33,830 bases of DNA from a virus, in the IMG/VR virus record IMGVR_UViG_3300006793_000127, positions 1 through 33,830 of that record; one strand, 5' to 3'. The position numbers and the translations under genes are program-made. Of this stretch, positions 1-33,830 are shown in pieces. The notes under the pieces are model-generated. The model was not told where the DNA came from and did not search any database. It saw only the letters and a program-made list of their open reading frames with translations. Numbering within the stretch: position 1 is the first letter of the stretch; each line of letters opens with the position of its first letter.

Positions 1-1
1 A

Positions 2-115
2 TTGAAAGCATCGTTCAAAAAGAAAAAGTTGAAGATGTCAATATCGAAACCTCGTTCTCCTGAATCATGGTTCAAATCTTATAAGCGAATGGAAGAAATG
101 CGAGAAAAATTATGA
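2..115 (+). CDS. C-terminal end of an unknown protein (partial)
   Basis: The frame is open from the window edge and stops at a TGA that overlaps the next ATG (ATGA). The visible 37 residues are lysine-rich (KKKK, ending RMEEMREKL). An internal ATG at 35 could instead start a 26-residue peptide. No family is recognised. The 4-nt overlap with the next gene suggests translational coupling. Confidence 0.45.
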   Translation: MKASFKKKKLKMSISKPRSPESWFKSYKRMEEMREKL

Positions 116-600
116 GTAACTTAGAAACAGATTTTGGTATACCTTCAGATCTGTCATTTAGTGAAGACGATTTGAATGATAAGAGTCATTATGAGTTATC
201 GCTTTTAGCACCGTTCAAAGCAAAACAGTTGATCAAACACGAAGCTCAAAATGCCAAGAAACAAGGTAAGAAGCCTCGTACACTTGAACATATCACTAAA
301 AATACATTCGATGGTCTTGTCGCAGAGTATTATCTACGTCAAGAATTCGACTTTGTTTTTGATCCGAGAGATTGGCATGATCTTGTGCATCTGAATGGTT
401 ATGATCTCTAAGTCAAATCGTTTGCATCTGTGCAACAAAAATATGATACCATTCTTAAGATAGATGGTATGAAGACAAAATATCCGCACGTTGTTATGTT
501 CTATCGGCAAGATAAGCAGTATACTTTAGATGCATATCTTGAATATGACGATGTTGAAGAAAAGTACAATATTATAAAAGAGTATGGAGCAGTTCAATGA
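112..600 (+). pseudogene. PD-(D/E)XK-like nuclease interrupted by an in-frame TAA
   Basis: The ORF from ATG 112 runs 99 codons to TAA at 409-411. The same frame then stays open for 62 more codons to a TGA at 598-600 that overlaps the next gene's ATG by 4 nt. Joined, the protein would be about 162 aa. Around the stop it reads WHDL, GYDL, stop, VKSF. This resembles the core of restriction-like nucleases (D, then E-x-K), with the stop at the expected catalytic Glu (GAA to TAA is one base change). A preceding helix segment DGLVAEYYL also fits that fold (conserved Glu72). The second half contains YPHVVMFYR and ends in a charged helix. I infer a nonsense-interrupted nuclease. A sequencing or assembly error, or readthrough, cannot be excluded. 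The 99-residue N-terminal product may still be made but would lack the ExK lysine. Confidence 0.6.
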
Positions 601-944
601 AAGAATCTCTTAAAGTCCTGCAAGAATGCGCAGAAGTACAAGTCAAAAAGTCTAACGACTATCAGAATGACCACTCACGCATTCGTCAAGCAGATTATTA
701 TCCACGTGGTGTCGCTACTATCACCGACCTTATCTACGCTAAAGTCTTGCGCATGCAATCAGTGATCGAAGCTAGCGAACACGATCCTAACTATGAGCCT
801 AACTTCGAATCAATCGAAGACTCAGCTAAAGACTTGATCAACTATGCATCTTTCATCGTTGCGTATATGCGTGGTAAGATGGATGGTCAAGAACCTAATC
901 GTGACTTCCTCAACAGGGTGAATAATGCATCAGACAGTGAATGA
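597..944 (+). CDS. DUF1599/Nmad1-like all-alpha protein
   Basis: This is a 115-aa, mostly helical protein. KKSNDYQNDHSRI, a central helix DLIYAKVLRMQSVI and a C-terminal DSAKDLINYASFIVAYM resemble the DUF1599 (nucleotide modification associated domain 1) pattern: a K-x-x-DY motif, then a Lys/Arg helix, then D-x-x-x-DxxNYA. That family is related in architecture to MazG-like NTP pyrophosphatases and occurs beside base-modification genes in phages. Start and upstream stop overlap (ATGA). The next gene, a dCMP hydroxymethylase, begins inside its last 20 bases, which supports a nucleotide-pool or base-modification role. The exact substrate cannot be read from the sequence. Confidence 0.55.
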   Translation: MKESLKVLQECAEVQVKKSNDYQNDHSRIRQADYYPRGVATITDLIYAKVLRMQSVIEASEHDPNYEPNFESIEDSAKDLINYASFIVAYMRGKMDGQEPNRDFLNRVNNASDSE

Positions 945-1620
945 TATTCGCGAGCACTTTCTCGACGAACTCAAAGCAGAACGATTTACGACTGATCGAC
1001 TTGGTGGTAAAACCATTGAGTTGATCGGCGCCTCGTTTCTAGCCGACAAGCCTGCAATTTTCGGTGAACCAAACCAACAGTACATCGAAGACGAACTTAA
1101 TTGGTACTATTCACAGTCAACCAACATCGAAGACATATATGCTGGCATCTACGACGAGAATGGTCCGAAAGAACCACCGAAGGCGTGGCAACATGCAGCC
1201 AATGCACATGGAGAAATTAATTCAAATTATGGATACCTTATCTTTTCCGACAAATTCTACAACCAATACGACCGAGCCTTGGCCGAACTCATGGCTAATG
1301 GAGATTCCCGCCGAGCATGCATCGTCTACAACAGACCAAGTATCTGGGCCGAGTACAATGAAAATGGTAAAAGTGATTTCATATGTACGAACGCCGTCAC
1401 CTACTATGTCAGAGGGAATCAGCTCCACTGCTGTGTACAGATGCGTTCCAATGACGTCATCTTCGGTTACAGAAATGACTACGCATGGCAAAAGTACATC
1501 TTAGATAGAATGGTTGATGATCTCAATGATAAAAACTTTGATCACGTAGAACCAGGCAACATCTATTGGCAAGTACAGAATTTGCACATCTACGAAAAAC
1601 ACTTTCATTTGGTAGATTAG
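925..1620 (+). CDS. 42: Deoxycytidylate (dCMP) hydroxymethylase, thymidylate synthase family
   Basis: This 231-aa protein has the thymidylate synthase fold signatures in order: NYGYLIF (101-107), DSRRACIVY (127-135), catalytic Cys in ICTNAV (Cys154), MRSNDVIFGYRND (173-185), and the late H-x-Y-x-x-H motif in LHIYEKH near the C-terminus. The residue matching the dUMP-specifying Asn177 of E. coli TS lies 31 residues after the catalytic Cys in both families. Here it is Asp185. The Asn-to-Asp switch is the known determinant of dCMP specificity in T4 gp42. The protein is therefore expected to add hydroxymethyl (or possibly methyl) to C5 of dCMP using methylene-tetrahydrofolate. It lies next to a DUF1599-like gene. 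A modified cytosine in the phage DNA is inferred. ATG 925 overlaps the upstream gene by 20 nt. Confidence 0.82.
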   Translation: MHQTVNDIREHFLDELKAERFTTDRLGGKTIELIGASFLADKPAIFGEPNQQYIEDELNWYYSQSTNIEDIYAGIYDENGPKEPPKAWQHAANAHGEINSNYGYLIFSDKFYNQYDRALAELMANGDSRRACIVYNRPSIWAEYNENGKSDFICTNAVTYYVRGNQLHCCVQMRSNDVIFGYRNDYAWQKYILDRMVDDLNDKNFDHVEPGNIYWQVQNLHIYEKHFHLVD

Positions 1621-1622
1621 TA

Positions 1623-1703
1623 ATGCTCGAAATATTTTTTGGTGTACTTGCTGTGATTGTTATAGTAGTATGGCTTGTAGTACAGGACTATATGAATGAT
1701 TGA
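1623..1703 (+). CDS. 26-aa single-pass membrane peptide
   Basis: A small ORF begins 3 nt after the preceding stop, and its TGA overlaps the next gene's ATG (1696). It encodes one hydrophobic helix (IFFGVLAVIVIVVWLVV) followed by a short polar tail QDYMND. It fits exactly between two coupled genes, which supports translation. Function unknown. Confidence 0.5.
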   Translation: MLEIFFGVLAVIVIVVWLVVQDYMND

Positions 1704-2862
1704 ACCAACCGAATACTATGATGAGTTTCTACGTTATTATCAGCTAGCGATTGAGCAGCAGTGGAAATGTAACGTAGCAGATGATGCGCCTTTCGGCATG
1801 ATCAAACATGCTGAGAGTAACATGGGTGATGATCTGATGGAACACGTTGAGCTATATGATGTAGTTGAACGTAAATATGCAGGCTTCTCTCAGATAGTCA
1901 ACGATGTGTTCTATGGTTGGACTGATAAGCATCCATATTGGAAGAAAATGAAACTTGGTATGGTGACGCGCCAGCGTGAGCAGGTCGCAAAAGATTGGAC
2001 AGGCAAACATGCTGACTTCGGTTTACCTGAATGGCTCTATATCTTCATCCTGCATCGTGTAACAGGCTCTGCGATTAACTACGCAACCAAACCTTCGGGC
2101 TATCACAACACTATTCTCTTTAATCTACATCAGTCGAAAAACATCGAAGAGATGGTCGGACTGATGCGTCATTATCCTGCACCATTCTATACGAGTGTAG
2201 GTTATCAGTTTCCAGCATTTCCTAAACCACAAGATGGTTACAAGAAAGGTGGTGATTATTTCCTCGGTGAGTATGCACCTCGTTTGGCAAGGGAAATGGC
2301 AGAGTGGCTAGAATCTGGTGGTAAGCGAGATCTACGAGAGATTGGCGAATTCATGCTTGAATGGAATGTCAAGAATGGATTGCGTAAGTACCAGTTCCAA
2401 TATGCGGCCGTTGTGGCTGACATTGCAGATTGGTATCCACAGTATGTTAATTTAGAAAGCATGTTCTATTACGGTACAAATGCTGTAGAATGTATTTCAT
2501 ATCTTGCAAAGCCTACACAGAAGATGAAGAAGGAACAATTCCTTGATGCTGTGATGACAAAGATATATAATGATACACAAAGTGTACCGTATAATGCTGA
2601 AGATGTATGCTGTGACTTCATTCGTTACGTTGAGAACTATGTACGCCCAGGTCCGGACTACGATCATCTCGACTACGACAACTTGTGGTCATCATGCGGC
2701 ATCAAAGACCATCCGTATGGTAGACAGAAGTATATGCTTGAACTCGGTCTTGTCGATACGTTTAATGGTATGAAGAATCATCCATCAGACGACACTATCC
2801 TCAAGGCAAATAATATGAATGTGGCTGAATACAAAAAATTATGTCGCTCACTCACTTCTTAG
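1696..2862 (+). CDS. Unrecognised 388-aa protein of the modification-like cluster
   Basis: A soluble, Trp/Tyr-rich, mostly helical protein. Visible motifs are WLYIFILHRVTGSAINYA around residues 114-131 followed by GYHNT, FQYAAVVADIADW near 233-245, and VRPGPDYDHLDYDNLW near 315-330. These conserved-looking polar/aromatic motifs (HR-TGSA, GYHN, PGPDYDH) suggest an enzyme or nucleic-acid-binding protein. I cannot assign a family with certainty. Position directly after the dCMP hydroxymethylase makes the base-hypermodification families (for example the helical aGPT-PPlase or ADDT groups described in phage modification clusters) a reasonable hypothesis. The gene overlaps its neighbours by 8 nt upstream and 22 nt downstream, so it is part of one operon. 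Confidence 0.75.
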   Translation: MIEPTEYYDEFLRYYQLAIEQQWKCNVADDAPFGMIKHAESNMGDDLMEHVELYDVVERKYAGFSQIVNDVFYGWTDKHPYWKKMKLGMVTRQREQVAKDWTGKHADFGLPEWLYIFILHRVTGSAINYATKPSGYHNTILFNLHQSKNIEEMVGLMRHYPAPFYTSVGYQFPAFPKPQDGYKKGGDYFLGEYAPRLAREMAEWLESGGKRDLREIGEFMLEWNVKNGLRKYQFQYAAVVADIADWYPQYVNLESMFYYGTNAVECISYLAKPTQKMKKEQFLDAVMTKIYNDTQSVPYNAEDVCCDFIRYVENYVRPGPDYDHLDYDNLWSSCGIKDHPYGRQKYMLELGLVDTFNGMKNHPSDDTILKANNMNVAEYKKLCRSLTS

Positions 2863-3833
2863 GCGAACACGAACACGACATCCAATACCAAAATATTGCC
2901 GATGTAGAACTTAAAAACGGCAAACCAACTGAAAGTTGGATGAAAGATTGGTGTCAAGAGGCTCGAACGAATAAGTTCTTCGAGTTTTGTCGTGCCTATG
3001 ACGTACGTCAAGATTTCCTACTTAAAAATAACTATCAACAATTCTCTCATCGCTTACATTGGCACGAGTGTCCGTTTGTCGATGAGATGAAGAAAGAAAC
3101 CAATCGTGTCAAGTTAATCGAAGGCTGTGTTCTGTTCTCATTTAGTAACGAGCATTGGCAGACGTTCAGAGCGTGGAAAGATCATGGCTATGATGGCATG
3201 AAGGTACGCTTCTCGAATTATCGCCATGCACGTTCTGATCTGTTCCAGATATACTATCCAAAGGATACGAAGGTAAAAAACTGGTTGATCGATACACCAA
3301 AGCATGCAGCTATTGAGATCGACAAGTTATTAGAGAATGCAAAACGTCCGTTGACTATGATGGAGTTTGCTAAGAAGATGAACATCATTATGGTAAGAGA
3401 TTTTGGTTTTCGTAATGCCATGTATCCATCAAAGAATACAGCTCGTCATATTGCAATGACACACCCTAAACTAGTTGATCCTGACTCGTTCCTACATGGT
3501 GGCACAGGATACTTCGACGGTTTGTCACAGATCTTTGATTGTCCACATCTTATGAGCAAGTCTAAGTATGATGTCGATGAGGATGGCCAGTACGTCCCTA
3601 TGAATAAATGGGCTGAGATGCAAGTACAACATATGGATTATTTAAAGAATCACCCGAATAATCCTATACACACTCATCAGTACCTTAATTTAGAAGATAA
3701 GCTATGTATGCATTATAAGTTCATGTCAATGAAACTCGGCGAGAAGAAACAAACGAAGATGATCCCATATGATTGGGTTTATCCACAAAACTGGTCACTC
3801 AAAACAAATAGGTACGATCGTGGCGCACAATAA
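2841..3833 (+). CDS. Unrecognised 330-aa protein of the modification-like cluster
   Basis: A soluble protein with many His, Trp and Asp residues. Conserved-looking segments are RDFGFRNAMYPSKNTARHIA (around residues 184-203) and FLHGGTGYFDGLSQIF (around 217-232). The glycine-rich HGGTG element followed by an acidic residue could be part of an active site. No family is recognised with confidence; an amino-acid or other group transferase acting on modified DNA bases is a hypothesis from context only. It starts inside the end of the preceding gene (ATG 2841) and is followed by a PLP-dependent enzyme. Confidence 0.72.
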   Translation: MSLTHFLGEHEHDIQYQNIADVELKNGKPTESWMKDWCQEARTNKFFEFCRAYDVRQDFLLKNNYQQFSHRLHWHECPFVDEMKKETNRVKLIEGCVLFSFSNEHWQTFRAWKDHGYDGMKVRFSNYRHARSDLFQIYYPKDTKVKNWLIDTPKHAAIEIDKLLENAKRPLTMMEFAKKMNIIMVRDFGFRNAMYPSKNTARHIAMTHPKLVDPDSFLHGGTGYFDGLSQIFDCPHLMSKSKYDVDEDGQYVPMNKWAEMQVQHMDYLKNHPNNPIHTHQYLNLEDKLCMHYKFMSMKLGEKKQTKMIPYDWVYPQNWSLKTNRYDRGAQ

Positions 3834-3837
3834 TCAT

Positions 3838-4695
3838 GTGATTGATGGAGTAAATAAGGATGTCGGCATCTTCGGATACGAGGCCTCTAAAGATTACTAC
3901 TTGGAGATGTGTGATGGATGGACACCGTACAATGATGACCCAGTTGTCAAAGTACATGACGGAGTGCGAGTTGTCAGAGACGACCTTATACTTGGAACCA
4001 AAACTCGAGCTGGTGATCTTCTTGCTGCTCGTTGCCCGTCTGATACCATGGTTTATTGTCAGCCTCGGACTGGTCTTGCCGGCGTATCTCTACTTGACGT
4101 AGCTAAACATCATGGCAAGAAGGTAAAGTTGTTCATGCCTTCTTCTAAACGAGTGTCACTGCATCAAGCTTGTTGTATCGAGCGTGGCGCTGATGTAGAA
4201 TTTCATCGCATAGCAGCGATGCCCAACCTCAATAAAAAGGCGAAAGAATATGCTGAACGAACTGGCACGTACTTCATCCCACTTGGACTCAAACACGAGC
4301 TCGCCACTGCAGGAATTGTCTATGCGGCTAGTAAGATTCCTGAGCCCGAAGTCGTATACGTCGCTATCTCTACTGGTGTTCTTACAAGAGCTCTTCAGAT
4401 TGCATGGCCCAATGCTACCTTCCGCTGCGTTGCTGTTGCTCGGAACCTTAAAGCAGGCGAGTTAGGTAGAGGAGAGGTCATATCGGAGCCTCTACAATTT
4501 ACACAGTCAGAAAAGAAAGACAACTTACCTCCGTTCCCTTCTATCGACACATATGACGGTAAAGTGTGGAAATACATACCTAAAAATACCAGTCAGGACA
4601 TACTTTTCTGGAATGTAGGTACAGAACCTGTTTTACAAGATGAGACGATTTATGATAGAATAGATTCATATCGTCAGTGGGAGAAAGATGTGTAA
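3838..4695 (+). CDS. Fold-type II PLP-dependent enzyme (ACC deaminase / tryptophan synthase beta-like)
   Basis: The motif VRVVRDDLILGTKTR matches the N-terminal substrate/PLP-lysine segment of the D-cysteine desulfhydrase/ACC deaminase group (RDDL...K), with Lys55 (counting from GTG 3838) the likely Schiff-base lysine. Further on, LGLKHELATAGIVYA and VVYVAISTGVLTRAL (near residues 165-215) fit the glycine/serine-rich phosphate-binding parts of this fold. At about 285 aa it is somewhat shorter than typical members. The start is uncertain: GTG 3838 follows the upstream stop by 4 nt with no clear Shine-Dalgarno, and ATG 3769 would overlap by 65 nt. Within a base-modification-like cluster, it might process an amino acid attached to a base or make a small amine. 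That role is inference. Confidence 0.68.
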   Translation: MIDGVNKDVGIFGYEASKDYYLEMCDGWTPYNDDPVVKVHDGVRVVRDDLILGTKTRAGDLLAARCPSDTMVYCQPRTGLAGVSLLDVAKHHGKKVKLFMPSSKRVSLHQACCIERGADVEFHRIAAMPNLNKKAKEYAERTGTYFIPLGLKHELATAGIVYAASKIPEPEVVYVAISTGVLTRALQIAWPNATFRCVAVARNLKAGELGRGEVISEPLQFTQSEKKDNLPPFPSIDTYDGKVWKYIPKNTSQDILFWNVGTEPVLQDETIYDRIDSYRQWEKDV

Positions 4696-5273
4696 TGTGG
4701 TATCCAAATATGGTACCGCACAAATCTAACAACTTCGAACTTACGGTAGAAGGTACTATTGGCACCATTTATTTGGATAACCAAATGTATATGCGGTGTG
4801 ATAGTAGCAAAAACTTTGTGTACGAAGATATAATAGCACATAACTACATAGCGCATGGACATGTAATTGCTACAGGTATGGGTTTTTTGATTAGAGAAAA
4901 ATTATTATTAGATAATCCCAAAGTAGAAAAATTGACAGTATTGGAAATTAGTTCTGATCTCATTGACTATCATTGCAAATACAATAAAGATGTCATTGAT
5001 AGAATAGATGTAGTACAATGTGATGCTAACGAATACAAAGGTTCGTGTGATGTCTTATTAGTTGATCATCATGATGATGCACATCATTGGGAAAATTATG
5101 CTAAATGTGTCGAGAATATAGATCATAAAGTATCATGGTTCTGGCCAATAGAAGCGTATGTACAAAGTTATAGTCATTACAAAAATTTAATGAAACATTG
5201 GCCAACACTGCCAGACTTAAGTGAAGAAAAATTTACAGAATTTAAAAGCAGATACGAGAATATATGGTTATGA
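4695..5273 (+). CDS. SAM-binding Rossmann protein (methyltransferase or aminopropyltransferase-like)
   Basis: This 192-aa protein shows motif I HVIATGMGFLIRE, an acidic end of strand 2 (LTVLEISSDLIDYH) and DVLLVDHHDD, the order seen in class I methyltransferases and spermidine synthase-like proteins. The glycine loop is GMGFL rather than the usual GxGxG. The N-terminal VEGTIGTIYLDNQMYMR is a beta-rich cap. ATG 4695 overlaps the preceding stop (TAATG), and an in-frame GTG at 4677 is an alternative start. The substrate cannot be read. The gene is visibly more AT-rich than its upstream neighbours, suggesting separate acquisition. Confidence 0.6.
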   Translation: MWYPNMVPHKSNNFELTVEGTIGTIYLDNQMYMRCDSSKNFVYEDIIAHNYIAHGHVIATGMGFLIREKLLLDNPKVEKLTVLEISSDLIDYHCKYNKDVIDRIDVVQCDANEYKGSCDVLLVDHHDDAHHWENYAKCVENIDHKVSWFWPIEAYVQSYSHYKNLMKHWPTLPDLSEEKFTEFKSRYENIWL

Positions 5274-6364
5274 AAAGTTTAGTTGCATGTCCATTTAATG
5301 TAATGTCCAAGTCTATGGACAGTCATCGCGCCGCACAAGGTGTCATATATGCTAGTCAACTTAACGAAGCAGGATACGATACAGATGTGTGTATGTCTGG
5401 TCAACTATACAAAGAAAATTGGGATGACTACGGTGCATTGTTTGTGTATCATGGCAATGATTGGGGCGGATCACTGAATCTGTTTGGTGGCCTACAAAAT
5501 TACAGTGGAATCTATAACTTCGTTAACTTCTCGAAGTTTAAAGGCCTGGTCTATTCTCTCGCTATCGACATGCCTGACTATTTTGCTATTATGAAAGAGA
5601 AGTTAGATAAAGCAAAAGAGAAAGGACAATGGTTTGATCCCGAATGGAATGAAGTAGATTGGGACAATCTCAAGAGAATTTGTACAGAAGCAGAAACTGT
5701 AGATACAAATAAATTACAAAATCATAAGAAGATCGCGATCGGCGATAGTCATGCAATTTGTATGTATCGCCCCGGTTGGAAGAATATCTCTGTACCATTT
5801 AAGACATTGCATGGTGCATTGAAAGAAAGGCTTGATAGTTTTGTACCAGAAGGCAATTACACTGACATCGAGTTTTATTTTGGCAACATCGACATTCGAC
5901 ATCATCTATGTCGTCAAGATAATCCAGAAGAGGCGACTAAAGAATTAGTGCGCAAGTATGTTGAACAAGCTCGAGGCATTGCAGATTTTCATAACGCGAC
6001 TGTAAAGTTATATGAGCCACTTCCTATTGAAAACCCAAGACGTAAGATTCCAAAAACTGGTTGGCATAAAGGCGCACCATTTTGTGGTGATTGGTCATCA
6101 CGAAACTTTGTACGTAAACTCTTTCGTGAAGAGATTCGAAAGGGTCAAGGTGCTAGTGTAGAATTATACGAGTGGGTGGGAGAGATGATAAATAATCAAG
6201 GTGAGTTAGACTTTGAATATATGGAGAAACCCCAGTCCGTACACCTTTCTCGTCGATGGTATCCACATTGGCAAGGTTACGAGTACAGTCACGCCCCATA
6301 CATTGACTACACACCAATTCCAGAGAGTGAAAATAAACCCACATCTCTTGAGGCGTTTTTCTAG
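5270..6364 (+). CDS. SGNH/GDSL-like hydrolase-fold protein, function unknown
   Basis: A 364-aa protein. The segment KIAIGDSHAICMYRPGW (around residues 156-172) carries a GDSH box like block I of SGNH hydrolases. YFGNIDIRHHLCRQDN (around 206-221) resembles the G-x-I-D-x-R-H block seen in a subgroup of that superfamily. The C-terminal region is rich in Trp, Tyr and Pro. The substrate is unknown; acyl or sugar modification is possible. ATG 5270 makes a 4-nt ATGA overlap with the upstream stop, and an in-frame ATG at 5264 is an alternative. It ends the operon-like run, and the next gene has its own promoter. Confidence 0.55.
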   Translation: MKSLVACPFNVMSKSMDSHRAAQGVIYASQLNEAGYDTDVCMSGQLYKENWDDYGALFVYHGNDWGGSLNLFGGLQNYSGIYNFVNFSKFKGLVYSLAIDMPDYFAIMKEKLDKAKEKGQWFDPEWNEVDWDNLKRICTEAETVDTNKLQNHKKIAIGDSHAICMYRPGWKNISVPFKTLHGALKERLDSFVPEGNYTDIEFYFGNIDIRHHLCRQDNPEEATKELVRKYVEQARGIADFHNATVKLYEPLPIENPRRKIPKTGWHKGAPFCGDWSSRNFVRKLFREEIRKGQGASVELYEWVGEMINNQGELDFEYMEKPQSVHLSRRWYPHWQGYEYSHAPYIDYTPIPESENKPTSLEAFF

Positions 6365-6393
6365 TTTACAAACCTGCATTTTTATGGTAGGAT
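6365..6393 (+). promoter_or_regulatory. Sigma70-like promoter before the GT-A glycosyltransferase
   Basis: TTTACA (6365-6370), a 17-bp spacer and TAGGAT (6388-6393) match the promoter pattern repeated elsewhere in this window. The gene's Shine-Dalgarno (GTGAGGA) and ATG follow about 25 nt downstream. Confidence 0.6.
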
Positions 6394-6417
6394 AGTATTT
6401 CAAAGTGAGGATATATT

Positions 6418-7380
6418 ATGGAAATTAACATTTCTGTCGAAGAGCTACGAAAATATAAATTGTTTATAGCCACACCAATGTATGGTGCACAGTGTACAGG
6501 TATGTACACTCGAGCAATGGCTGATCTATCTGCAAAGATGGCGAAGTATGGCATTCCATTGCAATTCTATTATTTGTTCAATGAGTCACTGATTACACGA
6601 GCTCGTAATTATTGTGTTGACGAGTTTATGAGATCAGACGCAACACATTTGATGTTCATTGATTCTGATATTGGATTTAAGTCCGATGATGTGATTGCAA
6701 TGTTAGGATTGTCAGTGCAAAATGAAAAAGAATATGATGTACTATGTGGTCCATATCCTAAGAAGACTATTTCATGGGAGAAGATTACACAGGCAGTCAA
6801 TTCAGGTGTTGCAGATGAAGATCCCAACAATCTTGAAAATTATGTTGGTGATTATGTTTTTAATCCAGTCAAATCAAAAGCTATCAAGATCAGCGAGCCT
6901 GCTGAAGTAGCAGAAGGTGGTACTGGCTTTATGTTGATTCAAAAGCGTGTCTTCGAAGAGTATTCCGAAAAGTATCCTCAGTTCTACTATAAGCCAGATC
7001 ATGTACGTACTGCTAACTTTGATGGTACTCGTGAGATCATGGCATATTTTGATGCATTGATTGATGACAAATCACAAAACTTGATGAATGAAATTACTGC
7101 ATTTTATGACAAAAATCCTGATGCGTCCAAAGACGATGTGATTGAATTCTTGTCCGATAAGACGACAGGCATACATCAAGAATCATATTCGAATCGATAC
7201 TTGTCCGAAGACTACATGTTTTGTTATAATGTAAGACGTATGGGAAGGAAAGTGTGGATGTGCCCATGGATGCAACTAAAGCATGTCGGTTCTTATACGT
7301 TTGGTGGTTCACTTGCACATATCGCTTCGATCGGTGCATCAGCCACAGCAGATCCCAAAAAACTTGGTAAGAAAAAGTAG
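6418..7380 (+). CDS. GT-A type glycosyltransferase
   Basis: A 320-aa protein. The N-terminus reads LFIATPMYGAQCTGMYTRAM, then NESLITRARNYCVDEF and LMFIDSDIGF, the DxD-type nucleotide-sugar/metal-binding site near residues 81-84. GGTGFMLIQKRVFE near 162-175 and LSEDYMFCYNVRRMG near 260-275 match the acceptor and late acidic (ED) motifs of GT-A enzymes. Similar proteins are common in marine T4-like phages. With a dCMP hydroxymethylase in the same window, glucosylation of hydroxymethylated DNA is one possible role; modification of cell-surface or virion glycans is another. It has its own promoter and a good Shine-Dalgarno, and lies just upstream of the sliding clamp. Confidence 0.75.
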   Translation: MEINISVEELRKYKLFIATPMYGAQCTGMYTRAMADLSAKMAKYGIPLQFYYLFNESLITRARNYCVDEFMRSDATHLMFIDSDIGFKSDDVIAMLGLSVQNEKEYDVLCGPYPKKTISWEKITQAVNSGVADEDPNNLENYVGDYVFNPVKSKAIKISEPAEVAEGGTGFMLIQKRVFEEYSEKYPQFYYKPDHVRTANFDGTREIMAYFDALIDDKSQNLMNEITAFYDKNPDASKDDVIEFLSDKTTGIHQESYSNRYLSEDYMFCYNVRRMGRKVWMCPWMQLKHVGSYTFGGSLAHIASIGASATADPKKLGKKK

Positions 7381-7391
7381 GAAACTATATT

Positions 7392-8048
7392 ATGAAACTC
7401 AATACACGTACTATTCAAGTACTTAAAAACTTTGCGTCTATCAACCCGTCTATTCAGTTCTCTGAAGGGTCGAATCTAAAGACCATCTCACCAAACAAGA
7501 CGATGATGGCTAAAGCTAAACTCGAAGATATTATTCCTTCGACTTTTGCCATCTATGATCTGTCTCGTTTTCTCGGTGTTGTATCATTGTTTGAAGATCC
7601 TGAATATCAGATCGAAGAGCGTATGGTCAACATCGCCTCGCCTGGTCGAACAGTCAGCTATACATTTGCTGATCCTTCTACCATTATTACACCACCTGAT
7701 CGAGAGATTGTGTTGGAAGAACCTGACGTTGTGTTCGAACTCAAGCAAGAACATTTTGCTGACATTATGAAAGCACTTGGAGTCATGTCATTTCCTGATC
7801 TCGTAGTTGTTGGCGAAGAAGGTAAAGTTTTCCTTCGTGCAACTGACACAAAGAATCCATCTTCTGATAAATATGACATCGAAGTAGGTTCAACCGATCG
7901 TACCTTTACCGCAGTTTTCAAAACAGAAAACGTTAAGATATTGCCGTCCTCCTACACGGTAAGTCTTTCCTCTAAGGGCATTTCTCACTTTGTGTCCGAC
8001 GATGTAGAGTATTGGATCAGTCTCGAAGCTAACTCAATCTTCGAGTAA
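7392..8048 (+). CDS. 45: DNA polymerase sliding clamp gp45
   Basis: At 218 aa this is close to T4 gp45 (228 aa). The N-terminal half (MKLNTRTIQVLKNFASINPS, SPNKTMMAKAKLED) and the strand pattern with EDPEYQIEE and AVFKTENVKILPSSYTVSLS match the two-domain processivity-clamp fold of T4-like phages. It would form a trimeric ring tethering gp43 to DNA and also acts in late transcription in T4. It is followed by a possible hairpin and the clamp loader gene, the conserved T4-like order. Confidence 0.85.
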   Translation: MKLNTRTIQVLKNFASINPSIQFSEGSNLKTISPNKTMMAKAKLEDIIPSTFAIYDLSRFLGVVSLFEDPEYQIEERMVNIASPGRTVSYTFADPSTIITPPDREIVLEEPDVVFELKQEHFADIMKALGVMSFPDLVVVGEEGKVFLRATDTKNPSSDKYDIEVGSTDRTFTAVFKTENVKILPSSYTVSLSSKGISHFVSDDVEYWISLEANSIFE

Positions 8049-8085
8049 TACGATCAAAAGGGGGCACGGAACAACTTGACGTGTC

Positions 8086-8127
8086 TGCCAATGCGCGAAG
8101 GGATGGGGCGACTGGCATTTTATTTTA
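8086..8127 (+). terminator. Possible weak terminator or attenuator between gp45 and gp44
   Basis: TGCCA (8086-8090) can pair with TGGCA (8113-8117) around a loop that may contain a short CGC/GCG helix. The 3' arm is followed by a T-rich run (TTTTATTTTAT). The stem is short, so partial termination or a translational control element is as likely as full termination. Confidence 0.35.
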
Positions 8128-8143
8128 TGATAGTAGGTGATAT

Positions 8144-9082
8144 ATGCGTGATGATTTTTTGTGGGTCGAGAAGTATCGTCCCAAAACTGTAAGTGATACA
8201 ATTCTACCTGTTGATCTCAAGAAAACATTTCAACAGTTTGTCGATCAAGACAATATTCCAAACCTTATCCTCACTGGTGGTCCCGGTGTAGGCAAGACGA
8301 CAGTCGCTCGAGCAATGCTAGAAGAACTCGACTGTGACTACATCGTCATTAACGGCTCGATGAATGGTAACATCGATACACTTCGTGTAGAGATACAACA
8401 ATTTGCCTCATCAGTCTCACTCAGTGGTGGTCGTAAGTACGTTATCCTCGACGAAGCAGACTACCTCAATCCAAACTCTACTCAACCAGCACTTCGCAAC
8501 TTCATGGAAGAATACTCCAAGAATTGTGGATTTATTCTGACTTGTAACTTTAAGAACAAGATCATTGATCCTTTACACTCTCGGTGCAGTGTGATTGAGT
8601 TTAAGATTGCGAAAGATGACAAGCCAGATATGGCAGCTCAACTCTTTAAACGAGTCATCAACATCCTCAAGACCGAGAATGTAGACTTCGATCAGAAGGC
8701 AGTTGCCGAGGTAATTAGTAAATACTTTCCAGATAATCGAAGGATTCTGAATGAACTACAACGATACTCTGCTACTGGCAGGATTGACACTGGTGTACTC
8801 GCTAATCTACATGAGGCTACACTACACAATCTTGTTGGAGCTTTACGAGACAAAGACTTTACCACCGTCCGAAAGTGGGTCGCAGATAACTCAGACGTAG
8901 AAGCAGCTACCATCTTCCGTCAGATCTACAATAAGTGTTCTGACTTTCTAAAAGCTGGCAGTGTGCCTCAACTCGTTCTCATCCTCGCCGATTATCAATA
9001 CAAGGATGCATTCGTTGCCGATCATGAGATCAACATGACTGCATGCCTCACCGAAATTATGGTCAACTGTGAGTTCTCATAA
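8144..9082 (+). CDS. 44: Sliding clamp loader large subunit gp44 (AAA+ ATPase)
   Basis: A 312-aa RFC-like ATPase, the size of T4 gp44 (319 aa). It has the N-terminal LWVEKYRPKTVSD, Walker A GGPGVGKTT (45-53), Walker B VILDEAD (100-106), sensor 1 LTCNF and the arginine-finger motif SRC near residue 147. With gp62 it would load the gp45 ring at primer ends using ATP. Its start lies after a 95-nt leader with a possible hairpin. In T4 this leader region is a RegA target, and regA lies downstream here too. Confidence 0.93.
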   Translation: MRDDFLWVEKYRPKTVSDTILPVDLKKTFQQFVDQDNIPNLILTGGPGVGKTTVARAMLEELDCDYIVINGSMNGNIDTLRVEIQQFASSVSLSGGRKYVILDEADYLNPNSTQPALRNFMEEYSKNCGFILTCNFKNKIIDPLHSRCSVIEFKIAKDDKPDMAAQLFKRVINILKTENVDFDQKAVAEVISKYFPDNRRILNELQRYSATGRIDTGVLANLHEATLHNLVGALRDKDFTTVRKWVADNSDVEAATIFRQIYNKCSDFLKAGSVPQLVLILADYQYKDAFVADHEINMTACLTEIMVNCEFS

Positions 9083-9240
9083 TGTGGAGAATTTGGGCCA
9101 AATCACTCGGAGAAAAAGTAGGCGAAACAGATTCACAAGCAGATGCAGTAGCAATCATCAGAACCTTCTGGTGGCTCCTTCATGTGTTTACCTGTTTCAT
9201 GATAATTATACATAATGGCCATAATTTAGGATGGTGGTGA
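9082..9240 (+). CDS. 52-aa small membrane-associated protein
   Basis: ATG 9082 overlaps the gp44 stop (TAATG), and its TGA overlaps the next ATG (TGATG), so it is locked between two coupled genes. It has an amphipathic N-terminus (MWRIWAKSLGEKVGE) and a hydrophobic aromatic helix (FWWLLHVFTCFMIII), ending HNLGWW. One membrane segment is likely. Function unknown. Confidence 0.6.
   Translation: MWRIWAKSLGEKVGETDSQADAVAIIRTFWWLLHVFTCFMIIIHNGHNLGWW
9187..9216 (+). promoter_or_regulatory. Possible sigma70-like promoter inside the small membrane ORF
   Basis: TTTACC (9187-9192), an 18-bp spacer and CATAAT followed by GG resemble the other promoters here, but with a longer spacer and a weaker -10. 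It would start transcription just before the zinc-ribbon/gp62/RegA genes. Confidence 0.35.
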
Positions 9241-9419
9241 TGTTTAAGAGAAAGCCTGAAAAGAAATGTGAAATACCGGACTGTAGCAATGTACTTCCGG
9301 AAGATCCAGCTGTAATATACATGGGTGATTATGCGTTCTATGTATGTGAAGATTGTGAGAAGTTGATGGATATTATACAACAAAAAACGGAGGAGCACTA
9401 TGGCGACGAATCCGTTTGA
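9240..9419 (+). CDS. 59-aa zinc-ribbon-like small protein
   Basis: Four cysteines in CEIPDC (near residue 10) and CEDC (near 37) form a likely zinc-binding knuckle pair; the rest is polar and acidic. ATG 9240 has an AGGA Shine-Dalgarno 8 nt upstream and a 1-nt stop/start overlap with the preceding ORF. The longer start at 9231 lacks such a site. The gene overlaps gp62 by 20 nt. The role is unknown; its position suggests replication or translation control. Confidence 0.6.
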   Translation: MFKRKPEKKCEIPDCSNVLPEDPAVIYMGDYAFYVCEDCEKLMDIIQQKTEEHYGDESV

Positions 9420-9789
9420 TTATTTGAACTCTATCAATGTCACAAAAAAGAATATGATGCGAGATACAGAGAATGATTCTCTCGCTGAGAAGGACTACAA
9501 TGCCTTCATCATAAATCGAGGACTGTCATACTTCCAAGATACTGTTACCATCGCAAATGAGATGAATATCCACCACGAGCTCGACCACCTCCTTCAATAC
9601 GAGTTTCTTATAAATATTATAAGACCACGTAAAAGATTTTCGAAGTGGTTTAAAAAAGAGCAAGACAGTGATGTGGAAGCAGTTGCAGAGTTCTATGGCT
9701 ACAGCAATGAGAGAGCAGCACAAGCACTAACTATCCTGTCTAATGAGCAAATAAGAAGAATAAAAGAAAAATTAGAAAAAGGTGGTTAA
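9400..9789 (+). CDS. 62: Clamp loader small subunit gp62
   Basis: A 129-aa protein located between gp44 and RegA, as in T4-like genomes. The start MATNPFDYLNSINVTKKNMM and the helical YEFLINIIRPRKRFSKWFKK with a C-terminal helix NEQIRRIKEKLEK fit the small loader subunit family. It is shorter than T4 gp62 (187 aa), as is usual in marine T4-likes. It would associate with gp44 as a 4:1 complex. A strong Shine-Dalgarno (GGAGGA) precedes the ATG. Identification rests on both context and the N-terminal motif. Confidence 0.78.
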   Translation: MATNPFDYLNSINVTKKNMMRDTENDSLAEKDYNAFIINRGLSYFQDTVTIANEMNIHHELDHLLQYEFLINIIRPRKRFSKWFKKEQDSDVEAVAEFYGYSNERAAQALTILSNEQIRRIKEKLEKGG

Positions 9790-9791
9790 GT

Positions 9792-10190
9792 ATGAGTGCG
9801 GTAGAATCTCTAGTTGAAGTTACCTTGCAGAGTCAAGATGATTTCCTAAAGGTACGTGAAACCCTTACACGTATCGGCATTGCATCTCCAAAAGAAAAGA
9901 AGCTCTATCAGTCGTGTCACATTCTTCATAAGCGTGGCAAGTACTATATCGTTCACTTCAAAGAATTATTTGCCCTCGATGGCAAACCTACAAATTTCTC
10001 TGAAGAGGACCAAGGCAGACGCAATACAATTACAAAGCTTTTGTCAGACTGGAATCTCATCTCAGTCGTTAAAGATGACAATATCTCAGATCCAGCAGCC
10101 CCCATGAACCAGATCAAAATCATTGCCCATAAGGACAAGAATGACTGGGAACTGGTGGCCAAGTACAATATTGGGAATAAGAAGAAGTAA
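9792..10190 (+). CDS. regA: RegA translational repressor
   Basis: This 132-aa protein is clearly RegA. DDFLKVRETLTRIGIASPKEK, LYQSCHILHKRGKYYIVHFKE, then TEED-like SEEDQGRR, LLSDWNLI and a C-terminal WELVAKYNIGN match T4 RegA (122 aa) in order. It represses translation of several early mRNAs, including clamp loader genes, by binding near their start codons. It follows gp62 directly, as in T4. The last codons overlap an inverted copy of a regulatory repeat (10189-10201). Confidence 0.93.
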   Translation: MSAVESLVEVTLQSQDDFLKVRETLTRIGIASPKEKKLYQSCHILHKRGKYYIVHFKELFALDGKPTNFSEEDQGRRNTITKLLSDWNLISVVKDDNISDPAAPMNQIKIIAHKDKNDWELVAKYNIGNKKK

Positions 10191-10201
10191 GTTATTGATT
10201 T
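10189..10201 (-). repeat. Inverted single copy of the AATCAATAACTT repeat
   Basis: The 13 bases read on the minus strand as AAATCAATAACTT, an exact match to the core of the direct repeats at 18670-18726 and 33441-33497. It lies 30 bp upstream of the -35 element at 10232. Chance cannot be excluded for a single AT-rich 13-mer. Confidence 0.4.
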
Positions 10202-10231
10202 TCTTATGAAAAAAAATGTTACTAGTCGGCA

Positions 10232-10260
10232 TGTACAAATGAAGCCCCCTATAGTAGAAT
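10232..10260 (+). promoter_or_regulatory. Sigma70-like promoter before the SprT-like gene
   Basis: TGTACA (10232-10237), a 17-bp spacer and TAGAAT followed by GGGC (10255-10260) match the promoters at 18266, 23863 and 29766. A Shine-Dalgarno (TTGGAGA) and ATG 10283 follow. Confidence 0.7.
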
Positions 10261-10282
10261 GGGCATGTAATTTGGAGATTGT

Positions 10283-10816
10283 ATGACAACAGTATACACC
10301 AAAAAGCTTACTCCCGTCCAGCGCAAGCTGGTTCGGGATCTTATTCCGTTTTGCGTTAAAAAACTCATGCCTCGTATTAAAGATCTGCAGATCACCGTTG
10401 TTGGTGTCAAGGATTTGGTAGAAAACGAAGGCATACATGCAGATGTCATCTACGAATATGTAGATGCTATTGTTCGCCCGAAAGATTATATTATTCGTGT
10501 TGATACAATGGACGATCTGCAAGAATTTGTACGTGTCATCTGCCACGAAATGGTCCACGTTAAACAATGGGCCCGTGGCGAGATGTACTCGTATGATCGA
10601 CATCCCAATCTAACTCGTTGGCATAAGCAAAAGATTGACCACGATAAGATGGATTATTATGAACAACCATGGGAAATCGAAGCCCATGGCCGTGAAGAAG
10701 GCCTTACGGTCTCTTTCTTACAAGAACATGAACAGTGGGCAGGATTTGTCTATGGAATTATTGAAGATTACAAAATGCAGCGACCAGAGCAAATGGTACT
10801 CAACCCACGTTGGTGA
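10283..10816 (+). CDS. SprT-like/zincin metallopeptidase
   Basis: A 177-aa protein. ICHEMVHVKQW (86-96) is an HExxH zinc site, and a third ligand is likely in the later helix QPWEIEAHGRE. The layout (DYIIRVDTMDDLQEFVRVICHEMVH) resembles small phage SprT-like or gluzincin-like peptidases common in marine T4-likes. Possible roles include cleaving DNA-protein crosslinks or processing a phage protein; the substrate is not visible. It has its own promoter. A second ORF in another frame overlaps its last 65 nt. Confidence 0.7.
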   Translation: MTTVYTKKLTPVQRKLVRDLIPFCVKKLMPRIKDLQITVVGVKDLVENEGIHADVIYEYVDAIVRPKDYIIRVDTMDDLQEFVRVICHEMVHVKQWARGEMYSYDRHPNLTRWHKQKIDHDKMDYYEQPWEIEAHGREEGLTVSFLQEHEQWAGFVYGIIEDYKMQRPEQMVLNPRW

Positions 10817-10940
10817 GACATTTCCGTTAATCGAAACATTCGCTACAGAATATCTTACACGTCAATTGCCTGATAATCAGTTTGGTATTAGGTTCTTGAA
10901 CTATGTGGCAAAAGATGATGCGGTGGTGATCAATGAATAG
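10752..10940 (+). CDS. 62-aa conserved-looking small protein overlapping the SprT-like gene
   Basis: The region 10817-10940 is open in one frame only and reads as protein (GETFPLIETF, EYLTRQLPDNQFGIRFLNYV, KDDAVVINE). Its only plausible starts lie inside the preceding gene. ATG 10752 has AGGA 7 nt upstream. The stop overlaps the next ATG (10933). An alternative is a +1 frameshift or frameshift mutation that fuses this tail to the metallopeptidase. Function unknown. Confidence 0.45.
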   Translation: MELLKITKCSDQSKWYSTHVGETFPLIETFATEYLTRQLPDNQFGIRFLNYVAKDDAVVINE

Positions 10941-11202
10941 GTCTGAAGATACAGAACTATATCACGGCAGCGCCTTGATGTCAAAAGCTACAGAAGAATG
11001 TGGTGAATTGGTACAGGCTATCTCCAAGTATGCTAACAAAGGTGGCAAACGAAACGAGAATAAAATACTCGAAGAAGCTGCTGATGCTTTAGTAATGATA
11101 AGCGCTTTGATTCAATATCTTGAAGTAGATGAAAATAAATTTATGAAGAGAGTTGAGAAAAGCAAACAGAAATTTGACAAATATTATGAAGGAGAAATAT
11201 AG
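10933..11202 (+). CDS. MazG-like nucleotide pyrophosphohydrolase
   Basis: An 89-aa, four-helix protein with the MazG/dUTPase-2-type metal motif: KATEECGELVQAISKY (E-E-x-x-E, residues about 18-33) and KILEEAADALVMISAL (E-x-x-D). It would hydrolyse NTPs or dNTPs to monophosphates, helping shape the nucleotide pool for phage DNA. MazG-like genes are frequent in marine phages. It lies between small genes in an operon with a deoxyribonucleotidase-like HAD protein, consistent with nucleotide metabolism. Confidence 0.75.
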   Translation: MNRSEDTELYHGSALMSKATEECGELVQAISKYANKGGKRNENKILEEAADALVMISALIQYLEVDENKFMKRVEKSKQKFDKYYEGEI

Positions 11203-11203
11203 T

Positions 11204-11473
11204 ATGAGTAATGACGTAGTAACTTTAGTAACTGCAGGCGGCGAGATGGTTGGTCGTCTAAAAGAAGAGAGCGATACAGGTATTACACTCGAATCACCTC
11301 GCGCTTTCGTACAAACAGAACAAGGTGTAGGTTTTGCACCAAGTGTATGTCTGACCGGTGAAAGTAAGCCAGCTGAAATAACATTTAATAAAGCTGGTGT
11401 AATTCTGATGTGCAACTCAAGTGAAGAAGTATCTAAAATGTGGTTACAAGCTACAACTGGTTTAGTAGTATGA
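11204..11473 (+). CDS. 89-aa small beta-rich protein (Sm-like fold possible)
   Basis: It begins MSNDVVTLVTAGGEMVGRLKEE and continues ITLESPRAFVQ, a strand pattern like Sm/LSm small barrels (VxLxxGxxxxGxL). The C-terminal half (EITFNKAGVILM) is also strand-rich. ATG 11204 has a strong Shine-Dalgarno (AAGGAGAAATATAGT). The fold proposal is inference from pattern only. The stop overlaps the next start by 4 nt. Confidence 0.6.
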   Translation: MSNDVVTLVTAGGEMVGRLKEESDTGITLESPRAFVQTEQGVGFAPSVCLTGESKPAEITFNKAGVILMCNSSEEVSKMWLQATTGLVV

Positions 11474-12045
11474 GAGACAAGTTAATTCTAACTGACTGCG
11501 ACGGAGTCATGCTCGATTGGACTTATGCGTTCGATCAGTGGATGAAGCGGCATGGTTATCGTATTCAAAATTATAATGAATACGACATCGGTAAAAAATA
11601 TGATGTAGGTTTTGCTGAGAAAAAGAAACTTACTCGTATGTTCAATGAGTCTGCTTCTATCCGTAAGATTCCGCCTCTCCGAGATGCCATCAAGTATATT
11701 CGCAAACTACACGAAGAGCATGGTTATATCTTTCATGTTATCACATCATTGAGTGATGACGAGTATGCCCAACATCTCAGGACAAAAAACCTTTGTGAGA
11801 CGTTTGGTCATACAGTCTTTGAGAAATACGTGTACCTCGACTGCGGCGCTGATAAGGATGAAGCGCTAGCTAAGTATGAAGGTAGCGGTTGCTATTGGCT
11901 AGAAGACAAACCAGAGAATGCACTCGCTGGTCAAAATGTAGGATTGAATAGTTTACTGATTGCGCATGGTCATAATGCGAACAATGAAAATGCATTTGTA
12001 CGTGTACAAAACTGGAAAGAGATTTACGAGATTATTGTTGGATGA
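11470..12045 (+). CDS. HAD-superfamily 5'(3')-deoxyribonucleotidase-like phosphatase
   Basis: A 191-aa protein. LILTDCDGVMLDW holds the HAD catalytic DxD (Asp9, Asp11). HVITSLSDDEY is motif II (Thr/Ser), the lysine of motif III lies in the CGADKDEALAKY region, and YWLEDKPENALAG is motif IV. This order matches the NT5C-like deoxyribonucleotidases, which dephosphorylate deoxynucleoside monophosphates. It may remove unwanted dNMPs or serve base modification. It overlaps the previous gene (ATGA) and the next gene by 4 nt. Confidence 0.7.
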   Translation: MRDKLILTDCDGVMLDWTYAFDQWMKRHGYRIQNYNEYDIGKKYDVGFAEKKKLTRMFNESASIRKIPPLRDAIKYIRKLHEEHGYIFHVITSLSDDEYAQHLRTKNLCETFGHTVFEKYVYLDCGADKDEALAKYEGSGCYWLEDKPENALAGQNVGLNSLLIAHGHNANNENAFVRVQNWKEIYEIIVG

Positions 12046-13493
12046 TTATCGTTGATAAAAGATTACCTAACGCTTATAATCTTTTGTATCAAGGCAGTAT
12101 CGAAGAAGTACACGATAAGCGAATAGCACAATATTACAAAGACTTTAGGCATGTAAGAGTCGTGCCATATTCAGCCGTGTGTGAACGCGTTCAAAATCAT
12201 CGTAGTTCTGAAACCGTTTTTGGCGAACATCTAACTAGTTTCTTTCATGATCCCGGCACTATAGATTACGACAATTTTCATTCAGCAATGGGTCATAGTA
12301 AAACGGCTCATTACCGACGAATTGTTAAAATGCATTGGCTTGTTAATGACATGTTAGAAAATGGATTGAACGACCCAATGACTGCTGTTGTTTATCCAAA
12401 CATGCACGAAAAAATAGAATGGAATGTGACTATACATCCAGGTTCATTTAGACAGCATGCTTTAAAATTGACTAACACAGATTTAGATGTCATCGTTTTC
12501 GACGCATTTGAATTATTTTATGATTATCCTAAAGTAACACTCAAAGAAATATTTAATCACTATGGTGTTATTGATAAAATAGACATTAATATGCTTCATC
12601 ATGACACTAATTTAATGACTCCACAAATGTTTAATATTACCGAAGGTAGTAGACATACTAGTATGGGTAAAAATACTAGGAATTGGGAGAAAAAAATTAG
12701 AGACATGTTTGATAAACCGGTTAATATCTTTATTGGTTATGATAGCACTCACGGAGATGCATCAGAAGTTTGCAAAAATTCAATCCTTAAAAAAATGAAT
12801 AATGCAAATATCAATATACAAATGTTGGATGTTTCAAAGATTGAAGGATGGACAAGAGAGTATAAGAATCAATCAACAGAATTTTCTTATACTAGATTTT
12901 TAGTACCGTACTTATCAAACTACGAAGGTATTAGTATATTCTGTGATGATGATTTTATTTTTACAGAAAATATACTCAACACAATATGGTTTTTACGTCC
13001 AGATCAGGCAGTAGCTTGTGTACAGCATGACTTTGAACACAAATATGATACTAAGTTTACAAATGCCAAAGATGTGTGGTATAATAGAAAACTCTGGTCA
13101 AGCTTGATGGTATTTAATAACTCTCATGAAGATTGTAAAAAACTAACATTAGAGACTGTACAAGAAGCTACTGGAAAATACTTACATCAATTCGAATGGA
13201 CAAATAACATTGGTAGTTTACCTCATAAATGGAATTGGTGTGAAGGATATAGTTCAATTGCAGAAATACATCACGTGTGTGGTATGCATTGGACAAGAGG
13301 CGGTCCATGGATAGAAGGTATGGATTGTAGTGAAATAGAGGGTATAGAAATATATAATGCTTATAAGTATCGTGATACCCCAAATTGGCAAAAAGCTATA
13401 CTTGATATGTCAGAATATTATGACATAGAATGGACAGATGATGATACGGGCACTGAAAAGAAGTGCTCTGAGATAAATAGAGATGTTCGTTGA
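12042..13493 (+). CDS. Two-domain protein with GT8-like glycosyltransferase domain
   Basis: A 483-aa protein. The N-terminal half (about 1-220) is of unknown type. The C-terminal half begins VNIFIGYDSTHGDASEV, continues FSYTRFLVPYL and ISIFCDDDFIFTENI (DDD metal/nucleotide-sugar site near residue 305), and ends with HWTRGGPW, the pattern of GT8-like glycosyltransferases. The gene is visibly more AT-rich than the nucleotide genes before it, like the other surface-glycan-type genes here. Modification of host or virion glycans is likely. Its 3' end overlaps the late promoter motif (13472-13479) and the likely start of the tmRNA transcript. Confidence 0.7.
   Translation: MIIVDKRLPNAYNLLYQGSIEEVHDKRIAQYYKDFRHVRVVPYSAVCERVQNHRSSETVFGEHLTSFFHDPGTIDYDNFHSAMGHSKTAHYRRIVKMHWLVNDMLENGLNDPMTAVVYPNMHEKIEWNVTIHPGSFRQHALKLTNTDLDVIVFDAFELFYDYPKVTLKEIFNHYGVIDKIDINMLHHDTNLMTPQMFNITEGSRHTSMGKNTRNWEKKIRDMFDKPVNIFIGYDSTHGDASEVCKNSILKKMNNANINIQMLDVSKIEGWTREYKNQSTEFSYTRFLVPYLSNYEGISIFCDDDFIFTENILNTIWFLRPDQAVACVQHDFEHKYDTKFTNAKDVWYNRKLWSSLMVFNNSHEDCKKLTLETVQEATGKYLHQFEWTNNIGSLPHKWNWCEGYSSIAEIHHVCGMHWTRGGPWIEGMDCSEIEGIEIYNAYKYRDTPNWQKAILDMSEYYDIEWTDDDTGTEKKCSEINRDVR
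13472..13479 (+). promoter_or_regulatory. T4-type late promoter (GATAAATA) for the tmRNA
   Basis: GATAAATA fits the NATAAATA late promoter reported for marine T4-like phages and differs from the T4 consensus TATAAATA by one base. Initiation 6-8 nt downstream would place the 5' end near 13485-13487, just ahead of the acceptor piece of the tmRNA. This is the only promoter-like element seen near the gene. It lies within the end of the upstream CDS. Confidence 0.5.
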
Positions 13494-13544
13494 AGTTTGT
13501 ACTAAGAAGTTTGGACGCGGGTTCGACTCCCGCCGCCTCCACCA
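13485..13544 (+). ncRNA. ssrA: tmRNA acceptor piece (3' half), upstream in a permuted gene
   Basis: The tail contains a T-arm GCGGG-TTCGACT-CCCGC (13517-13533), acceptor strand CGCCTCC (13534-13540), discriminator A and encoded CCA (13542-13544). This matches the 3' end of tmRNA rather than a tRNA: the GGACGCGGGTTC-type sequence is tmRNA-like, and no 5' tRNA half precedes it. The acceptor strand pairs in full with GGGGGCG at 13695-13701, downstream, including a G3-U70 wobble, the alanine identity element. Bases 13495-13515 (GTTTGTACTAAGAAGTTTGG region) can form the 3' strand of P2. The 5' end is estimated from the late promoter. The gene is circularly permuted: acceptor piece first, coding piece second. 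Confidence 0.88.
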
Positions 13545-13694
13545 AAAGGAGTTTTTATGCGCATACAAATGAAGGGTGGTGATGAGTATGATGCTCTTTC
13601 TCGTAAAAGCAAGGGTCTCCATCGATGGAGATCTGGAGAAAGAAAGGCACTCAAGCGCAAATACAACAAACGAGTTCGAAAGACTTCTTTTGTT
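13545..13694 (+). other. Intervening segment of the permuted tmRNA precursor
   Basis: This 150-nt segment separates the CCA end from the 5' G of the coding piece. It should be removed by RNase P (cut before 13695) and 3' processing after 13544. It contains a Shine-Dalgarno and a 55-codon ORF (13557-13724) that runs into the coding piece. Confidence 0.7.
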
Positions 13695-13724
13695 GGGGGC
13701 GTTCTGGATTCGACAGGCAACTGA
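13557..13724 (+). CDS. 55-aa very basic small protein nested in the tmRNA intervening segment
   Basis: ATG 13557 has a strong Shine-Dalgarno (AAAGGAG) 6 nt upstream. The protein begins MRIQMKGGDEYDALSRKSKG and continues WRSGERKALKRKYNKRVRK, a very basic Arg/Lys-rich segment. Small proteins of this type (D-E-Y-D-A-L then W-R-S-G-x-R-K-x-x-K-R) resemble conserved small ORFs of marine T4-like phages. Its last 10 codons overlap the acceptor stem and TTCTGGATTCGAC element of the tmRNA coding piece, so tmRNA processing would cut its message. Nucleic-acid binding is inferred from charge only. Confidence 0.6.
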   Translation: MRIQMKGGDEYDALSRKSKGLHRWRSGERKALKRKYNKRVRKTSFVGGVLDSTGN

Positions 13725-13867
13725 AAGCAAATGGAGAACCGTCCATGAACGCTGACGTAAAACGGTGGTTCAAAACTATAGTTGCCAATGACGACAACTA
13801 CTACGGTGATTACGCACTAGCTGCATAATCCTGCGGGGCGGCCACTGCCTTGTAATCCAAGTGTGGC
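13695..13867 (+). ncRNA. ssrA: tmRNA coding piece (5' half) with tag ANDDNYYGDYALAA
   Basis: It begins GGGGGCG (13695-13701), the 5' acceptor strand, then TTCTGGATTCGAC (13702-13714), the conserved tmRNA 5' signature. GAACC/GGTTC (13736-13740 with 13767-13771) and ACCGT/ACGGT can form a structure just before the tag, where PK1 lies in other tmRNAs. ATAGTT precedes the resume codon GCC (13784). The frame then reads ANDDNYYGDYALAA and stops at TAA 13826-13828. The ALAA ending is the usual protease-recognition end of ssrA tags. A hairpin and T-run follow. It would be alanylated, bind SmpB (not encoded in this window) and rescue stalled ribosomes. Confidence 0.9.
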
Positions 13868-13876
13868 ATTTTTTTT
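13841..13876 (+). terminator. Rho-independent terminator after the tmRNA
   Basis: GCCAC (13841-13845) pairs with GTGGC (13863-13867), with an inner CTTG/CAAG helix and TAATC loop. It is followed by A and eight T's (13869-13876). It may double as the 3' structure of the tmRNA coding piece. Confidence 0.7.
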
Positions 13877-13898
13877 GCTATGAAGCAAGGAGGAGTTT

Positions 13899-14387
13899 AT
13901 GTATAGGCTATTACTTGTTATAATGTGTATGGTTTGGTCAGTAGATGTATCAGCTGATGAATGGCATTCGAAAGAGATACAATGTCTTGCTAAGAATGTT
14001 TATTTTGAAGCGCGCGGTGAATCGCTGACAGGCAAAATAGCCGTTGCCAATGTCACGCTGAATCGTGTTCGTTCGAACAAATTCCCTGATTCGGTATGTG
14101 CTGTAATTACTCAAGCTAAAACATATAAAAACTGGAAAGGCAACATTGTGCCTCGACGGAATCAATGTCAGTTTAGCTGGTTTTGTGATGGCAAACCAGA
14201 TAATCCAAGTGATATAAGTATGTATAGAGAAAGTTTACGAGTAGCCGAAGTTGTATATAATGGCTATCGCGATGTAACCGAGGGTTCATTGTTTTATCAT
14301 AACGATCAAGTGAAACCCTATTGGGCTGCAACTATGATGAAAACAAAGATCATAGGCGCACATCATTTTTATAGGGACAGTTATTAA
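13899..14387 (+). CDS. Exported SleB-like cell-wall hydrolase (Hydrolase_2)
   Basis: A 162-aa protein. It has a signal-peptide-like N-terminus (LLLVIMCMVWSVDVSADE), then CLAKNVYFEARGES (Glu likely catalytic), AVANVTLNRVRSNKFPDSVC and CQFSWFCDGKP, the conserved order of the SleB/CwlJ-type hydrolase domain. It would cleave peptidoglycan glycan strands in the periplasm. Signal-arrest release, as in some endolysins, is possible. The ATG has a strong AAGGAGGA Shine-Dalgarno. It stands upstream of a metzincin lipoprotein and near other envelope proteins. A separate T4-lysozyme-like endolysin is encoded on the minus strand. Confidence 0.8.
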   Translation: MYRLLLVIMCMVWSVDVSADEWHSKEIQCLAKNVYFEARGESLTGKIAVANVTLNRVRSNKFPDSVCAVITQAKTYKNWKGNIVPRRNQCQFSWFCDGKPDNPSDISMYRESLRVAEVVYNGYRDVTEGSLFYHNDQVKPYWAATMMKTKIIGAHHFYRDSY

Positions 14388-15982
14388 TGAAAAAAATCTT
14401 GTTAACACTGCTTTTACTTTCAGGTTGTGGTGGCGGCGGTGGCGGTACTGAAGATCAACAAACGGTGGTAACACCAACTCCAACACCGACACCGACAAAT
14501 CCTGATGCTGGTACTGTTTTGGAAACATCGTGTGATGGCACGACTCTAATCGAAACCATTGCCGATGGTAATGGTGGTTCGACTCAAGAACAAACAACAA
14601 ACTCAGAACAATGCGGATACGTTGCTCCTCCGACAGAGGGCACGATACTTGATGAGTTCTGTGAAGATACAACCAAAGTAACAATTACCGCTGATGGTAT
14701 TGGCGGCGAAGTTCGTTCTGAAGAAGAAAAATCTGAGGATTGTGGATACGTTGGACCGCCTGCAGAGGGTACACCTGATGGTGATTCATACTGTGCTTAT
14801 ATCCTCGAGGACGATGATGAAAAATTAGAAATAGTGGCAACAAATGTTAATCACTTACTACGACAAGATCGATTGCAAGACTATCATGATGGTGAAGGCG
14901 GAATCTATACCGACCGCCTCGTGCACATCGACGAAACTTGTTTTGTTCAAATGGACCAACCAGCAGATTGTCCAACTACTCCCACTGCTACTGGTGATTC
15001 GAGATATGATTATATTACATGTGATGGCATAAAATCAAAATCGTCAGTAAGTTTCCCGTTCGACAGTAACAATATGGATCTAGCTATCATTGATATGCTG
15101 ATCGTATTTGATACTAATCTCACTGAGGAAGATCGTGATGGTATGACGGTTGAGGAATTTGTTGATAAACAAATATGGGACGCGAACCACATTTATCTTT
15201 CGTCGGCAACACAGACAGTATTTCGTGTTGCTGGTATTAAGATGGTAGATGTCGTCGCAGGTGACCTGTATCGTCAGTACGCTGCATTCTTCAATGGTCG
15301 TTATGAGTTTAATGGACTTGACGATTGGCAGCGCGAGTCAGGCGCTGACATTGCGTTCTTATTTAAGAAAAGACCCGAAGATGGAATTGCCTGTGGTGTT
15401 GCTAGTTTAGACGCCTCACGCGGTCTCGATAAATCTCGTGGTATCACTCAGTGTTTTCATAATAGCACTTTCCAATCAACATCCACCACGAGATATTACG
15501 AACGTGCACCCGAGACATTTGCACATGAGATTGGTCACTTGCTAGGTGCACAACATGTTTGGGAAGATGCCGATAGGCCTGGACTATTTGAATACTCATT
15601 TGGATACAATCTTCCAGGGTACAACCCTCAAGAGGACAATCCCGAATATACTGGAGCTTATGGTGGATATGGTACGATTATGTCCTATGCTGATAAAGCG
15701 ACCGGCGCATTTTCTAATTTTCGATTGAATTGCTATTGGCCAGAAGGTGCGGGATCATATGCTGGACAGAGTGTAACGATGGGCACAACAGGCGGTTGTT
15801 TCTGTAATGATCCACCTGAAGAACAACCTCCTCCCACAAATAACGCAGAGACTATTCAGAGAACAAGATATATAATGAGTCAACTGCATGAAAGTAACCA
15901 TAACATACAATTTTCGCCAGTGGGCAAAATGCGTATGGACGGTCTCTCGGTCGAAAACGATCCACACATTTGTTTATTTTAG
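14387..15982 (+). CDS. Secreted lipoprotein zinc metalloprotease (metzincin)
   Basis: A 531-aa protein. A short hydrophobic signal ends in lipobox LLSGC, followed by a glycine run and a TPTPTPT spacer. Two related repeats follow (GTVLETSCDGTTLIETIADG... and GTILDEFCEDTTKVTITADG..., each ending CGYV-PP-EGT). The protease core has HEIGHLLGAQH (380-390), the metzincin zinc site HExGHxxGxxH, and a Met-turn TIMSYAD with Met432. Many cysteines suggest disulfides. The protein would be anchored in an outer membrane or secreted. Its role may be host-envelope proteolysis during release or superinfection control; the substrate is unknown. It overlaps the hydrolase stop (TAATG). Confidence 0.82.
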   Translation: MKKILLTLLLLSGCGGGGGGTEDQQTVVTPTPTPTPTNPDAGTVLETSCDGTTLIETIADGNGGSTQEQTTNSEQCGYVAPPTEGTILDEFCEDTTKVTITADGIGGEVRSEEEKSEDCGYVGPPAEGTPDGDSYCAYILEDDDEKLEIVATNVNHLLRQDRLQDYHDGEGGIYTDRLVHIDETCFVQMDQPADCPTTPTATGDSRYDYITCDGIKSKSSVSFPFDSNNMDLAIIDMLIVFDTNLTEEDRDGMTVEEFVDKQIWDANHIYLSSATQTVFRVAGIKMVDVVAGDLYRQYAAFFNGRYEFNGLDDWQRESGADIAFLFKKRPEDGIACGVASLDASRGLDKSRGITQCFHNSTFQSTSTTRYYERAPETFAHEIGHLLGAQHVWEDADRPGLFEYSFGYNLPGYNPQEDNPEYTGAYGGYGTIMSYADKATGAFSNFRLNCYWPEGAGSYAGQSVTMGTTGGCFCNDPPEEQPPPTNNAETIQRTRYIMSQLHESNHNIQFSPVGKMRMDGLSVENDPHICLF

Positions 15983-15990
15983 GAGAAAAC

Positions 15991-16248
15991 ATGAAAGAAG
16001 TATTATTGAGAGCAGTACGATCTAAGCATCAAGCAAAGATGGAAGAGGCACTTGCAAACATTGAAGTCTACGAGAAGTCAGTCGGCATTGGAGAACATCC
16101 TGATCTGGTTGAAGCAGTTGAATCTCAGGTAGACAAATATGTCCACGCACTCGAAATGGTGGAAGGTGTCAACATGATTCTTGGAGACGAAGAGAAGGTC
16201 GAACCTCCTACTTATAAGAACACCTCAACAGGAACAACGAGATATTGA
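15991..16248 (+). CDS. 85-aa helical protein, unknown
   Basis: It begins MKEVLLRAVRSKHQAKMEEALANIEVYEKS, a charged amphipathic helix, followed by a second helix LVEAVESQVDKYVHALEMVEGVNMI and a disordered tail. ATG 15991 has AGGAGAA just upstream, so the longer start at 15970 is unlikely. Helical hairpin proteins of this kind are common conserved unknowns in marine T4-like phages. Confidence 0.65.
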   Translation: MKEVLLRAVRSKHQAKMEEALANIEVYEKSVGIGEHPDLVEAVESQVDKYVHALEMVEGVNMILGDEEKVEPPTYKNTSTGTTRY

Positions 16249-16249
16249 A

Positions 16250-16585
16250 ATGTTAAAAGCACTGGGTTTTTGGATATACGATACGTATAATTTTTTCTTC
16301 AATCTAAAATACAATCCACTTAGACACATTCCAAACGAGTTCACACAATTCATTCTGATGTTCTATCTGTCAGTAATGTGGACTGTTGTGTTTACTTTGT
16401 GGGCTGGTCATACTATTTATTTTGGCATTGGAAGTGTAGGCGGTCATTTACTTGTCGTAGGTGCATTCTTTATTACAGCATTGACATTTAAGGATGCTGA
16501 AAAGAATGGTCATCTATGGGTAAAAAGAACGCACGTAGATCGTAAGACTAATAAATGTGTATGGGATTTGGAGAAAGAAGGATGA
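16250..16585 (+). CDS. 111-aa membrane protein with two transmembrane helices
   Basis: It starts MLKALGFWIYDTYNFFFNL and has two hydrophobic segments, FTQFILMFYLSVMWTVVFTLW and LLVVGAFFITALTF, with a polar basic C-terminus. ATG 16250 follows the upstream stop after one base. The stop overlaps the cytochrome c start (ATGA). Co-location with cytochrome c and alternative oxidase suggests a part in the same membrane module, but no family is recognised. Confidence 0.6.
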   Translation: MLKALGFWIYDTYNFFFNLKYNPLRHIPNEFTQFILMFYLSVMWTVVFTLWAGHTIYFGIGSVGGHLLVVGAFFITALTFKDAEKNGHLWVKRTHVDRKTNKCVWDLEKEG

Positions 16586-16986
16586 AGTATTTTTTACTGT
16601 CAGTATTGTTGTTAGCTGGTTGTGGTCAAAATGATCCAGGTCTAGCAAAAAAAGTTTCACTTAATAAAGATCAACTTGCTGCAATCGAAAATCGCATCAC
16701 ACCATTTAGCGTAGTAATGGTAGATGGAGTTACAGCTGTTGTTGCTGTCGCTGCACTTCCTGGTGAGGCGAAGTATGCAGCGTGTGGTGCTTGTCATGGT
16801 GCAAACGGTGGAGGTGGTGTTGGACCTGCACTTGCCGGCCAAACAGTTGAATATATTGTTGGTCGACTGAATCAATATAAAGCAGGTGAGAAAGTCGGTA
16901 GTCAAAGCAACCTCATGTGGGGGCAAGCAGCTGGATTGTCTGATCAAGATATGACCGATCTCGCGGAGTATATTGTAACGCTATGA
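16582..16986 (+). CDS. Lipoprotein c-type cytochrome
   Basis: A 134-aa protein. The N-terminus MKYFLLSVLLLAGC is a lipoprotein signal, with Cys14 the likely lipid-bearing residue. The heme-binding motif CGACH is at 68-72 and is followed by GANGGGGVGPALAGQ. A candidate axial Met lies in NLMWGQAAGLSD, as in class I cytochromes c. It would be exported, receive heme from the host Ccm system and sit on the periplasmic face. It lies directly upstream of an alternative oxidase in an overlapping gene pair. It may carry electrons in the infected cell; the partner is not shown by the sequence. Confidence 0.85.
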   Translation: MKYFLLSVLLLAGCGQNDPGLAKKVSLNKDQLAAIENRITPFSVVMVDGVTAVVAVAALPGEAKYAACGACHGANGGGGVGPALAGQTVEYIVGRLNQYKAGEKVGSQSNLMWGQAAGLSDQDMTDLAEYIVTL

Positions 16987-17549
16987 GAGATTGGACAGCT
17001 AGATCTATGACGAAGTTCTTTCGGTTCTTCGCTGATACATTCTTTGCTAAGCGATATGGTCACAGAGCAGTTGTATTAGAAACAATTGCTGGTGTTCCTG
17101 GTATGGTTGCAGGCATGTTAATTCATCTGCGTAGTCTTCGTAAGATGGAACGTGGTAATGGTCGTATGATTCATCAGATGCTAGAAGAAGCAGAGAACGA
17201 GCGCAAGCATCTCATGTTCTTCATTGAGATCGCTCAGCCTAATCAGTTTGAGAGATTCCTCATTGTGATGGCTCAGTTTATCTTCTGGCATTTCTATCTT
17301 GTGTTCTATATCCTTGCACCAAATACAGCACATAAGATGATTGCATACTTTGAAGAAGAGGCAGTACGATCATATGATGAGTATATCAAACTTATCGAAG
17401 AAGGTAAAATCGAGAATGTACAGGCACCTCAACTTGCTATAGAATACTATATGCTCAATAAAGATGCAACGTTACTCGATATGGTCAAGTGTGTACGAGA
17501 TGATGAACGTAAGCATAGTCAAGTGAATCACAGAATTGCAGGTTTCTAA
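16983..17549 (+). CDS. aox: Alternative oxidase (AOX/PTOX family di-iron quinol oxidase)
   Basis: A 188-aa protein. RYGHRAVVLETIAGVPGM (Glu33), LEEAENERKHLMFFIEIAQP (Glu73, His76), EEEAVRSYDEY and VRDDERKHSQVNH give all six expected di-iron ligands, including two ExxH motifs, in the family order. The family is membrane-associated, oxidises quinol and reduces O2 to water without pumping protons. PTOX-type members are known from cyanophages; finding one here beside cytochrome c suggests a respiratory variant. It is a little shorter than cellular AOX at the N-terminus. It overlaps the cytochrome gene (ATGA-type) and the next small membrane gene by 1 nt. Confidence 0.92.
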   Translation: MRDWTARSMTKFFRFFADTFFAKRYGHRAVVLETIAGVPGMVAGMLIHLRSLRKMERGNGRMIHQMLEEAENERKHLMFFIEIAQPNQFERFLIVMAQFIFWHFYLVFYILAPNTAHKMIAYFEEEAVRSYDEYIKLIEEGKIENVQAPQLAIEYYMLNKDATLLDMVKCVRDDERKHSQVNHRIAGF

Positions 17550-17761
17550 TGAGTTGGTTAAAAAAAATTACTGGTTTTTTTGAAAAGCCAGTTGAATTAA
17601 ATCCTATAGATAAAACAATTGTAGAGAAACTACCACAAGAAGGCGAGGTTACGAAAGTATATGAAGCTCGTTGGGTTTGGTATCATACTCTGTTAGCCGT
17701 AGAATTGTTTATTACAAACATTCTATTGATGTTAATTCTTTTCGTATTGGCAATCAAATGA
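17549..17761 (+). CDS. 70-aa single-pass membrane protein
   Basis: An N-terminal polar region with KKITGFFEKP and IDKTIVEKLPQEG is followed by one hydrophobic helix LLAVELFITNILLMLILFVLAI. The ATG overlaps the alternative oxidase stop, so it is probably co-translated. An accessory role for the oxidase is suggested by position only. Confidence 0.6.
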   Translation: MSWLKKITGFFEKPVELNPIDKTIVEKLPQEGEVTKVYEARWVWYHTLLAVELFITNILLMLILFVLAIK

Positions 17762-18072
17762 AATTTTTAATGTATCTAGTATTTTTTATCATGGGTCTTT
17801 CAGTCGGCGTAGTTGCAACTGAAACCACATGGGAAGATAAATTGAAGTTCGCGCTCGAAGAAAGAGAAGCAGTATATGATATTATGATTGATGTAGAAAA
17901 CACAGTCACACGCAAGGAAGCATATGACGAATTTCTACGTACATTGTGGAATTCGTGTATCGATGGTGGTGGATTCATTATCAATAATGAAGAAACAAAC
18001 GAGACAGAAATTTTCAAATGCTCCAAGGAAGGAGACAATGACTATACAAACGCACAGTGGAGTAAAATGTGA
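17758..18072 (+). CDS. 104-aa exported or membrane-anchored protein
   Basis: The N-terminus FLMYLVFFIMGLSVGVVATE is a signal peptide or anchor. The mature part is helical and acidic, with two Cys (WNSCIDGGGF, IFKCSKEG) that might form a disulfide. Start ATG 17758 overlaps the preceding stop (ATGA). Unknown function; it belongs to the envelope block. Confidence 0.6.
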   Translation: MKFLMYLVFFIMGLSVGVVATETTWEDKLKFALEEREAVYDIMIDVENTVTRKEAYDEFLRTLWNSCIDGGGFIINNEETNETEIFKCSKEGDNDYTNAQWSKM

Positions 18073-18254
18073 GTTCACAATGGCATGGTGGTAAAGGTTC
18101 CGCTCGGCGACCTCATACAATTGATAGAGCTAAGTGGGAAGAAAACTACCACAAAATTTTTGGATACAAGGAAGAGAAAAAAAGATGTGTAGATTGTGGC
18201 GAAGATTTGCCCAATCATACTGTCAATTGTATCGTTAGAAATGTTGTGAAATAG
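18069..18254 (+). CDS. 61-aa small protein with CxxC (GTG start)
   Basis: It begins (GTG) SSQWHGGKGSARRP and continues KWEENYHKIFGYKEEKKRCVDCGEDLP. The WxGGKGSxRR start and KW..NY.KIFG segment are typical of a widespread small phage protein of unknown function. CVDC with a later Cys suggests zinc binding. GTG 18069 overlaps the preceding TGA, and no in-frame ATG is available early. Confidence 0.6.
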   Translation: MSSQWHGGKGSARRPHTIDRAKWEENYHKIFGYKEEKKRCVDCGEDLPNHTVNCIVRNVVK

Positions 18255-18265
18255 TTACAAAAGCA

Positions 18266-18293
18266 TGTACATATCTGGCCCATGCTGTAGAAT
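18266..18293 (+). promoter_or_regulatory. Sigma70-like promoter at 18.3 kb
   Basis: TGTACA (18266-18271), a 16-bp spacer and TAGAAT followed by GGGC (18288-18293) match the window's promoter pattern. A GGAG Shine-Dalgarno and ATG 18320 follow. Confidence 0.65.
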
Positions 18294-18319
18294 GGGCCTT
18301 TGTTATGGAGATATGTGAT

Positions 18320-18640
18320 ATGGCGATGATGTTTACCAATACCCTCTCATACGACATGCAAGGTCGTAAGCGCAAAGCTCGTACGGTCCGAGGCGAAGTC
18401 TTCAAGAAATACAAAGCACCATCATTTCAGCCTCTCGAGTCATCCAGTGGTCCTTTCAGACGCGACGAAGGTGTCGTATATAAGTCTGCAGACGATCATG
18501 GTCCTATCGCCCTAGCGCGTCCAGAAGCTCTGAAGTACACAGGTACATTGGTCAAAGGCATTGCAACGATGCACAAGTCTAATGCTGTCCCTGTGATCGA
18601 TCAGGAGCAAGCTACCGAGATCTCGAGTATGAGACGGTAG
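18320..18640 (+). CDS. 106-aa conserved-type marine T4-like phage protein, unknown
   Basis: The C-terminus (YTGTLVKGIATMHKSNAVPV ending in SSMRR) resembles a conserved hypothetical of marine T4-like phages. The N-terminal half is basic (GRKRKARTVRGEVFKKYK). ATG 18320 has GGAG 9 nt upstream; the start at 18305 is less likely. Nucleic-acid interaction is possible from charge. It has its own promoter at 18266. Confidence 0.6.
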   Translation: MAMMFTNTLSYDMQGRKRKARTVRGEVFKKYKAPSFQPLESSSGPFRRDEGVVYKSADDHGPIALARPEALKYTGTLVKGIATMHKSNAVPVIDQEQATEISSMRR

Positions 18641-18669
18641 TTTCTTATAACAAAATAGTCTAAGAAAAT

Positions 18670-18726
18670 CTCTAATCAAATCAATAACTTGCAAGCGCCC
18701 AGAAACTCTAATGAAATCAATAACTT
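18670..18726 (+). promoter_or_regulatory. Paired direct repeats, likely protein-binding sites
   Basis: Two copies of a 21-nt sequence (core AAATCAATAACTT, first base of each CTCTAAT) lie 36 bp apart, with the second ending 5 bp upstream of the -35 element. The same arrangement recurs at 33441-33497. This suggests sites for an activator or repressor. The protein is unknown. Confidence 0.65.
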
Positions 18727-18731
18727 AGAGA

Positions 18732-18759
18732 TGTACAATCTGGGTCCATGCTGTATAAT
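18732..18759 (+). promoter_or_regulatory. Sigma70-like promoter of module 1
   Basis: TGTACA (18732-18737), a 16-bp spacer and a consensus TATAAT (18754-18759) followed by GGTACC. It directs transcription toward the genes starting at 18793. Confidence 0.75.
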
Positions 18760-18792
18760 GGTACCTGTAAATTAATAAAGGGCATTATCGAT

Positions 18793-19137
18793 ATGAGCAG
18801 CTATTGGAATTCTGAAGGCACTTACCAAGCACAGTACGAAGAGCTAATAAAGCTTGTACCTCAAAAAGGTGAGATTAAGAAAGGTATGTGCAAGCATGTC
18901 TTCTCACTCGAACGTTTTCGAAAAGCTTGTAATTGCTACTACGATGTGTTTAACAATGGTGGTGGCAATCGTGATGCATCGACTGCTCGCTTTTTTCCTG
19001 GTGTTCTCAATGAGATTCGTTTTGCATGGAAGAGAAACTACGAAGTCAATTGGGAAAACGTACATAGTGTGTGTGACCCGAAAATGGACGAGATCATTCG
19101 TGAAGCTTACATCAAAAACATTGGAGACATTTCATAA
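18793..19137 (+). CDS. 114-aa protein, unknown
   Basis: It begins MSSYWNSEGTYQAQYEEL, with a mid segment FSLERFRKACNCYYDVFNNG and RFFPGVLNEIRFAWKRNYE. It has four Cys without a clear motif. It is the first gene of promoter module 1. The longer start at 18748 would overlap the -10 element and is rejected. Function unknown. Confidence 0.65.
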   Translation: MSSYWNSEGTYQAQYEELIKLVPQKGEIKKGMCKHVFSLERFRKACNCYYDVFNNGGGNRDASTARFFPGVLNEIRFAWKRNYEVNWENVHSVCDPKMDEIIREAYIKNIGDIS

Positions 19138-19265
19138 TGTGGGGATTTGTGGTATTATTAGCTGTATGGATGACATACGTCGAGACTGAGATGCCTAATC
19201 GCACTAACGAATGTGAGTTTGATAACTCATGTGAATTATTTACTGAGGAAGAAACTAGTGAATGA
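19137..19265 (+). CDS. 42-aa small membrane peptide
   Basis: ATG 19137 overlaps the previous stop (TAATG). It has one hydrophobic stretch, WGFVVLLAVWMTYV, then an acidic tail with two Cys. Its stop lies inside the next coding region, which starts at GTG 19258. Unknown function. Confidence 0.45.
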   Translation: MWGFVVLLAVWMTYVETEMPNRTNECEFDNSCELFTEEETSE

Positions 19266-19440
19266 CACTCTTGAAATCTATGCTCAAGCTATTCGTCGCA
19301 TTGAATACGATATCAATGCATTTCGTGAAAAGTTTGACGAAGATCCGGATGCAAATCCACATTTTGCTATCGATAATATTGAAGCCACGCTGTATGAATT
19401 GACAGAAATTTTGTCAGCAAGGAGTGATTATGCCAGCTGA
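19258..19440 (+). CDS. 60-aa helical protein (GTG start), unknown
   Basis: The coding pattern begins at GTG 19258 (V then NDTLEIYAQAIRRIEYDI) with GAGGAAG upstream. It forms two acidic amphipathic helices. It overlaps the neighbouring ORFs on both sides by a few bases, consistent with a packed operon. Confidence 0.5.
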   Translation: MNDTLEIYAQAIRRIEYDINAFREKFDEDPDANPHFAIDNIEATLYELTEILSARSDYAS

Positions 19441-19609
19441 AGCAATCATTTATATGATTACCTATGAAGGCCAGTGGGATGGCAAGAAAGGTAAGTCACC
19501 TTACACATGGATTGCACATTCCGCAGGTCAAGCCATATCATTAGTTGAAGAATTGGAAGAACAATATCCCGACCGAAAGTGGAGGATTGAGGAGAAAGAT
19601 GTATCATGA
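19430..19609 (+). CDS. 59-aa small protein, unknown
   Basis: ATG 19430 has AAGGAG 5 nt upstream. The protein (MPAEAIIYMITYEGQWDGKK, then WIAHSAGQAISLVEELEEQY) is a short alpha/beta unit. Its stop overlaps the next ATG. Confidence 0.55.
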   Translation: MPAEAIIYMITYEGQWDGKKGKSPYTWIAHSAGQAISLVEELEEQYPDRKWRIEEKDVS

Positions 19610-19911
19610 CTTATAGAGTAACAGTACAGCACGAAGGTGTTGATAAGGATGGAATTCCTTTGGCGAGAGCTGATAATTGGTACTCAGCTGGAAATACTCA
19701 ACTTGTATTTTATAGTCGAGAAGAAGCTGAAGAAACTTTTGATAAATTGTGGGATACATGGCGTGGTGGTAATCCGCGGGCTGATTACTCACGATTGAAT
19801 TTTACTAAAGTTAGTTTGTATCGTTATGATGGTTTAAATGCTGAAAGAACTTCTGAGTACACACTCATTCGTTTTGCTCAGTCTGAGGAGAAAATTAGTG
19901 TTAAAGTATGA
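19606..19911 (+). CDS. 101-aa small alpha/beta protein, unknown
   Basis: It starts MTYRVTVQHEGVDKDGIPL and includes FYSREEAEETFDKLWDTWRGG followed by strands. It looks like a small mixed fold. ATG 19606 overlaps the preceding stop (ATGA). No family recognised. Confidence 0.6.
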   Translation: MTYRVTVQHEGVDKDGIPLARADNWYSAGNTQLVFYSREEAEETFDKLWDTWRGGNPRADYSRLNFTKVSLYRYDGLNAERTSEYTLIRFAQSEEKISVKV

Positions 19912-19915
19912 TGTA

Positions 19916-20230
19916 ATGCCAGATCTAGCATGTATTCCAATCGGAGGCACTAGCCTTCAAGGTCGAATTGAAATCTCGTACTATGAGTTGGTTCAAATGT
20001 TAGGCGAACCTACGAGCTGTGAACCTTCTGCTGACGACAAAGTCCGCGCTGAATGGGTCATCGAGTTCTATGACGAGATTGCAGATGATTATGCTATCGC
20101 TACCATCTATGATTGGAAAGAAGACAAGCCAATCGAATGGGTAACAGACTGGCATATCGGTGGATTCAAGTCAAATGCAAATGGATTCGTTTATGAAATG
20201 GTAAAGGAATATTATGCCGAGAAAACCTAA
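19916..20230 (+). CDS. 104-aa conserved-type phage protein (GTSLQG family), unknown
   Basis: GGTSLQGRIEISYYELVQMLGEP, then KVRAEWVIEFYDE, IATIYDWKEDK and WVTDWHIGG follow the pattern of a widespread phage hypothetical family (GTSLQG ... ATIY ... WHIGG). ATG 19916 lies 4 nt after the preceding stop; a start at 19838 would overlap more and is not needed. The function of the family is not known to me. Confidence 0.65.
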   Translation: MPDLACIPIGGTSLQGRIEISYYELVQMLGEPTSCEPSADDKVRAEWVIEFYDEIADDYAIATIYDWKEDKPIEWVTDWHIGGFKSNANGFVYEMVKEYYAEKT

Positions 20231-20489
20231 ACAAGGTCGTGTAGTCATTGAAAAGAAGTCGAAGATGTTTGAACCTTCGGCTCCTTACTCTGTACCAAAA
20301 ACTAAACTCAAGAAAGGTGGTGTCCTGTATAAAGAGGGAGATAAGGTACATATATCATATACAGATGGAGAATATGAAGGTCGAATCATGAATATTCTCT
20401 CATCACAAATGATAGTGAGACTAGACGAGGACGATCCAAATAAGGATAAGTTCTTCTTCACAACTGGATTGAAGATTAAAAAATGTTAG
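20214..20489 (+). CDS. 91-aa basic small protein, unknown
   Basis: A lysine-rich N-terminus (MPRKPKQGRVVIEKKSKMF) precedes a small barrel-like part (GDKVHISYTDGEYEGRIMNI, MIVRLDED). AAGGA precedes the ATG. A KOW/SH3-like fold is possible. It overlaps both neighbours. Confidence 0.6.
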   Translation: MPRKPKQGRVVIEKKSKMFEPSAPYSVPKTKLKKGGVLYKEGDKVHISYTDGEYEGRIMNILSSQMIVRLDEDDPNKDKFFFTTGLKIKKC

Positions 20490-21040
20490 AAATGCCACTC
20501 TTTCCTACGATGTTCTTTGAGACCAAGATTGACGAAAACTTGGCTATATCAGTACTTGAAGAAATTAGATCAAAGCAATTTCAAATCGATACTGTAAGTG
20601 AAGCTACACAGATTATTCCAGTTAGTGATTACTCTACAGATTTTTGTCATACTATTCGCATTGATTCATTTTGGGATCATGTAGTACCACAGTTGCAAGA
20701 AGAATGGAGTAAGTTAAATAGGCAGATGGTTAATATTCATTCTTGGGTATCATGCTATACTGGACCGAATGGTCATCATCCATTACACAATCACAATATG
20801 GGTTATGATGGAAGATTACACTATTCTGCTATTTTGTATTTGACGCGTGTAGGATGTACAGATTTTTTCTCATTAGACGCTTCTGCGCAGAACCATCAAT
20901 ATAGTTATCCAAGTGGTATGGGACACATTTTGTTTTTTCCATCAATAATTCCTCATCAGTATAGATCTGAACACTTTGATGGTAATGCACGATATACACT
21001 GCCATTTAACTGTGAGCTTGCAAGTTTAACAAAAAATTAA
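20483..21040 (+). CDS. 2OG-Fe(II) oxygenase-like protein
   Basis: A 185-aa protein. The core NIHSWVSCYTGPNGHHPLHNHN gives the first metal-binding histidines, followed by SAILYLT, GHILFFPSIIPHQYRSE (distal His) and RYTLPFN (Arg for 2-oxoglutarate). This matches the phage 2OG-FeII oxygenase group with an H-x-H/D...H...R layout. Substrates in phages are mostly unknown; protein or nucleobase hydroxylation are both possible. The gene is more AT-rich than its upstream neighbours. Confidence 0.68.
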   Translation: MLEMPLFPTMFFETKIDENLAISVLEEIRSKQFQIDTVSEATQIIPVSDYSTDFCHTIRIDSFWDHVVPQLQEEWSKLNRQMVNIHSWVSCYTGPNGHHPLHNHNMGYDGRLHYSAILYLTRVGCTDFFSLDASAQNHQYSYPSGMGHILFFPSIIPHQYRSEHFDGNARYTLPFNCELASLTKN

Positions 21041-21071
21041 TATTCCAGTGCGCCGGGGAAACTTGTACTTG

Positions 21072-21079
21072 CGTAAATA
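21072..21079 (+). promoter_or_regulatory. Weak T4-type late promoter-like motif
   Basis: CGTAAATA followed by CTTTT matches six of eight bases of TATAAATA. It lies 38 nt before the PiT-like gene. The match is weak. Confidence 0.25.
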
Positions 21080-21081
21080 CT

Positions 21082-21103
21082 TTTGAGGCAATGTCGCCTC
21101 GAA
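21082..21103 (+). other. Leader hairpin before the PiT-like gene
   Basis: GAGGC (21085-21089) pairs with GCCTC (21096-21100) around AATGTC; three flanking pairs extend it (one T-G wobble). It has no T-run after it and ends 4 nt before an AAGGAG Shine-Dalgarno, so it may shape translation or mRNA stability. Confidence 0.4.
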
Positions 21104-21117
21104 ACAAGGAGTAATGT

Positions 21118-22059
21118 ATGGAAGCGTTGACGTTATGGTCTCTGGTTGGATTTCTTCTTGCCAGTTACGCAGTTATCGCAAACGACTCTGTGCAAACTCT
21201 TGGAACTTGGATGGCATCGAATAACGAGCGATTCAAGTGGTACACCATGTGGTTCGCCGCATCAGGTGTTCTCCTATGCGCAGTCTGGTATGGTTGGTAT
21301 GTCTACGGTGACATATCCTATGGCAGACTCGACAGGATACCATTCCAAGAGGTTCAGTGGTATCACGCACTGGCTCCTGCTATCCTACTTACACTCACTG
21401 CCATCGGTGTGCCAGTCAGTACCAGTTTCTTGGTCCTGTCTGCCTTCGCAAGTTCATTTGTGCTTGAGAAGATGTTGATGAAGAGTGTGATGGGTTATGC
21501 AGTTGCTGCCATTGCCGCATACGCTATCTGGTTCGGTGTATCCAAACTAATGGATGAGTCCAAACCAGTAGCACCAGAGCATAGGAAGTTCTGGCGTGTG
21601 GCACAATGGACGACAACAGGGTTCCTATGGTGGACTTGGTTGTCACACGATATGGCAAATATCGCAGTGTTTTTACCCCGTGTGCTTACTGTAGACTTGA
21701 TGGTACTAATCAGTGTAATCTTCGTCACTGGATTAGGTTTCATGTTCTATCAGAGAGGTGGGAAGATACAAACTATTGTTATTGAGAAGCACAGCACAAA
21801 ATACATCCGATCAGCAACAATCATTGATTTCTGTTACTGGGTCATCCTATTCATATTCAAGGAAATGAACAACATCCCAATGTCAACGACATGGGTGTTC
21901 GTCGGTCTCCTTGCTGGTCGTGAGTTGGCAATCGCCACCTTCACTGACAAGAGAAATATGAAGATGGTGTTTCCAATGGTGACAAAGGACTTTATGAAGA
22001 TGATGGTCGGTCTACTGGCATCCGTCGGCGTTGTGCTAATGGTGCACTCACTACAATAG
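21118..22059 (+). CDS. PiT/PHO4-like phosphate permease
   Basis: A 313-aa polytopic membrane protein with about 8-9 hydrophobic helices. It shows the inverted-repeat layout of the PiT family: first repeat VIANDSVQTLGTW (near 19-31, compare GANDVANxxGT) with GVPVSTSFLVLS (near 99-110), and second repeat LSHDMANIAVF with IPMSTTWVFVGLLAG near 255-270. Both P-x-S-T elements are intact, and the two xND/HDxAN elements are partly diverged. PiT proteins import phosphate (or sulfate in related forms) with H+ or Na+. The gene is visibly more GC-rich than its neighbours, suggesting transfer. It is paired with an outer-membrane-like protein. Confidence 0.75.
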   Translation: MEALTLWSLVGFLLASYAVIANDSVQTLGTWMASNNERFKWYTMWFAASGVLLCAVWYGWYVYGDISYGRLDRIPFQEVQWYHALAPAILLTLTAIGVPVSTSFLVLSAFASSFVLEKMLMKSVMGYAVAAIAAYAIWFGVSKLMDESKPVAPEHRKFWRVAQWTTTGFLWWTWLSHDMANIAVFLPRVLTVDLMVLISVIFVTGLGFMFYQRGGKIQTIVIEKHSTKYIRSATIIDFCYWVILFIFKEMNNIPMSTTWVFVGLLAGRELAIATFTDKRNMKMVFPMVTKDFMKMMVGLLASVGVVLMVHSLQ

Positions 22060-22068
22060 GAGAATAAC

Positions 22069-22611
22069 ATGAAGGCATTGATTGGAATTATCATGCTTTC
22101 GTTATGTACAGTGGCGGTCGCCGCACCGTCTGAGCACAACTATAAAGCAAAACATGATGACTGGGAATACACTTACAGACACAGAGAAGGTGCATGGCAT
22201 ACAGAGATCGGCCGCAAGGTCGGTCCCATCGAAGTCATGTATCGATACGCTGATCTCAGATCAACACGAGAGAATCGTATTAAGTTTACGCACGAACTGT
22301 TTACATATAATGATCTGACTGTCGAGCATCGGATTGAGTATCGATCTTTTGATAAGAAGGAAAATCACTGGAGATATCGATTCATCTTTGAATATACTCC
22401 GCACTTGTATGGTCCAGTTCATTTATACGTCAAAGTTCAACCACGATGGGCATTCAAGAATGGTAAAACAGTCGCCGACCATCGAGATCAACTCGGTATT
22501 ACATGGAAACAAGGCAGTTGGAAGATGACACCATTTGTTGAACGATATGCTCTTGAAGGGTTCGAGAAAAAAAGAACAGTAATTGGTACACATTTCGAAA
22601 TGAAATTCTAA
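22069..22611 (+). CDS. Outer-membrane beta-barrel-like exported protein
   Basis: A 180-aa protein. A signal peptide (LIGIIMLSLCTVAVAAP) precedes a chain of alternating polar/aromatic strands (WEYTYRHREGAWHTEIGRK, LTVEHRIEYRSFD, HWRYRFIFEYTP, HLYVKVQPRWAF). It ends in Phe (THFEMKF), the C-terminal aromatic signature used by the BAM complex. It is 9 nt after the PiT-like gene and likely co-transcribed. A pore or surface protein is inferred; the substrate is unknown. Confidence 0.68.
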   Translation: MKALIGIIMLSLCTVAVAAPSEHNYKAKHDDWEYTYRHREGAWHTEIGRKVGPIEVMYRYADLRSTRENRIKFTHELFTYNDLTVEHRIEYRSFDKKENHWRYRFIFEYTPHLYGPVHLYVKVQPRWAFKNGKTVADHRDQLGITWKQGSWKMTPFVERYALEGFEKKRTVIGTHFEMKF

Positions 22612-22617
22612 ATTGTG

Positions 22618-22625
22618 TATAAATA
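22618..22625 (+). promoter_or_regulatory. T4-type late promoter TATAAATA before Hsp20
   Basis: An exact TATAAATA, the T4 late promoter consensus used by gp55-containing RNA polymerase. It lies just after the preceding gene and about 92 nt upstream of the Hsp20 ATG. Start of transcription is expected near 22631-22633. Confidence 0.75.
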
Positions 22626-22630
22626 ATGTT

Positions 22631-22716
22631 GTGATACCGGGGACACGGGTCACACGACCTCTACGCAGATAATCTGGTAGAGTAAAACAACAACCTTGCT
22701 TTAAATAGGAGGCCGT
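22631..22716 (+). other. Structured 5' leader of the Hsp20 mRNA
   Basis: Hairpin 1: GTGA(TA)CC with GGTCAC (22631-22653). Hairpin 2: CTCTAC-g-CAGA, loop TAA, TCTG-GTAGAG (22659-22682). In addition ACGACCTC (22654-22661) can pair with GAGGCCGT (22709-22716) at the Shine-Dalgarno with one mismatch. This pairing excludes the base of hairpin 2. The leader could switch between open and closed ribosome-site states. Confidence 0.5.
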
Positions 22717-22717
22717 T

Positions 22718-23173
22718 ATGGTTAGTAAAGCATTTTCTTTTCCACGTTCACATTTTATCGGGTTCGATCACATTTGGAATGATATCGCTCGTCTTTCAGA
22801 GATGTCAGACAACAAGTTATATCCTCCACATAATGTAGTCAAACAAGATGAAACGCATTTTTCAGTAGAATTGGCATTAGCTGGATACAGTAAAGACGAT
22901 CTCACAGTAGAAGTCAAAGACGGTATTCTAGTGGTGACTGGCGGTAAAACTGAGGGAGAACAGGAACGTGAGTATCTCCACCGTGGAATCTCTGCAAAGA
23001 AGTTCACGCGTACTTTCAGACTGTCCGAACACGTTGTTGTAGATGGAGCTGATTTTAAAGATGGTCTACTCGTTATCGACCTAAGAGTAGAAATCCCTGA
23101 AGAGAAGCGTCCTCGCACTGTCCAAATTGGTAAAACTACCAAAGGCAAAAAGCAACTTTTAACTGAGGACTGA
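22718..23173 (+). CDS. hsp20: Small heat-shock protein Hsp20 (alpha-crystallin domain)
   Basis: A 151-aa protein. It has the HSPA-like FIGFDHIWNDIARLSEM-type N-terminus (here FIGFDHIWN), then YPPHNVVKQDETHFSVELALAGYSKDDLTVEVKDGILVVTGG (alpha-crystallin domain) and YLHRGISAKKFTRTFRLSE. The C-terminal IEIPxxKRP anchor reads VEIPEEKRP. It would act as an ATP-independent holdase preventing aggregation of phage or host proteins. Hsp20 is common in marine T4-like phages. Expression from a late promoter with a structured leader is suggested. Confidence 0.95.
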   Translation: MVSKAFSFPRSHFIGFDHIWNDIARLSEMSDNKLYPPHNVVKQDETHFSVELALAGYSKDDLTVEVKDGILVVTGGKTEGEQEREYLHRGISAKKFTRTFRLSEHVVVDGADFKDGLLVIDLRVEIPEEKRPRTVQIGKTTKGKKQLLTED

Positions 23174-23174
23174 A

Positions 23175-23279
23175 ATGAAACATACTGAAGTATTCCGAAA
23201 GCGCAACACTTTCGGCCTTGCCCTCGTAGGCATTGTAGTTATGTTTGCATACACGCATTCAATTTTGATGTTAGTGTAA
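23175..23279 (+). CDS. 34-aa single-pass membrane peptide
   Basis: ATG 23175 starts one base after the Hsp20 stop. It has a basic N-terminus (KHTEVFRKRN) and a hydrophobic helix (FGLALVGIVVMFAYTHSILML). The terminator follows 8 nt after its stop. Membrane insertion is likely; the role is unknown. Confidence 0.5.
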   Translation: MKHTEVFRKRNTFGLALVGIVVMFAYTHSILMLV

Positions 23280-23286
23280 ATTACAA

Positions 23287-23306
23287 GGGCGCTACGGCGC
23301 CCTTTT
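23287..23306 (+). terminator. Strong rho-independent terminator (UACG loop)
   Basis: A perfect 6-bp stem GGGCGC/GCGCCC closed by TACG (a stable UNCG-type tetraloop), followed by TTTT. It ends the Hsp20 transcription unit. Confidence 0.85.
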
Positions 23307-23319
23307 CTAGGAGATACAA

Positions 23320-23460
23320 ATGGATATTTTAGGAATCGGAGCAGTAATGATGATTGCTCCTATCGCTATTGGTATTACTCTAATCGTTTCGTATGAGGCA
23401 ACGAAGAATATTGGTCTTATACCGATTCCATCCGAGACATCAGACGCTCAGCACGATTAG
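23320..23460 (+). CDS. 46-aa membrane protein converging with the lysozyme gene
   Basis: ATG 23320 follows an AGGAGA Shine-Dalgarno. One long hydrophobic helix (ILGIGAVMMIAPIAIGITLIV) is followed by a polar tail. Its last 44 bases overlap the end of the minus-strand lysozyme gene. A small holin- or antiholin-like role is conceivable from proximity to a lysozyme, but this is only positional. Confidence 0.5.
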   Translation: MDILGIGAVMMIAPIAIGITLIVSYEATKNIGLIPIPSETSDAQHD

Positions 23461-23863
23461 TCACTTGACGATACCAAAGTGAATCACGACCTTCGACTGC
23501 AGCTTTCTCCCAATCATGGTCAAGAATAGCAGCATTGAAGTTTTTAAATTTTGATAGGCGAGTACGACCCATATTGAACATCATATTAACCAAGATCTGC
23601 TGGACTTCGTCTGGTAGGTCGTTAAAGTTCCCTCTGCCGTATAGAGCGTCACACTCTCCGATGGCAAGGTCAAGGTCGTTTTCGAAACACTCTTTAACTC
23701 GTTCTTCCGTAATTCCAGTACCGGTTGGCTCTCCGAATTCCGGGTCACTTTCGAGGACAAGGTGACCAACTCCAAACGTGGGGTAACCGAGGTGATCGTT
23801 GTAGATGACATATTCTACTCCTTCGTCGATCTTAAGTTGTTCGTATACAGCTTCGCGATTCAT
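23417..23863 (-). CDS. e: T4-lysozyme-like endolysin (GH24)
   Basis: A 148-aa protein, close to T4 lysozyme (164 aa). LKIDEGVEYVIYNDHLGYPTFGVGHL carries the catalytic set Glu14, Asp23 and Thr29, with the spacing of T4 lysozyme (11, 20, 26). VNMMFNMG and WYRQVTNRAERL match the C-terminal lobe. It would cleave peptidoglycan at lysis. It has no signal peptide, so a holin would be needed. It is the only clear minus-strand gene; on that strand the ATG is preceded by AGGA. No certain promoter was found for it. Confidence 0.92.
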   Translation of the reverse strand: MNREAVYEQLKIDEGVEYVIYNDHLGYPTFGVGHLVLESDPEFGEPTGTGITEERVKECFENDLDLAIGECDALYGRGNFNDLPDEVQQILVNMMFNMGRTRLSKFKNFNAAILDHDWEKAAVEGRDSLWYRQVTNRAERLMSRMESV

Positions 23864-23891
23864 TTACTTTTCCTATATTTTGTGGTAGAAT
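23863..23891 (+). promoter_or_regulatory. Sigma70-like promoter for gp43 with near-leaderless start
   Basis: TTTACT (23863-23868), a 17-bp spacer and TAGAAT followed by GG (23886-23891). Initiation about 7 nt downstream (23897-23899) would fall at or just before ATG 23902, leaving no room for a Shine-Dalgarno. Confidence 0.6.
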
Positions 23892-23901
23892 GGTTAACAT
23901 G

Positions 23902-26442
23902 ATGACAGATTTCTATACTAACGTTTCGCAGTACGGTAACCACCTGTATGTTCGTGGTTTTAATGAGGATGGCTCGCGAATGCAGCGTCGGTTCGTATAT
24001 GAACCGTACCTCTTTGTACCATCAACTACAGCAACTGGTTACACAGACATTCACGGCAATCATGTGCAAAAGAAGATGTTCGATAACATCAGACATGCAC
24101 GTGATTTCATTAAGAAATACGAGGAGGTCGAAGGATTCAATGTCTACGGCCTCGATCGATATCCGTATGTATTTATATACGATACCTTTCGAAATCAAGA
24201 AGTTGACACAAGCAAGATCAACATAGTCAACATCGATATCGAGGTGGCATCAGACGATGGCTTCCCTGAACCTGAAGATGCTGACAAAGAAATCACAGCG
24301 ATTGCCATTCGTCGCCGTAACATGACAGTTGTACTCGGATGTGGTGACTTCGAGTCTAATGACGAGAATGTGTACTACATCAAGTGCAAGCACGAGTATC
24401 ACTTGCTACATAAGTTCCTCGATGTATGGCAAAACATGGATCCTGATGTCATCACAGGTTGGAACACAGAGTTTTTTGATATTCCATACCTTGTCAATCG
24501 TATCACTAAAATCCACAGCGAAGAGATGACCAATCGGCTGTCACCATGGGGTATCATCAAAGAAAAGCGAGTGTTTCGTCAAGGTAGTGACAAGCAATCA
24601 CAGACATACCAAATCTTCGGTGTGTCAAGCCTCGACTATCTCGCCATCTACAAGAAGTTTAGATTACAACCTCGTGAATCATATCGCCTTGACTTCATCG
24701 CCGAGACAGAACTCGGCACGAAGAAAATTGACTACAGCGAGTATGGTAACTTGCACGAGTTGTACAAGAACAACTTCCAAAAGTTTATCGAATACAACAT
24801 TCGTGACACAGACCTCATCTTCGACTTAGAAGAAAAACTCGGCTTCATCGAACAGATCTACGCGATTGCCTACGATGCGAAGGTCAACTACAATGATACT
24901 CTCGCAACTGTTGGTATCTGGGATGTTATCATCCATAACTATCTGATGGAACAAAACAAAGTTGTATCGATGAAACGTCCACCTAAATCTGATCGCATGA
25001 TCGAAGGTGGTTATGTCAAAGAACCTATCGTTGGCATGCACAAGTGGGTAATGTCATTCGACCTCAACTCACTGTATCCACATCTTATTCAACAGTACAA
25101 CATCTCACCTGATACTGTGCTTAATAAGACAGACGACCTCTTTGAAATTACTGCGAAGGCGAATGTTGATACAGTACTCAACGAAGAACTCAACCTCGAT
25201 GCACTCAAAGACTATGATGTGACCATGACACCGAATGGCAAGATCTATCGCAAAGACTATCAAGGTTTCTTGCCTGCCCTCATGGCCAAGATGTATGATG
25301 ATCGTGTGTTGTACAAGAAGAAGATGTTCGAAGCGAAGATAGCAAATCAAAAGAATCCATCACGTGAACTCGAGATTGACATCAGTCGATACCACAATCT
25401 ACAACACGCCAAAAAGATTCAGCTGAACGCAGCTTATGGTGCACTCGCCAACAAATACTTCCGATGGTTTGACAACGAGAATGCCGAGGCCATTACCATG
25501 GCTGGTCAGTTGTCTATTCGATGGATCGAGAAGAAACTCAATGCATGGTTGAACAAGATACTCGAGACCAAAGGCCGAGACTATGTAGTTGCAATCGACA
25601 CCGATTCAGTATATGTCTCGTTCGATAAGATGGTCGAGATGACTCAGCCAAAAGATCCAGTCGACTTCCTTGATAAGATTGCAAAGCAACAAGTTGAAAA
25701 ATTTATCGATCGGTCATATCAAGTACTTGCCGACTACACAAATGCATACGCACAGAAGATGATCATGAAACGTGAGAACATCGCTGACAAGGCAATATGG
25801 ACTGCCAAGAAGCGATACATCATGAATGTGTATGACTCCGAAGGTGTACGCTACGACGAACCCGATCTCAAGATGATGGGCATCGAAGCCATTCGATCGT
25901 CAACTCCTGCGGTATGTCGTGAGTACATTAAGAAAACACTCGAACTGATTATGTCCACTGACGAGACAACTGTACAGAAATACATCGCAGACATTCGTCA
26001 AGAATTTAATACACTCAAGTTCGAGCAAATCGCATTCCCTCGATCATGCAACTTCATTAAGTGGGAAACTAATCACAAAACTGGTCAACGATATCCTGGT
26101 ACATATGCAGATAAGGACACTATTTACAAAAAGGCTACACCGATACAGGTCAAAGGCGGTCTACTGTACAACCACTATTTGCATAAATATAACCTAACTA
26201 AAAAATACGAAGAGGTTAAAAGCGGTGAGAAGATCAAGTTCAGTTACTTGGTCAAGCCGAATCCATTCAGAGACACTGTGATCTCATGTCCTGATGTGCT
26301 ACCACATGAATTTGGTCTTGAACAGTACATCGACTATGACACACAGTTTGTCAAAGGCTATCTCGATCCTATCGAAATCATCTTGCATGCAATCGGTTGG
26401 AAGTCAGAAAAGATAGCTACACTCGAGGACTTTTTCTCATGA
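23902..26442 (+). CDS. 43: DNA polymerase gp43 (family B)
   Basis: An 846-aa protein, similar to T4 gp43 (898 aa). 3'-5' exonuclease motifs: NIDIEV (Asp112, Glu114), WNTEFFDIPYL and YNIRDTDLIFDLE. Polymerase motif A SFDLNSLYPHL (Asp387), motif B KKIQLNAAYGALANK, motif C AIDTDSVYVSF (Asp566, Asp568). All catalytic aspartates are present. A C-terminal LEDFFS fits the gp45-binding tail. ATG 23902 is chosen because in-frame ATGs at 23890 and 23899 overlap or abut the promoter -10; the protein then begins MTDFYTNVSQYGN, like T4 MKEFYISIETVGN. It is the replicative polymerase. Confidence 0.95.
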   Translation: MTDFYTNVSQYGNHLYVRGFNEDGSRMQRRFVYEPYLFVPSTTATGYTDIHGNHVQKKMFDNIRHARDFIKKYEEVEGFNVYGLDRYPYVFIYDTFRNQEVDTSKINIVNIDIEVASDDGFPEPEDADKEITAIAIRRRNMTVVLGCGDFESNDENVYYIKCKHEYHLLHKFLDVWQNMDPDVITGWNTEFFDIPYLVNRITKIHSEEMTNRLSPWGIIKEKRVFRQGSDKQSQTYQIFGVSSLDYLAIYKKFRLQPRESYRLDFIAETELGTKKIDYSEYGNLHELYKNNFQKFIEYNIRDTDLIFDLEEKLGFIEQIYAIAYDAKVNYNDTLATVGIWDVIIHNYLMEQNKVVSMKRPPKSDRMIEGGYVKEPIVGMHKWVMSFDLNSLYPHLIQQYNISPDTVLNKTDDLFEITAKANVDTVLNEELNLDALKDYDVTMTPNGKIYRKDYQGFLPALMAKMYDDRVLYKKKMFEAKIANQKNPSRELEIDISRYHNLQHAKKIQLNAAYGALANKYFRWFDNENAEAITMAGQLSIRWIEKKLNAWLNKILETKGRDYVVAIDTDSVYVSFDKMVEMTQPKDPVDFLDKIAKQQVEKFIDRSYQVLADYTNAYAQKMIMKRENIADKAIWTAKKRYIMNVYDSEGVRYDEPDLKMMGIEAIRSSTPAVCREYIKKTLELIMSTDETTVQKYIADIRQEFNTLKFEQIAFPRSCNFIKWETNHKTGQRYPGTYADKDTIYKKATPIQVKGGLLYNHYLHKYNLTKKYEEVKSGEKIKFSYLVKPNPFRDTVISCPDVLPHEFGLEQYIDYDTQFVKGYLDPIEIILHAIGWKSEKIATLEDFFS

Positions 26443-26750
26443 CAAACGAGAAGCAAGCAGTAAACTTAGAAGAATTTGATTTTGGTTTCAGTTTGGTCGA
26501 TGCAGACCAACTTGATGCCGTACAACAGGTCAAAACGGAATTGACTAGTACAGCTACGGAAGTTGCAGAATGGCAAGCACAGGCAGAGCAATGGCGAGTG
26601 AAGGCTCAAACTATATACAACGCAGTACAGCCATTATTGAGTAATCTTTCTAAAGAGCCAGAGAAAGAATATATATTATGGCCAGGTACTGATCGAGTCA
26701 ATAAGATCAATGCCTTTAAATTAAAATTGATGCAAATCCTGGAGGATTAA
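26439..26750 (+). CDS. 103-aa conserved-type protein downstream of gp43
   Basis: It contains NLEEFDFGFSLVDADQLDAV, a coiled-coil-like heptad region (ELTSTATEVAEWQAQAEQWRVKA) and a C-terminal PLLSNLSKEPEKEYILWPG. This EFDFGF ... PEKEYI.WP layout resembles a conserved protein next to replication genes of marine T4-like phages. The start overlaps the gp43 stop (ATGA). Function unknown. Confidence 0.7.
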   Translation: MTNEKQAVNLEEFDFGFSLVDADQLDAVQQVKTELTSTATEVAEWQAQAEQWRVKAQTIYNAVQPLLSNLSKEPEKEYILWPGTDRVNKINAFKLKLMQILED

Positions 26751-26751
26751 T

Positions 26752-27162
26752 ATGAAGTATTTGCTAACTCTTCTTGCACTCTTACCGCTCACCGTGTGGG
26801 GTGCAACTGTAATTAATTACGACGATGGTTCAACACTGACTCTTAAGGAAGGTGAACAAATCATGGTAACAACAGGTAAGCTCTATCAACAGCGTACCTA
26901 TAACAACGGCCGAACTTTTCAATTCAAACAGTTTCCCGAAACTACCCGTCGCGACTATGTCGAAGTAGACAACGGTACCGATCCTGGTATGCAAGTAGGC
27001 GATCACGAATGGTGTAAAGCTTACACACCGTGGAGCGAAGGCTTGTCATTCAGTATGGTAGCATGGCAACGTTACTGCGATACCGATAATGATGGTTCGT
27101 ATGGTTGTGGTGATGACGGTTTCGATCAATCTGACGACGCGAGCGTTTGTCCAGCAGGATAA
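26752..27162 (+). CDS. 136-aa exported protein, unknown
   Basis: A signal peptide (YLLTLLALLPLTVWGATV) precedes a beta-rich part (INYDDGSTLTLKEGEQIMV) and an acidic tail with CDTDNDGSYGCGDDGFDQSDD, a calcium-loop-like run with cysteines. Periplasmic or surface location is likely. No family recognised. Confidence 0.6.
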   Translation: MKYLLTLLALLPLTVWGATVINYDDGSTLTLKEGEQIMVTTGKLYQQRTYNNGRTFQFKQFPETTRRDYVEVDNGTDPGMQVGDHEWCKAYTPWSEGLSFSMVAWQRYCDTDNDGSYGCGDDGFDQSDDASVCPAG

Positions 27163-27165
27163 ACT

Positions 27166-27555
27166 ATGGCATACTCAAAGGAAGTATTAGACCACTATGA
27201 TAACCCAAGAAACGTTGGAAAGCTTGATGGAACGGATGAAACCGTGGGAACAGGCTTGGTTGGCGCTCCGGCTTGCGGAGATGTCATGCAATTGCAAATC
27301 AGGGTTTCGCCCGACGGAATCATTGAAGACGCTAAATTCAAAACTTTTGGATGCGGATCCGCAATTGCATCAAGTTCTCTTCTCACAGAATGGGTCAAGG
27401 GTAAAAGCCTTGAGGAAGCTAATCAGATCAAGAACACTGAGCTCGCTCAAGAACTTTCGTTACCCCCGGTAAAAATCCATTGTAGTGTTCTCGCAGAAGA
27501 TGCAATCAAATCTGCGATCCTAGATTATAAAAATAAAAATAATTTAGGAGAATAA
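27166..27555 (+). CDS. iscU: IscU/NifU-type Fe-S cluster scaffold
   Basis: A 129-aa protein. The three cluster-ligand cysteines and the conserved Asp/His are in place: GAPACGDVM (Cys37, Asp39), FGCGSAIASSS (Cys63) and KIHCSVLAEDAI (His105, Cys106). The N-terminus YSKEVLDHYDNPRNVG is also typical. Length matches bacterial IscU. The LPPVK element needed for chaperone (HscA) recognition is intact (residues 99-103). It would assemble [2Fe-2S] clusters with the host IscS. It may support Fe-S enzymes during infection. Confidence 0.93.
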   Translation: MAYSKEVLDHYDNPRNVGKLDGTDETVGTGLVGAPACGDVMQLQIRVSPDGIIEDAKFKTFGCGSAIASSSLLTEWVKGKSLEEANQIKNTELAQELSLPPVKIHCSVLAEDAIKSAILDYKNKNNLGE

Positions 27556-27556
27556 C

Positions 27557-28414
27557 ATGCAAAGTTATCCACTTAGTATCATGGCTTTGGCCATGGGTCT
27601 TATACTCTCCGCAGTTGCCGGCTACTTCTCTGTAGTCGGCATTGCTACCATTTTTGCTGGCGCTTTTTGGTCTGTGATCATTATGGCTGGCACTCTCGAA
27701 ACATCTAAACTTGTAGCTGCGTCATGGATCTATCGTAATTGGTCGATAGCTCCATGGCTCATGCGCATATATATGACTATAGCAGTTGTTGTGCTTGTGT
27801 TCATTACATCGATGGGTATTTTTGGTTATTTGTCAAAAGCACATGTCGATCAAGTAATAGAACAAGGTGGCAACAATGAAATTCAGATGTCGAACCTTGA
27901 ACGCAGAATTACGCGTCAACAGAATATTATTGAAGATGGAGAGGTTGTACTTTCTCAACTCGACAGTACCGTACAAACCCTCATCAGCTACGATCGAATC
28001 CGCGGGCCTGAAGGTGCAATGGCGGTTCGTCAAGGGCAAGCTGAGGAAAGGTCAGCTATCAACACTCAGATCGACGCTGCGTACGATGAAATTGACAAGT
28101 TACAAACGGAATTACTGCCGCTCAAGAAACAATCTATTGAACTCGAAGCGGAAATTGGCCCACTTAAATACATAGCAGAGTTAATATATGGAGATGAAGC
28201 CGCCGATTATTTTGATACAGCTGTTCGCTGGATTATTATCCTTCTTGTGGTGGTATTCGATCCTTTGGCTATATGCCTCTTATTGGCAGGTAACACTGGT
28301 ATAATGCAAAAAAAGAGAGTAACTTTTATGACTGAAGAAGAAATCTTAAAAGATATTGAAATTGACGAACAACTACGTCGATCTTTTGATGGTCATGGTA
28401 CGGATGGAAATTGA
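27557..28414 (+). CDS. Membrane protein with long coiled coil, unknown
   Basis: A 285-aa protein. Three N-terminal hydrophobic helices (MALAMGLILSAVAGYFSVV, FAGAFWSVIIMAGTL and YMTIAVVVLVFITSMGIFGYL) are followed by a long coiled-coil region (about residues 110-205), then a C-terminal helix (WIIILLVVVFDPLAICLLL) and an acidic tail. Similar membrane/coiled-coil proteins are widespread in marine T4-like phages. The ATG follows GGAGAATAAC. Its role is unknown; membrane remodelling or superinfection exclusion is possible. Confidence 0.72.
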   Translation: MQSYPLSIMALAMGLILSAVAGYFSVVGIATIFAGAFWSVIIMAGTLETSKLVAASWIYRNWSIAPWLMRIYMTIAVVVLVFITSMGIFGYLSKAHVDQVIEQGGNNEIQMSNLERRITRQQNIIEDGEVVLSQLDSTVQTLISYDRIRGPEGAMAVRQGQAEERSAINTQIDAAYDEIDKLQTELLPLKKQSIELEAEIGPLKYIAELIYGDEAADYFDTAVRWIIILLVVVFDPLAICLLLAGNTGIMQKKRVTFMTEEEILKDIEIDEQLRRSFDGHGTDGN

Positions 28415-28887
28415 TGCTTTTAATATCTCATCGTGGTAATGTATCTGGAGCTGAACCTGATTTAGAAAATAAACCATCACATATCGATAGAATTATAGTC
28501 GGTATGGAAATGAACGTTGAAATAGATTTGTGGTGTTTCGATCAACAAGAATTATATCTCGGTCATGACGAACCTCAATATGGTGTCGATTTTAAATGGC
28601 TGTATACACGCCGTAATAAATTATGGATACACTGTAAAAATATCGAAGCACTTGTATTCATGCACAATCTTCCTATTAACCATGAGATGAACTATTTTTG
28701 GCACGAGAACGATGATTTTACTATGACATCTCAAGGTTACATATGGGCTTATCCAGGAAAAGAAGTACATTTGCCTAGTCGTGCTATTGCTGTGATGCCA
28801 GAACATTCTGGTATTAATCTCAGACCATTTCGTGGTATATGTACTGACTATCCTGAAAATTATTTAGTAAAGGAACCAATGGTGTGA
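28414..28887 (+). CDS. GDPD-like phosphodiesterase domain protein
   Basis: A 157-aa protein. ISHRGN near the N-terminus, EIDLWC (near residue 33) and LGHDEPQYG carry the H-R-G, E-x-D and H-D residues of the glycerophosphodiester phosphodiesterase active site. The C-terminal third is GICTDYPENYLV. It is shorter than full GDPD enzymes. It is AT-rich and followed by a glycosyltransferase-like gene. Phospholipid or surface-polymer modification is a possible role. ATG 28414 overlaps the previous stop. Confidence 0.65.
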   Translation: MLLISHRGNVSGAEPDLENKPSHIDRIIVGMEMNVEIDLWCFDQQELYLGHDEPQYGVDFKWLYTRRNKLWIHCKNIEALVFMHNLPINHEMNYFWHENDDFTMTSQGYIWAYPGKEVHLPSRAIAVMPEHSGINLRPFRGICTDYPENYLVKEPMV

Positions 28888-29762
28888 AAGTAGCAGTTTG
28901 TTTTTCTGGCCAAATTCGTGGTAATTATGGCGATAATATAAGAAGATTTAAAAATGTTATACCAAATGCAGATTATTATTATTGTACTTGGGAAAATCAA
29001 TTTGATAGAGATCATTTAGGTATTATTACTAGATTTTACAAAGAACCAAAAGCTACATATAATCCAGCTGCAGGTCATAATAGAAAATATCTTAAACTAT
29101 TACGTAAGTTCAAAAATGGTGAATTAGATCCACAGAAATATCCTGTTCGATGGAAAACGATGGATAAAAAACAAATTGAAGATGAATTAGCTTGTGTTTT
29201 AGAAGGTAGAAATAAATCATATCATCATATGAAGCAGCATCTCGGTCATGCAATGATTATGAGAGATTTTATTGTAGGCAAAGGATATGATATAGTAATA
29301 AGAACACGATACGATTGCTATGTTTTTCCTGAATTGAAATTTTTTATCAAAGATTTTTGTGAGCAAGTAATGATGCATGGTAATCCCTATGGATTTCACG
29401 ATAATAATAGAGCGAAAACATTAGATCATGCTATTAAGCCGAAAAGAATGTTAGAAAATAATAGAGGTAAAGATTTAAACGACTTTATTGTAATACATCG
29501 AGCTGATTTATTTGATGCCGACCGTGCATTCTTTTTATACGAAAGAAAGGCATTACATCCAGCTGAAGGCGGTTGGTATCAAACATGTTGCGAACCATAT
29601 GATTTGGCTGGTGTAACTGTATCAGGATTTTGTAGATTAGAAGCACAACATGGTACACAACAAGGACACGTTGAAACAATGAAACGTGGTGACCGGTCTG
29701 TTAAATACAATGCTCGAGAAATTATTCAAGAGTCATCTAGTGACGTATACGATTTAATATAA
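28884..29762 (+). CDS. Glycosyltransferase-like protein (GTG start)
   Basis: A 292-aa protein. It starts (GTG) KVAVCFSGQIRGNYGDNIRR, has YDIVIRTRYDCYVFPEL (near residue 133, R-x-D-like donor site) and LHPAEGGWYQTCCEP with conserved Cys. The CFSGQIR start and RTRYD motif are seen in a family of surface-polysaccharide glycosyltransferases. The gene is markedly AT-rich. Its GTG overlaps the preceding TGA by 3 nt. A surface- or glycan-modifying role is probable, the substrate unknown. Confidence 0.65.
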   Translation: MKVAVCFSGQIRGNYGDNIRRFKNVIPNADYYYCTWENQFDRDHLGIITRFYKEPKATYNPAAGHNRKYLKLLRKFKNGELDPQKYPVRWKTMDKKQIEDELACVLEGRNKSYHHMKQHLGHAMIMRDFIVGKGYDIVIRTRYDCYVFPELKFFIKDFCEQVMMHGNPYGFHDNNRAKTLDHAIKPKRMLENNRGKDLNDFIVIHRADLFDADRAFFLYERKALHPAEGGWYQTCCEPYDLAGVTVSGFCRLEAQHGTQQGHVETMKRGDRSVKYNAREIIQESSSDVYDLI

Positions 29763-29765
29763 GCA

Positions 29766-29794
29766 TTTACAAATCACCTTACTTGCGGTAGAAT
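29766..29794 (+). promoter_or_regulatory. Sigma70-like promoter before uvsX
   Basis: TTTACA (29766-29771), a 17-bp spacer and TAGAAT followed by GGGA (29789-29794). Transcription would start near 29801; AGGAG and ATG 29822 follow. Confidence 0.7.
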
Positions 29795-29821
29795 GGGACA
29801 GTGAAAAGTATAGGAGTTCAC

Positions 29822-30880
29822 ATGTCAATTTTATCTAAGTTACAAAAGAATTCAACCATCAAGGATACAGCTATCCTTTCTGAATCAAAGTTCTTCACAA
29901 AGAAGGACATGATTCCAACAGCCATTCCTATCATCAATCTTGCATTGTCAGGTAGACTCGATGGTGGTCTTACACCTGGTCTTACGATGTGGGCTGGTCC
30001 AAGTAAACACTTTAAGACAGCATTCAGCTTGTTGATGGCGAAAGCATATCTCGATAAGTATGATGACGCTGCTCTGTTGTTCTACGACTCTGAGTTTGGT
30101 ACACCTCAATCATACTTCGAAACATTTGGTATTGATATGGATCGTGTACTGCATACACCTATTACTGATGTTGAACAACTGAAGTTCGATATTATGAAAC
30201 AGATGGATAACATCGACCGCGGTGATAAGGTCATTGTGATTGTCGATTCTATTGGTAACCTCGCTTCGAAGAAAGAAGTCGAAGATGCACTCAATGAGAA
30301 AGCAGTTGCCGATATGTCTCGTGCAAAACAAATCAAGTCATTGTTCCGCATGGTTACACCACATCTCACACTCAAAGACATTCCGATGGTCGTTGTGAAT
30401 CATACGTACAAAGAGATGTCGTTATTTCCAAAAGACATCGTTGGTGGTGGTACAGGCTCATACTATTCTGCAGACAATATTTACATTATTGGTCGACAGC
30501 AAGAAAAAGAAGGCAAAGATGTGGTAGGATATAATTTCATTATCAATGTTGAGAAATCTCGTTATGTTCGTGAAAAATCTAAAATCCCTGTTACTGTTAC
30601 TCACGGCGGTGGCTTGTCTCGTTGGAGTGGATTACTCGATATCGCGTTGGCAGCAAAATTCGTCGTCAAGCCTAGTAACGGCTGGTACTCACGTGTTGAT
30701 GTCGACACCGGGGAAGTAGAAGAGAAGAAGTTCAGACTGAAAGATACTGACACCAAAGATTTTTGGTTGCCAATTGTAACGTCTGACAAGTTTAATGAAT
30801 ACATAAAGCAGACGTATCAGATCGGTCATTCTGCAATTATTACTGATGAAGAGATTGAGGAGTTCGTTACTAATGAATGA
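29822..30880 (+). CDS. uvsX: UvsX recombinase (RecA-like)
   Basis: A 352-aa protein (T4 UvsX 391). Walker A GPSKHFKT (59-66), Walker B VIVIVDSIGNLASK, and the following KSLFRMVTPHL and VVVNHTY segments match UvsX. It would form filaments on ssDNA for strand exchange and recombination-dependent replication. ATG 29822 has AGGAG 5 nt upstream; GTG 29801 would fall at the predicted transcript start. The next gene (gp41) overlaps its end, a conserved pair in T4-likes. Confidence 0.95.
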   Translation: MSILSKLQKNSTIKDTAILSESKFFTKKDMIPTAIPIINLALSGRLDGGLTPGLTMWAGPSKHFKTAFSLLMAKAYLDKYDDAALLFYDSEFGTPQSYFETFGIDMDRVLHTPITDVEQLKFDIMKQMDNIDRGDKVIVIVDSIGNLASKKEVEDALNEKAVADMSRAKQIKSLFRMVTPHLTLKDIPMVVVNHTYKEMSLFPKDIVGGGTGSYYSADNIYIIGRQQEKEGKDVVGYNFIINVEKSRYVREKSKIPVTVTHGGGLSRWSGLLDIALAAKFVVKPSNGWYSRVDVDTGEVEEKKFRLKDTDTKDFWLPIVTSDKFNEYIKQTYQIGHSAIITDEEIEEFVTNE

Positions 30881-32273
30881 TGTTGGAATTGAAACATTAA
30901 TTCTAAGCAATCTACTATATGATGAGAGCTATATTCGTAGCACTCTACCATTTCTCAAAGAAGAATACTTTGTCAATCATGAGCAGCGTATTACGTTCAA
31001 CCTCGTAGAGAAATACTTTACAAAGTATAATGCATGTCCATCTCGTGAAGCACTCAAGATCGAGGTGGACGAATTATCTCTCAACACAGATACTCATGCA
31101 GCATGTGTACAATTCATTGGGTCGCTCAATAAATCAGACACAGATGAAGAGTGGCTGTTGAAGCAGACAGAAAAGTATTGTCAAGACAAAGCAATCTACA
31201 ACGCCATTATGGAATCGATTCAGGTGATCGATGGGAAGTCAGACAAAGACAAAGGCTCATTGCCAGAAATCTTATCTGATGCACTCGCTGTCTCCTTCGA
31301 TACTAACATCGGCCACGATTTTCTTGAAGACTTCGAATCTCGCTATGACTTCTATCATGAGAAAGTAGAACGTCAGCCATTCGATCTTGATTACTTCAAT
31401 CGTATTACTCGTGGTGGTATTCCTCGTAAAACACTTAACGTTATCCTCGCTGGTACTGGTGTAGGTAAGACACTCATGATGTGTCATTTCGCCGCTGCTA
31501 ATCTCATGCAAGGTAAGAACGTATTGTATGTCACCTTAGAAATGGCTGAAGAGCGTATCGCAGAACGTATCGATGCCAATCTGATGGGTGTACCACTCAA
31601 TGATCTCGCTACATATCCAAAAGAAACGTACGAGACCAAACTTAATCGTGTCAAAGGTAAAACAGCAGGCAAACTTATCATTAAAGAATATCCAACTGCC
31701 TCTATCGGTAGTGGTCATCTTCGTCATCTACTCAATGAGTTGAAGTTGAAGAAAAACTTTGTGCCTGATATTATCTACATCGATTATCTCAATCTATGTG
31801 TGTCGTCTCGTATCCGTATGGGTGCCAATGTCAACACATATTCATATGTCAAAGCTATTGCCGAAGAGCTAAGAGGACTTGCAGTTGAATTCAATCTACC
31901 GATCTTTACAGCAACGCAGACGAACCGCACAGGCTTTACATCATCAGACGTCGGGCTCGAGGATACTAGCGAGTCCTTTGGATTGCCCGCTACTGCAGAT
32001 TTCATGTTTGCCGCCATCTCTAACGAAGAACTTGAGAGCCTCGGTCAGCTCCTCATTAAGCAACTTAAAAACAGATACAACGACCCCGGTCTCCATCGTC
32101 GATTTGTCCTCGGCATCGACCGATCAAGAATGAAGTTGTATGATGTAGAACAGAATGCACAACAAAATATTGGACCTGATATCGCCGATAAACCAGTCAT
32201 GGATAATTCAGAGTTTGGTGAAGGTCTCAAACGAGAAAGATTTGATAAGACGGTGTTCGATAGCTGGAAATGA
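30873..32273 (+). CDS. 41: Replicative DNA helicase gp41 (DnaB-like)
   Basis: A 466-aa protein (T4 gp41 475). The N-terminal helical domain is followed by RecA-like Walker A GTGVGKT (194-200), NVLYVTLEMAEERIAERIDAN, IIYIDYLNLC (Walker B), PIFTATQTNRTGF and a C-terminal ESFGLPATADFMF. It would unwind DNA at the replication fork and support the primase. ATG 30873 lies at the end of uvsX (8-nt overlap). Confidence 0.95.
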   Translation: MNDVGIETLILSNLLYDESYIRSTLPFLKEEYFVNHEQRITFNLVEKYFTKYNACPSREALKIEVDELSLNTDTHAACVQFIGSLNKSDTDEEWLLKQTEKYCQDKAIYNAIMESIQVIDGKSDKDKGSLPEILSDALAVSFDTNIGHDFLEDFESRYDFYHEKVERQPFDLDYFNRITRGGIPRKTLNVILAGTGVGKTLMMCHFAAANLMQGKNVLYVTLEMAEERIAERIDANLMGVPLNDLATYPKETYETKLNRVKGKTAGKLIIKEYPTASIGSGHLRHLLNELKLKKNFVPDIIYIDYLNLCVSSRIRMGANVNTYSYVKAIAEELRGLAVEFNLPIFTATQTNRTGFTSSDVGLEDTSESFGLPATADFMFAAISNEELESLGQLLIKQLKNRYNDPGLHRRFVLGIDRSRMKLYDVEQNAQQNIGPDIADKPVMDNSEFGEGLKRERFDKTVFDSWK

Positions 32274-32935
32274 AACATAATATATATTTTCATGTGCCAA
32301 AAACTGGAGGCCACACTGTGTGGTCATCTATTTGTGGTACTCAAATAATTGATATTGAAAATCCAAATAGTTACATAGCAGATGATGTAACTTGGTTAAA
32401 AAATCATTTTGGTTATCCTAAACCAGAAACACTGCAACTAATGAATTCTACAGGTGGCACTTTTTATATTAGTATGAGAGATCCTGCTACACATTTAGTT
32501 TCTTTCTATAATATGATAAGAATGGCCCATGTCGATGATGATAGTGCAGTAGTAAGTGCAATACCACGATTATGGGATTGGAAATGGGAAGAAGATAATT
32601 TACAAAGAATTATAGAATTAGATTTGTTAAACACCATATTTCCAAATAATTTCGTACAATATCAACATATATTGCCAATCATTTATCTACAAAATATCAA
32701 TACTATAACGATTTTAAATCAAGAAACTCTTGACTTTGATATTAGTACTAAAATGAATATGGATCCTTATGAAAGTCAAAATGTAACTGCAAAGACTGCT
32801 GAAAGATTAGACGATTTTGAAATTGCTCATCTCGATAATCTAGATGAAGGCGCAAAAGTACAATTGTACAAATTCTTAGAAACAGATTACTATTGGTATA
32901 ACTTATTTCAGGAAGAGTATAATGAAAAAGTTTAG
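32270..32935 (+). CDS. Sulfotransferase-like protein
   Basis: A 221-aa protein. IYFHVPKTGGHTVW is a 5'-phosphosulfate-binding loop (K-T-G-G), and YISMRDPATHLVSFYNMI is the 3'-phosphate-binding motif, as in PAPS-dependent sulfotransferases. The gene is AT-rich. A glycan- or surface-sulfating role is likely but unproven. The start overlaps the gp41 stop (ATGA). Confidence 0.8.
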   Translation: MKHNIYFHVPKTGGHTVWSSICGTQIIDIENPNSYIADDVTWLKNHFGYPKPETLQLMNSTGGTFYISMRDPATHLVSFYNMIRMAHVDDDSAVVSAIPRLWDWKWEEDNLQRIIELDLLNTIFPNNFVQYQHILPIIYLQNINTITILNQETLDFDISTKMNMDPYESQNVTAKTAERLDDFEIAHLDNLDEGAKVQLYKFLETDYYWYNLFQEEYNEKV

Positions 32936-33107
32936 AGTTAAGTTTACACATTGGAAGGACGAGAAGAAAGAAATCGTTGAAGTAGGTACAATGCCTGATG
33001 TGTTAAACAATCCTATGTCAGATAAGTTTGTATTGCAGACTGATCGCGGTGATTTTGTAGATATTCGTAAGAGTACTGTCGTGGAGGGACCAACACTTGT
33101 CGATTGA
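32922..33107 (+). CDS. 61-aa small beta-rich protein, unknown
   Basis: It begins MKKFRVKFTHWKDEKKEI and continues FVLQTDRGDFVDIRKSTVV. GGAAGAG precedes ATG 32922, inside the previous gene's end. It may form a small barrel. Its end overlaps the next start. Confidence 0.55.
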   Translation: MKKFRVKFTHWKDEKKEIVEVGTMPDVLNNPMSDKFVLQTDRGDFVDIRKSTVVEGPTLVD

Positions 33108-33399
33108 GTATAAATTTAATGAGTTTGCATTGATCGGTGAGTTAGAAGATTATGTCAACTCAACCTATGATCAACACTATGCCAAAGGTAAGTTTCAAGC
33201 CACAGAGTTTATCATTGACGGTGGTCATGGTGAAGGATTCTGTCTCGGCAACATTCTGAAGTACACACAGCGATACGGTAACAAAGATGGTAAGAATCGT
33301 AAGGATCTGATGAAGGTATTACATTACGCACTCATGGCGCTGCATGTTCATGATCTGGAGCATCAAGAACCACCAGATTGGCGTGATATATCCCAATGA
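33097..33399 (+). CDS. DUF3310/SaV-like small protein (TTG start)
   Basis: A 100-aa protein. FCLGNILKYTQRYGNKDGK then KDLMKVLHYALMAL match the GNxxKYxxRxGxK...DLxKxxxY signature of DUF3310 (SaV-like) phage proteins. The first codon appears to be TTG (33097), with GGAGGG upstream; no early in-frame ATG exists. The molecular role of the family is not settled. Confidence 0.65.
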   Translation: MSIEYKFNEFALIGELEDYVNSTYDQHYAKGKFQATEFIIDGGHGEGFCLGNILKYTQRYGNKDGKNRKDLMKVLHYALMALHVHDLEHQEPPDWRDISQ

Positions 33400-33408
33400 T
33401 CTAAAAAT

Positions 33409-33420
33409 GTAAATATTTAC
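33409..33420 (+). other. 12-bp perfect palindrome in the 33.4-kb leader
   Basis: GTAAATATTTAC is a perfect inverted repeat just upstream of promoter module 2 (which starts at 33423). It is not present before module 1. It may be a dimeric protein-binding site or chance in AT-rich DNA. Confidence 0.35.
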
Positions 33421-33422
33421 CT

Positions 33423-33553
33423 AAAATAGTCTAAGAAAATCTCTAATCAAATCAATAACTTGCATCAGCCCAAAAAGTCCAATCAAATCAATAACTTAGA
33501 AGTGTACATATCCGGTCCACAGGGTATAATGGTACCTGTAAATTGATAAAGGA
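33423..33553 (+). repeat. Promoter/operator module, copy 2
   Basis: Collinear with 18652-18782 without indels; the first 42 bases are identical. It contains direct repeats at 33441-33461 and 33477-33497 (36 bp apart), the promoter TGTACA (33503-33508), a 16-bp spacer, TATAAT (33525-33530) and the same GGTACCTGTAAATT start region. Confidence 0.85.
33503..33530 (+). promoter_or_regulatory. Sigma70-like promoter of module 2
   Basis: TGTACA (33503-33508), a 16-bp spacer and TATAAT (33525-33530), same layout as in module 1. It drives the genes starting at 33562. Confidence 0.75.
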
Positions 33554-33561
33554 TGTGAAAC

Positions 33562-33759
33562 ATGGTTGATTTTGATCGAGTTGAACGAAAGGTTACTGGT
33601 TGGGACGCTCGCGAGTGGGAAGGTGTACGAGAAAATTTCTTCGAGTACCGTGCTGCTCTTGGTGACGAAGCAACAAAAACTTTTAAAGAGTTTGCTTGGA
33701 GTATGGCGGCTCAAAATGTTCTTTTCGAAATGATTCAAAACGGTGAGGTGTCTCTTTAA
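33562..33759 (+). CDS. 65-aa helical protein, unknown
   Basis: A short, acidic, mainly helical protein (MVDFDRVERKVTGWDAREWE, then FFEYRAALGDEATKTFKEFAW). It is the first gene after promoter module 2. AAAGGATG lies upstream of the ATG. Unknown function. Confidence 0.6.
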   Translation: MVDFDRVERKVTGWDAREWEGVRENFFEYRAALGDEATKTFKEFAWSMAAQNVLFEMIQNGEVSL

Positions 33760-33830
33760 TGGCTAAACAACTTTACATTTCTGAGTTTTTCGGTGACACA
33801 TACAGCGGTGGCAACACCATTCCTTGGGAC
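33759..33830 (+). CDS. N-terminal part of an unknown protein (partial)
   Basis: ATG 33759 overlaps the preceding stop (TAATG). The visible part reads MAKQLYISEFFGDTYSGGNT, and the frame runs off the window. No family can be assigned. Confidence 0.5.
   Translation, partial: MAKQLYISEFFGDTYSGGNTIPWD

Follow-up and report, generated by a model that had tools for sequence, protein, structure and literature searches.

The spacer between the two pieces of a permuted tmRNA gene is usually regarded as waste that is removed from the precursor. Permuted tmRNAs encoded by phages are not in themselves new. A 2022 study counted 53 two-piece tmRNAs among phages, with marine or aquatic phages contributing 50, described the one in phage Melnitz, and suggested roles in infection (PMC9004378). 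In the 2025 tmRNA database (PMC11915505), the unique tmRNAs from phages number 79, counting every form. Methylophilales phage Melnitz (MZ577097; Kyanoviridae, T4-like) has a long spacer in its permuted tmRNA, while the marine Pelagibacter phage Mosig (MT647606) has a spacer of 44 nt with self-pairing ends. The closest bacterial system is the alphaproteobacterial permuted tmRNA (Rfam families RF01849 and RF04321). Spacers of bacterial permuted tmRNAs spanned 13 to 67 nt, with a median of 37 nt across 94 measured loci, a nonrandom sample drawn from a tag pattern and best-scoring matches. Frames of 30 to 61 codons occur at bacterial loci, mostly running through the tmRNA itself and forming no homologous family, and no gene comparable to the one described below was found in the measured spacers or in three longer bacterial spacers chosen by match span.

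The locus compared here with these systems lies in a 33,830-base stretch of DNA (the window) that makes up the whole of IMG/VR virus record IMGVR_UViG_3300006793_000127, a linear fragment. The window is a piece of the genome of a T4-like marine bacteriophage. It encodes a T4-type replisome of DNA polymerase, sliding clamp, clamp loader, RegA, UvsX, and DnaB-type helicase, and its DNA polymerase is 48% identical to those of Synechococcus T4-like phages. On the plus strand, a gene for a 483-residue protein of no assigned function (12042 to 13493; phrog_28018) precedes the tmRNA, and its stop codon at 13491 to 13493, not noticed in an earlier note made from the window's letters alone, falls within the tmRNA acceptor piece. 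An endolysin-like gene follows (13899 to 14387, plus strand; phrog_938, 3.4e-23).

Positions 13485 to 13828 are a phage-encoded, circularly permuted two-piece tmRNA with alanine identity and a proteobacterial-type tag. A cmscan search of the window against all of Rfam 15 returned a single match, to RF04321 (tmRNA_permuted), which covers the full model (1 to 213) on the plus strand at 13485 to 13828 with 104 bits and an E value of 1.8e-19, against a curated cut-off of 47 bits. The window scored below the gathering cut-off of RF01849 (alpha_tmRNA), whereas one relative (L011) and the second and third lineages described below scored above it. ARAGORN independently called a permuted tmRNA starting at 13452, with its coding part at 333 to 377 of the gene (13784 to 13828) and the tag ANDDNYYGDYALAA. 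The earlier note had placed such a gene at 13472 to 13876; it was right about the phage copy and, given the 53 two-piece forms already counted in phages, only partly right in calling one unusual.

Gene order, acceptor pairing, and tag plan all follow the alphaproteobacterial form. The acceptor piece (13485 to 13544, plus strand, its start set by the RF04321 match) holds the T arm, the acceptor 3' strand CGCCTCC (13534 to 13540), A73, and an encoded CCA (13542 to 13544). A 150-nt spacer, expected to be removed in maturation, runs from the CCA to G1 (13545 to 13694, plus strand), and the coding piece, identified by both RF04321 and ARAGORN, extends from the acceptor 5' strand GGGGGCG (13695 to 13701) through the tag and its stop (13695 to 13828, plus strand). 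All seven acceptor pairs form, G3-U70 included, and all seven were kept in every phage and bacterial permuted tmRNA tabulated, with compensatory changes among relatives at pair 5 (GC/CG) and pair 6 (CG/TA/AT). The tag frame (13784 to 13828, plus strand) is open and consists of an alanine resume codon, GCC, the tag ANDDNYYGDYALAA with its hydrophobic end, and the stop TAA. Piece order, acceptor pairs, encoded CCA, and proteobacterial tag had each been read correctly in the earlier note. Its proposed terminator was not recovered: in the 3' tail of the coding piece (13829 to 13876, plus strand), where a terminator role is unconfirmed, a pattern scan found no intrinsic terminator, the fold was no more stable than those of shuffled sequences, and a T run is all that is evident.

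An intact tmRNA in a phage could be a decayed or captured host gene, carried along by imprecise excision or as an ssrA attachment site and without function. End fragments of ssrA do occur in many temperate phages, and several matches in our searches lay at record ends and covered no more of the acceptor half than its 3' end. Against this origin, the window's match is full length, its tag and acceptor are intact, and no integrase was found among the PHROG matches of the window proteins scanned. In addition, 11 related contigs retain the gene in a constant position, ahead of the endolysin gene that they share with the window, and carry the tag ANDDNYYGDYALAA or ANDDSYYGDYALAA. This leaves a functionless host relic very improbable.

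The earlier note had also raised a replaced or hijacked tag, a reading in which the phage tmRNA would take over ribosome rescue and its tag would alter the fate of host nascent proteins. A generic, degenerate version of the tag pattern matched no genome in a GTDB-based collection, which sets it apart from the tags of bacteria sampled there and is a point in favor of such hijacking; a looser pattern matched mainly Rhizobiales, Hyphomonadaceae, Parvularculaceae, and Stutzerimonas and thereby did not identify the host. However, the tag follows the ANDD...YALAA layout that is typical for proteolysis tags, and because it ends in the usual ...YALAA, the idea of a replaced or hijacked tag is unsupported. 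SmpB genes were absent from the window and from nine related viral records, several of which are fragments. The phage tmRNA would then have to rely on SmpB supplied by the host, which also speaks against a phage-directed takeover. We consider hijacking of this kind quite unlikely.

The most unusual feature of the locus, missed in the earlier note, is a protein gene nested in the spacer. The spacer reads AAGGAG-TTTTT-ATG, with the Shine-Dalgarno sequence (13546 to 13551, plus strand) 5 nt upstream of the ATG and within the paired helix of the spacer ends, and an open frame of 55 codons plus stop (13557 to 13724, plus strand; product MRIQMKGGDEYDALSRKSKGLHRWRSGERKALKRKYNKRVRKTSFVGGVLDSTGN) then passes through G1 and ends at a TGA (13722 to 13724) thirty nt into the tmRNA coding piece. 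Searches with the product matched the spacers of other permuted tmRNAs as well as free-standing genes. Nested homologs (family A) occupied the equivalent place in 11 IMG/VR contigs from three tmRNA lineages. Those contigs were collected with a pattern in which I-x-M-K-G-G-D comes no more than 40 nt after CTCCACCA, and all 11 contigs matching it carried permuted tmRNAs; a scan of IMG/VR with fixed tmRNA letters gave no match, its pattern probably being too strict. The window's own lineage has the tag ANDDNYYGDYALAA, the second has ANDDVYTLAA, ANDDIYALAA, or ANDDIYQLAA, and the third has ANDNFAPSGFALAA. Three divergent permuted tmRNAs with this last tag (L237, L350, and L352) were missed by ARAGORN and matched by both RF04321 and RF01849. 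All complete family A frames meet G1 in codon phase 0 and terminate at nt 28 to 45 of the coding piece. One of the 11 contigs, separately named and from another metagenome data set, shares 99.9% identity with the window across 5,808 bases, which makes an assembly fault an unlikely source of the nested arrangement. A spacer ATG in one relative (L012) was set aside as a nested start, as it had no Shine-Dalgarno sequence.

Conservation at the protein level supports the nested frame as a gene. When the window was compared with each of the other nested members, 51 to 75% of synonymous sites differed, against 11 to 29% of nonsynonymous sites, an excess that was significant against each member (Fisher p from 8e-4 to 4e-8). 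The free-standing homologs, found in tens of other phages, differ from the nested gene in having their own stop codons and no surrounding tmRNA; they adjoin genes for DNA polymerase, helicase, or thymidylate synthase, and several overlap the end of the DNA polymerase gene. A first alignment of the nested protein with its homologs contained 28 invariant residues. The protein has a weak match to phrog_16066 (3.7e-4), is basic, about 46 to 55 residues long, and had no match in Pfam. Its predicted structure has three helices at low confidence (pLDDT 64), too uncertain to be fit for a fold search. No cellular homolog was found in 385 alphaproteobacterial genomes with a profile that does match viral records, those matches standing in place of a separate positive control, and a tree of the 45-residue protein does not distinguish a single origin of nesting from repeated ones. 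A weak resemblance of the frame to Caulobacter giant phages (H81 to H86) was rejected as chance, since neither ARAGORN nor Rfam models identified a tmRNA in them.

The simplest alternative is that only the tmRNA matters and that the spacer frame is a chance product of constraint on RNA folding. A Shine-Dalgarno-led frame of this length arose in 1 to 4% of shuffled spacers, and for this reason conservation alone, and not the presence of a frame, carries the claim of a gene. Many close relatives have no such frame, and the window's frame partly overlaps both the helix and the tmRNA, as a chance frame might. Yet a chance frame would not have free-standing homologs with their own stops in tens of phages, changes concentrated at synonymous sites in this family and in the second spacer family described below, or recurrence across three tmRNA lineages, and we regard it as highly unlikely. 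Judged by these comparisons, the frame at 13557 to 13724 is most likely a real small-protein gene; it is under protein-level constraint and has homologs inside and outside tmRNA spacers. In the open-access literature, no earlier description of a conserved protein gene in a tmRNA spacer is apparent.

A second, unrelated frame was present in the cultured phage Melnitz. As in the window, the Melnitz spacer, at 142 nt, contains a Shine-Dalgarno-led frame, MFKWLSKTRLVVITRDYFRERNRKADAKIPKYLSG..., that enters the coding piece in phase 0. In contrast to the window, the encoded sequence is of another family, the tag is ANDNYVPVDYALAA, and a glutamine riboswitch lies just downstream. The deposited record annotates only 'SsrA' at this place, and the tmRNA passages of PMC9004378 make no mention of the frame. 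Relatives of the Melnitz frame (family B) were present in the tmRNA spacers of 18 IMG/VR contigs, all with RF04321 or RF01849 matches and again with an excess of synonymous change; because homology searches supplied the phage tmRNAs here and for family A, these counts do not give a frequency of nesting. The frame crosses G1 in phase 0 in 13 of the 18 contigs (L362 to L374), stops 9 nt before G1 in four (L376 to L379), and is shortened by a frameshift in one (L375). Because some members stop inside the spacer, a missing stop is not universal. One further spacer (L380) holds a possible third frame, MWIYKCDAGTYTEDSFFKLLYVIFSHRFSHLVKGEGFID, with its own stop, seen in one sequence and without a match in PHROGs or Pfam. 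The glutamine riboswitch (RF01739) was found just past the tmRNA end in Melnitz (L360, 6399 to 6447) and in L362 to L376, L378, and L382. Placed there, it would act on the gene that follows, which in Melnitz is the late-transcription coactivator, and not on the tmRNA, contrary to the published reading.

Spacers that differ in content share paired ends. In the window, the spacer ends together with the last two bases of the CCA pair into a helix of 14 bp, which lengthens the acceptor stem. Across 14 distinct phage spacers, the uninterrupted end helix averaged 12.5 bp, compared with 5.8 bp when spacer ends were swapped, and none of 100,000 permutations did as well. This comparison, a revised second version, used uninterrupted runs at registers of −6 to +6 and left out near-copies and three bacterial spacers; a first version with too narrow a register gave no signal. 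Since the ends pair in spacers that differ, the spacer sequence appears free to vary as long as its ends keep pairing. The 88-nt spacer of an unannotated permuted tmRNA in Erythrobacter phage vB_EliS-L02 (L384, 624 to 1032) also has self-pairing ends.

This freedom bears on whether the position of the nested gene has any meaning, as the spacer might be a cargo slot in which small genes or inert hairpins are exchanged by recombination between the tmRNA pieces, the nested gene being real and its location functionally meaningless. The window and one relative (L004) are 98% alike in the acceptor piece and 94.5% alike in the coding piece, with spacers of 150 and 20 nt, respectively. Relatives of the window's lineage without such a frame have spacers of 20, 55, 72, and 99 nt, and the tmRNA pieces of some are 93 to 98% identical to the window's, and tmRNA function thus does not depend on the nested gene. 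The short spacer of Mosig likewise has no frame of this kind. At least two unrelated frame families, and possibly the third in L380, occupy the slot, and every phage spacer keeps self-pairing ends of its own. A passive slot, however, would not require the frame to run through G1 in phase 0, as it does in four groups. We therefore treat a meaningless position as quite possible, if short of an even chance.

The explanation that we favor, and think likely, is a working permuted tmRNA of a T4-like marine phage whose spacer doubles as the mRNA of a small protein. The precursor would fold with its acceptor stem continued by the long spacer helix. Host RNase P would cut before G1 (13695), 3' processing would leave the CCA at 13544, and the two pieces would remain paired and be charged with alanine through G3-U70. 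By analogy with other members of its family, the charged tmRNA and host SmpB would rescue stalled ribosomes during infection, with ANDDNYYGDYALAA added as the degradation tag. Translation of the nested gene would take place on precursor RNA that has yet to be cut. Because its frame has no stop before G1, maturation would sever the frame from its stop, and each transcript molecule would yield either the full small protein or a mature tmRNA. An extension of this scheme, in which the cut at G1 is a switch that stalls ribosomes on the spacer so that the new tmRNA rescues them and tags the small protein for destruction, is doubtful; the loss of the stop may be no more than a side effect of tight packing, and the members whose frame has a stop of its own speak against any need for it. 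If such a switch did operate, maturation of the tmRNA would silence the gene nested within it and act as a gauge of rescue capacity.

The tmRNA spacers thus encode at least two conserved phage protein families with no relation to each other. One of these occurs in a cultured phage, and most of the frames extend across the processing site. If expressed as proposed, a single transcript would serve as mRNA for a protein and also as a ribosome-rescue RNA. This suggests that small genes may be hidden in the discarded segments of other processed RNA genes.

Elsewhere in the window, the endolysin-like gene is followed directly by a gene for a 531-residue reprolysin-like (M12B) metallopeptidase (14387 to 15982), with PF13583, PF13582, and PF13688 above their cut-offs; a tblastn search of 50,697 phage records found no counterpart. 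Host-like genes in the window encode a threonine dehydratase-like protein (3769 to 4695), a plastoquinol terminal oxidase-like protein (16983 to 17549), a 2OG-Fe(II) oxygenase (20483 to 21040), an Hsp20 (22718 to 23173), and a NifU-like protein (27166 to 27555).
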